Part shown: one piece after another, positions 1 to 47,167 of the stretch
Layout of the letters: each line of letters starts with the position of its first letter
How positions within the stretch are numbered: position 1 is the first letter of the stretch
DNA from: Campylobacterales bacterium
GTDB lineage: Bacteria > Campylobacterota > Campylobacteria > Campylobacterales > Sulfurimonadaceae
Length of the DNA stretch: 47,167 nt
NCBI GenBank assembly: GCA_014859655.1
Contig: JACUTT010000014.1
Coordinates: forward strand, 1 to 47,167
Reading direction: 5' to 3'
Translations under genes and position numbers: made by a program
The notes under the pieces: model-generated
The model's database searches: none
What the model was told of the DNA's origin: nothing
What the model saw: the letters and a program-made list of their open reading frames with translations, nothing else

Positions 1-12
1 CGCTCTCTAAAT

Positions 13-54
13 GGATCTTTAGCTCAGTTGGTTAGAGCCCTCCGCTCATAACGG
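13..54 (+). pseudogene. 5' half of split host tRNA (CAT), attL
   Basis: The acceptor 5' strand, D arm and anticodon 5' stem and loop of a tRNA are present. After the core GCTCATAACGG (44-54) the sequence turns into element DNA with no T arm. Joined to 47125-47159 it gives a 77-nt tRNA with full pairing: acceptor GGATCTT/AGGATCC and anticodon stem CTCCG/CGGAG around the loop CTCATAA. Integration has therefore cut this gene at the anticodon loop. The U4-A69 pair favours elongator Met over lysidine-type Ile; this is inference. Confidence 0.85.
44..54 (+). repeat. att core, left copy
   Basis: GCTCATAACGG is repeated directly at 47114-47124 and marks the two junctions of the element. It covers the anticodon loop of the split tRNA. 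The 7-nt loop CTCATAA is the likely strand-exchange region, since tyrosine integrases exchange across about 7 bp. A third copy lies inside the intact tRNA at 185-195. Confidence 0.8.
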
Positions 55-115
55 GGTTAATGAAGTCAAAGAAGGCGCCGTTAGATAGGGCGTTAAACAG
101 TCTAATTTATTTTTG

Positions 116-138
116 GGTGTTCACTTGGGTGTTCACTT
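116..138 (+). repeat. Integrase arm-type sites, left pair
   Basis: Two direct copies of GGTGTTCACTT (116-126 and 128-138) with a 12-bp period. The same pair, with one mismatch, lies next to the integrase at 46988-47010. Paired direct repeats some tens of bases inside each attachment core are typical of sites bound by the N-terminal arm-binding domain of a tyrosine integrase. Confidence 0.7.
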
Positions 139-153
139 TGTTCTTTTTCACAT

Positions 154-230
154 GGGCCATTAACTCAGTTGGTTAGAGTCCCCCGCTCATAACGGGGTTG
201 CCGCAGGTTCGAGTCCTGCATGGCCCACCA
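154..230 (+). tRNA. Complete phage-borne tRNA, anticodon CAT
   Basis: A full cloverleaf of 77 nt with encoded CCA: acceptor GGGCCAT/ATGGCCC, D stem ACTC/GAGT, anticodon stem CCCCG/CGGGG with loop CTCATAA (anticodon 188-190) and T stem GCAGG/CCTGC. It is elongator tRNA-Met or a lysidine-modified tRNA-Ile. The C4-G69 and C5-G68 pairs resemble tRNA-Ile2 determinants, so the identity is open. It lies inside the element, 1 bp from the stop of the last leftward gene and on the opposite strand. It may replace the tRNA broken by integration. Confidence 0.95.
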
Positions 231-231
231 C

Positions 232-903
232 TTACGAAGCACTCTCTTTCATATCCAAAACTTTCTGTTGCTCTTTCTTCATTAACTGTTCTAACTGTTC
301 CACGTCCATATTGTCCAGCTCTTCTGCCGTGTAGACTCCGTTTGCGTTAAATATAACTGTATCCGGAGACTTCCCGAAGCGTGACTCTTTTGCAAGCTTG
401 TGGATCTCGCTCGATGCCTTGATATCCGCCTGGCGTACTTTTGTGATGTCCTTCTTCACCTGGTTGCTCAGGACAATGCTCGAGAGCATGGAGTTTTTAA
501 ACATCTGCGCGTCGAAGTAGTCGGCCTGTACCGAAGCGAGGAGGGTAATGTCTGTCTCGATGCGCGCCTGGAGTTCGGCGTTGTCACTGGCGATGTCAAG
601 GATGCCGTCTGCTTCAAGGCCGCCCTGTTTGGTCACGCCGTAGTATTGGTTGAGCCTGCTCTTCATCTCATCGTAAACGGAAGTAGCTTCGAGCTCTTCA
701 CGCAGGCGCTTTGCCGTCTGGGTTACCTTGCCTGCCTTTGAACCTTGCAGCCATAGGCCGCCGTACTCTTCGCGGTCGTCGTTCTTCCAGTCGCTAAGGG
801 TCGCGACGGCTACGCTCTCCTGGTCGCTTATGGAGCTTAAGGTCATATTCATAACCTCAAAGAGCGCGCGGCATCTAAACCTTATCTCTTTATCGTGTGC
901 CAT
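232..903 (-). CDS. HTH protein, possible terminase small subunit
   Basis: A 223-residue protein and the last gene of the leftward block. The N-terminal 45 residues look like a helix-turn-helix, with a WKND segment where small terminases and DUF1804-type proteins have their recognition helix. The rest is charged and helical. Small terminase subunits bind the packaging site and feed DNA to the large subunit. The large terminase is about 28 kb away, which argues for caution, although in the circular phage genome this gene would lie near the attachment site. Its ATG overlaps the stop of the giant gene (TAATG). Confidence 0.4.
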   Translation of the reverse strand: MAHDKEIRFRCRALFEVMNMTLSSISDQESVAVATLSDWKNDDREEYGGLWLQGSKAGKVTQTAKRLREELEATSVYDEMKSRLNQYYGVTKQGGLEADGILDIASDNAELQARIETDITLLASVQADYFDAQMFKNSMLSSIVLSNQVKKDITKVRQADIKASSEIHKLAKESRFGKSPDTVIFNANGVYTAEELDNMDVEQLEQLMKKEQQKVLDMKESAS

Positions 904-3900
904 TATTTCTCCTCAAGCTTTTTAAGTTCTGTTTCCAGCGAGCCGGTGATCTCTTTGAACATATCGGTGCGGGCAGCATACGCCGCGTTGATCTGTTTCT
1001 CTTTTTCTGCCTTGCTTAGTGTTTTGTCGTAGGTGATGAACTCAACACCGTTCTTGATATTTGTCAAAGTCTTGTTGTATCTTGACATCAGATCATCTAC
1101 TTTTTTGTAGGCACCTTTTTCTTCTTTGGCTGCATATTCTGAGATGTCTTTGCCGTTATCAAGGAATGCTTTTTTCTTTTTCAGCGTAAGGCTTGCTTTT
1201 ACCCCGGCGGCTTTCTGTGCGAGCTTGTAATACTTCTCGCTGTAGATCGTATGCGTTGGCTGCTCTTTGCCTCGGAAGCGGTAGGTGATGAACTCAAGAA
1301 CATTCTGCTCGAATGGGCGCGCTCCCCAGGCATCTGTATCCCATAGCATCTTTTCGGTGTTCTCCTCGATCATCTTTGCTGTTAGGCCAAGAAGGCCATC
1401 GACATAATGCTGTGTGAGGATAGGGCTTGCACCGGTCGCCTTACCGAACTTCCTATACAAGATAGGAGTGGAGGTATCATACTGATCGCTCAGATCGTCG
1501 AGGTTTTGTAGACTCGGAGGCACAAGAGGCGCGCCTGTCCACTTCTCATTCGTAAGATGTTCCCCAACAGGCTGGAAGAGGCCCGGAATGTCGCCAACAT
1601 TGAACATGGCTTTGAGGCCCCACACAAAATCTTTCAGGGCATCTTCGCCTTTTTCTGTATAGATAGCATCTGCCATTATCTCGGGTACCGTTGCAAAGGC
1701 AAAGCCGATATCAAATGGGCGGGGGATCTTAATCGGCTTATCTGAGCCTGGGATAAATAAAAACCAGTTCATCTGTTTTTGATCCTTGGATAACTTCTTC
1801 CAGCGCTCATCGTCTTTGTTGTTAAACCAAAGCGCAAGAGTGAAGCCTGCTATGATGGCTCCGTAGGCATAGAACTTTATCTTTTGTGTTTGAAGCTCTC
1901 CCATCTGATTTCTAAACTTGGCAGCGTTGCCAAGCTTCATCTCACCGTTTAGACTGAAGATACGGCGTGCAGTTTTATCCATACCGTTGATCGCGGCTTT
2001 CATGAACGGGACTGTTGCCATAGCCGAGGTTAGTGACTGATTGCTTCCTTTTATGGCGAAGTCTGTACTGATCTCTCTACCCTCAAAGCCTGCTTGCATA
2101 TTGCTTTTGCCTGCCTTCTTTGCCAGGGCAAACTCTCCGATGCGTGTACCATACTCAAATCTATCTGCGCCGCTTTCCATAGCGCTTATGACTTTGGACA
2201 TGATCTCTAGTCCTCTGTTCACCTCAAGCATACCCATAACATCAGTTTCACCGCCTAACGATCTGCTGCGTGTGCCATAACCGGCACCGCTGGCCATAAA
2301 CTCCTTGTAGGTCTTGGTGTTCATTGTAAAGTGGTACATCCCCGTGATAGAACTCATCACCGGAATAAAATTGTTCTTTGACAACACGGATGCACTTACT
2401 GTATCTCGGGTAAAGTTTGTCAGATAAAAGAGCGGGTTGTTTGTGATGTTCCAGGTGATGATGTTCTTTGCGCTCATCAAGCCCTGGACAACACTGTTGT
2501 AATTTACGCCTGAAAAAGAGGTAAGCGCCTCCACAAGCCCAACGTCGTGAACTTCAAAATAAACCTTCTTGCCGTCGATGATGGCCGTGTCGATGTATGC
2601 CGTTGTGGATGTAGGCTTGTGGCCGTGTGTCCAGAACTCAAGGGCGGATGGGTTAGCGAGCAGGTTGTCCTCGATCTCTGCAACGTCGATGATGTTCTCG
2701 CTTGAGATATTTCCGCTCAGAATAAGACCATCTTTACTTACGGTTACGCCCAGTTCCATCATCAGCTGCGCCACTTTCTTGGCCTGCTGCGCAAGATCGC
2801 TTTTGACAAGCTTATTCTCTGCACCGACGCGGGTTGCATAGACACCTCCCTGGCCGCTCTCTTCAAGCATAGTGTACAAAACAGATTTCCCGCGGGAAAT
2901 TAATGCCTGCTTGATGTTGCTCTCGATTCCGTTTACAATATTCTCCATGATGTTGTTAAGAGAGTGCGTGCCGCCGGTAAGACGTTGGCCGATCTTGGCG
3001 GGAGATACCTTGCCATCCATGATGCTCTCTGTTATCCTGTGAAAAGGGACATAGTTCTTATTCATCTCTTTGAAGTTCTCGCGCTGGTCTGAGGTGATGA
3101 GCTTCATGCCGACATAGAAGTCAAGCATCGCATTGTTGAACTCCTGGTACTCGTTGAAGATCGTCTCAAACTCCGGGTAGGTTTTGGAAAGTGCAAGTCC
3201 GGCTTCTATCTCCTGTGCGGTGATAAGGTTCTCTCTTCCCTGGGCTTTGAGTTCACTTGCACGCTTGGCGACAAAGAAGTCCTCGAGCAGCATGACACGC
3301 TCGACGCTTATCTTGGTAGCCGGGGCAAATATCTCGTTGAGAGGCTTGCCACTATAGCTGAGATCGCCGTTGTCAAGAACAGTCGGAACGCCTATGTTCA
3401 TCGCTGTGTGCATGATCGAGGCGCTTCCGTTTACGAGCTGCAGTGTTTTGTAGGCACTGTCGATAGCGTCCGGGGCAACGTCTCCGCGAATGGCAGCTTC
3501 GATGCGCTTGACGCTGTGTATCTTATCGATAGCAGACTGGCGGATATCTTTGCCTATTTCTGCCTGGGAGCGGTTGATCTTCTTTGCTATAGAATCAAGC
3601 TCTCCGCCGCGCTTGCCTCTGAGGCTTGCAAGCGGTCCCTGAAAATAGAACTTGTGCATACCGTCTTGCAGTACTTCTATCTTTAACTGTAGTTTTCTGT
3701 CTTTTGCCAGTCTTGCCTCAAAGTCTTTGACCATACCAGGTGCAACAAGCGCTACGGCATTGTAGTTGGTGAGCCACAGACGCACAAACTCCGCGAAGCC
3801 TTCGCTAATAACATGCTTTGGCTCGGTGGTATAGCTTAGGGCCTTGATCTCTTCTTTGTTTTTCAGGATCTCTTTCCTAAAGAAGCTGCCCTCTGCCTTT

Positions 3901-6900
3901 TTGCTAGTATTGTTGTGGAAGAAGTCAAGGAAGTGGGCCATCTCGTGCGCCATAACCTCAATGTCACTATAGTTCTTCACACGAATAGCGGTGGACTTGC
4001 GCTGATACACGCCCAGGGCTGAGCGACCTTTTATTTTTCCATCATAAAGACGGTTGCCTATGATGTCAGAAAGATAGACACGAAGGCTGTCCGCGTTGAT
4101 AGGCTTGTCTTTTGGCGGCAGGGCTACGGTTCTATTGCCTATCTGTATATTGTCGCTCTGAGGGCGGTGTGGAGCTCCTACGATAGCATAGTTTGGAATG
4201 TAGTTCGCGCCTGCCTCATCATAGCCGCTAAGACGGGCGTAATGGTTTGTCTCTTCTATCTGTTTGAGCTGCTTAGGCGTTGGTGCTTTCATGTAGCTGT
4301 TGGCTGTTTCGGCTTGCGGTTCAGCGGCTTGCATCATATACTGCGCGATCTCCTGCTTGGTTGCTCCCTCGCTTTTCAAGATCTGCTCAACGGTAAAGGC
4401 GGCCTTGATCTTGGTAATACTTACGTTCTTACCGTCAGTCGTGAACTCATCGGTAATGAACTTCTTGTCGGCAGCCTGCTGTGCCAGCTGATCTTTGCGT
4501 TCGTTCAGCTTCTCTTCTACGCCCTTGATGATAGTTTCATTCTCAGCGATGTTGCCCTGGTACTTCGCCTTGCGCTCCTTGAGTCCTTCGATATGCTTTG
4601 CAAGCTTCTCTTTTCTTTCGCTCGCATCTTTGATCGATTCGTACTTCGGATAGTTCGCAGGGGATAGCTGCTCGTCGATGTTCTTGATAGCATCGTCATA
4701 GTTCTTGTTAGACGACTGCTTGGTTCTGATATCAAGCTCAAGGTTTGAGATAAGGCGCTTGATATTGATCTCATCAGTAGCACTGTTATCGATAACACGC
4801 TGCTTGCGCAAACGCTCGCGTTCAAAAGGATTGCTCTCTAAGTCGATGACTGCCTGGTAGGGGTCGGTGGTGCTAGAGTTATCTATCTTGGATACGCCGT
4901 CCTCTACTATCAGATCGGTATTATCCGAAAAGCCGTACATGTCGTTAAAGCCGCGCTTGTTCATTACGATCTGATAGCTGCGCTTGTCAAAGGTCCCCAG
5001 CTGGAAGAACTGATGCACACGTACTTCCGGGTTCTCATTGCCCTGGCGAACACCTCGATTACTTCGCTGTTCAATCTCATCGGGGCGGTAAGGGATGTCA
5101 AGCTGATAGATGTCGGTTGTCTTGCGGTTCAGGTCTACGCCTACTCCGAGTTTAGAGGTATTGCCGATGATGACTTTTATTGTTCCGGCATTGTACATAT
5201 CCATGATACGGTTGAGCATGTCAGGCTTGATGGAGCTGTTTGAGATCTTGCCGGTAAGCGGATTTACAAAAGAGGCGCCATTGACAAAAACGACTTCGTT
5301 CTCATCAAACAAGCCCGTTGCCAAAATCTTCTCGCGCATCTCTTTGTGGGTAGAGGTCTCGCTGCCGTCACGGTTTTTTACAGTGAGGCGGTCCAGGAAG
5401 ATGATCTGTCCGCTGTTCGTATTCTCTTTGTACTGCTTCGATACAAGATCAATGGTTTTCAAGATCTTGTTGTTCTCTGTACCAGCGATATCGTTTTCTA
5501 TAAGATCATAGAGGCTGTCTGTATCCAGGGCAGATTTTCCCTTCTTGCCCACGTCGTACAAACGCAGGTCAATACTTGCACTGCGCCCGGCACCCATTGC
5601 GACAAGAGGAATCTCTGCTTCTTCGGGCAGCATATTTCCGGCCTTTACCTTTTTGCCGTCCTCGATAGCAGTGAGCAGGCGGTGCTGCACATCCTGAAAT
5701 ACAACTTCCCCGGCTTTGGACAGTTTTAGGTAGTGCTTGACATCGACCTGTTTAGGGCGAGGGAGGTCAGGCATATCGTTGAAGCCCCTGTAGTCCACAA
5801 AGCGGTCGAGTATCTTGCCCATCCAGTCGAGATTTTTCATCTGCGCCAAACCGTCGCGCTTGACGATAGCGCCTGTGCTGTCCGTTGTCTCATAGCTCTC
5901 TACATCATAGAAAGTATCGACAAAATCAGAAGAGGTAGAGATACCATACTCCAAAAGGATATTTTCATCCAGGTGCTGCAAGAGCGTGTAGAGCTCAAGC
6001 GGTGCGTTTGGAGTTGGCGTGCCGGTTAAAAGAATGACGTTATTGCCGTTGTTGTTCTGGCTCACATACTTGCTCTTGAAACGGAAGTCATACGAGCGCA
6101 TACTTCCCAGCGTCGCACTGTACGGCTCCTCTCCGCCCTTGATCTCTTTTGAGGTGAGGCTTTTGCCCTCTTTGTCAAAATACTTCATAGCGATAGATGT
6201 TCCCAGGCCGCCCTTTGCATCTTTGCCGGCAAAGCCGATGTTCTTATAATACTGTACTTCATCGGCGATAAGGCCGTCAAAGCCGAGCTTTGCAAAGTCA
6301 AATTCAACCTCTCCGCCGTAGGCCTGTTTGAGTCCGCGTTTCAAGGCCCTCTTCTTTGCTTCGGCAGATATCTGGTCTTTCTTGCCTTTTTTGCCTCCCT
6401 CTTCGGCTTCTTCTTCGGACTGTATCTGCTCGACGAGATCATCGACATACTCGCTCAGTACGCCGCTAGGCAGGCCGAACTTCTGAAACATCGTGTCGCC
6501 TATGATAGTGAAGTCGTAGCGGTTGTTGGCAAGATCGTAGGCCATCTGCTCTTTCTCTTCACGAGAAAGCTGCGTCCACTCTTTTGCATTGCCTTTGTTC
6601 TTTCCGCTTTGTATTTTTGGAAACTCATAGACAGTAGCATCAGGATAAAGCTCGCGCACGCTGGCTTCCCACTGTGCGATGGTATTTACGGGAACGACGA
6701 AGAGAGGCTTTTTCATAACACCCTGCTCGATAAGGTTCATTACCGCGACAATAGCCGTGATAGTCTTACCGCCACCGGGTGCAAAAGCTAGGACGCCTTT
6801 TTTGTTATAGACGATCTTTTCTGCGCCCTGGAGCTGATGCCCCTGCATTTTAAAGGCTTTGCCTCTAAATGACTTTGGAAGCTCTCGCAAAAGACGCCCT

Positions 6901-9900
6901 GACATTTCAGGACGAACATAGAAGTTTGAATGGCGGTTGTATCCATCAGTCAGGATCTCGGATAATCCCTGGGACTCTATGTAGTTCATAACCATTGGTA
7001 TGAGCGTTTCATTAAGCAGGCGGCCTACTTCCATTGTGCGCGTTATATTCTCGGCATCACTTTCGTCTTTGCCTTTTGGTGCCAGGGTCTTTTTATTCAG
7101 ATAGCGATTATAAATCTCTACCTTGTCTCCATGTCCGCCAAATACTTTTTTTATAATAAATAGCTCACCCTTGTTAATCTCAACCAGCTTCTCTTTGACC
7201 GCATCCGGCAGCCAGGACTCGTTACCGCGCACGGTTATATTTTTAAAAGGAATGAGCGCAGGGGTGATAGCTTTGAGTTTTGCAGACTGCTCTTTGTAGT
7301 GTGCCGCATCGATCTCACCCGAGGCTTTTAGTATCTCAAGAGCATCGAGCTTTGCATACACATTTCCTGCATAGTAGAGGAAATCAAGCTGCAGTGCATT
7401 GGAGTCTGAACGCACGAAGTCGCGATTGGCTTCAAGCGTTTCGATCTCCTTGGCGCTTAAAAGCTCATAGGCTCTTTCCGTGCTCAGTACGCCGTCTGCA
7501 TCTGCGTAGTAGACCGCTTTTTCTATTACAGGGCTGTCGGCCGAGATGCTAAGTTTTCCGCTGTCTTTAAAGCGGGTCTGCTGCTCATACACGGCGGCCG
7601 GGTTAAAGTCTTTGTCAAAGTAGCTCATAAACTCCTTGAGCTTTAGTTCGGCCCGGTGCTCTTTCATAAACCTCTTGTATGCCAGATCATTATGGGGGGA
7701 TTTAACATAGGTCTCTTTGTAGGCTTCGATCTCGCGCAAGGCCGAGGCCATAAGCCCCTTATCCTCATTGGCTATGCCCTCTTCGGTGAGGCGCATAATG
7801 CGGTTAAGCAAAAGCGTCTTTTGTGCATTATCACCGCGCAGCTCTTTGCCAAACATTGCAACTGCCTCAGTGTCCGTAAAAGCAATAAGCGTATCAAAAT
7901 ACCGAATGCTATTTTCTCCAATATCCATTTGAGGCTTGTCGGCAACTTTAAACTCTATGCCGTTTTCTTTAGCATACTTGACGGCATCGAGCATGCTTTC
8001 AAACTTGCTTTGGTCTGCCTTAGCTTTTGGAAGAGCTTTGTAGGGTTCATAGCTTATCTTGATCTTCTCAAAATGGGGCTCGCCTTTAACTACCCATCCC
8101 TCACGGCCCATCTTCATCTTGTCTTTTTCGATGACTACCGTATCGCCCAGCAGGTTCTCCGGATGCGCGATAAAGTATTCGTTCATCGGCTGGCCGTCTT
8201 TGTTTGCTATATTGACAAACTGGTTGTTGGTGGCTTCCTGGCGGCTCTTAACTCCGGCAGGTCTTTTCTGGATAAAGATGATGTCGATCATCGTATCGGT
8301 ATGGGCATTCTTGGCCTGTGACTTCTCCGGCAGACGGAAGGCACCGATAATGTCGCCTCTGTCCATCAGGTACTTGCGCAGGCTTCGCGCAGTTGTCGTT
8401 CCCTCCATCGTTCCGGTGCTGGTCATAAACGCAACGACTCCGTTGTCTTTTGCCTTGTCGATAGAGTGGGCAAAATAGAAGTTATGGATAGCTTTAAAGG
8501 CAGGCTTGATCGTCATTGCATGTTCGCGCATCAGCATCTGCTCGCTGGCAAAGGGAACATTGGAAACGATCAGGTCATAGTTCTTGCCCTGGAATGTTTC
8601 ATAGGTATCATTCACAAAGGTGTTGATCTGAGGGTAGAGGCGTTTGACCACTTCGACATTGGTAGTGTCGATATCGACAACATCCCACTGCGCGCCAGGC
8701 ATAAACCCTACAAAGTTGCCGCTGCCTACCGCAGGCTCTAGTACTTTGTTCATAGGAACATCTGCCTGCTTCAAAGCGCTATAGATCGATTGTACTGTTT
8801 CATAAGAGGTGTAGTGCTGGTTTACCGTGTTTTCATTCACTTCGCCCAAGCCGCCCTCGCCGGTATAGTGGCGCAGGACTTCGCGGTCGGCTTCGGTGAT
8901 CTCTTCGAGAGGCTTTTTGAGGATCTCAAGCGCGGCCGCATTAAACTTCTTGCGTTCTCCCTTGGTAAGTTCTACCGGGGCCTTGCCCTCTAGCGAATAC
9001 GCTTCAGGGCTATGTCGTTCATCAGGTTTTGGTAATACTGCGTCCCCATCAGTTCGCGTCCCTTGCTCAGGCGCATTATTGCCGCCAGCGGTTTGGTGTC
9101 CGCCCACTGGCTCATATCCTGCGGATACTCCAGCTTGATCGACTCCAGGCGCACCAGGTCCGTCAAGTCGTTGATCGCCGTTTCGTACTGCGCTGTCACT
9201 TCCTTCGACTGGGCCGGTGTCAGGTGTGCCTTGTTCTTGAGCTGGTACTCCAGCTGTATTATCTGCTCTGTCAGCAGCTGCACCGCGTGCTGTAGTTCCT
9301 CTTGTTTCATCTTTTTTATTCTCCTCTGCTTTTGCATCGAGTGTGGCAGCTTCGCGCTCTACCATACTCATTATATCACGGACAAATTCCTGAGATGTTA
9401 AATTCTCATTTTTAACCCATCGGTTCTGTCCGTCGTTGCTTTTGTTCCTATAGGTAAGGCGATAAAGTTCACCAGATCCCCATCGATCGCTAAAGGAGTA
9501 GGTGTCTTTGCCATTTTTATCTTCGCTTTGCGCGATATCGATACTTACGTATACTCCAATATCTGTATTTGGTTTAAAGAGTTTAAACGATACTGATCCA
9601 CCCGCAGGAGCGAGATTATCACTCACCCCCATAAATGGTAAAACTTTCCCTTTTTTATCTGTAGCTACTTCCCACCCGCCCAATGCTTTAGAAAGCTGTT
9701 GAACATACTTGGCTACGTCTTTTTGAATACGCTTTCCTACAGTTTTAGTTGGGTACTCATGCATAATGCCATCGGTACTATAAACCTTATTTACATCAAA
9801 GACGATTTTGACATTTGCGGGTATACTTCCAGCGTCAGGGCTTTGGCTTCCGGCGGTGTATGTCCCCGTTCCAGATACTTCTTGTACAGGGTCTTGGCTT

Positions 9901-12900
9901 CCTTTGCTACTTTGTGAAACTGTTGCAGTCTCTGTTGTTGCTGTTGCGGTGTCTCTTGGGTTTGTTCCATTTTCTTCTCCATCCAAATAGGTTTTTAATA
10001 GTTCCGTCAATGCCTCAAATTCTTGATCCTCTATCTCGTTAAGATCAAAGAAGTTTTCACTCATTTCATTATAGCGTTTAATTTCGTTTGAGAGATGAGG
10101 GCTTCCGGCTTTGGCAAGAGCATCCATAGCGCGGGTAGATAAAACGCTGTACTCTCCGTTCTTGGCATTAGTTAGTGCAGTGATGACGTCTTCATAACGT
10201 GTAGTGTTGCTCACCAGGTCTTTAGCCCAGGTCGGTACAGTGTACTCCTCACCGGCAGGCATATCAAAAAGAGCGTTCTGCGTACCCTCAAATGCAAAAC
10301 CATTTTGCACTCCTGGAGTCTTCTTCTTTTCTGTAGGCATAAAATCATAGGCGCGGCTGTACTCGGTTGCGCTAAATGATTGGCCGCGTGAGATCTCATG
10401 CTGCTCGTCTATAGCGGCAATATCATTTGCAGATAGTTTCTTGTATTCGCTGTCGGGGTCTTTTTGGTTGAAAATCTGTTTAACAGCTTCTGCTGCTGCA
10501 TCTTCGGAGCCTCCTATAGGTATCTCTGCTGCCTCTCTTATTGCTTGTGCTCTTTGTGATAGCGGTTTAGTATTTGCAATATTGGAACTGGCAGCGGTAT
10601 TAATGTCGGTAACATCAGTTGTCAAGTTTTCCTTGACAACTGCCTCTGCTTCAAGTTTTACCTCATTATTAAAATCTTTTGCACTAATACCAAAATATTT
10701 TTGAGTGATTTCATCTTCTGTTCTAGAGAGAGGAACTTTCACAAACGCCTTTGTTCCATCTGGAGTTATAAAACGAAACTTATCTGCGCTACTTCCATCA
10801 TATTGTACCAGATCGCCTTTTTTTAAATCTATCTCAGGAATATCAACTTGCATAGTAAATTGTTTTAATGGTGGTGCTTCTATGTCTCCGACATTAATGT
10901 CGGTAACACCCAATCGCGCTTCCGACTTAGGCTGACCTATGACGGGCGTCGCTATAGCGGCAGTTGCGGGTTGCGCTGGTACTGAAGTTTGCGCCTGCAG
11001 GTCTTCAAGCTCGAAGCGCTCATCTATCGTGAGCTCATCTTCGGTCTTTGCCTGGAGTTCGGTTAGGCGGGCGGTGTCTTGTTTCGCTTCGGGTTCGGGC
11101 TGGCCTATGATGGGCTTTTCTATAATAGGAGCCTCTGATGGATTAACAATGTTCTTTATTTCATTGTCTATGATTAATGCGCGGTCAAGGTTAGCAGTTT
11201 CTTTCTCTACTAAAAGAGAAACTATCTGTTCCCTTTGCTCTTTTGTCCCTACAAAACTTAATTGGCCTGCAGGTATCTCTGAGGCTTTACCGTTAATACT
11301 TGTAATTACCAGAATATCTGACGCGGGAACAAAATCACCCTCTTGGTTTAAAGTAAAATCTGATTGGGATGCAGTTTTCCCCTCCTTAATACTTTTAGCT
11401 TTCTGATAAATACCACTTTGGCTTTCTGAAAAATGTTTTTCAATATTAAATCCATCATAAATTTCAGTTGTAATAATTCTGCTTTTATTTGCATTTGTTG
11501 AATAAGTAACTTTTTGCCCGAGATCATTTACTGTAACTGGGAGTTCTATCAGTGTAGGCTCTGCCGCTTTTGGCTTTAGCGGTTCTGCGCTGCCGATCTC
11601 CTGCTCTAGTTCCGCAAAGCCTGCGTCGATTGCATTGAGGCCGTTATTGTCGCTGACATTAAGGCCCTCGGCTTTGGCTTCGGCTACGACCTGCTCTTGC
11701 AGGGTTACGTTCTCTATAGCATCGGCGGGGATAGCCTTGTCGGGATGGTTTATTGCGAGGTTGGCAAACTCGTCCTGTATGGTCTTGATCCGGGACTCAT
11801 GCTCGGCCTTGAAACTTGTAAACGCGGCATCGTCGATGTTGAGCACCAGGCCGCTGCCCATCATCTGCTTGTTATAAGCGTCCTGGATATGTGCGTCTCT
11901 TAGCTGCTCTTTCTTTGTCTGGGTATAAGCCTTGGTAACTTCGGAGCCGGTAGCTGTTGCCGTACTCATTGCCCCACCCATCACAAAACCTGCAAGCCCG
12001 CCCCACAGTCCGCGCTCTAAGCCCTCATCGAATGTGGCTCCTTTTTCTGTACCGGCCTGTTCGGCGACATATTCCAATCCGCCTTCTTGCACTATTTCAG
12101 TGGCAGTCTCTTTTATAGCACCCTTGCCAACAGCGGCGCCGATGATCTTGAGGGTTTCTTTTATAGGTGCATCCATTGCGGATTTGCCAACGGTTGTTAC
12201 GATATCGGAGGTCATTGCTTTTAACCCGAGCTTGTCGAGAAGGGCGCTTCCGGTAGCAAGTGGAAGGGTGATGGCGATGTCTTGCGTAGTGGCTTTTTTG
12301 CGGCCGTCGTTTTTGGCGCGGGTATCGGCCATCTCGTAGCTTCTCGATGCTATGTATGCAGGAAGCTGCAGGACCATGTGCCCCATATCGGCAACACTTT
12401 GCGGGCCCTGCTCTGCGCCGAAGTAGAGGGCTTCAAGCCAGGTATCAACATCGAAGAGGCCGCCTGCTTTAAATGCCGCTTTTACCTGGTCGGCGGTATG
12501 AACATCTTTTTTATCGAGCTTGTCTTTTGTGATCCAGTTTGCCAGGTCACCGAAGAACTGCGTATTATGATCGCTGTCTATGCCTACGGCTTCATCTTCA
12601 AAGTGCTGCACAAACTTCAAGCTGTTTCCGAGGAGTTCGTTGCTTCTATTTACCATACCGGCCATTGCATTGCCGCTTGGTGCAGTCTTGCTCACGAACT
12701 CGCTGCCGTCCCCGGTCAGGATCTGCGCGTTCTCTGTGCCGATCTGAATATCCTGCTCGGCAGGCGAAAGAGCCTTGCCCGTCTTCTCATCAAAGGCAAA
12801 GGCGCGGGTTGCTGTGCTGTCATCGCTTTGAACCAGGGTATTGTCGGGCGCATAACTGAAAGGCTCTGGTGTTGGAGCGGGGGCTGGCTTCGGCATAGTT

Positions 12901-13208
12901 CCGTCACGGTTTGGCGCTATAGGGCTGTCATGTATTCCAGGGTCGGCGAGGGTGGGGGAGACTTCTGTTGCTATAGCAGCAGGTGTCGGGATAAAGGCAT
13001 TGACCAGCTTGTCGCGGGTATCGCTGATGTCAAACTCAATCTGAGCATTTACAAAATTGCTCTTTATCTCTTTTTGCTGTTTTACATCAAGTTTTAAGAA
13101 CTCTTCATCGGCACTTTCTTTATCAAAAAAGTTCTGCGCTATCGTCTGCTTTTGTTCAAGAGGGAGGGACTGAAACTCTTTATCTTTAAATATATCCAGT
13201 GGTTTCAA
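903..13208 (-). CDS. Giant polyvalent protein: methyltransferase, helicase, peptidase
   Basis: A 4101-residue protein of the large polyvalent (DarB-like) class known from phages and conjugative elements; such proteins are often packaged and injected to protect incoming DNA. Visible parts in order: an N-terminal region with a Gly-rich, possibly membrane-active stretch near 370-420; an N6-adenine methyltransferase (motif I LEPAVGSGNF near 1490, catalytic SNVPF near 1549); an SF2/SNF2-type helicase (Walker A APGGGKT near 2141, DEVQ near 2315, LLTGTPTPN near 2390, motif VI RSNRGVRQG near 2713); a zinc peptidase motif HEMAH near 3087; and an LPD38-like C-terminal region with a membrane segment near 3776 (PGSDKPIKIPRPF near 3815). 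The start is TTG, with AAAGG six bases upstream. Disordered linkers separate the domains, and two carry overlapping small genes. The virion-injected role is inferred from the family. Confidence 0.85.
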   Translation of the reverse strand: MKPLDIFKDKEFQSLPLEQKQTIAQNFFDKESADEEFLKLDVKQQKEIKSNFVNAQIEFDISDTRDKLVNAFIPTPAAIATEVSPTLADPGIHDSPIAPNRDGTMPKPAPAPTPEPFSYAPDNTLVQSDDSTATRAFAFDEKTGKALSPAEQDIQIGTENAQILTGDGSEFVSKTAPSGNAMAGMVNRSNELLGNSLKFVQHFEDEAVGIDSDHNTQFFGDLANWITKDKLDKKDVHTADQVKAAFKAGGLFDVDTWLEALYFGAEQGPQSVADMGHMVLQLPAYIASRSYEMADTRAKNDGRKKATTQDIAITLPLATGSALLDKLGLKAMTSDIVTTVGKSAMDAPIKETLKIIGAAVGKGAIKETATEIVQEGGLEYVAEQAGTEKGATFDEGLERGLWGGLAGFVMGGAMSTATATGSEVTKAYTQTKKEQLRDAHIQDAYNKQMMGSGLVLNIDDAAFTSFKAEHESRIKTIQDEFANLAINHPDKAIPADAIENVTLQEQVVAEAKAEGLNVSDNNGLNAIDAGFAELEQEIGSAEPLKPKAAEPTLIELPVTVNDLGQKVTYSTNANKSRIITTEIYDGFNIEKHFSESQSGIYQKAKSIKEGKTASQSDFTLNQEGDFVPASDILVITSINGKASEIPAGQLSFVGTKEQREQIVSLLVEKETANLDRALIIDNEIKNIVNPSEAPIIEKPIIGQPEPEAKQDTARLTELQAKTEDELTIDERFELEDLQAQTSVPAQPATAAIATPVIGQPKSEARLGVTDINVGDIEAPPLKQFTMQVDIPEIDLKKGDLVQYDGSSADKFRFITPDGTKAFVKVPLSRTEDEITQKYFGISAKDFNNEVKLEAEAVVKENLTTDVTDINTAASSNIANTKPLSQRAQAIREAAEIPIGGSEDAAAEAVKQIFNQKDPDSEYKKLSANDIAAIDEQHEISRGQSFSATEYSRAYDFMPTEKKKTPGVQNGFAFEGTQNALFDMPAGEEYTVPTWAKDLVSNTTRYEDVITALTNAKNGEYSVLSTRAMDALAKAGSPHLSNEIKRYNEMSENFFDLNEIEDQEFEALTELLKTYLDGEENGTNPRDTATATTETATVSQSSKGSQDPVQEVSGTGTYTAGSQSPDAGSIPANVKIVFDVNKVYSTDGIMHEYPTKTVGKRIQKDVAKYVQQLSKALGGWEVATDKKGKVLPFMGVSDNLAPAGGSVSFKLFKPNTDIGVYVSIDIAQSEDKNGKDTYSFSDRWGSGELYRLTYRNKSNDGQNRWVKNENLTSQEFVRDIMSMVEREAATLDAKAEENKKDETRGTTARGAAADRADNTAGVPAQEQGTPDTGPVEGSDSAVRNGDQRLDGPGAPGVDQAGVSAGYEPVGGHQTAGGNNAPEQGTRTDGDAVLPKPDERHSPEAYSLEGKAPVELTKGERKKFNAAALEILKKPLEEITEADREVLRHYTGEGGLGEVNENTVNQHYTSYETVQSIYSALKQADVPMNKVLEPAVGSGNFVGFMPGAQWDVVDIDTTNVEVVKRLYPQINTFVNDTYETFQGKNYDLIVSNVPFASEQMLMREHAMTIKPAFKAIHNFYFAHSIDKAKDNGVVAFMTSTGTMEGTTTARSLRKYLMDRGDIIGAFRLPEKSQAKNAHTDTMIDIIFIQKRPAGVKSRQEATNNQFVNIANKDGQPMNEYFIAHPENLLGDTVVIEKDKMKMGREGWVVKGEPHFEKIKISYEPYKALPKAKADQSKFESMLDAVKYAKENGIEFKVADKPQMDIGENSIRYFDTLIAFTDTEAVAMFGKELRGDNAQKTLLLNRIMRLTEEGIANEDKGLMASALREIEAYKETYVKSPHNDLAYKRFMKEHRAELKLKEFMSYFDKDFNPAAVYEQQTRFKDSGKLSISADSPVIEKAVYYADADGVLSTERAYELLSAKEIETLEANRDFVRSDSNALQLDFLYYAGNVYAKLDALEILKASGEIDAAHYKEQSAKLKAITPALIPFKNITVRGNESWLPDAVKEKLVEINKGELFIIKKVFGGHGDKVEIYNRYLNKKTLAPKGKDESDAENITRTMEVGRLLNETLIPMVMNYIESQGLSEILTDGYNRHSNFYVRPEMSGRLLRELPKSFRGKAFKMQGHQLQGAEKIVYNKKGVLAFAPGGGKTITAIVAVMNLIEQGVMKKPLFVVPVNTIAQWEASVRELYPDATVYEFPKIQSGKNKGNAKEWTQLSREEKEQMAYDLANNRYDFTIIGDTMFQKFGLPSGVLSEYVDDLVEQIQSEEEAEEGGKKGKKDQISAEAKKRALKRGLKQAYGGEVEFDFAKLGFDGLIADEVQYYKNIGFAGKDAKGGLGTSIAMKYFDKEGKSLTSKEIKGGEEPYSATLGSMRSYDFRFKSKYVSQNNNGNNVILLTGTPTPNAPLELYTLLQHLDENILLEYGISTSSDFVDTFYDVESYETTDSTGAIVKRDGLAQMKNLDWMGKILDRFVDYRGFNDMPDLPRPKQVDVKHYLKLSKAGEVVFQDVQHRLLTAIEDGKKVKAGNMLPEEAEIPLVAMGAGRSASIDLRLYDVGKKGKSALDTDSLYDLIENDIAGTENNKILKTIDLVSKQYKENTNSGQIIFLDRLTVKNRDGSETSTHKEMREKILATGLFDENEVVFVNGASFVNPLTGKISNSSIKPDMLNRIMDMYNAGTIKVIIGNTSKLGVGVDLNRKTTDIYQLDIPYRPDEIEQRSNRGVRQGNENPEVRVHQFFQLGTFDKRSYQIVMNKRGFNDMYGFSDNTDLIVEDGVSKIDNSSTTDPYQAVIDLESNPFERERLRKQRVIDNSATDEINIKRLISNLELDIRTKQSSNKNYDDAIKNIDEQLSPANYPKYESIKDASERKEKLAKHIEGLKERKAKYQGNIAENETIIKGVEEKLNERKDQLAQQAADKKFITDEFTTDGKNVSITKIKAAFTVEQILKSEGATKQEIAQYMMQAAEPQAETANSYMKAPTPKQLKQIEETNHYARLSGYDEAGANYIPNYAIVGAPHRPQSDNIQIGNRTVALPPKDKPINADSLRVYLSDIIGNRLYDGKIKGRSALGVYQRKSTAIRVKNYSDIEVMAHEMAHFLDFFHNNTSKKAEGSFFRKEILKNKEEIKALSYTTEPKHVISEGFAEFVRLWLTNYNAVALVAPGMVKDFEARLAKDRKLQLKIEVLQDGMHKFYFQGPLASLRGKRGGELDSIAKKINRSQAEIGKDIRQSAIDKIHSVKRIEAAIRGDVAPDAIDSAYKTLQLVNGSASIMHTAMNIGVPTVLDNGDLSYSGKPLNEIFAPATKISVERVMLLEDFFVAKRASELKAQGRENLITAQEIEAGLALSKTYPEFETIFNEYQEFNNAMLDFYVGMKLITSDQRENFKEMNKNYVPFHRITESIMDGKVSPAKIGQRLTGGTHSLNNIMENIVNGIESNIKQALISRGKSVLYTMLEESGQGGVYATRVGAENKLVKSDLAQQAKKVAQLMMELGVTVSKDGLILSGNISSENIIDVAEIEDNLLANPSALEFWTHGHKPTSTTAYIDTAIIDGKKVYFEVHDVGLVEALTSFSGVNYNSVVQGLMSAKNIITWNITNNPLFYLTNFTRDTVSASVLSKNNFIPVMSSITGMYHFTMNTKTYKEFMASGAGYGTRSRSLGGETDVMGMLEVNRGLEIMSKVISAMESGADRFEYGTRIGEFALAKKAGKSNMQAGFEGREISTDFAIKGSNQSLTSAMATVPFMKAAINGMDKTARRIFSLNGEMKLGNAAKFRNQMGELQTQKIKFYAYGAIIAGFTLALWFNNKDDERWKKLSKDQKQMNWFLFIPGSDKPIKIPRPFDIGFAFATVPEIMADAIYTEKGEDALKDFVWGLKAMFNVGDIPGLFQPVGEHLTNEKWTGAPLVPPSLQNLDDLSDQYDTSTPILYRKFGKATGASPILTQHYVDGLLGLTAKMIEENTEKMLWDTDAWGARPFEQNVLEFITYRFRGKEQPTHTIYSEKYYKLAQKAAGVKASLTLKKKKAFLDNGKDISEYAAKEEKGAYKKVDDLMSRYNKTLTNIKNGVEFITYDKTLSKAEKEKQINAAYAARTDMFKEITGSLETELKKLEEK
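8990..9310 (-). CDS. Nested gene in +1 frame of the giant gene
   Basis: A 106-residue ORF lying wholly inside the giant gene, same strand, +1 frame. It starts MKQEELQHAVQLLTEQ and is a balanced, helical, coiled-coil-like sequence. The giant frame here is a low-complexity Ala/Gly/Asp/Pro linker, so the nested frame looks like the more protein-like reading. AGAGGAG lies 10 nt before the ATG at 9310, a strong ribosome binding site in the middle of another gene. Function unknown. No similarity could be tested. Confidence 0.6.
   Translation of the reverse strand: MKQEELQHAVQLLTEQIIQLEYQLKNKAHLTPAQSKEVTAQYETAINDLTDLVRLESIKLEYPQDMSQWADTKPLAAIMRLSKGRELMGTQYYQNLMNDIALKRIR
9791..9970 (-). CDS. Second nested gene in +1 frame of the giant gene
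   Basis: A 59-residue ORF inside the giant gene and in the same +1 frame as the nested gene at 8990-9310. It starts MEQTQETPQQQQQRLQQ, a Gln-rich helical segment, and continues with a Lys/Ala-rich helix. GGAG lies 6 nt before the ATG at 9970. An in-frame ATG at 9982 is the alternative start, but the GGAG falls inside that extension. The giant frame here is a Thr/Ala/Ser-rich linker. Function unknown. Confidence 0.5.
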   Translation of the reverse strand: MEQTQETPQQQQQRLQQFHKVAKEAKTLYKKYLERGHTPPEAKALTLEVYPQMSKSSLM

Positions 13209-13213
13209 GAGGA

Positions 13214-13235
13214 GCCTTTATTATTATATAAAGGC
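13214..13235 (-). promoter_or_regulatory. Leader hairpin covering giant-gene ribosome binding site
   Basis: On the transcribed strand GCCTTTAT and ATAAAGGC form a perfect 8-bp stem with a 6-nt loop. The only Shine-Dalgarno-like bases for the TTG start at 13208 (AAAGG) lie in the 3' arm. The stem begins a few bases after the -10 box at 13238-13243, so it would be at the very 5' end of the mRNA. It could stabilise the transcript, limit translation, or both. Confidence 0.5.
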
Positions 13236-13237
13236 TT

Positions 13238-13272
13238 ATGTTAGCAAACAAAGTGCGCTTAAGTGGGTTGTC
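13238..13272 (-). promoter_or_regulatory. Phage promoter A (giant gene)
   Basis: On the minus strand GACAACCCACTTAAGC (13272-13257), 13 nt, then TAACAT (13243-13238). It lies in the gap between the 297-aa gene and the giant gene. The same 16-bp element with the same 13-nt spacing to a TANNAT-like box occurs in three other gene-free gaps (19952-19986, 29005-29039, 38698-38732). It is read as an upstream element for a phage activator or modified polymerase. Confidence 0.65.
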
Positions 13273-13284
13273 AAAAGGGTATAG

Positions 13285-14178
13285 TTATTTCTGATAATCT
13301 TTCCATGATACGCTCTTCACAGGAGCTACCGGCTTAACCGTGATCTTCGTAGGATCGCTAAAGTCATACTTGTCACTGTTGATTGCGTATTCAAGTACTT
13401 TTTCGGCGGGTAGATTGTACCGGTTTGCTATGTCTCGCATGATTCCGAACTTCTCAAGATACAGTTTTTGATTGTCTGCATTCCAGTTCGTGAAGTCTCC
13501 ATCCACTCCCATATATGTTTTGATGGTAGATTGTAGCTCTGTAAACTTCGCACCCTCATCACCCTTCCCGGAGTTCTTATCCACTTTCTGCTGCAGCTTA
13601 AGAAGATCGCGCTGATGCTTCGTAGCTTTCTCCTGAGCCTGGAGTGCGGCAAGATCGGTGTTCTTGGTGGAGAAGTATTTGTCGATCTTCGTGATCGTAT
13701 CGCCGTCGGCTTCTTTTACGAGGACCGGGTTAGCTTCTGAGAACTCTTTAAAACTTCCGTACTGACCGTTGATAGAGAGATTAACCGCTTCGTTGTTAAA
13801 CTTGTTCTGGAAGTGCAGGTCGGCGGCGGCCATTGTCTCAGGCGTTGCACTGATCGCTTTTTTCCCGTCCGGAGTTGTAGCGCTTGCCACTTCTTTGAAG
13901 GCGTCTTTGGTAGGAGCCTCATAGGCTTTGGATAGGTACTCTTTGTCCTGCTTCTTCTGCTGCGAAGTTTCCGTGAACTCGGTGAGTTTGTTCTGTTCAT
14001 TAGAGGTCTGAAGAGCGGTGAGTGCATCTTTTGAGCGTTCTGTCTCCACCTCGCGCATACTCTTTCCAAAATCGACAAAGGCATCCCCGAAGTTTTGCGC
14101 GGCGCTTCCGGTGTCGCTTGTTGCGGCGTTCATATTGACGCGGGCTACATTCCCGCTAAAAGCATCATACCATCCCAT
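13285..14178 (-). CDS. Putative internal virion or ejection protein
   Basis: 297 residues, rich in Lys, Asp, Ala and Gln, with long predicted helices and no recognised catalytic motif. The start overlaps the portal stop (TAATG), so it is translationally coupled to the portal. In podoviruses with a P22-type portal this position commonly holds DNA-ejection or tail-base proteins, and that is the basis for the call. Promoter A follows it, separating it from the giant gene. Confidence 0.4.
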   Translation of the reverse strand: MGWYDAFSGNVARVNMNAATSDTGSAAQNFGDAFVDFGKSMREVETERSKDALTALQTSNEQNKLTEFTETSQQKKQDKEYLSKAYEAPTKDAFKEVASATTPDGKKAISATPETMAAADLHFQNKFNNEAVNLSINGQYGSFKEFSEANPVLVKEADGDTITKIDKYFSTKNTDLAALQAQEKATKHQRDLLKLQQKVDKNSGKGDEGAKFTELQSTIKTYMGVDGDFTNWNADNQKLYLEKFGIMRDIANRYNLPAEKVLEYAINSDKYDFSDPTKITVKPVAPVKSVSWKDYQK

Positions 14179-16049
14179 TAACTTATCCTCCTCATTGCAT
14201 CAAGCTGATTCTTGTCCTGCTTGGCTTTTACATTCTCTTTGGCGATCAGCGAATTGCTAAATGCTTTTTGCAGGTCTATCTGGTTTTTGTCGAGCATAGC
14301 CTTGGCGCGCGAGTTGTTCAGGTTGGTCTGCGACTGCTTGAGCATCATCTCAAGTTTCTGGACCTCCTGCTGCAGCTGTGCGTTCTGTTGATCTTGCGGT
14401 GATGCCTGGGCCTGCTCATCTCTTTGGGCTATGATGTCTCTTATCTTCTTGGCACTTGGAGAGTCGCTGTCTTTTAGGATGTCCGGGATCAGGTACTTGA
14501 CCAGTTCCGGGTCTGTGCTTTGCAGCACTTTTAAAAGCTCAACATTTTGTCTCAAACGCTCTGCACTCATGCTGTTGGACTTCGGCTTTGCAGTAAAGAT
14601 AAGATCGTATTTGCCCGTAGTGATCGTGTTCTTGGTGCGGGGCTTCATCTTGCCGCCCTCAAGCATCTCAAACTCAACGCCGCCCATCTCGTTCACGATG
14701 GCTTCGTTCATCGTGATGTAGTCCTGCACATAATCCTCATCGATGATGCTCACAACACGCTGCGTATCATAATACTGCTCGATAAGCTTGACCGTCTTTT
14801 TTATAATCTTCTTTTGCAGACTGTCACTTGAACCCATAAAACGGCTAAGCCCCACAAGGCCCGTCTGTATGCGCTGCTCCTGCCCGACCCCGCTCATGCG
14901 GTTGTTGGCGGTGCCCAGCATCTCTTTGTTGGAGTTGAGCAGTTCGCTGATCTGCTGGCGGCCGTCGATGATGATGTTGAGTATCTGCTGTATCTGAACG
15001 TTCTGCTTGATATCCTTGATGCCATCCACATTCTCGACCATAACAGTGGCATTGTCCATACTCCACTCTTCGTTGAACTGCTCGATGTCCTCGTCTATCA
15101 AGGCGCTTTTGTTGATGAGCGTCTTGTTGTTGGCCATCATGTTTTGCAGTCGAAGCTTTGCATAGTTGATATGGTCCTGTATCGGCATAACATCGCGGTA
15201 CAGGCCCCAGTATTTTATCTTGCCGGCAAAGTCCCTGTTTAAAAACTCAACCTCATATGGGAAGCCCTTGAAGATAAAAGGGGACTCTGCCTGCAGCAAG
15301 ATAGTGGTATTGCTCCAGAACACATAGTAGTATTTGTCCGAGCTGCTGGCTTTGTCCCACTTGCGGTACCAGGTGTATGCCAGAAGAACACGCTTGCGTA
15401 TGCTCTCATCCGCATAGAGATCGTCATCGACAACCTCTGAGATAAAGTTCGACGTTGAAAGCTCTTTGATCTTATCTTCAGGAAAGCCCAGACTCTCAAG
15501 ATCGTCTTTGTCCATCCAGAAACAGCGGGTAATATAGCGGGCATCGTCGTTGTAGTTTTTCCCGCGGGAAAATGGGTCGAGGTATGTTTCGCTTGAGGGA
15601 ACATGTTTTATCTCGGCGTCTTTATGCTCACGCCCGAACTCGTCAAGCTCTCCGCTGGCAGAGATACTAAGCTCTGCTATAGCAACACCCTCGATAGAGA
15701 GTTCATTATCAAGCGCGTCCACCTGCTCTTCATAGTCGCTTACCTGTGTAATGGCTTTTAGAAGCGCGTTGAGCATTTCGGCGCCTGCGCGGTCACGCTG
15801 CTGACGGCCAAAGAGGCGGATATCTATCGCGCGCTCTTTTTTAAAGCCCAGGATAGCATTGTTGTGTTTGGCGATATTATTCTCGTACTGCTCAGGCTGT
15901 CCGCGGTTGGCGAGCACGTTCTTGACAAAACTATCGAGCTGGTCGCCGTTATAGTACTCTCTTACTTTTTTACTAAAAGCCTTTGTCTTAGTAAAGTGGC
16001 GAGATGACTCTTTTAGCCATTCGATGAGTTGTAGAGTATCTTCAAACAT
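14178..16049 (-). CDS. Portal protein (P22-like)
   Basis: 623 residues. The portal dodecamer sits at one capsid vertex, is the channel for DNA and docks the terminase. The N-terminal half reads like P22-type portals (REYYNGDQ near 28, then GFKKERAIDIRLFGRQQRD near 68). The central region contains the conserved run around QEQRIQTGL. The C-terminal third is Gln-rich and coiled-coil-like, as expected for the portal barrel. Its place between small head genes and an ejection-like gene, downstream of capsid and scaffold, fits. Start ATG with AGGGA upstream. Confidence 0.75.
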   Translation of the reverse strand: MFEDTLQLIEWLKESSRHFTKTKAFSKKVREYYNGDQLDSFVKNVLANRGQPEQYENNIAKHNNAILGFKKERAIDIRLFGRQQRDRAGAEMLNALLKAITQVSDYEEQVDALDNELSIEGVAIAELSISASGELDEFGREHKDAEIKHVPSSETYLDPFSRGKNYNDDARYITRCFWMDKDDLESLGFPEDKIKELSTSNFISEVVDDDLYADESIRKRVLLAYTWYRKWDKASSSDKYYYVFWSNTTILLQAESPFIFKGFPYEVEFLNRDFAGKIKYWGLYRDVMPIQDHINYAKLRLQNMMANNKTLINKSALIDEDIEQFNEEWSMDNATVMVENVDGIKDIKQNVQIQQILNIIIDGRQQISELLNSNKEMLGTANNRMSGVGQEQRIQTGLVGLSRFMGSSDSLQKKIIKKTVKLIEQYYDTQRVVSIIDEDYVQDYITMNEAIVNEMGGVEFEMLEGGKMKPRTKNTITTGKYDLIFTAKPKSNSMSAERLRQNVELLKVLQSTDPELVKYLIPDILKDSDSPSAKKIRDIIAQRDEQAQASPQDQQNAQLQQEVQKLEMMLKQSQTNLNNSRAKAMLDKNQIDLQKAFSNSLIAKENVKAKQDKNQLDAMRRIS

Positions 16050-16059
16050 TTAAGGGTCC

Positions 16060-16338
16060 CTACGCTGTCAGCATTGAAGTGTCGGTAGAAAGGTCCAGCG
16101 TACCGTCTGCTTTTTTCTTTTTCTTCGTCATGTCAGGAGTCGGCAGAAAAGCATCGTCGTAGTTCTTTTGCGCCATGTCGGTCTTGGCATTTGCAAGAGA
16201 GTCTTTCTGCTTTTCATAATCAAGCTGCTCTTTAAGAAGCTTGTTGCGCGTCTTGTCCGTTTCGTATTTGCCCCAGGCGCTTGCGAGTGTACCGATGCCC
16301 TGGATAGAGAGTGCTGTATCTTTTGAGTCCCATGCCAT
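16060..16338 (-). CDS. Small head-region protein of unknown function
   Basis: 92 residues starting MAWDSKDTALSIQG. A short helical region with many Lys and Gln, then a KKKKK run and a polar tail. No family recognised. It lies 10 bp upstream of the portal gene and 2 bp downstream of the adaptor gene, so it belongs to the head-morphogenesis cluster. Confidence 0.6.
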   Translation of the reverse strand: MAWDSKDTALSIQGIGTLASAWGKYETDKTRNKLLKEQLDYEKQKDSLANAKTDMAQKNYDDAFLPTPDMTKKKKKADGTLDLSTDTSMLTA

Positions 16339-16340
16339 AA

Positions 16341-16934
16341 TTAGATCCTTTGATAATTTGATGTTACGTTTTTAGGTCGGGTCTTCTGTTCTGTTTTGAG
16401 CTTGTAGATCTCTTTATCATAGAGCTTGATATAGTGCGTGCTCAGTACCCGCTCTTTGGTATTGCGCGTAGGCTTCTCATGTATCTCGCTCAAGAACAAA
16501 AGGCGCAGGGCCTTATGGTAGTTCGCCGGGAGTTCTATCTCGCAGTTTGTTGTCGAGATCTCTTTTTGGTAGCGGCATACCAGGGTTGCAAAACCCTCCA
16601 CCGGAAGTGTGGTATTAATGATGATCTTCTCGCCGCTGAAGGTATAGGTCCTGTCTTTTGGCATTGCATAGAAGTTCTCGATGCTGGCAAAGGTAAAAGG
16701 GGAGGCGTCATTTTTCATCTTGAAGGAGATGTTCTTCAAGGGCAGCATGTCCAGGTAATACTCAGTAATACCCTTTTCAATCTCCAGCAGCTTGCTGGTT
16801 ATGAAAAAAGGTAGATCAAACTGCAAGGAGACATAGCACCGTTGCAGTTTGATAAGCAGCTCTTCATCTCTCCAGTGTTCGCTCTTCTCTTGCAAGTCGG
16901 CACGGGTCTGTAGGATAAAATCAACTGCTTTCAT
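16341..16934 (-). CDS. Probable head-tail adaptor protein
   Basis: 197 residues. The N-terminus (TRADLQEKSEHWRDEELLI) resembles the start of podovirus adaptor proteins (DUF6682-like), which have an Arg-Asp-Leu and a Trp-x-Asp-x-Glu-Leu-Leu pattern. Such proteins form a ring below the portal and complete the head after packaging. It lies between capsid and portal genes, as in related phages. The family assignment is by pattern only. Confidence 0.5.
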   Translation of the reverse strand: MKAVDFILQTRADLQEKSEHWRDEELLIKLQRCYVSLQFDLPFFITSKLLEIEKGITEYYLDMLPLKNISFKMKNDASPFTFASIENFYAMPKDRTYTFSGEKIIINTTLPVEGFATLVCRYQKEISTTNCEIELPANYHKALRLLFLSEIHEKPTRNTKERVLSTHYIKLYDKEIYKLKTEQKTRPKNVTSNYQRI

Positions 16935-16936
16935 GT

Positions 16937-17224
16937 TTACTCTTTGCTTCCGGAAAGTGTCTCTTTAAGCCCGGGCTTAAAGCCTTTTTTAGACTTTGCA
17001 TCAGCTGGAAGCTCTGCCTCTGCATCAGCTGAAACAACATCCTCAACCATCTCAAAGTTACCAAATCCCTTGTGAACAAGGTTAAAGGCTGTTCTCTTAT
17101 CGGTGATGACAATGTCGCCTACCTCAAGCATAGGCTTAGGGCGGGCGAGCGAGGTTGCGAACAGCGTCGGCTTCTCGCCGACGTACCGTATAGCGCTGTA
17201 CGGAGCGAAGTGTACCTTAGCCAT
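16937..17224 (-). CDS. Small structural-cluster protein
   Basis: 95 residues starting MAKVHFAPYSAIRYVGEKP, with a predicted beta-rich N-terminal half and an acidic then Lys-rich tail. It contains the run KRTAFNLVHKG. No family recognised. It is 2 bp from the adaptor gene and 8 bp from the decoration-like gene. Confidence 0.6.
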   Translation of the reverse strand: MAKVHFAPYSAIRYVGEKPTLFATSLARPKPMLEVGDIVITDKRTAFNLVHKGFGNFEMVEDVVSADAEAELPADAKSKKGFKPGLKETLSGSKE

Positions 17225-17232
17225 AGGAGGGC

Positions 17233-17619
17233 CTAGTACTCTTGCTTAGATACAGGAAGCTTGCAATACGAGACGGTAACAGTTGCCGAGCCGGTAGCGC
17301 TTGCAGTACCTAGCAGGTCACATACGATAGCCATAGGCTGGACCGCTGTGAACTGGCGGTTGTTAAACGCGATGCCTTTGATCGCATTGGCAGCCGTAGC
17401 AGGCACGAAGCGTACAAGATCGCCCTCGATGCCGACGCTGATCGTATTGTCTACGTTGGCAAAAGCCTCGTCTACTGTTACGTTTACATCCGTTACACGG
17501 AAGCCTTCGACAATACCCATGAAGTCATAGGTCTTGCCAACATCGGCACTGGTTACTACAAAAGAGATAGTACCAGTGTCGCGGATTTCACGATTTTTTC
17601 TTTTAACTGTAATAGCCAT
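17233..17619 (-). CDS. Putative capsid decoration protein
   Basis: 128 residues, almost entirely Val/Thr/Ala-rich beta segments (VTDVNVTVDEAF, SATGSATVTVSYC) with no catalytic motif. It sits directly downstream of the capsid gene with a 10-bp gap. A small beta protein here in a podovirus is most often a head decoration or cement protein; this is inference from size and position. Confidence 0.45.
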   Translation of the reverse strand: MAITVKRKNREIRDTGTISFVVTSADVGKTYDFMGIVEGFRVTDVNVTVDEAFANVDNTISVGIEGDLVRFVPATAANAIKGIAFNNRQFTAVQPMAIVCDLLGTASATGSATVTVSYCKLPVSKQEY

Positions 17620-17629
17620 AACTTATCTC

Positions 17630-18790
17630 CTAAAGACCAGTTGATGCAACTACGGCGATAACACCGTAATCTTTGTTGTCGAAGATACTATCTGCAAGTA
17701 TCCCATCGTTTGCGCTTGCCACATACTTAGTTTTTGCCAAACCATACACACGGTCAATACCGGCGTTCATACGGCGAGGGTCAGACTTGTCTACCCAGTC
17801 ATAATACGCGACACCTTCGTCTACAACAACGTGACATGCACCTGCGCCGCAAAGAAGATTGATCTCAGTTTCCTGATTGGCAATACCGCCTTTGTAGATA
17901 CTAAGGTCGCTTGTCTTGACGTTTCCAAAACCGACAAACTTGGAGCTTGATGTCAAAACACCCGACTGGCGAGCAGTGTCTGTCTTAACGTCTAGCAAAA
18001 GAACGCCATCCCAGAAACCAAGAGCACCGCTGAAGATCGGGTTAGTCTTACCGCGTTCAAGAGCATCATGGCGAGCTGCTTCCCAGTTTGCATCATTCTT
18101 GATATTGCGCGCAGTATTGGTTCCCACGAACATTACAAAGTACTCAACCTCTTCGTAGTAGCCCATGTTCTCGCTCTGCGTAGTACGCACAGGGATAAGT
18201 GGTGGGACGGAGTTGCCAAGTGCATCAAGTCCAAGAAGTGCGCGGCGCTTTGCCTCTTCAACGTCAGTCGTTGTGAGCACGTTGGCTGTTATCAGGTTGG
18301 CAGGAGTCGCGTCAGTATGGTGACCGCAGACAACGATGTTGGTACAGTCGGCACTCATGGCAGAAAAGAAGATCTTGTCGAACTTCATTGTTCCCCAGTT
18401 TGAAAGGGAGTTCTTTGCACGAGACTTGAAGCTGTCCGCGTTGCGCTGGTTTACGATGCTCTGTGTAGAAGGAACCGCATGCTGGAAACGGTCGATCTTG
18501 ACAAACTGCTTGATGTTCTTAAGCTCTTCGCCTGATGCTGAAAAATCAACATTTCCGACCGCGCCACTTTCGATAAGCGCATCTTCCATCTCGATACCGA
18601 CAACGCTGCCCATCTCACATGTCTTGAGAACAGTTTTGATGATACTTGTCGTATCCATCTCACTTGTTGCAATAAAAGGTTTTACCTTCGACTTTTTAGT
18701 AACCTCACGGGTTACTGCCTTGCTATACGAAATCTTTGTATCAGCATCAGATAAAAAATCTTGTGCTGACAATCCACCAAAAACAGCCAT
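17630..18790 (-). CDS. Major capsid protein, N4-gp56 family type
   Basis: 386 residues. The segment NWEAARHDALERGKTNPIF followed by GALGFWDGVLLLD is the signature of the N4-gp56 (DUF4043) capsid family, an HK97-fold shell protein. It lies in the usual order after scaffold and before adaptor and portal. The 144-bp leader between it and the previous gene carries a very long hairpin (18835-18926). Confidence 0.8.
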   Translation of the reverse strand: MAVFGGLSAQDFLSDADTKISYSKAVTREVTKKSKVKPFIATSEMDTTSIIKTVLKTCEMGSVVGIEMEDALIESGAVGNVDFSASGEELKNIKQFVKIDRFQHAVPSTQSIVNQRNADSFKSRAKNSLSNWGTMKFDKIFFSAMSADCTNIVVCGHHTDATPANLITANVLTTTDVEEAKRRALLGLDALGNSVPPLIPVRTTQSENMGYYEEVEYFVMFVGTNTARNIKNDANWEAARHDALERGKTNPIFSGALGFWDGVLLLDVKTDTARQSGVLTSSSKFVGFGNVKTSDLSIYKGGIANQETEINLLCGAGACHVVVDEGVAYYDWVDKSDPRRMNAGIDRVYGLAKTKYVASANDGILADSIFDNKDYGVIAVVASTGL

Positions 18791-18812
18791 TTGTTTTCCT
18801 TGTTTTTATGTA

Positions 18813-18827
18813 ATGTCTTGAAAGACA
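18813..18827 (-). promoter_or_regulatory. Small palindrome in capsid-gene leader
   Basis: TGTCTT, two bases, AAGACA at 18814-18827 form a perfect 6-bp inverted repeat in the capsid-gene leader, between the large hairpin and the start codon. It could be an operator or a weak RNA hairpin. Confidence 0.3.
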
Positions 18828-18834
18828 CTCTTAT

Positions 18835-18926
18835 CTATGCCTACCCTAACGCAGACAGCAGATAACGAAGCGACACTTAGGGTTAGGCTTCTTCGTTACT
18901 GCTGCCTGCGTTAAGGCAGGACATAG
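18835..18926 (-). promoter_or_regulatory. Long imperfect hairpin upstream of capsid gene
   Basis: TAACGCAG...TAACGAAG at 18847-18870 pairs with 18891-18913 over about 23 bp with one mismatch and one bulge. Weaker pairing extends it outward to CTATG (18835-18839) and CATAG (18922-18926). The 20-nt loop contains TTAGGGTTAGG, which could also pair with ACCCTAA in the left arm. It is transcribed as part of the capsid leader. A role in RNase III processing, mRNA stability or attenuation is possible. Confidence 0.6.
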
Positions 18927-18934
18927 CACCTTGT

Positions 18935-19138
18935 TTAAAAGCCCAGGGCTTTTTGCAGATCACCCTCAGCAACAGCGTCCATACTCTCACGTGCGCTCTT
19001 CTCGCTCTTTATCATCTCCTGCACATCTTTGAGGCGCTCTTTGTCCCTAAAGATGTGCATTGCCCGCTTGACGGCGCGGAGATCCTCTTTGATCTCCCAC
19101 TCATCTCTCTTCCCGTCTGCTTCTCTGATCTCGCCCAT
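18935..19138 (-). CDS. Small charged protein between scaffold and capsid
   Basis: 67 residues from the ATG at 19138 (MGEIREADGKRDEWEIKEDL), chosen because GGAGGT lies 7 nt upstream; a longer start at 19153 would put that site inside the gene. Very rich in Lys, Glu, Asp and Arg and helical throughout. No family recognised. Its position between scaffold and capsid suggests an assembly role. Confidence 0.65.
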   Translation of the reverse strand: MGEIREADGKRDEWEIKEDLRAVKRAMHIFRDKERLKDVQEMIKSEKSARESMDAVAEGDLQKALGF

Positions 19139-19159
19139 TACCGGTACCTCCATTTAAGA

Positions 19160-19921
19160 TTATAGGCCCAGGGCCTGTTTTAAAAGCTCATCGTGAGAGC
19201 TTAGGCCGTCATCGGTGTCTTTGTTGTTGGCGCTTTCGCGGCGCGTGTTGTTCAGGTTGGGGATATTCGGGGCCGGTGTAGTGTGGATATTTGCCGGGTT
19301 TATCGTGAGGTATTTTTTGTACGTGTTCTCATACACCTCTTTGTAAGAAGTCGAGGCGGCCATGATCTTGTCCTGCTCGGACTTGCTAAGCTCGTTGTTA
19401 TAAAATTCCAAGACCTTTTCATGATCGTAGTCAGGGTAGAGCGCACTTACTTCGATCAGCGCGCTCTGACGTTCCGACACAAACTCAAGCTCTTTTTTTT
19501 GTGCGGTGAGTTCTGCTATAGCGTCGGCTTTGGAGTTTGCCGTCTCGTACTCTTTTGCCTTTTGTGCGACCATCTTCATGTAAGCAGGTTTGTCGCTGAA
19601 CTCAAGCGCCTGCTCCTCTTCGTTCAAAGTCTCTTCGAGTGTTTCATAAAAAGCAGCGAGATCAACAGAAGCAGAGGTCAGTTCTTCGATCTTCATATCT
19701 ATTTTAAGAATATCTTTTTGAATATCGACCTGTGCTTGTGTAATAAGGGCAGGAGTTTGTTTGGTCTCAGGAGTAGCTACTTTTGTTTCGGTAGCAGGTG
19801 TTTCAGCAGGTTTATCTGCTTCTTTCTCGTCCGCAATATCAGCTTCAATTTCGCCATTTTCATTCAAGCCAAGCATCTCTTGCAACTCATCCACAATATT
19901 TTCTTTCGTTTCAATTCCCAT
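19160..19921 (-). CDS. Scaffolding protein
   Basis: 253 residues from the ATG at 19921 (AAGGA 5 nt upstream); an ATG at 19942 is the longer alternative. The sequence is acidic and Glu/Lys/Ala-rich: a disordered Pro/Thr segment near 35-60, long coiled-coil stretches near 65-190 and a polar Asn-rich tail. This is the usual build of a capsid scaffold, which guides shell assembly and then leaves. It precedes the capsid gene and is the first gene after promoter B. Confidence 0.6.
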   Translation of the reverse strand: MGIETKENIVDELQEMLGLNENGEIEADIADEKEADKPAETPATETKVATPETKQTPALITQAQVDIQKDILKIDMKIEELTSASVDLAAFYETLEETLNEEEQALEFSDKPAYMKMVAQKAKEYETANSKADAIAELTAQKKELEFVSERQSALIEVSALYPDYDHEKVLEFYNNELSKSEQDKIMAASTSYKEVYENTYKKYLTINPANIHTTPAPNIPNLNNTRRESANNKDTDDGLSSHDELLKQALGL

Positions 19922-19951
19922 GTGTGTCCTTTGGTATTTCATTTAAGGGAT

Positions 19952-19986
19952 ATTGTATAGATAGAGAAAAGCTTAAGTGGGTTGTC
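19952..19986 (-). promoter_or_regulatory. Phage promoter B (head genes)
   Basis: On the minus strand GACAACCCACTTAAGC (19986-19971), 13 nt, then TACAAT (19957-19952). Identical in all 16 bases to the element of promoter A. It lies in the 99-bp gap between the 383-aa gene and the scaffold start, about 30 nt upstream of the ATG, and would drive scaffold, capsid and portal genes. Confidence 0.7.
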
Positions 19987-20020
19987 TATATGTATGTTTT
20001 GTAAATATTGCGCAAGTTTA

Positions 20021-21172
20021 TCAGCCTACTGTACCCTCAGTGATGGTTTTAAAGAAACTAGCACCTCCTGCCATGCTTCCGTTTCTGTTCTGGTTCATCA
20101 CTTGTGATACAAACTCATCCGAGTCGTGCAGGTTCTCCTGGACAATTCCCCAGCTCGGTATCTGCGCGGAAGTCGGGACGTACCCCGCGTGTCCGGGAAG
20201 CCCGACATTAAAAAGATCCTGCCCGGCAAACTTGCGGTAATACTCCCCGGTAGCATAGACCTCAGTATCATGAAACTCTTTTTTCTCTTTGCTCTTAAGG
20301 TTTGCCAGAAACTCGTCAGCCTCATTGCGCTGCTGATCAAGATCGTCTTTTGCATCCTGCAGCTCCTCATAGCTTACGTATGTGCTATAGACCGACTGCA
20401 TGACATTGATCGTGTTGAAGATGGCGTCGATGTCGGATGTGAACATAGCCTTTGCCGTAGCATTATCCAGGTAGCCAAGCGAGGTGCTGGTATAGCCTAG
20501 GTTGCTCATACCGTAAGAGAGTCCAGTCGAGGCTACTACGTTGATTGCCAGCTGCCATAGCGAGGAGGAGACTAGCTTATTATAAGTATCGTCCGAGATG
20601 ATACCGATGTCATTGGCCAGTTGGAGGGTGATGTTTACGAAGCTGCTAAGTGTCGCTGCATCTATGATGAAGTTTGATGTTCCGTCGGTGCCTATTGATA
20701 GACTAAACGAGAAGGAGCTATAGTTTGTCAGTGTATTTAGTAGGTCATCATGCAGCGCTACTAATTCTGTATACGTTTTATTAACCCCTCCATATAAAGA
20801 GGTGATACCATAATATATAGCACCATTCTCCATTATGGTCCCGTATACCTGGAAATAGGTGATGTTATATATGGTACTATTACTAACAAGTGACTTTGCT
20901 TGCTCTAGACTATCATTAGCAAGGTTTATTACAGAATTTGCTCTACCGGACAATCCGATAGATGCCTCCCACATACCTATGATCCCGAGTGATTTTGCCT
21001 TGCCTTTAAGCACGGCGGCTTCTGAGAAAAGATCAACAGCACTGTTTACAATGCCGTTATATGATTCTGAGATAAGATTTAATTTTTCAGCAGTATGGTT
21101 GTATTGACATATGGCGCGCTCGAGCATAGCTGTTTCGTATGATGTGCCCCAATAGTCATTACAAGCCGCCAC
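20021..21172 (-). CDS. Putative virion protein of unknown function
   Basis: 383 residues from a GTG start. Ser/Thr/Asn/Tyr-rich with alternating helical segments and weakly hydrophobic stretches (LSYGMSNLGYTSTSLGYL). The final third contains a charged helix (ELQDAKDDLDQQRNEADEF), then a Gly-rich tail. No known domain recognised. It follows the 187-aa gene by 3 bp. The composition suits an internal virion or tail protein. Confidence 0.45.
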   Translation of the reverse strand: MAACNDYWGTSYETAMLERAICQYNHTAEKLNLISESYNGIVNSAVDLFSEAAVLKGKAKSLGIIGMWEASIGLSGRANSVINLANDSLEQAKSLVSNSTIYNITYFQVYGTIMENGAIYYGITSLYGGVNKTYTELVALHDDLLNTLTNYSSFSFSLSIGTDGTSNFIIDAATLSSFVNITLQLANDIGIISDDTYNKLVSSSLWQLAINVVASTGLSYGMSNLGYTSTSLGYLDNATAKAMFTSDIDAIFNTINVMQSVYSTYVSYEELQDAKDDLDQQRNEADEFLANLKSKEKKEFHDTEVYATGEYYRKFAGQDLFNVGLPGHAGYVPTSAQIPSWGIVQENLHDSDEFVSQVMNQNRNGSMAGGASFFKTITEGTVG

Positions 21173-21175
21173 GAT

Positions 21176-21739
21176 CTACACCGGCTTGACGTATGCCGTA
21201 CCGGCAGTAAATGAGATGGCAGGCAAGACTCCGCCCTGCGCACGGGTATAAACTGCCGAGCGCAGGCTATTCGCGGCGGCAAAGTCGGTAGCACTTGGAA
21301 CAAGCCCGCCCGCACCGACTGTAGCCAGCTGCTGCTGCTGCGCCTTCAATGCCTCGATGACAAGATTGTCCAGGCGCGAGTTCGTAGTGACAGCCGACTT
21401 AGCCATAGTATAATTCTTCTCTTCAGTGATCTGCGTCACCTGGGCAGCCTTGACAAGAATATCCTGCGCGCTCTGTGCATTTCGTACCGCTGTGGTAGAG
21501 ATGATGTCCAGGGCTTTGTTGGTTTCAGTAGCTATCTGCTTGTCTACAAGCTCATTACGCTTATTCAGTTCGACAATTCTAATGGCAGCATCTATCGAGC
21601 CGGTGATAGCCGTTGAGACTACAGTCGCAAAATGCTCATCCTCCATCTGTGTGTCTTCTTGGAGGGTTTTGATTCTTGTAAACATCTTGTCAGATATGTT
21701 GTCAATGATCGTTTCTATATCTGTTGTTGGCACAGGCAT
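21176..21739 (-). CDS. Putative virion protein, helical
   Basis: 187 residues. Mostly long helices rich in Ala, Thr, Ile and Gln (ETNKALDIISTTAVRNAQSA), then a Gly/Ala/Ser C-terminal segment. No catalytic motif. It lies 2 bp after the lysozyme gene and 3 bp before the 383-aa gene. Likely structural; function unknown. Confidence 0.5.
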   Translation of the reverse strand: MPVPTTDIETIIDNISDKMFTRIKTLQEDTQMEDEHFATVVSTAITGSIDAAIRIVELNKRNELVDKQIATETNKALDIISTTAVRNAQSAQDILVKAAQVTQITEEKNYTMAKSAVTTNSRLDNLVIEALKAQQQQLATVGAGGLVPSATDFAAANSLRSAVYTRAQGGVLPAISFTAGTAYVKPV

Positions 21740-21741
21740 AA

Positions 21742-22134
21742 CTATCTCCTCATCTTATCAGCCAGCAACCTAGCGCGGTTCGGGGTCTGCATGGCCCAGC
21801 GTGAGTCAAGCATCTGCGCTGCGGCTTCTGCTGTATCTCCGGCCTTTAGCGCAGCCCACATCTTTGCAAATTTAAGCACTCCGGATACGCCCATCTGATA
21901 GCACATCTCGATGATAACGGCCTGTTTATCTTCACTCAAAGAGTTGATAAATGGCTCGCGCTTCTCGATCTCTTTGATCTTTGACTTCAAGCGATGCTCT
22001 GCAAGCAGGGCTGCCTCATTTTCATTGATGGGAAGTTTTGTGCCGTAGCCTATAGTATCAAAACCCTCAGTGTCTTTATAGACAGAGCCTCTAAAGCCCT
22101 CATTTATCTTGATCTCTTCTAGTAGTGCTTTCAT
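21742..22134 (-). CDS. Endolysin, GH24 lysozyme (T4 type)
   Basis: 130 residues from the ATG at 22134, chosen because GGAGG lies 7 nt upstream. It cleaves the glycan backbone of peptidoglycan at the end of infection. The catalytic triad spacing of T4 lysozyme is kept exactly: Glu12 (NEG), Asp21 (YKD), Thr27 (DTIGYGT). No signal peptide is visible, so release depends on the holin upstream. It closes the lysis cassette. Confidence 0.9.
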   Translation of the reverse strand: MKALLEEIKINEGFRGSVYKDTEGFDTIGYGTKLPINENEAALLAEHRLKSKIKEIEKREPFINSLSEDKQAVIIEMCYQMGVSGVLKFAKMWAALKAGDTAEAAAQMLDSRWAMQTPNRARLLADKMRR

Positions 22135-22367
22135 CTGCATGCCTCCATTGATTTTCTAAGTTCCACAACACACTTAAGTGTCGTGTTCTGTTTCTCTATA
22201 GCGTTCCCGCTGAGCTTGCCGCAGATCACCGCAGAGATCTTGCAGGGGACCGGCACCGGGTACGGCACCGGCTTGTCGATGTAGCGGATCGGCGCCTCGC
22301 ATTTTTGGCTACAGGCTGTCAAGATCAAGGCCGTCGAGGCTATTAAAATAAGTTTCAACATCTTCAC
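22131..22367 (-). CDS. Rz1-like outer-membrane spanin lipoprotein
   Basis: 78 residues. A hydrophobic signal with lipobox LTAC (Cys19) is followed by a Pro-rich segment (KPVPYPVPVP), the build of o-spanins. It overlaps the upstream Rz-like gene by 59 nt in another frame, the classic Rz/Rz1 arrangement, here overlapping rather than fully nested. With the i-spanin it fuses inner and outer membranes in the last step of lysis. This supports a Gram-negative host. Confidence 0.8.
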   Translation of the reverse strand: MKMLKLILIASTALILTACSQKCEAPIRYIDKPVPYPVPVPCKISAVICGKLSGNAIEKQNTTLKCVVELRKSMEACR

Positions 22368-22701
22368 AATTCCCCCTTTTTATGATTTCAGGCGCAGGCA
22401 GGTGCTTCTCTATTTTTGCGAAGCGTGCGGCATCTGCCTTCCATTTTGCAAGCTCTTTTTGTGCAGCTTCATAAGCAATATTCTGGATCTTTATGTCATG
22501 CGCGAACTCATCAAGGATACTCTTGTATCGCTCCGCTTCGAGATCGCTTGCGAGTTTTTTTCCCTGGAGTTGTGAGTACTCGTATTTGAGAGATGCCACT
22601 TCGCTTTTCAGATCTTCGATAGTCGAGTAGACCATGTATCCGGCAGCCAAAAGCGCAAGCGCTATGGCGGCGAGAAGGTAGGGTTTTATAATATCTATCA
22701 T
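22309..22701 (-). CDS. Rz-like inner-membrane spanin
   Basis: 130 residues with one N-terminal membrane segment (LLAAIALALLAAGYMVY) followed by a coiled coil (IEDLKSEVASLKYEYSQLQ) and a periplasmic helical tail. The size and topology are those of an i-spanin. It overlaps the holin stop by 4 nt (ATGA) and the o-spanin start by 59 nt. Confidence 0.8.
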   Translation of the reverse strand: MIDIIKPYLLAAIALALLAAGYMVYSTIEDLKSEVASLKYEYSQLQGKKLASDLEAERYKSILDEFAHDIKIQNIAYEAAQKELAKWKADAARFAKIEKHLPAPEIIKRGNCEDVETYFNSLDGLDLDSL

Positions 22702-23144
22702 ACCCCCTCCTCTCCATACTTGATAAGTATCTTTCGGATGCGCCGCCCGAGGATAGCGATGACGTCATACTCGGGCAACTCTTCTTTCGTGCGTATAGAG
22801 TAGATGTTGCCGATGATGCTGTAGACTTCTGAGATCACAAGGATGTTTATCCCGACAAATAAGATCGTTGCAAAGTCCGCGCTCACTGCTTTAGCGCCGA
22901 TGGCAAGTACAAGCGGGATGAAGAGTAGAGAAAGCTTCGAGATGATCCCGTATTTCATCTTATTTGACGTGATCGAGTGACCCAGAACCTTTGCTTTCGC
23001 AACGCCGGTGATGTAATCGATCAGGATCAGCAGCGCGAAAAGTAAGAAGCCTTCTGCGTTTAATCCAAGGTATGTCAGCGTTCCGCCCAGGCAAAGTACT
23101 GCAGTGTTGTATATCGCTTTCGCAATCGTGCCTTCTGTTAGCAT
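22698..23144 (-). CDS. Holin
   Basis: 148 residues from the ATG at 23144, chosen because AAGGAG lies 6 nt upstream (an upstream in-frame ATG at 23234 has no such site and adds an Arg-rich stretch that overlaps the previous gene). Three to four hydrophobic segments, with LLFALLILIDYITGVAKAK characteristic of the phi29/TcdE holin superfamily (Asp-Tyr-Ile-Thr-Gly). It permeabilises the inner membrane and releases the lysozyme. Confidence 0.8.
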   Translation of the reverse strand: MLTEGTIAKAIYNTAVLCLGGTLTYLGLNAEGFLLFALLILIDYITGVAKAKVLGHSITSNKMKYGIISKLSLLFIPLVLAIGAKAVSADFATILFVGINILVISEVYSIIGNIYSIRTKEELPEYDVIAILGRRIRKILIKYGEEGV

Positions 23145-23157
23145 TCTATACTCCTTG

Positions 23158-23367
23158 TCATTTTCCCTCGTCCTCTTCGATAGACTTCTCGCAGTGGTTC
23201 TTGTCAAAGAAGTGCAGCATCTTGCAAAGCGCATATCTCCAGCTCTTATCGCCGTCTGCTACATGCTTACCCACCCGTGAAGAGATAGTTTCGTCTGGGT
23301 CGCCGTTGAACACAGTGTTCACGAACTGGTCAAGCGATATTAAGAGGTTCCAGAAGTATCTTCTCAT
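23158..23367 (-). CDS. Small lysis-region protein with DPDETISSR motif
   Basis: 69 residues (MRRYFWNLLISLDQFVNTVF then NGDPDETISSRVGK), ending in an acidic/basic tail with several His and Cys. The N-terminal hydrophobic helix followed by Gly-Asp-Pro-Asp-Glu-Thr is a pattern I recall from small phage proteins near lysis genes, without a known function. It overlaps the upstream stop by 4 nt and lies 13 bp before the holin. Confidence 0.6.
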   Translation of the reverse strand: MRRYFWNLLISLDQFVNTVFNGDPDETISSRVGKHVADGDKSWRYALCKMLHFFDKNHCEKSIEEDEGK

Positions 23368-23885
23368 AGCAGCCTGTCCTCGCTCTTCTGTCTCTCCCCG
23401 ATGATCGCGCCCACGGACTGCGAGTAGAGATCAGCTTTCTCTATGACCTTGCCTACCAGGTATGCCTTATCAACTCCGCGGCTAAACGCAAGACTGTCGA
23501 GTAGTGGCGTGTAGGCCAAGGGGTCGAGCGCATAGGCGCGTGCTTCGGACTCTTGCTTTGTCCAGGACGCGCGCTCGCCTTCGGGGATGCCTGCGATGAG
23601 TAGCTGAAGCTTCGCATCAAACTCGTCGTTGATAACCTGCAGTGCGCGTTTCATCTGTGCCGTCTCTTTTACGAGCAGATAGAAGTCTGCCTGCGTAAGA
23701 TATGCGCACATGATCTCTGCGCTCTGAGATGCGATAAGCGCTGTGATCTCTTCCTCGGTTCCAGCCTCGATGCTAACTGCTGGTACGTCAAAATAATTGA
23801 CCTTTACAGTCTCACTGCCTCCTCTAAACTCCAGCACCGTGTGCTCCGCCTGCACTTTTTGAAAACTCACATATTTAATAAACAC
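23364..23885 (-). CDS. Tail-fibre assembly-like protein
   Basis: 173 residues. The C-terminal half has the ingredients of tail-fibre assembly chaperones and related DUF4376-type proteins: SWTKQESEARAY, then TPLLDSLAFSRGVDKAYLV and a helix ending in GAIIGERQ. The start overlaps the end of the reverse transcriptase gene by 19 nt. Its place in the same operon as the DGR-diversified fibre fits a role in fibre folding; inference. Confidence 0.5.
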   Translation of the reverse strand: MFIKYVSFQKVQAEHTVLEFRGGSETVKVNYFDVPAVSIEAGTEEEITALIASQSAEIMCAYLTQADFYLLVKETAQMKRALQVINDEFDAKLQLLIAGIPEGERASWTKQESEARAYALDPLAYTPLLDSLAFSRGVDKAYLVGKVIEKADLYSQSVGAIIGERQKSEDRLL

Positions 23886-25141
23886 GATTGACTCCTCCTT
23901 GGTAATAATTTAAAAACGTCCGCACCAATCAATAACCTCTTATAATATTTCATCGTGCCGGTCGAAACCGCGTGGCCGATTAGTGAGATTATTGACTCAA
24001 TCTTTAGCTTTTTGATGGCTCTCTTCATCTTGTAGATGGAGTGTTTTCGCACAAATTTGATACTCTTCCAGGTGCGGTACCCCACGAAGTTGATCCCGCG
24101 TTTTATCTTCTGTATATGCCAGTGGCTATATTGCAGATTGAGCTTCTCTTGCGCGAACTTCTCACACGCGTCTTTGATATGCTTTGCTTCTTCGAGCGAC
24201 ACGCCTACGACCATAAAATCATCCACGTATCGCACATAACTCTTTGCTTTTAGCTCTCGTTTAATGAAATGGTCAATGGCATTCATGTAAGTGAGCGCGT
24301 AGATCTGGGAGAGCAGGTTTCCTATGGGTATGCCCGCCGGTTCTTTCATCTGCGAGAACTTGCACATCATGTCCACAAAGCGCACATCTTTGATCTTCTT
24401 TTCAAACATGCTCCTTAGGATGTCGCGGTCTATCGAGTAGAAGAACTTTTTGATATCCATCTTTACAAAATAGTTCTCGCCGGAATACTTCCGCATCTCA
24501 TTCTGTGTATAAACGCTGGCCTTGTGCGTACCACCGCCTTTGCGGCAGGCGTAGGAGGTATCGATGAAGCTGCTGTCAAAGATCGTGTAGATGACGCGAT
24601 AGATCGCATGCTGCACTACAAGATCTCTGAATGCAGGAGCGCTGATCAGTCTCTTTTTTGGCTCATAGACATAGAACTGGATATAGTCACGCGGCTCATA
24701 GTTCTGGCTATGCAGCTCTTCATGCAGTGCCTTGAGCTGCGCGCCCAGGTTGATCTCAAATTTCAGCGTTGATCGCTTCTTTCGTTTTCCTTTTCGCGCA
24801 TCTAAAAATGCAAGGTAGAGGTTTTGCATCGTAAATGCTTTTTCAAATAAAAATCCGACACGTTTTGTTTTTTTCGATTTGGCCTGGCGTTCAACATTCA
24901 AGTTACTAAAAAGGCTTTCCTCATTTTTGATTTCGCTTTTAGCAGGACAGCACATCCCTATATTTCCAGTATCAACCGTTGTTGTTTCAGGTTTGGAAAC
25001 ACAGTCCCGCCCGCCGACATTGTTGTTCGAATTCGTGCGCGTGTTATTCAGATTCATCGCGGAGACACCGGCATCGGAAGAGTTCGTCCAATTGCCGCCC
25101 CGAATGCAAGCTTTCATATTGCTGTGATGCCCTTTGTTCAT
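23867..25141 (-). CDS. DGR reverse transcriptase
   Basis: The RT domain has the DGR-type motif IPIGNLLSQ near 268-277 (SQ where retrons and group II introns have QG) and the catalytic YVDD near 303. Conserved early runs RKGKRKKR, PAFRDLVVQHA and SYACRKGGGTHKA match the family. It copies the template RNA with adenine infidelity for retrohoming into the fibre gene. The ORF opens at 25141, overlapping the Avd stop (TAATG), and its first 45 codons are the template repeat read in frame. Other in-frame ATGs exist (for example 24955); the conserved RT part begins near residue 95. Confidence 0.93.
   Translation of the reverse strand: MNKGHHSNMKACIRGGNWTNSSDAGVSAMNLNNTRTNSNNNVGGRDCVSKPETTTVDTGNIGMCCPAKSEIKNEESLFSNLNVERQAKSKKTKRVGFLFEKAFTMQNLYLAFLDARKGKRKKRSTLKFEINLGAQLKALHEELHSQNYEPRDYIQFYVYEPKKRLISAPAFRDLVVQHAIYRVIYTIFDSSFIDTSYACRKGGGTHKASVYTQNEMRKYSGENYFVKMDIKKFFYSIDRDILRSMFEKKIKDVRFVDMMCKFSQMKEPAGIPIGNLLSQIYALTYMNAIDHFIKRELKAKSYVRYVDDFMVVGVSLEEAKHIKDACEKFAQEKLNLQYSHWHIQKIKRGINFVGYRTWKSIKFVRKHSIYKMKRAIKKLKIESIISLIGHAVSTGTMKYYKRLLIGADVFKLLPRRSQSCLLNM
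25006..25111 (-). repeat. DGR template repeat (TR)
   Basis: 106 bp aligning without gaps to the variable repeat at 25582-25687. On the coding strand all ten differences are TR adenines replaced by C, G or T in VR. The 3' end is a GC-rich 13-bp block (25006-25018) identical in both repeats, as expected for the initiation-of-homing region. TR is rich in AAT/AAC codons at the variable sites. It lies between Avd and the RT domain, the BPP-1 order. Confidence 0.95.
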
Positions 25142-25533
25142 TACAGTTTCCCCGCTTCGCGGAGTTTATTCATCCATGCGCCGATGATCTTTCCAATCTC
25201 GTCGATGACGTTTGACAAAGCCAAAAAACGCTTTGGCGCGTCGACGCTCTGGTTTTGTTTCCCGTCACGAAAAGCAAAATAGCCCAGCTCGTTCGCGAGA
25301 TAGATCTGCATGCGAAGCTTTTGATGCTCGACATCGAGATCAGTGAGCGTCGTCTTCTTGTAGTAGCGCTTCTGACATTCCGTTATCAGATCGTAAACAC
25401 GGTAGGCCGTGTTGCGGATATTGTTCGCAAGCGCATACTTTTCAAATCGAGGAAAATGATTTAGGTATATTGTCATCAACTTCATCATCTCCATATATTT
25501 TCGGTTGAGGACCGCTTCGCTATGGATACCCAT
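25141..25533 (-). CDS. avd: DGR accessory protein Avd
   Basis: 130 residues from the ATG at 25533 (GGGGGAG 6 nt upstream). Four long amphipathic helices (NRKYMEMMKLMTIYLNHFPR, RNTAYRVYDLITECQKRYY, QKLRMQIYLANELGYF, FLALSNVIDEIGKIIGAW) match the four-helix-bundle fold shared by Avd proteins and 23S-rRNA-IVS proteins. Avd forms a pentameric barrel that binds the RT and template RNA. It sits between the VR-bearing fibre gene and TR. Confidence 0.9.
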   Translation of the reverse strand: MGIHSEAVLNRKYMEMMKLMTIYLNHFPRFEKYALANNIRNTAYRVYDLITECQKRYYKKTTLTDLDVEHQKLRMQIYLANELGYFAFRDGKQNQSVDAPKRFLALSNVIDEIGKIIGAWMNKLREAGKL

Positions 25534-25554
25534 TACAAGCTCCCCCACTCACTG

Positions 25555-25579
25555 TCGTTCCCTACACACATAAGAACGA
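25555..25579 (-). repeat. Hairpin just downstream of VR
   Basis: TCGTTC (25555-25560) and GAACGA (25574-25579) form a 6-bp inverted repeat with a 13-nt loop, 2 bp from the VR end and spanning the fibre stop codon. In BPP-1 a hairpin immediately after VR stimulates retrohoming; this is the equivalent position, although the stem is shorter and the loop longer. Confidence 0.5.
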
Positions 25580-28465
25580 GGCCCGCCCGCCGACACTGTC
25601 GTTCGAAGACGTGCGCGTGTTATTCAGAGTCATCGCGGAGACACCGGCACCGGAAGAGGGCGTCCAATGGCCGCCCCGAAGGCAAGCCACTTGATCCACA
25701 AGATTTCGGTAAAGTCCGTCATTTCCGAACTCTGTCGTTCCCGTTGCGCTCACCCCCGTTGCTGTCGGTATGCCAAAGGCTGTGCGCTTGTATGCTACGC
25801 TTGCTCGGTCGGTGCTCATCGCGAATACTTGGTTGGTTCCGTTTCCAAAATAAGTTGTAGTCGCATCGAAAACAACGTCCGATATATCAATCACGTCGTA
25901 AAGATTTATATCGTAAGCTCCGCCCGCTCCTGCGGTTATGCTGTCATTTTTGATGGTTCTGATGTCTACGGACTCTTTTAAGACAAGGAAGCCATTTGCT
26001 GTATAGCGGATGAAGCCCGAAGCGACTTCCCACATGTTCCCGTTCAGGTCCGCTATCCCACAGGCTTGCCCGTTGTGTGTAGTCTTTGCGAAGTTGCTGG
26101 CCGAGCCCGTGAGCCCGCAGTTTAAGTATCCAGATGCCGTGTAAAGTACGCTTGAATCTTGGGCGTCGCTTAGAGCGTTGTTGTTGCAGCCCTTCGGAAG
26201 TTTCGGTAATACATCAATGAATGCGCAGGCCGTAGTAGAAATAGCAGCTTCGCCGTGCGCCTTGGCAATTCGTGCGAGCATGGAGTAATGAAACACGGGA
26301 GTCAAAAATGCTTCTGCCGACATCGTTTTTACCGCAGTGTAAAGTCCGCCGTAATTGTTTGCAGGAGTGCCAGCAAGCGCAGAGATGGGATTATGCCCGC
26401 TGTTCGTGCTCATCGGGTCTTTGAACGGCTGAGCGGAGGCTATCGTGCCGTTGCGAGTTATGCTGTATTTTGCTACAAATACACCCGGGATTTCAATGCC
26501 GCCGTTGATGAAACTGCGATCAAGCACAAACCCCGTTTCCGCTATGTCACTAAACTCAAAAGTGTTGCCAGTGATTTTAAAGTAGTGCTTAGGAATAAAA
26601 CAGAGGATAGCCCCGCTATACCCGTGCATGTAGTTCCCGTAGTTGTCATGTCCAAGCACATCATGACCGCTCAGAGGAATAGCTCCTATCTGCTCATACA
26701 TAGCCTTGGGAGCAGTAGCAATACCAAAGCCGATCTCGCCCGGCTGTCCGAGGGAGTAGATCAGAGGGTCGAGGCCGGTGCGGATGTCGACGTAGTTTTT
26801 TGAGGCCGCTTGTTGTGCTGCTGTCGGGTCGGGGATGATTGGGCTGCTAGTTAGCGTGAGCACACCGGCTTTTATTTCGTCTCCTGTTTTGTGAAGTACA
26901 GAAGTATCATCAGCTTTTAATGCAATCGCTTGGCCTTGTAAAGTAGAAACAGGCTTGTTTACATCCGAGGTATTATCTACGTTGCCAAGTCCAACTTGAG
27001 TTTTAGTTACACTATGCGGGTTTGCTATGTCGCTGGTGTGGGCTGTCAAGTCGGCCATATAGACATCGCTGTCCTGGCCATTATAGACATTGAAGTCACT
27101 TGTTGTGGTGTCTGTAAAAGTAATGCGGTAAGTGTCCGTTCCTCCGCTTTGTGCGGCAAAGCCGCTAATGTCGGTTGTGGACACAAAGGAGATGGAAGCA
27201 ATGCCATTCCCGGTTGCGCCGGTATCTCCGGTATCGCCTTTTCCAAAAGGTGAACCTATCGACCAGTCTGCCGATGTTGCACTGAGCTTGAAGTAGATCA
27301 GCGCTTCGTCAATGGCTAAAAATGAAAATCCTGATACCTGAAGATCGTACAGGCTTTTTTGAGCAGCGAGTCCAACGGCATTTACCGCAAAGGCATCACC
27401 CTTGTCCCCTTTTGCTCCCTGGGGAATACCAAAGGTAAACTTGCCATCTACCGGGTTATAGCTGACTGTGACCAGACTGCCGGGGATAAGTGTCTGTGCC
27501 TGGCCGGTTATGCTCTTGATCTCATTTGACTTTTCAAGGGCGAGCTGCGCGCTTGTAGCGGAGGCCGTAGCGCTCACTCCAGATGCAGTAGCTTTTTGTG
27601 TTGAGATAAGAGCTTGATCTGTTGCTATTTGAGCCTGGGCTGATGCAGCAAGAATACCGCTTATATCTGCGTAGATGGCATTAAGCTCGACAATTTTAAG
27701 GGCTATTGTATTGACATCAAGGATACTCGCGGCCAGGGTATTTACAGAGGCTATGCTTCCGGCAGTCGTTACGACCGAAGCAAGATCGGTATGCACGGCA
27801 ATGATCTTTGCGATCTCTACCTGCAGTGCGATAAGTTCATCGATACGCTGTGAAAGGGTTACAATACTGTCGATATCATTTCCGAGCTGGATAATATCAC
27901 CGATTCTATTGGCAAGTGTCTCGAGGCTTGACGTAGTCTTTGCCCAAAAATAGACTGGCTTTGTATCCACTACGGTTCCGCTATAGACATGTAGCTCGAT
28001 GCGCTCGATGTTGCTAGCTTTTCCGTCAGCATCGCGTACCCGGATCATAGTGGGCAAATCACCGAAGGCTTCGGCAACTACAATCTCAGTATCAACAACC
28101 TGCGCATAAAGCAGATGGCTTGTGATATAGTTCTTAATGTCTGCATGGGAGGTAAGTTCAAGAACTCCGCCTGCGCCATTGTCAAAAGGCATCTCAAGCT
28201 TTACTCCGCTCACCAGAACAATATCAGCCTGGCTATAAGCCGGGAGCTCGACAAGGCTCAAGTTGTTAAGCGCAAGATCGATATCAATCTTTCTATTTCC
28301 AAGGTAATTCCCCTTTTGGAAATCCTCGATGATTAATGTCAGGTTCACATTTGACAATGCTGCCAGTTTATCAACCACTTCCGGGCTGAACAAATCGCTT
28401 GTCGCCACTACGGCATCAAGATTCTTACTAATCTTATTAACGCTCTCTATAAAACTTTCTGCCAT
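25562..28465 (-). CDS. Tail fibre with DGR-variable C-type-lectin tip
   Basis: 967 residues, the receptor-binding fibre. The N-terminal part is helical and Ala/Ser-rich. Two collagen-like Gly-x-x tracts (GAKGDKGD near 350, GDTGDTGATG near 410) and a fibre repeat (GLGNVDNTSDVNKP near 488) follow. The C-terminal third has the formylglycine-enzyme type C-type-lectin pattern, with DLNGNMWEV near 805 and RGGHW near 930. The variable repeat encodes about residues 927-961, so only the exposed tip changes. It is followed by Avd, TR and RT. Confidence 0.88.
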   Translation of the reverse strand: MAESFIESVNKISKNLDAVVATSDLFSPEVVDKLAALSNVNLTLIIEDFQKGNYLGNRKIDIDLALNNLSLVELPAYSQADIVLVSGVKLEMPFDNGAGGVLELTSHADIKNYITSHLLYAQVVDTEIVVAEAFGDLPTMIRVRDADGKASNIERIELHVYSGTVVDTKPVYFWAKTTSSLETLANRIGDIIQLGNDIDSIVTLSQRIDELIALQVEIAKIIAVHTDLASVVTTAGSIASVNTLAASILDVNTIALKIVELNAIYADISGILAASAQAQIATDQALISTQKATASGVSATASATSAQLALEKSNEIKSITGQAQTLIPGSLVTVSYNPVDGKFTFGIPQGAKGDKGDAFAVNAVGLAAQKSLYDLQVSGFSFLAIDEALIYFKLSATSADWSIGSPFGKGDTGDTGATGNGIASISFVSTTDISGFAAQSGGTDTYRITFTDTTTSDFNVYNGQDSDVYMADLTAHTSDIANPHSVTKTQVGLGNVDNTSDVNKPVSTLQGQAIALKADDTSVLHKTGDEIKAGVLTLTSSPIIPDPTAAQQAASKNYVDIRTGLDPLIYSLGQPGEIGFGIATAPKAMYEQIGAIPLSGHDVLGHDNYGNYMHGYSGAILCFIPKHYFKITGNTFEFSDIAETGFVLDRSFINGGIEIPGVFVAKYSITRNGTIASAQPFKDPMSTNSGHNPISALAGTPANNYGGLYTAVKTMSAEAFLTPVFHYSMLARIAKAHGEAAISTTACAFIDVLPKLPKGCNNNALSDAQDSSVLYTASGYLNCGLTGSASNFAKTTHNGQACGIADLNGNMWEVASGFIRYTANGFLVLKESVDIRTIKNDSITAGAGGAYDINLYDVIDISDVVFDATTTYFGNGTNQVFAMSTDRASVAYKRTAFGIPTATGVSATGTTEFGNDGLYRNLVDQVACLRGGHWTPSSGAGVSAMTLNNTRTSSNDSVGGRASFLCV
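25582..25687 (-). repeat. DGR variable repeat (VR)
   Basis: 106 bp at the 3' end of the fibre gene, homologous to TR at 25006-25111. The ten differences give Ile to Leu, Asn to His, Asn to Pro, Asp to Gly, Asn to Thr, Asn to Ser (two bases), Asn to Asp and Asn to Ser. The unchanged scaffold (RGG-W, AGVSAM, LNNTRT, VGGR) keeps the fold. Beyond the GC-rich end one more A-to-C difference (25581) continues the pattern. Confidence 0.95.
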
Positions 28466-28466
28466 A

Positions 28467-28979
28467 TCAGACTCCTAGTGTTGCTAAATATTCGTCCATC
28501 ATCTGCATGATGTCGATTGTGGATGGTGTTGCGTGAACCGTGTCGGCGTAATACTCATAGAGTTCGACAAGATCTCTTTGAACGCTTGAAAAGCGCGGAT
28601 TTTCCCCCGTGAAATAAAGATCGAGCTGTTTTATAAACTCAGAATCTAATTGCTTTGTATTCTGATTGATGATGTCCGCGTAACAGGCCAGGCGGGTTAG
28701 CGACAAAAGCTCATGCGGTATATTTTCAAGGGATGGGGGAACGGTAAAGTTGAATTTTAACCCGGAGGGAAGGGTAAGTTGATAGCTCGATACGATGCCA
28801 ACAAGGTCGGTCTCTTTGAGCTCAACTTCAAATACATCGGCAGCCAAGACAAAGCTCTGATCAATAGTGTAGCCGCTGCGAGAGTAACATGGCGAGCCGA
28901 CGCTGTTGATAAGTTTCAGCGTTATGGTGTCACCCGCAACGAGCGAAAGCGAAGCGATGTTGAGTGTTACTTTTCTCAT
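28467..28979 (-). CDS. Putative tail or fibre-adjacent protein
   Basis: 170 residues. The first 90 residues are beta-rich (VTLNIASLSLVAGDTITLKL), the rest helical and acidic. No family recognised. It is the first gene after promoter C and ends 1 bp before the fibre start, so it is probably a fibre-base or baseplate-like protein. RBS AAAGGT upstream of the ATG. Confidence 0.55.
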   Translation of the reverse strand: MRKVTLNIASLSLVAGDTITLKLINSVGSPCYSRSGYTIDQSFVLAADVFEVELKETDLVGIVSSYQLTLPSGLKFNFTVPPSLENIPHELLSLTRLACYADIINQNTKQLDSEFIKQLDLYFTGENPRFSSVQRDLVELYEYYADTVHATPSTIDIMQMMDEYLATLGV

Positions 28980-29004
28980 AAGCTACCTTTTGATTATGAG
29001 AAAA

Positions 29005-29039
29005 ATATTAGCTTTATTTTTTTGCTTAAGTGGGCAGTC
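29005..29039 (-). promoter_or_regulatory. Phage promoter C (fibre, DGR and lysis genes)
   Basis: On the minus strand GACTGCCCACTTAAGC (29039-29024), 13 nt, then TAATAT (29010-29005). It differs from promoters A and B at two of 16 bases. It lies in the 72-bp gap between the terminase stop and the 170-aa gene, and would start transcription of fibre, DGR and lysis genes. Confidence 0.65.
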
Positions 29040-29051
29040 TATGTAGCGGGT

Positions 29052-30608
29052 TTACAATCTCCATGATGTTTTATTTCGGCCTTTGCGGACATCATCGCGG
29101 CCCATGCTGACGGTTTTATTTTTACTCGGGGCTTTAGCCGTGACAAAAGCGTTTACAACGACATTGGCAATCGTCTCCATACAGTCATCGGCTTTGGAAT
29201 CTTTTTCAGGGTGGAAGCCTCTATACTCTAGCTTGACCTGTTCCTGCCCTTCGCCGCCGACTACAAAACGTATTTGATGATTTTTTAGGCAGGTAACACT
29301 CTGGTCTATCTTCTGGTTTTTGGAGATCTTTGTTTTCGGGTTAAAGAGTGTGACCCGGTTGGTGATGATGGCGCGTCCGTCGAGTTTTAGCTGGTAGTTC
29401 ACTTTCTGGATCTCTTTTTTGAGATACTGATCGGTGATGATACCGCCGCCTGAGCTCTCCATGAACACCGGTACGCCAGGGTTGGTTATCATCACTTCAA
29501 TGATCTGGCGCACAAACTCTTCATTGCTCCACTTGCCGTACCAGGTACCATAGACGTTGAAGAGTTCTATCTTCTCATCGTTAAGCGCGACACCGACAAG
29601 GCTTATGGCCCGGTTATCCGAGGTCTCTTTGATGCTTTGCGCAGGGTCGATGCTGATGCACTTGTTATCCTCGCTAAGTTCCCAGGTGGCAACGCTCACA
29701 AAGTCCTCATCAAGGACATACCCTGTCTCTATCCTGCGCGGGTCCTGCATATACTGGCTATACCAGTCCTCTTTCATAACCTGCTTCTGGCGCTCAAGCT
29801 TCTGCGCATCTTCAAAATGCGGGTTAAGAGGCTCATGCGCAGCGCGGCTGTAGTGGTAGTCGAAGAAGTCATAGATATGCGGCTCTTCCTCGATGCCCGT
29901 AAGGTTGATGTGTGTCCAGATATCGGCCTCTTCTTTGAGCAGGTAGCCGACAAGATCATCTTCATGTAGGCGCTGCATAATAACGATGATCGCACTGTTA
30001 GGATCGTCTTTTCGCAGGCGCGAGGTGATCGAGCCTTTGTAAAAATTCGTCACCAGGTCACGGGTGGCCTTTGAGTTTTTTTCTATCGCTTTCATCGGGT
30101 CGTCAATGATGACGATATTGCCGTGAAATCCGGTAATACCTCCGCCCACCGTCGTGCTGAACATCCCGCCGTTGCTTTCAAGATACCACTCTTTATCGGC
30201 CGTTTTTTTTCCAAGTGAAGCATTGGGAAATACTTTTTTATAAGCTTCTGAGGTGATGAGTCCTTTGACCTCGCCGGGTGTTTTTGTGGCGAGATCGTCG
30301 CTATAGGAGGTGTAGATGACTCTCTTTTTTGGGGCATTGCCCAAGAACCAAGATACAAATAGCCGCACTGCGAACTCTGTCTTGCCATAGGCGGGCGGGA
30401 TATTTATGATAAGGCGTGTAACCTCTCCGCTGGCAACACGCTGAAGCGCATTGCATAGCAGCTGATGGTACCAGGCTTCAAGCAGCGGGGTCTCATACTC
30501 GGTCTCAAATATGTACCGGGAGTAATGAAGAAGATCCTTCCGGCACATCGCCAGGCGGATAGGCTCGGCCTTCTTCTTTGCAAGGGCTAACTCAAGTTCG
30601 TTTTTCAT
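29052..30608 (-). CDS. terL: Terminase large subunit
   Basis: 518 residues. The ATPase and nuclease that packages DNA through the portal. Walker A is PPAYGKT near 70, Walker B VIIDDP near 166. The RNase-H-like nuclease has SIDPAQ near 317, MESSGGG near 380 and a C-terminal acidic KADDC near 472. It is 3 bp after the SSB-like gene, so it would be transcribed from the early leftward promoter, while promoter C immediately downstream serves the later genes. Confidence 0.92.
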   Translation of the reverse strand: MKNELELALAKKKAEPIRLAMCRKDLLHYSRYIFETEYETPLLEAWYHQLLCNALQRVASGEVTRLIINIPPAYGKTEFAVRLFVSWFLGNAPKKRVIYTSYSDDLATKTPGEVKGLITSEAYKKVFPNASLGKKTADKEWYLESNGGMFSTTVGGGITGFHGNIVIIDDPMKAIEKNSKATRDLVTNFYKGSITSRLRKDDPNSAIIVIMQRLHEDDLVGYLLKEEADIWTHINLTGIEEEPHIYDFFDYHYSRAAHEPLNPHFEDAQKLERQKQVMKEDWYSQYMQDPRRIETGYVLDEDFVSVATWELSEDNKCISIDPAQSIKETSDNRAISLVGVALNDEKIELFNVYGTWYGKWSNEEFVRQIIEVMITNPGVPVFMESSGGGIITDQYLKKEIQKVNYQLKLDGRAIITNRVTLFNPKTKISKNQKIDQSVTCLKNHQIRFVVGGEGQEQVKLEYRGFHPEKDSKADDCMETIANVVVNAFVTAKAPSKNKTVSMGRDDVRKGRNKTSWRL

Positions 30609-30611
30609 CTA

Positions 30612-31127
30612 CTAAAATGGATTTTCATCATCATCAGCTACGTTGTTATCTGAGGGCGGGTAGTCATAGCTTGGCTCTGACGGGCGGCTCTCGCTGCTGT
30701 TGTCGTTCATCTTTCGGTATGGCTGGCATACGACATTATAGAGGTGGTCTTTGTCGATCTTCTTCTCCTGATCTACGCTAAACAGGGTGAAGTAAATATT
30801 CTCTTTTGACAAGAACGGGTCAAAGAGTGTGGCGCGCTTGTAGGCCAGGCCGTTATCGCTCACGGCGTTGCGCACATTTCCTACGATCTCAGAAGGAATG
30901 GACTCGCCACGGTTGCTCATGTTGTACCAGATATGATAATCCGGATGATCCTCTTTGCCCTGGACGATGTTTGAATTTACCACACCGTCAGGGTATTTGA
31001 GCTTATTTACCGCTATAGTAAACTTCTTTCTAAAGCTCAATGTACGGATATCCATAGTGATCATTGATGTTTTCACACCGGCCTTGTTTACATAACTGTC
31101 TTGATAGACTCTGCCTATATTTGCCAT
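30612..31127 (-). CDS. SSB-like protein with acidic C-terminal tip
   Basis: 171 residues. The N-terminus (MANIGRVYQDSYVNKAG) and the beta-rich body with DYHIWYN resemble DUF736-type proteins, small OB-like proteins of phages and plasmids. The last 40 residues are disordered and end DDDENPF, close to the DDDIPF tip by which bacterial SSB recruits partners. It sits between the DnaB-like helicase and terminase genes. The single-strand binding role is inferred from the tip, composition and context. Confidence 0.55.
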   Translation of the reverse strand: MANIGRVYQDSYVNKAGVKTSMITMDIRTLSFRKKFTIAVNKLKYPDGVVNSNIVQGKEDHPDYHIWYNMSNRGESIPSEIVGNVRNAVSDNGLAYKRATLFDPFLSKENIYFTLFSVDQEKKIDKDHLYNVVCQPYRKMNDNSSESRPSEPSYDYPPSDNNVADDDENPF

Positions 31128-31193
31128 TTAACTCTCCTTTTTTTGTCTTGATTTTCGTTTTTCTCTTAGCTTCTTCTTCTCTTTGGTGGTCAC
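31128..31193 (-). CDS. Micro-ORF, 21-residue basic peptide
   Basis: GTG start at 31193 with AAGGAG 6 nt upstream. It encodes MTTKEKKKLREKRKSRQKK plus two residues and stops one base before the ATG of the SSB-like gene. It fills the gap between the helicase and SSB-like genes with the same tight spacing as its neighbours. It may be a real peptide or a coupling device for the next gene. Confidence 0.4.
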   Translation of the reverse strand: MTTKEKKKLREKRKSRQKKES

Positions 31194-31209
31194 ACTTGAC
31201 TCCTTGTTT

Positions 31210-32556
31210 TTAAAATAGAGGTTTATCAGGGTCGCTGATAAACTCGTCCATGGGTTCGGTGATGGTCTCATATGAGATCTCTATCACCTTCGGAGCAGGT
31301 TTTCTAAAACTGTCCAGGGCCTTTGCAGGTTTTCCGTGCTCATCGATATCGACACGGTAGAAGTCGCTCGTCTCCGGAACAAACATCAGGTGCTGCTTGG
31401 GGTGTTTGTGCGTGTCCTTGTTCTTGTTCCACAAGATGGTGCGCATCTCGTTGTCCGGCTCTTTGTCGTTGGTCTTGACAACGTGAAACCACACATAAGC
31501 TTCATGGTCTGCGTTCATGCTTCCCTTGACTGAAATGATGCTGGATTTAAGATCTTCTTTTGAACTCTGTACGATAACAATGATCGGTACCTTAAGCTCT
31601 TTGGAGAGCTTGCCCAGGCGCGAGAACATTTCAGATATTCGGCGCTCGTCCGTTTTTAGATCGGGGTCTGCGTTGGTCATCCTCATCATACTATCCAGGG
31701 CTACAAGCTTGATGCCATAGAGTTTATGCTGCAGGCGTATCTCTGCGATAATGCCACTGACATCATAAATATCATCAAAGGTAAAGATATTTTCTATGTT
31801 CCCCTCAAAGGTATGCTCCTCTTGCTGCTGCTCTATGTTTTCGTCATAGAGGTCCTGTCCGAACTCCATGCTCCCGAACATAACCGGCAAGGTCATAGAT
31901 ATGTTTTCTATGATCCGCGTCAGGATAAAGGTCTTACCGCTCTGTTTTTTGCCGCTGATAAAGAAAAGTCCCTCGTTGCGGATGCCCGTTCCTCCATGTT
32001 TGTCTGTAAGTACTGTGTCGATAAAGGGGATGCCGGTCTTGATGCGCTCTGCGGGCGGGCGTGACTTTCTAAGCTTTCGCACTTCGCTTAAGCGGCGGGT
32101 AGATGAGCCCTTGTTCATACTGGCGAAGTTGTCGATCGAGTTCTGCACCATTTGAGTCACTGCATCGCTTTCGATATTTTCGTCCTGGAGCATCTTTGTG
32201 ATCTCGCCAGTAAGACGCAGCAGCATCCGTTTTTGAAAATCCTCTTTTAAAAAGTAGATATGCTCCATAAGGATGTTCTGAGGGACCTGCTTTTGAGATA
32301 GTATCTCTAAAAATAGGGCTTCGGGGTGTGCTATACCAGCCTTCTTCATGTAAGACATAATCGTGCTGTCATCAAAAGAGATACTGCCCTCATAGCAGAT
32401 TTTCATCACTTCGAACATAGATCCCTGGGCCTCATCCTCAAACCACTCTTTGCCTATTCCGCTGGCCATAACGACATCAAGGTCTATGCTGCCAAAGTCA
32501 TTGGCACCAAGGATAGAGGCTAAAATAAGGAATCGTGTGTTGTCTAGATCATTCAT
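31210..32556 (-). CDS. DnaB-like replicative helicase
   Basis: 448 residues. An N-terminal helical domain precedes the RecA-like domain beginning near 170 (IKTGIPFIDTVL). Walker A is GKKQSGKT near 200, then a DnaB-type IKLVALDSMMRM Walker B region and the VIVIVQSSKED segment. It unwinds DNA at the phage fork. The partner primase is encoded far away in the rightward block (43229-44848). Confidence 0.85.
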   Translation of the reverse strand: MNDLDNTRFLILASILGANDFGSIDLDVVMASGIGKEWFEDEAQGSMFEVMKICYEGSISFDDSTIMSYMKKAGIAHPEALFLEILSQKQVPQNILMEHIYFLKEDFQKRMLLRLTGEITKMLQDENIESDAVTQMVQNSIDNFASMNKGSSTRRLSEVRKLRKSRPPAERIKTGIPFIDTVLTDKHGGTGIRNEGLFFISGKKQSGKTFILTRIIENISMTLPVMFGSMEFGQDLYDENIEQQQEEHTFEGNIENIFTFDDIYDVSGIIAEIRLQHKLYGIKLVALDSMMRMTNADPDLKTDERRISEMFSRLGKLSKELKVPIIVIVQSSKEDLKSSIISVKGSMNADHEAYVWFHVVKTNDKEPDNEMRTILWNKNKDTHKHPKQHLMFVPETSDFYRVDIDEHGKPAKALDSFRKPAPKVIEISYETITEPMDEFISDPDKPLF

Positions 32557-32558
32557 AA

Positions 32559-32744
32559 TTATTCCTGTGTTTCAAAGCTGTGTTTTTCTAACCAGGCGTA
32601 GATCTTCTCTCTGCTGTAGAAGATAAAGCCGCCGATCTTTGTGTAGGGGATGCTCTTTTCGGAGCGGTACTTCGCCTGGGTGCTTTTGGCTATGCCAAAC
32701 TCTCTGTAGAGAGCGTCGCTGTTTATCCATTTCTCATTGCTCAT
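32559..32744 (-). CDS. Small HTH DNA-binding protein
   Basis: 61 residues of MerR/excisionase-type winged HTH: INSDALYREFGIAKSTQAKY is the helix-turn-helix and GGFIFYSREKIYAWLEKH the wing and following helix. This fold serves as excisionase or as a loader/regulator. It lies between the 147-aa gene and the helicase. Confidence 0.75.
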   Translation of the reverse strand: MSNEKWINSDALYREFGIAKSTQAKYRSEKSIPYTKIGGFIFYSREKIYAWLEKHSFETQE

Positions 32745-33187
32745 TAGTAAAATCCTATTTTCAAGTCGCCAAGCAGACGGCAGTGAACGAGGTTCTGTGT
32801 ATCTTGGAAGCTGGCCAGGAATGGCTGGAAGTTTTGGAAGAGGTATTTGAACTCCTCATCTAGCTTTATGAAGTTGATGTTTGAGATCATCGTGTACTCA
32901 AAGAGCGATGTGCCCGTCTTTTTCATAAAGTTTATCCGCTCTTTGATGAGGCTTTTGTGTACAGAAAGGCTGTCCACAAGCTCACCAAGAGGGATGTAGT
33001 CATCGAGCTGTGTCACCTTTTCACGGGCTATCTCACACAGTACATCGCGGTAGATGTAGGAGGTGTGGCGGATAACGACGATCTTCTCGGGGAACATCTG
33101 CTTAAGCTCCGAAGAACTGTAAAGAGCACCCTCGATCTCATCAACCTCTTTTAAAAGTGCAAGATCATTAAGGATGCGGATCATCAC
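32744..33187 (-). CDS. Early-operon protein of unknown function
   Basis: 147 residues, helical with a predicted winged-helix-like stretch near 70-100 (YIPLGELVDSLSVHKSLIKE). No catalytic motif. The stop overlaps the next ATG by 1 nt and the start overlaps the upstream stop by 4 nt. Its position between the initiator-like protein and the helicase suggests a replication role such as helicase loading; not testable here. Confidence 0.55.
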   Translation of the reverse strand: MMIRILNDLALLKEVDEIEGALYSSSELKQMFPEKIVVIRHTSYIYRDVLCEIAREKVTQLDDYIPLGELVDSLSVHKSLIKERINFMKKTGTSLFEYTMISNINFIKLDEEFKYLFQNFQPFLASFQDTQNLVHCRLLGDLKIGFY

Positions 33188-33816
33188 AGCGCACCGAAGT
33201 AGCTACTGGAGTTGCTGCTTCCTTTTTGTGAGGATGATTTTGAAAACTTATTGGCGTTTGAACACCAGGTCTTAAACGCTGCGGCCCAGTCCTTGTGCGC
33301 CTTGCCAACTGAGCGCTTTTGGTTGATGAAGTCATCATACTCACTCGCTTTAAATCCGTTGGCCTTTGCATAATCTGCGCATCCATCTTTTAGGTATCCA
33401 ACGTACTGAGGAGTAAGATCATCAAACTCCAGTTCTCTTTTGAGCCGGAACGAGAACTTCTTGGGTTCTGCGACATTTGCTTTTTCGCTCGCCGGGGCTG
33501 AAACTGTATCCCCGATCCACTCACGGCCCTTATCCGTTAAACGGTAGGCCGGGGAGGTGGACTTATTGACCGACTCGATGATCTCCTTGTCCTCAAGCTC
33601 CTTGATGATCTTTGAGGCGACATTCAAGCCCTTGCCAACAATGGGTATCTCTGCAAGGAGTTTTGAGCGGTAGAGGACGTAGTAAGTTTTATTATCTACG
33701 ATCACGGCGTCGGCCCAGGATGCAAGATCTACAAACTTGCACATTCCAAAACAGGCCCTCATAGAGAGACCCCATTCCATAGCTTTCTTTTGATTGGTGA
33801 GTAAATTGAACGTCAT
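33184..33816 (-). CDS. Winged-helix replication initiator-like protein
   Basis: 210 residues. The first 110 residues form a winged-helix unit (GKGLNVASKIIKELEDKEII then YRLTDKGREW), like initiator or DnaD-type N-terminal domains. A short linker leads to a C-terminal domain ending in a Ser-rich tail (SKSSSQKGSSNSSSYF). Gene order with HTH proteins and a DnaB-like helicase downstream supports an initiator or loader role. It overlaps both neighbours by 4 nt. Confidence 0.5.
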   Translation of the reverse strand: MTFNLLTNQKKAMEWGLSMRACFGMCKFVDLASWADAVIVDNKTYYVLYRSKLLAEIPIVGKGLNVASKIIKELEDKEIIESVNKSTSPAYRLTDKGREWIGDTVSAPASEKANVAEPKKFSFRLKRELEFDDLTPQYVGYLKDGCADYAKANGFKASEYDDFINQKRSVGKAHKDWAAAFKTWCSNANKFSKSSSQKGSSNSSSYFGAL

Positions 33817-33995
33817 GAAAGTGGTGTTACTTCGACTGAGTTCAAATAATTCTTAATTTGGTCCTCTGAAACGCGGACCTTTCCATTTACTTTGAAATGT
33901 TCAAGCTTCTTGCTCGCAATCAAGCTATTTACAGTGTTTACCGATACCTTGAGTAAAGACTCAACCTCTTTTTTTGTAAAAATATTTGCGCACAT
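33813..33995 (-). CDS. HTH protein, first gene of leftward operon
   Basis: 60 residues from the ATG at 33995 (the open frame extends to 34073 but into the promoter region). ANIFTKKEVESLLKVSVNTV is an excisionase/AlpA-type helix-turn-helix, followed by the wing KVNGKVRVSEDQIKNYL. It is divergent from the S24 repressor across a 115-bp control region, the place of Cro- or AlpA-like early regulators. Confidence 0.7.
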   Translation of the reverse strand: MCANIFTKKEVESLLKVSVNTVNSLIASKKLEHFKVNGKVRVSEDQIKNYLNSVEVTPLS

Positions 33996-34110
33996 AGCCC
34001 TAAATCTCCGTAAATAGTGTATAATAGAAGTGTAAATATCCATTAATATCCCGTATCTTATACTTAAAGACATTAATTAAGTATTAAATTTATATAAAAA
34101 AGGATAAGTT
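33996..34110. promoter_or_regulatory. Divergent early control region with dyad
   Basis: AT-rich gap between the leftward HTH gene and the rightward repressor gene. TACTTAA (34061-34067) and TTAAGTA (34077-34083) form a perfect 7-bp inverted repeat with a 9-bp spacer, a likely operator for the S24 repressor. The repressor ribosome binding site AAGGA lies at 34100-34104. This is the expected place of the lysis-lysogeny switch. Confidence 0.5.
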
Positions 34111-34788
34111 GTGTCTGACCTCGCCGATAGAATACGAGAAGTTCGCAAAGTATTAGGTGGCATAAGCCAGAAGAAGTTGGCCGAGATAGTGGGCTGTACC
34201 GACGGTAAGATCAAGGCATGGGAGCAGGGTACTACCCCTAATATCAAGCCTAAAGACGTTTTCTTGCTCGCTAACAAGTACGGATTTAATTACGACTGGT
34301 TAGCGGATGGAAAGGGAGAAATGATGCAAAATAAGGGAGATTTGCTATTGCGAGATATCTCTGTTACCAATGCACTTCTGCATCAAAATATTTCTATTCC
34401 GTATTTCAAGGATATAAACGACTATGTATTTCCGCACGGCGTCGTAAATAATACCAGCCATAGTTTCATCTCGCTTCCGGATGAAATGGTCGCAGGCTAT
34501 AGCAGTGCTATCGAGGCGATACACTTTGCCGGCAACTCTATGAACCCGACGATCAAAGACAAAGATATTATCCTGATCGATAGCAGCATCATCGACCCGA
34601 CTGATGGAGATGTCTTTCTTCTGTACCTTTGCGAAGAGGTCTATGTGAAGCGCGTCTTTATTGATCCAAAGAGTAAAGAGCTCACCCTCTGCTCAGATAA
34701 CCCGATCTTCCCTAAGATCAAGGCAGACTGTGAAGACTTCAAGCTGGTAGGAAAAGTGGTAGGTAAAATAGAGCACACCCGCCTCTAA
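34111..34788 (+). CDS. CI/LexA-like repressor with S24 peptidase domain
   Basis: 225 residues from a GTG start. The N-terminal XRE helix-turn-helix (ISQKKLAEIVGCTDGKIKAW) is followed by a C-terminal S24 self-cleavage domain with catalytic Ser143 (GNSMNPT) and Lys180 (YVKR). Such repressors hold the prophage silent and are inactivated by RecA-stimulated self-cleavage. It is divergent from the leftward early operon, so induction should follow DNA damage. Confidence 0.9.
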   Translation: MSDLADRIREVRKVLGGISQKKLAEIVGCTDGKIKAWEQGTTPNIKPKDVFLLANKYGFNYDWLADGKGEMMQNKGDLLLRDISVTNALLHQNISIPYFKDINDYVFPHGVVNNTSHSFISLPDEMVAGYSSAIEAIHFAGNSMNPTIKDKDIILIDSSIIDPTDGDVFLLYLCEEVYVKRVFIDPKSKELTLCSDNPIFPKIKADCEDFKLVGKVVGKIEHTRL

Positions 34789-34909
34789 ACCATTCGGCGC
34801 CATTTAAATTATAAATCATGTGTCCGCCCAAAGACAGGACCAAAGCTTTTAAGTAAAAACAGAAATCTCTTTTTTTATTTTATAGATAATGTATTGGTAT
34901 TATTATTGT

Positions 34910-34970
34910 GGTTGCGTTCGCGTCTACCCCCCGGTTGCGTTCGCGTCTAGCTCGGTTGCGTTCGAGTCTA
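34910..34970 (+). repeat. Three 17-bp iterons beside an AT-rich stretch
   Basis: GGTTGCGTTCGCGTCTA occurs at 34910-34926 and 34933-34949, and with one change (CGC to CGA) at 34954-34970, spaced 23 and 21 bp. The 45 bp before it are almost all A and T. Iterons next to an AT-rich melting region are the layout of iteron origins; a ParB or repressor site is the alternative. Confidence 0.6.
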
Positions 34971-35778
34971 CCTAAAATCGGCGCCATTTGAAAATTATTT
35001 TTCACTGAAACTCAAATATTCATAGGGCAAATACCCCATATATACTCCAGCAGAGCTGGCCCCCTGGGGAATTACCCTCCCCCTCGATCCAGCCTGCACC
35101 AAAACCAGAAAAGCAGGGCCTCCCGGACGCGCTGCAGATCACACGTGCTCACGCCAAAGCTTAAGCCGTTTCACCCTCAAAAGCACTCCGAACCTTAAAG
35201 CACCATCTATTCTTAAGAGAATGGCCGCCAAACTTAAATAAAATGTATTTAAATAAGTAAATTAATACCTTTTTGCCCGATTTACCAACATTTAAAGAAT
35301 ATTTCACCGGGAGCAGCACCAGCCGTCCGATGAGCAGTTCTCGCCCGAAAACGGCCAGATCTCGCCCGATCATCACCGCCAAAGCTCCAATCGCACCCGC
35401 CAGGATCTCCCTGATCTGCAAAAATCTCCCGCAAACACCCCCAACCGAAACCCGTAATTTCCGAAAAAATCCACACTTCCCCACTCAACCCCCAATTCCT
35501 ACCGAAAAAACGACCATTTCAGCACAAGATATCGCCTGTTCAACTCTCTTTATTAAAAGCTACCTCCAAAACACCTCTTGTTCTCGGTAAAAATCGGAAA
35601 GACCCCAAAAAAGAGAAAAAAATTTTCAAATGGCGGCGAGTTTTGGCAGGGGTGAGGGCCGGGGTAGTTTGTGGCGGTTCGGGGTGAAAGTGTCTGTTTT
35701 ACGGGATTTGCGGGAAAAAAAGCGTGCGTAGGAAGCTCCGCAAGGGCTTTTTGTGTTTTCGTGCGCACCATTGCACGT

Positions 35779-35809
35779 CCAAAGAGTTTCTGAGAATGGC
35801 CCTCTTTGG
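35779..35809. other. Hairpin downstream of outer-membrane gene
   Basis: CCAAAGAG (35779-35786) and CTCTTTGG (35802-35809) pair perfectly over 8 bp with a 15-nt loop, 10 bp beyond the stop of the outer-membrane gene. There is no T-run on either side, so it would be a weak or factor-assisted terminator, or an mRNA 3'-end stabiliser. Confidence 0.35.
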
Positions 35810-35818
35810 CGCAGCGGA

Positions 35819-36346
35819 TTAGAAGCTGTAGTTGAACCCGATGTGGTAGCCGTATGAACTTTCCTGCTCTGCCATTACAAGTCCGTCGCTATGATTGCCG
35901 CTGCTTGATATGAATGTGGTATAGCGAAACCCAACGTCAAGCTCGAAGCGATCGTCAAGAGGATAGGTGAAGCCCAGGGCAATAGGCACAGATAAGCTGG
36001 AGATTGTATCCTTGGTCCCATTGTTGTATGTGTGGCGATAGTATGAGAGGCCGGTGCCGATGTAGGGCGTTAATTTCTGATCTTCAAGATCGATCATGTA
36101 GTCATACGCGAAGCCGATCTCGCTGCTTTGCATACTGAGCGACACGCGATGCGCGTCAAAGTACTTTCCGATGTGTGCCGTCTGGTAGGTGCCGCTGTTG
36201 CGTGTCGTGCGCTCGTTGCCAAGGAAGCTTGTATATGAGGACTTACTATAGCTCATGCCTGTCTGAACACCGACAAAGACATTATCTTTAGCCTGCAGGC
36301 TCGCCAGCAAGCCAAGACTTGCACATAGTAGTGTAATTTTTCGCAT
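35819..36346 (-). CDS. Outer-membrane beta-barrel protein
   Basis: 175 residues. A signal peptide (MRKITLLCASLGLLASLQA, cleavage near 19) is followed by about eight amphipathic strands and a C-terminal aromatic motif ending in Phe, as needed for insertion by the BAM machinery. It resembles small OmpA/OmpX-like barrels. It has its own promoter and lies outside the structural operon, so it is likely a lysogenic-conversion gene that alters the host surface; inference. Confidence 0.8.
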   Translation of the reverse strand: MRKITLLCASLGLLASLQAKDNVFVGVQTGMSYSKSSYTSFLGNERTTRNSGTYQTAHIGKYFDAHRVSLSMQSSEIGFAYDYMIDLEDQKLTPYIGTGLSYYRHTYNNGTKDTISSLSVPIALGFTYPLDDRFELDVGFRYTTFISSSGNHSDGLVMAEQESSYGYHIGFNYSF

Positions 36347-36376
36347 TTTCTAACCCTTTTAGTGTGTTTGAGGGCT

Positions 36377-36386
36377 ATTGTAGCAG
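36377..36386 (-). promoter_or_regulatory. Extended -10 promoter of outer-membrane gene
   Basis: TGCTACAAT on the minus strand (TACAAT at 36382-36377) lies about 30 nt upstream of the ATG, followed by AAAAGGG as ribosome binding site. A TGN extension with a TANAAT box is the vegetative extended -10 form, so this gene can be expressed in the lysogen. Confidence 0.5.
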
Positions 36387-36405
36387 GTTCTTGCAGACAA
36401 AATGT

Positions 36406-36726
36406 TTAGTTGCGGTCACGATTCAGCAAGACAAGCACTAAAACCTTCCATGCGGCATAGATCAACACTGCAAATAACGCCAGGTCGATAAGCAGCTCAT
36501 AGCGTGAGAACGCATATAGGCTGGTGACAAACATGGAGAATTTAGCGCAGTTCCATATCCAAAATACAATATACATCAAAAACAATGCGGTCAGCAAGTA
36601 GGTATTTATGCGGGGAAATCGGGAGTTTTCTATGATCTTGTCTATTTTCCCTGTCTGCTCTCTGTCTACAAATAACATATGCAGAAGAGCAACAATAAAG
36701 AGCAGTATCGCTAGTGCAGCATGCAA
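36406..36726 (-). CDS. Small integral membrane protein
   Basis: 106 residues with three membrane segments (ALAILLFIVALLHMLFV; LLTALFLMYIVFWIWNC; LLIDLALFAVLIYAAWKVLVLVLL) separated by a charged loop. No family recognised. It is 3 bp after the XRE regulator gene. Candidates include a superinfection-exclusion factor, but nothing in the sequence proves this. Confidence 0.65.
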   Translation of the reverse strand: MHAALAILLFIVALLHMLFVDREQTGKIDKIIENSRFPRINTYLLTALFLMYIVFWIWNCAKFSMFVTSLYAFSRYELLIDLALFAVLIYAAWKVLVLVLLNRDRN

Positions 36727-36729
36727 ATA

Positions 36730-36942
36730 TCAGGCCTCTCTCTTCCCCAGGATCTTCTGCAGCTCTTCGAGCTTTTTGCGTTCGATGTAGTTTTCAAGCC
36801 AACTTTTAACCCATCCTGGTACTGGCTTTTTTTCATCATTCCAGTTGCTCACTGCTCCATACGATAGTTTTGTTAAATCTGCAAATTGTTGTCTTGTTAA
36901 ATTAATTTCTTTCAATAAGTTATCAAACTCTTGTTTCTTCAT
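36730..36942 (-). CDS. XRE-type DNA-binding regulator
   Basis: 70 residues. LTRQQFADLTKLSYGAVSNW is a helix-turn-helix of the XRE/Cro type, followed by a Pro-rich turn (KKPVPGW) and a charged C-terminal helix. It is divergent from the rightward block and probably binds the palindromes at 37002-37079, controlling both. RBS AAGGGA upstream of the ATG. Confidence 0.75.
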   Translation of the reverse strand: MKKQEFDNLLKEINLTRQQFADLTKLSYGAVSNWNDEKKPVPGWVKSWLENYIERKKLEELQKILGKREA

Positions 36943-37001
36943 TGTTTCCCTTAAATATATTTGAAAAATGTCATCTATCGTGAAGTTAATTATAGCATAA
37001 A

Positions 37002-37079
37002 TTAATCTTTAATGATATTTTACTTGACATCCTTAATCAAAAATGATAAAGTTCTTAAATAACTTAATCATTGATGAAG
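37002..37079. promoter_or_regulatory. Rightward control region with three palindromic operators
   Basis: Related dyads at 37002-37019, 37032-37051 (CTTAATCA, 4 nt, TGATAAAG) and 37063-37079 (CTTAATCATTGATGAAG). They surround a sigma70-like promoter, TTGACA (37024-37029) then TAAAGT after 17 bp. The region lies between the XRE gene and the first rightward gene, so it is the likely operator cluster of that regulator. Confidence 0.55.
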
Positions 37080-37109
37080 TTATCAATCATATCAACAAGG
37101 AGTCAGAAA

Positions 37110-37289
37110 ATGAGAAATGAAGAATATGCGGTCATAGTTTCATTGAACGGGAACTTTATTTTAAAGGCAGCGGACAAGGTAAAAGTGCTTGATTATGTAG
37201 AAATAGAGATATATGCGGCCTCACTAGAGGATGCGAAAAAACAATTCAAAGAGCATAAAAAATTACTGAGAAAAGAGGGGCTAATATAA
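37110..37289 (+). CDS. Small protein, first gene of rightward block
   Basis: 59 residues from the ATG at 37110 (AAGGAG 7 nt upstream); an upstream in-frame ATG at 37071 lies in the operator region and is rejected. Beta-rich (YAVIVSLNGNFILKAADKVK), ending in a basic helix. Function unknown. Confidence 0.6.
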   Translation: MRNEEYAVIVSLNGNFILKAADKVKVLDYVEIEIYAASLEDAKKQFKEHKKLLRKEGLI

Positions 37290-37447
37290 TGTATGAAGTG
37301 AAAGACGGAAGAGTTTATATCAGTCGAGCAGAGTTTAAAAGAAGACATGCTGACTATAAAATTGCCACAAAAGGTGCAGAGATGCTCCTGGTCAATGAAA
37401 ACGGCGCAACCGTGCTTGCTCCGGTTATCTTTACGGAAAGGAGTTAG
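37289..37447 (+). CDS. Small protein of unknown function
   Basis: 52 residues starting MYEVKDGRVYISRAEFKRR; the ATG shares one base with the previous stop (TAATG). Mixed charge with a short hydrophobic end (ATVLAPVIF). Function unknown; coupling to the neighbour supports it being real. Confidence 0.5.
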   Translation: MYEVKDGRVYISRAEFKRRHADYKIATKGAEMLLVNENGATVLAPVIFTERS

Positions 37448-37450
37448 AAA

Positions 37451-37675
37451 ATGGGCTACACATTCGACTTAGTAGGAAAAGCTGGAAAATGGGAAGTCTT
37501 TATAGACTCGAAAGAAGGGCATGGATACTTTGAGCATGATGATTATGGAGAAGGAGGAGCTCTTAAATTCGAAGGAAAAGAGCTTTGTGACTACGATGGT
37601 TGTTTCTCCTTACCTAAAGAAGTGATTGTAGCAATTAGAGAACTTGGTTGTGATCCGAGTTATGCAGAAAATTAA
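37451..37675 (+). CDS. Small acidic protein of unknown function
   Basis: 74 residues, acidic and Gly/aromatic-rich (KEGHGYFEHDDYGEGGALKF), with two Cys near the middle. GGAG lies 9 nt upstream of the ATG. No family recognised. Small acidic phage proteins are sometimes nucleic-acid mimics; this is only a possibility. Confidence 0.55.
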   Translation: MGYTFDLVGKAGKWEVFIDSKEGHGYFEHDDYGEGGALKFEGKELCDYDGCFSLPKEVIVAIRELGCDPSYAEN

Positions 37676-37694
37676 AAAAGAGGAGTACTAAGAG

Positions 37695-37928
37695 ATGGCA
37701 CAAACACTAAAAGAGATCGTATTTGAGAGCCGTGACACGCTCGTGGATATTGAAAACATGCTGATGCTCGTTGAGAAAAACATAAGTGAACTGGAAGTCG
37801 TGGGCGAAGAGGTCACGGTCAAAGGCTGCTCGGCGATACTCTGGAGCATCGTCACAAAGGTCAAAATGATGGAGTGCGAGATGGGAAAATCACTAAGAAA
37901 GGAGATAGAAGATGGCGAAGATAATTAA
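37695..37928 (+). CDS. Small helical protein of unknown function
   Basis: 77 residues of acidic helices (ESRDTLVDIENMLMLVEKNI) with a short hydrophobic segment. GAGGAG lies upstream of the ATG. Function unknown. It overlaps the next micro-ORF by 17 nt. Confidence 0.55.
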   Translation: MAQTLKEIVFESRDTLVDIENMLMLVEKNISELEVVGEEVTVKGCSAILWSIVTKVKMMECEMGKSLRKEIEDGEDN

Positions 37929-37995
37929 AAAAGCAAACAGCTTGTTCGACCGTTTTGAGAACGCAGTGTACAAGCTGTCACAACAGATCTTATAA
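37912..37995 (+). CDS. Micro-ORF, 27 residues
   Basis: ATG at 37912 with GGAG 8 nt upstream, encoding MAKIIKKANSLFDRFENAVY and seven more residues, an amphipathic helix. Short but with a good ribosome binding site; uncertain. Confidence 0.35.
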   Translation: MAKIIKKANSLFDRFENAVYKLSQQIL

Positions 37996-38010
37996 AAGAT
38001 TGTTCATCAG

Positions 38011-38032
38011 TCCGCATACTCGAATATGCGGA
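38011..38032. other. dif-like palindrome, 8 + 6 + 8 bp
   Basis: TCCGCATA, six bases (ctcgaa), TATGCGGA is a perfect inverted repeat, 59 bp upstream of the recombinase ATG. A 6-bp centre between binding arms is the layout of Xer core sites, and the left arm (AGTCCGCATA) resembles the E. coli dif XerC arm (GGTGCGCATA). It has no T-run. It may be the target of the neighbouring recombinase; an operator or hairpin is the alternative. Confidence 0.5.
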
Positions 38033-38090
38033 TGATTGAGCAATTGTACTGAAACAAAAATGTGCGAGAGCTTAAAAAAAAGGAGAACCT

Positions 38091-38681
38091 ATGCGACCAA
38101 GAGGAACCACAAGAGCGAAAAAGCCCATATTAAAAAAAGAGTACGACCGGCTCATTGCAGCAGTCTATAGAAGCCTCGATCTTCAGTCGGGCACAAAGAT
38201 GAAACTCATCAGCGCCTTTACGCTGCTCTATCTCACCGGATGCCGCGTTAGCGAGATCGTAGAGTTCTGCGCAAAAGACGTCGAGCAGATGATAGCGCAC
38301 AATGAGTTCTCATTGACAAACAGGACCAAGACCCGCAAGTCGAGGCTCATAAGCTTTGACAGTGATCGTGTCCAGGTAGAGTTTTTGAAGAAGATCCTGC
38401 CGCTTGACGGCGGGCCGCTATTCAAGCGCAACAACTCGAACACGCCCATGACGGCATCCGCGCTCAAGTTTATGATGAACAGCTTTATCCACAAGATCCT
38501 GGGCGAACTCTACAGCACACACAGCTTTAGAGCGGGCTACATCACCGCAGCGCACCAGCTCGGACAGAGTCTTGAACACATACGCCAAGACGTAGGGCAT
38601 AAAGATATTGCAACGACCGCACGCTATGCGATCGTGACGAGTGAGGAAATTTCCCGCGGGAAAAACCTGCGCACCTGGTGA
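38091..38681 (+). CDS. Minimal tyrosine recombinase (catalytic domain only)
   Basis: 196 residues consisting almost only of the catalytic domain: Arg52 (GCRVSE), a beta-hairpin Lys (TRKSRLI), His144-x-x-Arg147 (THSFRAG), His170 (GHKD) and nucleophile Tyr179 (TARYA). The N-terminal core-binding domain of phage integrases is absent. It stands beside parA/parB and a dif-like palindrome, so a resolvase for multimers of an extrachromosomal form is the best guess; a DNA-inverting or excision role is possible. Confidence 0.8.
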   Translation: MRPRGTTRAKKPILKKEYDRLIAAVYRSLDLQSGTKMKLISAFTLLYLTGCRVSEIVEFCAKDVEQMIAHNEFSLTNRTKTRKSRLISFDSDRVQVEFLKKILPLDGGPLFKRNNSNTPMTASALKFMMNSFIHKILGELYSTHSFRAGYITAAHQLGQSLEHIRQDVGHKDIATTARYAIVTSEEISRGKNLRTW

Positions 38682-38697
38682 GTAAGGGGTAAGTATA

Positions 38698-38732
38698 AAC
38701 TACCCACTTAGGCACAGCGCGCACAGTAAACT
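38698..38732 (+). promoter_or_regulatory. Phage promoter D (parA)
   Basis: AACTACCCACTTAGGC (38698-38713), 13 nt, then TAAACT (38727-38732), about 28 bp upstream of the parA ATG. It matches promoters A and B at 13 of 16 positions with the same spacing but points rightward. The -10 box is weaker than in the others. Confidence 0.5.
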
Positions 38733-38759
38733 TATAGACTGGACACAAAAGGGTTAGAC

Positions 38760-39359
38760 ATGATAATTACAGTAGCACATACCAAAGGCGGCGTCGGCAA
38801 GTCCACACTCGCATGGCACCTGGCACACAGCTTCACACCGAAGGCGCGGGTCATCGATCTTGACTTTCAGCAGACGCTCTTCTTCATCAACACCATCGGC
38901 GGCAACACGCTAAGCGTAGAGCAGCCTCAAAACGTAGACGAGCTTCTGGGCGCTATAGCAAGCGTAGGAGAAGATGAGATCTGCATCATAGACCTGGGAG
39001 GGTTTGACAGCGACATGAACAGAACAGCAATAGAACACTCCGACAAGGTTCTCATCCCGATCAGCGAGAGCATTACCGAAGTCCTGGGTTTCAAGACCTT
39101 CGAGGGCGTGCTGGAGCAGCTGAACATGAAAGCGCGGCTGCACGTCGTGCTCAATAACGTCCATCCGCTCACACAAAACTTTCAGATCATCAAAGACGCT
39201 ATAGCGCAGAGCGAGATCACAATGCTTGAGACGATAGTGCGCTCACGCAAGATTTACAAGACTTCAATGGGCCGGGGCTCAAGCATCTTCAGCACGAAGT
39301 GGCCGCACATTGCCAAAGACGAGATCGAAGGGGTGCGAGATGAACTTATCCGCGATTAA
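38760..39359 (+). CDS. parA: ParA partition ATPase
   Basis: 199 residues. A deviant Walker A, KGGVGKST (9-16), with IDLDFQQT and ICIIDLGG as the A' and B motifs. The size is that of short type Ib-like plasmid ParA proteins, with no N-terminal DNA-binding domain. ParA uses ATP to position plasmid copies via ParB-bound DNA. Promoter D precedes it and parB overlaps it by 20 nt. Confidence 0.9.
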   Translation: MIITVAHTKGGVGKSTLAWHLAHSFTPKARVIDLDFQQTLFFINTIGGNTLSVEQPQNVDELLGAIASVGEDEICIIDLGGFDSDMNRTAIEHSDKVLIPISESITEVLGFKTFEGVLEQLNMKARLHVVLNNVHPLTQNFQIIKDAIAQSEITMLETIVRSRKIYKTSMGRGSSIFSTKWPHIAKDEIEGVRDELIRD

Positions 39360-40137
39360 CGCTGCCGTTGCCGGCAAGACCCGCACAAGCGGCATCAGCC
39401 CCTTTGCGGAGCTGGAGTTATCGCGGGTGTATGCAAACCCGGAGCAGCCGCGAAAAAACTTCGACAACATCGCGGAACTGGCGAGCAGCATACAAGAGCA
39501 GGGGCTCATCCAGCCAATAGCGGTAGTGAAAAAAGGCGAGGGCTACATGATCGTCAGCGGAGAGCGCCGCTATAGAGCCTGCGCGACACTGGGGCTCAAG
39601 AGCATAAAAGCGCACATCCTCGCAGCAGACGAAAAGCAGATCAACGAGCTGGCCCTCATCGAGAACATCCAGCGCGAGGACCTGAGCGACTTTGAGAAAG
39701 CTATGTTCATCGGCGAACTATGGGCCAGCGGCAAATACGCACAGAAGCAGGACCTCGCCAACGCGATCAGCAAAACACAGAGCTACATCTCCAAAGCCTT
39801 CAGCTGTCTGCGCCTGGACGAAGAGATCCTGCGAGACATGGAAGAGGGCCAGCATAACATCGGCCTGAGCGTGCTCGAAGAGATCGCGCGAGTAAAAGAC
39901 AAGGGCCTGCAAAAAGAGCTCTACAAAAAATACCTGTCCAAAGAGATCACCCGCGACGAGATCTGTGCGATCAAGAGTGTGAAGCCCGAGATCGTGAAGA
40001 AGACAAAGAATGTTGAGACCATCAATGTAGAGGAGGGCTTCGGCGGGATGCTCTTCAACGGTCTTAGCGCCGGACGCTTCATGGACAGAAACTTCGAGTA
40101 CAACAAACGATACAAAATCACAATCGAGGAGTTATAG
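39340..40137 (+). CDS. parB: ParB-like centromere-binding protein
   Basis: 265 residues from the ATG at 39340 inside the end of parA; an upstream in-frame ATG at 39310 is less likely. The N-terminal ParB/Srx domain carries NPEQPRKNF, IQPIAVV and the CTP-binding GERRYRA motif. LIENIQREDL is the family signature, and the HTH follows (KQDLANAISKTQSYISKAF). It spreads from a parS site not identified here. With ParA it implies a segregated extrachromosomal stage. Confidence 0.9.
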   Translation: MNLSAINAAVAGKTRTSGISPFAELELSRVYANPEQPRKNFDNIAELASSIQEQGLIQPIAVVKKGEGYMIVSGERRYRACATLGLKSIKAHILAADEKQINELALIENIQREDLSDFEKAMFIGELWASGKYAQKQDLANAISKTQSYISKAFSCLRLDEEILRDMEEGQHNIGLSVLEEIARVKDKGLQKELYKKYLSKEITRDEICAIKSVKPEIVKKTKNVETINVEEGFGGMLFNGLSAGRFMDRNFEYNKRYKITIEEL

Positions 40138-40482
40138 ATGGCAGAACAATCAAGGTTCTATGGAGTTTCTAATTATGCGATGGATCCAAAAGCATACCAG
40201 CATACGACTGTGGAAGAGATGAGAGACATAGCGGGCGGGCTTATTGGAATTATTAGGAATTCACATATTCTAGTAAGTGTTGATTTCAAAACGGGCGGCC
40301 CTATAAAAGAGGCTGACATTCATGTTACTTTCTTTAGTCTCGAAGAAAACAAGAACTGCGAGATAGCCTTCTATTCATACAAAACTATGGAAGATAACAT
40401 GAGTATATTTCATAAGGTTACAAACCTGTTGATAGGCAAGGCAGAGTACGCCCGCTTCAAAGAACTGGCGGTGTCATTATGA
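40138..40482 (+). CDS. Protein of unknown function after parB
   Basis: 114 residues, mixed alpha/beta (ILVSVDFKTGG, ADIHVTFFSLEEN), directly following the parB stop. No motif recognised. Codon use is richer in A and T than in parA/parB. Confidence 0.6.
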   Translation: MAEQSRFYGVSNYAMDPKAYQHTTVEEMRDIAGGLIGIIRNSHILVSVDFKTGGPIKEADIHVTFFSLEENKNCEIAFYSYKTMEDNMSIFHKVTNLLIGKAEYARFKELAVSL

Positions 40483-40646
40483 GTGCTGGGATAATAGGCC
40501 TACTTTCACTATGGATAATCATCATTGTCTTATTAGTCGCAATAGTCATTGCAGGAGTAATGCTATTAATTACTCAAAATGATGCCCTGGTTATCCGCCG
40601 AGATGAGGGCATGATCGACAACTTCTACCTGCCAAAGGGGTTTTGA
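40479..40646 (+). CDS. Single-pass membrane protein
   Basis: 55 residues. An N-terminal membrane helix (IIGLLSLWIIIIVLLVAIVI) then a polar tail ending FYLPKGF. The ATGA overlap with the previous stop and the overlap with the next ATG support it. Function unknown. Confidence 0.6.
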   Translation: MSAGIIGLLSLWIIIIVLLVAIVIAGVMLLITQNDALVIRRDEGMIDNFYLPKGF

Positions 40647-41326
40647 TGACACCGCAAGCCTACGCCTCTTATCTTGAAAAGTGCAAAGAACTCGGCATGA
40701 CACCCTCACCGATGCAAAAGCTCATCCCCCAGGTAGAGCCGGAGCAGATGTTTGGAGACAAGCCTCTCTTTGTGAGCACTAAGAAAAGGGCCAGGCTTCC
40801 GGCAGGCGTAGAAAAAGAGGTGCAGGTCCAAGCGCCTATCGTAAAAAACGAGAAGCCAAAGAAGCCGAAGGTTCTAAAGCCGGTCAAGCCAAAAGCAGTT
40901 AAAAAAGAGCCGGCGAAGAAAAAGGCAGCCCCAAAGAAGCCGCGCAAAAAGGCCGTACTTACAGAAGAGCAGAAGATAGCAAAGCGTCTCTATCAGCAAG
41001 AGCACTACCGTCTCAACAAAGAAGCGAAGCTGGCCTACTCCAAGCAGTATTATATCGACAACAAAGAGCGATGCAACGCGCAAACAAGAGACTGGGCAAA
41101 ACGAAACGAAGAGAACGTCCGTGCCTACAGCAAGCTGCAATGGCAGAAGAAAAAAGCAGGGCTGCGCACCGAAGCGCAAAAAGAAGCAGAACGTGAAGCG
41201 CGCAGGGCCTACCGACAAAAGAACATAGAGAAGTTCCGTATCTACGAAAAAGAGCAAAAAGAGAAACGAAAAGAGATCACATCAAAAAAGGAAACCCATG
41301 AAACACATAATCTTGATAGGGCATAA
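40646..41326 (+). CDS. Lys/Ala-rich basic protein
   Basis: 226 residues from the ATG at 40646. A histone-H1-like tract near 60-110 (KKPKVLKPVKPKAVKKE) is followed by a helical region with repeated Tyr-x(3-4)-Asn-Lys-Glu units (HYRLNKEAKL, YIDNKER, RNEENVRAYSK). The composition strongly suggests nucleic-acid binding. It overlaps the dNMP kinase gene by 29 nt. Confidence 0.6.
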   Translation: MTPQAYASYLEKCKELGMTPSPMQKLIPQVEPEQMFGDKPLFVSTKKRARLPAGVEKEVQVQAPIVKNEKPKKPKVLKPVKPKAVKKEPAKKKAAPKKPRKKAVLTEEQKIAKRLYQQEHYRLNKEAKLAYSKQYYIDNKERCNAQTRDWAKRNEENVRAYSKLQWQKKKAGLRTEAQKEAEREARRAYRQKNIEKFRIYEKEQKEKRKEITSKKETHETHNLDRA

Positions 41327-41873
41327 AAAACGCCAGGGCAAAGACACCTTTGCCGAAATGCTCCAGGCACACACCGGCGGAACGATCATCCGCTTTGCCG
41401 ACCCGATGAAAGAGATCATCGCCGATACGCTGGGGATGAGCCTAGACGAGCTAGAGCTAATTAAAAATGCAGAGCTGCCGATAACACTCCCGCCAAAAAA
41501 TGGCATGCTCGCACAGACAAACGCGCGTGTGATCCTGCAGCGCTTCGGAACAGAAGCCATGAAGAAGCAGTTCGGCAAAAACGTGTGGGGAGAGCTGCTT
41601 CTTGAAAAAGCCGTTCTCTTAGGTGCAGAGACTACCATCGTGCCCGATTTCAGATTTGAAGAAGAGTACCAGTACCTGATGCGCAATACCGCAGCGCGCA
41701 TCATCACAGTAAATATAGTACGCCCTGGCGCAAGCAGCGGTGATGAGCACCTTTCTGAAAAGGGACTAGACGGCTTCCCTTACGACTGGGTTATAGACAA
41801 CGACACAGATATGGCGGGGCTAGACTGGTCGGCGGAACTGTTTGCAAGGCGCTTGATAGACGGGAACCTATGA
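41298..41873 (+). CDS. Deoxynucleoside monophosphate kinase
   Basis: 191 residues. GHKKRQGKD (8-16) is the P-loop of phage dNMP kinases (Gly-x5-Gly-Lys-Asp), followed by IRFADPMKEI and the LID-like region with ARVILQRFGTEAMKKQFG. VPDFRFEEEYQYL is also conserved in the family. It phosphorylates dNMPs to feed phage DNA synthesis. It lies in the rightward nucleic-acid metabolism block. Confidence 0.8.
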   Translation: MKHIILIGHKKRQGKDTFAEMLQAHTGGTIIRFADPMKEIIADTLGMSLDELELIKNAELPITLPPKNGMLAQTNARVILQRFGTEAMKKQFGKNVWGELLLEKAVLLGAETTIVPDFRFEEEYQYLMRNTAARIITVNIVRPGASSGDEHLSEKGLDGFPYDWVIDNDTDMAGLDWSAELFARRLIDGNL

Positions 41874-42130
41874 AGCCATGTATAACACCGGCACGGATAT
41901 ATGCCGATGCGCAGGTAGAAGAGGTGGCAGAGATGAACTTCGTCGATGGGTGCGAGCATCTCATCAAGCTCATAAATGATGCAAAAGACCAGGAGGTAGA
42001 AAAGCCGATGATGCACCCTATATCCGCACTGGTCGATTGCGACTATAACCTGCTGACATCCCAGGACGAAGCCCAGGTATTCTGGAGAGGGATAATAAAG
42101 ATGGTAACAAGAGGAGTACATAGTGACTAA
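41870..42130 (+). CDS. Small protein of unknown function
   Basis: 86 residues starting MKPCITPARIYADAQVEEVA, acidic and helical, with three Cys. Overlaps the dNMP kinase stop by 4 nt and the next start by 8 nt, so it is part of the tightly packed operon. Function unknown. Confidence 0.55.
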   Translation: MKPCITPARIYADAQVEEVAEMNFVDGCEHLIKLINDAKDQEVEKPMMHPISALVDCDYNLLTSQDEAQVFWRGIIKMVTRGVHSD

Positions 42131-42644
42131 AATTCAAACCCGTGCCTATAAGCGCCTAAGCGCACCCGCGATCAAACACCTGGTCGTGTTCAACATGGCC
42201 TGCGGCATCCTCAAGGTGCGCAAGTTCAAAGATGTAGTGCATACAGCGGTGAACCTCACCGATGACAAGAAACAGCTCAACAGCAAGCGCAAGCTGATAG
42301 CACAGATCGAAACGAGCCTCGATCTAATAACAGCGCAGACAGATGCGATCTTCTCACAGCTGAGCCTGGCCGATCTCGACCGTATCAAGAAGGGCCACAC
42401 CGCCCAGATGATAGAGATGATCCCCGAGCACTCGACAAGCCCGGAGGTACTCGGCCTCTATCTTCTCTATCTTGAGTTTCAAGATGCAGCAGACAAGAAG
42501 CTCGACCCCATCATGCAGCAGCTGTGCGAGTTCGACTACATCAAGCTGATATGGGCCATAAGCGAAGAGGTCGGCCTGCAAAAAGACGTGAGCGACGACA
42601 TGTACTACCTCGCGATGAAACTCATAGAGGAGATCAAAAAGTGA
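42123..42644 (+). CDS. Helical protein of unknown function
   Basis: 173 residues from a GTG start at 42123. Almost wholly helical, with a basic N-terminal third (RAYKRLSAPAIKHLVVFN) and an acidic C-terminal half. No motif recognised. Coupled to both neighbours by overlapping start and stop codons. Confidence 0.6.
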   Translation: MTKIQTRAYKRLSAPAIKHLVVFNMACGILKVRKFKDVVHTAVNLTDDKKQLNSKRKLIAQIETSLDLITAQTDAIFSQLSLADLDRIKKGHTAQMIEMIPEHSTSPEVLGLYLLYLEFQDAADKKLDPIMQQLCEFDYIKLIWAISEEVGLQKDVSDDMYYLAMKLIEEIKK

Positions 42645-42853
42645 CAAAAGCAGAACTGAAACAGCGCGCAAAAGCGATCAAGATCATGGGAGGATTTGAA
42701 CTCAAAGCGCTCTTCAAGACGATCTCGATGAGCTTCTTGGAACACGAGGACAAGTATTTTCTCTACGAGAAAATAGAACAACGCGAGCAAGAGCTGTTAA
42801 ACGCAAGCCGGGCCGACGCAATGGTAGAGTTTTCGGAGATTAAAAATGATTAA
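42641..42853 (+). CDS. Small helical protein
   Basis: 70 residues from the GTG at 42641 (GTGA overlap with the previous stop). A longer start at 42524 would read an Arg-rich shadow of the previous gene and is rejected. MTKAELKQRAKAIKIMGGFE then helical to the end. Function unknown. Confidence 0.6.
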   Translation: MTKAELKQRAKAIKIMGGFELKALFKTISMSFLEHEDKYFLYEKIEQREQELLNASRADAMVEFSEIKND

Positions 42854-43046
42854 AACACCATACCAGATCACACAAGAGGGCATCATCTTCACGGTGACGC
42901 ACGAGGGCACCATAATAGCGCGCTGCTTCGACCACATAGAAAATGCGCTACACAGCATCTTCGTCACAGAAGGCAGCAAAGAAGGCTACTACTACGTCCT
43001 GTACGGGGAAGATGTTTATCTTACGAAAAAGGAAGTCGAGCTATGA
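42846..43046 (+). CDS. Small beta-rich protein
   Basis: 66 residues (QITQEGIIFTVTHEGTIIAR, then a Tyr-rich strand). It overlaps the previous gene by 8 nt. Function unknown. Confidence 0.55.
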   Translation: MIKTPYQITQEGIIFTVTHEGTIIARCFDHIENALHSIFVTEGSKEGYYYVLYGEDVYLTKKEVEL

Positions 43047-43099
43047 GAGAGATTGAATTTAACGCAGTAGATGAAGCTACGGGCGAGCTCGCGGGATGA
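43043..43099 (+). CDS. Micro-ORF, 18 residues
   Basis: ATGA overlap with the previous stop; encodes MREIEFNAVDEATGELAG. It fits the coupled arrangement of its neighbours, but the length gives little support. Confidence 0.25.
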   Translation: MREIEFNAVDEATGELAG

Positions 43100-43103
43100 T
43101 AGC

Positions 43104-43232
43104 ATGGCCTGTATTATGAGATTCAATATTGACACAGGCTGGATACAAGCCGCATTCCTCGTCTGCTTGTCCATAGGCTTATACAGCGGCGTGATCTGCT
43201 GGCTGATAGAGCTGGCGGAGAAGTCGCAATGA
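43104..43232 (+). CDS. Small membrane protein upstream of primase
   Basis: 42 residues with one membrane helix (AAFLVCLSIGLYSGVICWL). The stop overlaps the primase ATG (ATGA). The ribosome binding site is weak, so the start is uncertain. Confidence 0.4.
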   Translation: MACIMRFNIDTGWIQAAFLVCLSIGLYSGVICWLIELAEKSQ

Positions 43233-44848
43233 TAAGCACATCTTCCCTCGATGCGCTAAAGACGCAGATAGACATTGTGGATATTATCAGCAACTATGTC
43301 GAGCTGAAAAAGGCGGGGGTGAACTTCAAGGCGTGCTGCCCTTTTCATCATGAGACTTCGCCCTCCTTTGTCGTGAGTCCTGCGAAGCAGATCTGCCACT
43401 GTTTTGGCTGCGGCGCTGGCGGTGACTCCATCAAGTTTGTGCAGGAGTTCAAGAAGCTGGAGTTTGCCGAGGCCGTAGAAGAGATCGCCAACACGATGAA
43501 CTTCACGCTCACCTATGACAGCACCAGCAGTGCGAAGGACTACTCCAAGATCATGGAGCACACCAACGCCTTCTTCCTCTCGCAGCTTGGCGAGGAGACG
43601 CGGGGCTACCTGAACAGCCGGGGCGTGAGCGACGAGAGCATAGCCGCCTTTGAGATCGGCTATAGCGGGAGTTCAAAAGAGCAAGTGTCCGAGCTGAACA
43701 AAAACCTCTTTAACACACAAGAGGCCATCGAGTGTGGCGTGCTTGCGGTGGACGAGAAGGCAAAAACATACGCGCGCCTGAACAGCCGCATAACTTTTCC
43801 CATTCGCAACCATAGGGGCAAGCTGATAGGCTTCGGCGGGCGTATCACCAAAGGCGAGGGGGCGAAATACATCAACTCACCACAAACCCCGCTCTTTGAC
43901 AAGTCGAGCAACCTCTACGGCCACCACCTGGCAAAAGAGCACATCTACAAAAAGGGCACCTTCGTCATCACCGAGGGCTACCTCGATGTCGTAATGTTTC
44001 ACCAGGCACTCATCCAGACAGCCGTCGCGACAATGGGCACGGCGCTCACCGAGCAGCACTGTAACATCATCAAAAAAGCGCAGGCCCAGGTGCTTCTGTG
44101 TTTCGACGGCGACACGCCAGGCATCAACGCAGCGCTCAAAGCCTCCAAACTTCTCAGCGCGCACGGCATCCACGGCGGGGTGATAATATTTCCCGAGGGA
44201 AAAGATCCGGCCGACATGGTAAAGGAGGGCAAGATCGAAGAGCTCTACGCGATCATGAAGCAGAGCACACCGCTGATCAAGTTTGTCATCACGCAGATCG
44301 CCAGCGGGCACAACATCAACGTCCCCGCGCAGAAGCAAGAAGCGCTCAAGCACGTCGGAGAGTATCTTCGCACCCTAAGCCCTATGCTTCAGGACGAGTA
44401 CAAGCCCTTTGTCGCGAAGGTGCTGCAGGTAAATGCGCAGCACATCCCGACACACGAGGCGAGCGTGCAGCACACACCGATGCGCCGGGCAAGGCTCATC
44501 AACATAGCCGAGATGAACATCATCAAAAGCGCAGCCGAGCACGAAGAGCTTTTTAACATCGTCCTGGACTACGCCGACAGAGAGATCTTCGAGCATCACG
44601 TCCAGGAGTTCGACATGCTGCTCGCAGGAGACGAGGCGCTCCCCGGACTTCTGCTGCATGACAAGCTCAGCATCTACACCGACCGCGAGCTGGTAAAACA
44701 GATCAAGATAATGAGCATCCACCACTGCTACAAAAAGCTATCCGCCGCAGCACACAACGAGCAAAGCTTCGAGCACAAGGTAGCAGAGATCAAAAAGATA
44801 AAACAAAAAATAAAGAGCCTCGCCAGCGAAATAGCAGTGAGCGCATGA
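43229..44848 (+). CDS. dnaG: DnaG-type primase
   Basis: 539 residues. The N-terminal CHC2 zinc finger (CPFHHETSPSF and CFGCG) is followed by the catalytic core (NSRITFPIRNHRGKLIGFGG) and the TOPRIM motifs ITEGYLDVV near 250 and CFDGDTPG near 290. The C-terminal region is helical, the place of the DnaB-interaction domain. It makes RNA primers for phage replication. The matching helicase is in the leftward block. Confidence 0.93.
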   Translation: MISTSSLDALKTQIDIVDIISNYVELKKAGVNFKACCPFHHETSPSFVVSPAKQICHCFGCGAGGDSIKFVQEFKKLEFAEAVEEIANTMNFTLTYDSTSSAKDYSKIMEHTNAFFLSQLGEETRGYLNSRGVSDESIAAFEIGYSGSSKEQVSELNKNLFNTQEAIECGVLAVDEKAKTYARLNSRITFPIRNHRGKLIGFGGRITKGEGAKYINSPQTPLFDKSSNLYGHHLAKEHIYKKGTFVITEGYLDVVMFHQALIQTAVATMGTALTEQHCNIIKKAQAQVLLCFDGDTPGINAALKASKLLSAHGIHGGVIIFPEGKDPADMVKEGKIEELYAIMKQSTPLIKFVITQIASGHNINVPAQKQEALKHVGEYLRTLSPMLQDEYKPFVAKVLQVNAQHIPTHEASVQHTPMRRARLINIAEMNIIKSAAEHEELFNIVLDYADREIFEHHVQEFDMLLAGDEALPGLLLHDKLSIYTDRELVKQIKIMSIHHCYKKLSAAAHNEQSFEHKVAEIKKIKQKIKSLASEIAVSA

Positions 44849-44859
44849 AAGGAGACAAG

Positions 44860-45165
44860 ATGGGCAAATACTTCACAACCGAAGACCTCATGGAACACTG
44901 CAAAGACGAAGCAGAGTACGGCCGTCTTACCGCGTTTCTCTACGGGAAGATCGGTACGGCAAAAGACAAGGACGGTTACGAGCTATCAAAAATGCTAACC
45001 GTCACACGGGGTGAGAGAGTTATCAAAAAAGCATTCTGCCTCTACTCGTTCAAACACGCAGCCCAGACTATAGACAAGATGATCGAGCGAGGTAACGGGC
45101 GGATGGCAAAGCATTTTGGAGCATGGACTAGATATAAAGAGATCCTGCTGGAGGTGCAGGCATGA
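44860..45165 (+). CDS. Protein of unknown function after primase
   Basis: 101 residues from the ATG at 44860 (AAAGGAG 5 nt upstream); a start at 44845 overlaps the primase stop. Helical and basic, with two Cys. No motif recognised. Confidence 0.6.
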   Translation: MGKYFTTEDLMEHCKDEAEYGRLTAFLYGKIGTAKDKDGYELSKMLTVTRGERVIKKAFCLYSFKHAAQTIDKMIERGNGRMAKHFGAWTRYKEILLEVQA

Positions 45166-45512
45166 GAGTATTAGAGATATTGAGGAGGTCCCTTAAAGTC
45201 TACAAAGAACTTAGAAAAACCTGCGACTGTAGTGACTGCGATGTCTCCAGAGATAAAACAGATAGAAGAATAGCTGAACTTGAAGAGGCGATCAAAGAGT
45301 ATCAAGAACTAAAAGCCAGAGACAAGCAAAAGAACTGCGAAGAGTGCTATAAAAAGGTAGATGCTGCACTGAAAGCAATAGACCCTCAGCCCTCATCATG
45401 CGACGGGTGTATTCACAAGCCAAAGGCCGGAGATAACTATTATGATCCATGCGGGGAATGCAAAAGGTTTTATGCAGATATGCACACAAGGACGGAAGAA
45501 GATGAAATCTAA
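45162..45512 (+). CDS. Cys-rich putative zinc protein
   Basis: 116 residues. A basic and coiled-coil N-terminal half contains CDCSDCD and NCEECYKK. The C-terminal half has CDGCIHK and PCGECKRFY, so CxxC pairs suggest one or two zinc sites. DNA or protein binding is likely; exact function unknown. The ATG overlaps the previous stop by 4 nt. Confidence 0.6.
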   Translation: MRVLEILRRSLKVYKELRKTCDCSDCDVSRDKTDRRIAELEEAIKEYQELKARDKQKNCEECYKKVDAALKAIDPQPSSCDGCIHKPKAGDNYYDPCGECKRFYADMHTRTEEDEI

Positions 45513-45540
45513 ATCTATTGGAAAAATTAAGGAGACTCCT

Positions 45541-45759
45541 ATGATTCAAGGAGACGAGATAAGGTTTGAGGGCACAGACGAAGTGTTTACAATAAAGGCT
45601 ATGGATCAAAGGTATTTGATATGTGTAAGGCCATATACAATCGAAGAGTCTATAAAAGAGAAAGACGAATGGATAAATAATTTATTCAATCTGGTTGATG
45701 GATTAACAGAAGAAGAAGAATCAGAGTACATGTTAAAGAATTCAAACAAGGCAAAGTAG
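45541..45759 (+). CDS. Small acidic protein
   Basis: 72 residues from the ATG at 45541 (AAGGAG 6 nt upstream); an in-frame ATG at 45502 is an alternative. Beta-rich first half (IRFEGTDEVFTIKAMDQRYL), then an acidic helix with a run of Glu. Function unknown. The following frame (45760-45884) may be its continuation. Confidence 0.55.
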   Translation: MIQGDEIRFEGTDEVFTIKAMDQRYLICVRPYTIEESIKEKDEWINNLFNLVDGLTEEEESEYMLKNSNKAK

Positions 45760-45884
45760 TAAAATCTGGGACACAAATAAAAAGAGATTTTATAAAAATG
45801 TGGGACAAACTCCTGCACAAAGAACCATATGACTGGGAAAGCAACCCTTATGTTTTCGTGTATGAGTTTGAGGTGGTGAAATAA
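45760..45884 (+). pseudogene. Remnant of an ASCH-like C-terminus
   Basis: An open frame shifted from that of the preceding gene encodes VKEFKQGKVVKSGTQIKRDF and ends with PYDWESNPYVFVYEFEVVK. The Trp-x-x-Asn-Pro-x-Val-x-Val-x-Glu-Phe pattern recalls the end of ASCH-type domains. No ATG, GTG or TTG opens this frame early; the first ATG (45798) leaves 28 residues. A frameshifted gene is the simplest reading. Confidence 0.35.
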
Positions 45885-45888
45885 CTCT

Positions 45889-46962
45889 CTACCGCTTAGT
45901 AATCCCCGCAATAACCTCGCTCGCCATCTCACTCGAGCGCAGGTAGTTCATCGTCAGGTACTTCTTGATCGTGTTGGGGTCGTTGTGGCCCAGGGCGGCA
46001 CTCAGGTGAATGGTGTCAAAGCCCTGTTCCGCCATAGCAGAGACGATCACGTTGCGCAGATAGTGGATGCCGAAGTTATCATCCTTGAGGCGGCGCTTTA
46101 GACGGTTCGTTACCTTGCGTATGTCCACGAGGTGTGTTCCCGTACGGCGCGAGGTAAAGACCCAGCCGCTCTCTTCTCTAAACTTCTCAAGGTTCTCTTT
46201 GAGCGCGTCGGACAGAAAGATCTTCTGCTCTTCGTTGTTCTTCGTATTGCGTAGGATGTAGTAGCTGTTGTGAAAACTCAGGTCCTCCCAGCGCAGCGTC
46301 AGTATCTCCCCGCGGCGTCTGCCCTGCAATGCAAACAGGAACAGGGCCAGATAAAAGGGGTCCTCTCCAAACTCCGCATAGATCGCCTGGTGTATCCGCA
46401 CAAGTTCATCACTCGCGTTGGTCACCATCTTCTTTGTCTTTGGCAGCTTGATCCGGATGCCATCAAGTGGGTTAAACGAGATAAGCCTGTTCGCTATAGC
46501 GCTCTTCATCGCTGGCGCCAGGACTTCAAGCGTCTGTTTTATGGTCCGGGGTGCAAGGCCGCGCTTCTCCTGCAGCTCGATGGAGTTCTTTACATGCATC
46601 TGCCGAAGCTCCGTTACCTTCTTGCTGCCGCACACCGGCGAGACATATCTCTCGTAATGGCTCTTGCGCCCCTTGGTATAGTTCGATGCGGGCTGCTGGC
46701 TAAAATACTTCTCCATAAAAGTGTCGAGCGTAACATCATGGTTCAAGACCTGCTCTTTCTTCGCGCTCTTGATAGCAAGCACCTCTGCCTTTGCTGCCGA
46801 GATCTTGTCCTTCTTGGACCACTTCATCTTATCGCCAAGATCAATAAGCCCGCGATACCGTTTCTTCTCATACATAAAATTATAAAAGAATGTACTGTAG
46901 CCCTCATTGGCCCATAAGTTGTTCTCTACTTTGTTAGGATAATCCGCACGATCAATAGCCAT
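45889..46962 (-). CDS. int: Tyrosine integrase
   Basis: 357 residues. The N-terminal arm-binding domain (FFYNFMYEKKRYRGLIDLGD) is followed by a SAM-like core-binding domain (near 55-160) and the catalytic domain with Arg (GRRRGEI, near 215), HYLRN near 302, GHNDPNT near 325 and Tyr in KKYLTM near 335. It integrates the phage at the anticodon loop of the CAT tRNA. It is convergent with the rightward block, and its promoter region contains the right arm-type sites, which suggests autoregulation. Confidence 0.95.
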   Translation of the reverse strand: MAIDRADYPNKVENNLWANEGYSTFFYNFMYEKKRYRGLIDLGDKMKWSKKDKISAAKAEVLAIKSAKKEQVLNHDVTLDTFMEKYFSQQPASNYTKGRKSHYERYVSPVCGSKKVTELRQMHVKNSIELQEKRGLAPRTIKQTLEVLAPAMKSAIANRLISFNPLDGIRIKLPKTKKMVTNASDELVRIHQAIYAEFGEDPFYLALFLFALQGRRRGEILTLRWEDLSFHNSYYILRNTKNNEEQKIFLSDALKENLEKFREESGWVFTSRRTGTHLVDIRKVTNRLKRRLKDDNFGIHYLRNVIVSAMAEQGFDTIHLSAALGHNDPNTIKKYLTMNYLRSSEMASEVIAGITKR

Positions 46963-47113
46963 AATATAAATCCCTATTTCATATTCAGGTGTCCACTTGG
47001 GTGTTCACTTTGCATCTAAAAGTATATATTTAAATACATTAAGATAAACTATGCCCTCCCTAGAATAGGCCGAAATAAAGGGATAGAAACAAATATAGAA
47101 TTAAGTACCACTG
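46963..47113. promoter_or_regulatory. Integrase leader and attR arm region
   Basis: 150 bp between the integrase start and the right core. It contains the arm-type pair at 46988-47010 and an AT-rich stretch. The integrase ribosome binding site AGGGA lies just upstream of its ATG. No gene is visible. Confidence 0.5.
46988..47010 (+). repeat. Integrase arm-type sites, right pair
   Basis: GGTGTCCACTT (46988-46998) and GGTGTTCACTT (47000-47010), in the same orientation and spacing as the pair at 116-138. The extended 25-bp block differs at a single base from the left copy. Confidence 0.7.
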
Positions 47114-47159
47114 GCTCATAACGGAGTGGTCCCGAGTTCGAGTCTCGGAGGATCCACCA
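47114..47159 (+). pseudogene. 3' half of split host tRNA (CAT), attR
   Basis: From the core GCTCATAACGG it continues with anticodon 3' stem CGGAG, variable loop, T stem CCGAG/CTCGG with a TTCGAGT loop, acceptor AGGATCC and CCA. It pairs fully with the 5' half at 13-54 and not with the intact tRNA at 154-230. It has no 5' half of its own. Confidence 0.85.
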
Positions 47160-47167
47160 CCTTAAAT

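Follow-up and report, generated by a model that had tools for sequence, protein, structure and literature searches.

A predicted phage diversity-generating retroelement with its template repeat inside the reverse transcriptase reading frame and within a covarying RNA fold

The window, a stretch of 47,167 nucleotides that makes up one whole contig of a Campylobacterales draft genome and represents a 47-kb prophage, carries a cassette that is very probably (about 94%) a phage diversity-generating retroelement (DGR), in which a template repeat (TR) would be copied into a variable repeat (VR) by way of a folded RNA. Judged from its sequence, the cassette, whose features all lie on the minus strand, appears to be a complete and ordinary phage DGR of a known but uncommon layout, with intact-looking components. 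The complete DGR proposed in an earlier note on this DNA was supported by every component test that was run.

Two 106-bp repeats (25006-25111 and 25582-25687) align without gaps on the minus strand and differ at ten positions, each of them an adenine in the TR, exactly as had been noted before. Adenine accounts for 24 of the 106 bases of the TR core, which gives a hypergeometric P of 6e-8 for ten adenine differences out of ten. The continuation of the pattern into the flanks, also noted earlier, was found as A>C at 25005/25581 and AAA>GTG at 25112-25114/25688-25690. The pattern ends at 25115 (G versus A) and 25002 (G versus C), where differences at other bases appear on either side; for this reason, the repeat is taken to be 112 bp long, with the TR at 25003-25114 and the VR at 25579-25690, and over this full length 14 of the 14 differences are located at TR adenines, of which there are 28.

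A scan of IMG/VR retrieved 31 loci with RT identities of 56-81%, all but one of which (30/31) contain a TR/VR pair, and further pairs were found in one Sulfurovum MAG and in three other genomes (G021, G031 and G106) from the family of the host. The earlier note had held that non-adenine TR/VR differences in relatives would speak against its reading, which the relatives did not bear out: among 24 distinct pairs, including that of the window, 345 of the 657 TR adenines are changed (161 to G, 94 to T and 90 to C), versus 40 changes at bases other than adenine. Three loci (L014, L015 and L031) account for 25 of these 40, and 11 pairs are free of any such change. Two closely related loci, L020 and L021, have TRs identical at 108 of 109 positions and RTs that are 97.6% identical; their VRs agree at 86 of 109 positions, and 19 of the 23 differences fall at TR adenines. 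The repeat could in principle be an ordinary duplicated gene end, with an adenine bias arising from chance or selection, an explanation for which nothing speaks except the repeat itself. The P of 6e-8 obtained from the window alone, together with the same bias in relatives whose repeats adjoin RT and Avd, refutes it, leaving it a negligible probability. As to the spectrum of substitutions, A to G is almost twice as frequent as A to T or A to C, and the commonest non-adenine change is T>G (15/40).

The RT open reading frame (424 aa; 23867-25141) starts at an ATG that overlaps the stop codon of avd (TAATG), with the RT fold beginning at about 24862. It matches Pfam RVT_1 (E 2e-19) and PHROG 1423 (E 5e-115), and the closest solved structure is BPP-1 bRT (8ub7; E 3e-60). 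Among 22 sequences IGNLLSQ is invariant and YVDD nearly invariant, fitting the (I/V/L)GxxxSQ signature of motif 4 and YxDD. The avd gene (135 aa; 25141-25548), of which the conserved start is probably the ATG at 25533, matches Pfam PF22296 (bAvd; E 3.7e-18) and PHROG 3206 (Avd; E 2.3e-20). The Avd and the DGR-type RT (GNLLSQ and YVDD) recognized previously were both confirmed.

The target gene (25562-28465) encodes a tail-fibre-like protein of 967 aa, with PHROG tail-fibre matches at residues 347-563, and a function as a tail fibre is likely. The VR was found at its 3' end, where the earlier note had placed it as encoding the tip of the fibre, and ends 14-17 bases ahead of the last base of the stop codon. 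The C-terminal 400 or so residues would constitute the variable domain. A Pfam search with the last 400 residues returned no match, even at E 1, but an AlphaFold (AF2) model of residues 560-967, built from 20 sequences with a mean pLDDT of 68 and VR loops of low confidence, matched TaqVP, a solved DGR variable protein, in Foldseek (5vf4; E 8.8e-10, probability 1.00), the next matches being weak ones to Mtd. By this fold match, the VR domain is predicted to be C-type-lectin-like. Since 16 codons of the TR contain adenine, about 16 residues of the lectin-like tip may change, and the position of the VR and the modelled fold suggest that the phage is able to retarget its receptor binding.

Phage DGR targets carry a hairpin with a GC-rich stem of 7-10 bp (PMC3240598) and a GRNA loop. 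No perfect inverted repeats were found behind the VR in the window, and a candidate hairpin-like element, GGGAAC-GACA-GTGAGT (25547-25562), with a GRNA loop, two closing pairs and tandem G.A pairs, emerged instead from the comparison of relatives. In most of these it lies 17-28 bases past the VR, and its closing pairs vary between C-G and T-A and between A-T and G-C. The GACA loop of the window fits GRNA; unlike the GC-rich stem of 7-10 bp, the stem is short with tandem G.A pairs, and is at its weakest in the window. One relative, L010, has a second VR (6723-6834, minus strand), which belongs to another gene and lies on the other strand from the first. Both share one TR, to which the second VR is matched by adenine changes, and an element of the same type follows it, which supports a role of the element in target choice.

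The earlier note missed that the TR lies inside the RT frame. The order VR-avd-TR-RT agrees with that of BPP-1, as stated there, but the TR is located within the RT open reading frame, which starts at ATG 25141, and not between avd and RT; it encodes residues 10-46 and is read in the frame that the VR has in the target. In the window and 25 IMG/VR relatives, here termed the fused clade, the distance from TR to RT is 134, 137, 140, 143 or 146 bases, lengths that are equal modulo 3, and the interval is free of stops. In an unfused sister clade (L026-L029 and L031) stops and other frames intervene between TR and RT, and the spacer is followed by AGAGGA, which resembles a Shine-Dalgarno sequence, and by an ATG. 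Among the fused loci, the frame has no conserved start codon downstream of the TR, and in L022 there is none at all. Given the stop-free, modulo-3 spacers and the lack of such a conserved start, the most economical interpretation is that the TR is translated, and ribosomes would pass along TR and spacer before reaching the RT proper.

It is, on the other hand, conceivable that the RT starts behind the TR, the upstream frame being open by chance and the TR never translated, so that the DGR works as that of BPP-1. Such an arrangement would agree with the AlphaFold prediction for the RT, in which residues 1-93 are disordered (pLDDT about 30), and with the apparent absence of protein-level selection on the flanks of the TR, where the ratio of synonymous to nonsynonymous single-base codon differences is 0.44 (nine codons before and 46 behind), compared with 3.18 in the RT and 3.68 in the TR. 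Five spacer lengths that all keep the frame without a stop, next to a sister clade that has its own Shine-Dalgarno sequence and ATG together with stops and other frames, argue against it, as does the want of a conserved start, and the authors who described ACA1 favour read-through in their phages, stating that translation of the TR yields an N-terminal extension (PMC10612066). For these reasons, initiation behind the TR is considered unlikely, and read-through translation is preferred.

The contrast between the ratio of 0.44 and those of about 3.2 and 3.7 indicates that the flanks are preserved as RNA rather than as protein. A helix closing the TR, H1, is formed by a 5' arm at 25121-25132 (GGGCATCACAGC) and a 3' arm in the spacer at 24945-24956 (GATGTGCTGTCC), and a hairpin at the 3' end of the TR, H2 (24958-25004), pairs 24994-25004 with 24958-24968; both show covariation. 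Because H1 and H2 abut, the TR would be held in a loop of about 115 bases, and its 3' end would meet the foot of H2. A third hairpin, H3 (24935-24943), reads GC-UAAAA-GC followed by a GCGAA-type sequence, and one of its two pairs shows compensating change, in five relatives. In the consensus fold of fused and unfused loci 93% of the cells are paired, with 44 two-sided changes against 11.4 after shuffling (0/500) and against 4-7 in slid controls. Indeed, the unfused sister clade retains the RNA fold although it lacks the fused frame. The covarying H1, H2 and H3 point to a structured template RNA that includes the spacer behind the TR. An Rfam search of 24700-25800 gave no match with E up to 1.

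The support for H1 resides in covariation among related sequences, single sequences often performing no better than their shuffles. Single-sequence duplex and helix statistics were also obtained for BPP-1, Bise, VP58.5, ACA1, BalMu-1, phiARM81mr and a Helicobacter prophage, and only the last of these lay clearly above shuffles, so that a general occurrence of H1 across DGRs is no more than suggested. In BPP-1 the start and stop of copying have been reported to depend on the flanks of the TR (PMC12875486), and the compensating changes that support a TR-closing helix agree with this dependence.

The components, the adenine bias, the covarying fold and the open frame were obtained directly, and from them we infer the following sequence of events. 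The RNA of the TR and of the spacer behind it would fold so that helix H1 and hairpin H2 enclose the TR as a loop, and the RT with Avd would copy the TR into cDNA, misreading adenines. The cDNA would then take the place of the VR with which the tail-fibre gene ends, homing being guided by the 3' end common to TR and VR and by the hairpin element that follows the stop codon. The RT coding sequence would begin with this same RNA, and ribosomes that start at the avd stop would make an RT with a loose, TR-encoded tail. To make the RT, ribosomes would have to open H1 and H2, and they would be blocked when RT and Avd occupied the fold. As a tentative proposal, less likely to be right than wrong, a single RNA would thus be folded template and coding sequence at once, making template use and RT synthesis mutually exclusive and the cassette self-limiting. 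If true, the tail of the RT would also be an unvarying version of the VR peptide.

Loss of the cassette has occurred within this group. In G009, which contains a phage of the same genus (L064), the VR domain is 84% identical to that of the window, a stretch of 47 bases, running from the end of the VR to the far side of the element, matches the window exactly and the gene that adjoins the cassette in the window (23364-23885) is kept directly behind a deletion scar, but avd-TR-RT is absent by deletion. At the deletion (L064 10200-10500; G009:C12) about 29 codons of avd remain, fused to the final 19 codons of RT; the neighbouring genes, judged by eye, form a contractile-tail module, which sets this phage apart from that of the window. 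A search of G009 for this RT revealed no further copy, and the loss of avd-TR-RT has left the VR of this phage frozen.

Since G009 lost avd-TR-RT and kept its VR domain, freezing does occur in this group, which lends some plausibility to a once-active DGR that is now silent in the window prophage as well. There, however, avd and RT are without stop or frameshift, and there is no non-adenine TR/VR difference, which drift would add in time; a frozen VR in the window is accordingly improbable, and a DGR that may still be active is the preferred interpretation. In two pairs of loci, L020/L021 and L015/L016, RT and TR are nearly or fully identical and the target gene before the VR is 64% and 87% identical, respectively; target genes seem, from these comparisons, to be swapped and the cassette retained.

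The prophage contains genes for terminase, portal, major head protein, lysozyme, holin, repressor and integrase. It splits a tRNA-Met(CAT) gene of the host, the halves of which lie at 13-54 and 47114-47158 of the window; the break falls in the anticodon region, at a core of 11 bases (GCTCATAACGG). A tRNA search identified neither half as a tRNA and did identify the joined flanks. The prophage has a complete tRNA-Met(CAT) of its own at 154-230, which perhaps replaces the broken gene. An open reading frame of 4101 aa at 903-13208, with LPD38, SNF2/ResIII helicase and N6-methylase domains, corresponds to a large polyvalent phage protein.

The lineage, with about 30 viral loci and a Sulfurovum MAG, offers a test of the template RNA fold by natural evolution, and its fused and unfused clades, together with the G009 deletion, allow the respective needs of the RNA and the RT to be compared in nature. 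The placement of the TR within the RT gene is not new, but represents a published class of DGRs of which the window cassette is a further member. DiGReF group 3 comprises DGRs whose TR overlaps the RT open reading frame (PMC3521204), at its 5' or 3' end, and such an overlap is present in the window and in 25 IMG/VR relatives; in group 1, the BPP-1 layout, the TR is upstream of and outside that frame, which is not the case here. No difference from group 3 that would exclude the window cassette was found. In the Pseudoalteromonas phages ACA1 and ACA2, Vibrio VP58.5 and Aeromonas phiARM81mr, the TR likewise follows avd directly and falls within the 5' end of the RT gene as annotated, but their RTs are only about 35% identical to that of the window and their spacer sequences differ. 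The BPP-1 DGR (mtd-avd-TR-brt) shares the gene order, Avd, adenine-only changes and a C-type-lectin target, its RT being 37% identical over the RT proper, and it has a possible H1 (GGGCAG/CUGUCC), unproven by single-sequence statistics; it differs in having the TR between avd and brt, a brt that begins behind the spacer and a target hairpin with an 8-bp GC stem and a GAAA loop. Among named phages, the closest RT (48%) is that of Pseudomonas phage Bise, in which a possible 10-bp H1 (GGGCGGCCUA/UAGGUCGUCC) occupies the same place and the annotated RT, unlike that of the window, starts behind the TR. Both BPP-1 and Bise share with the window the string GUCCUGC...GCGAA at the matching place in the spacer.
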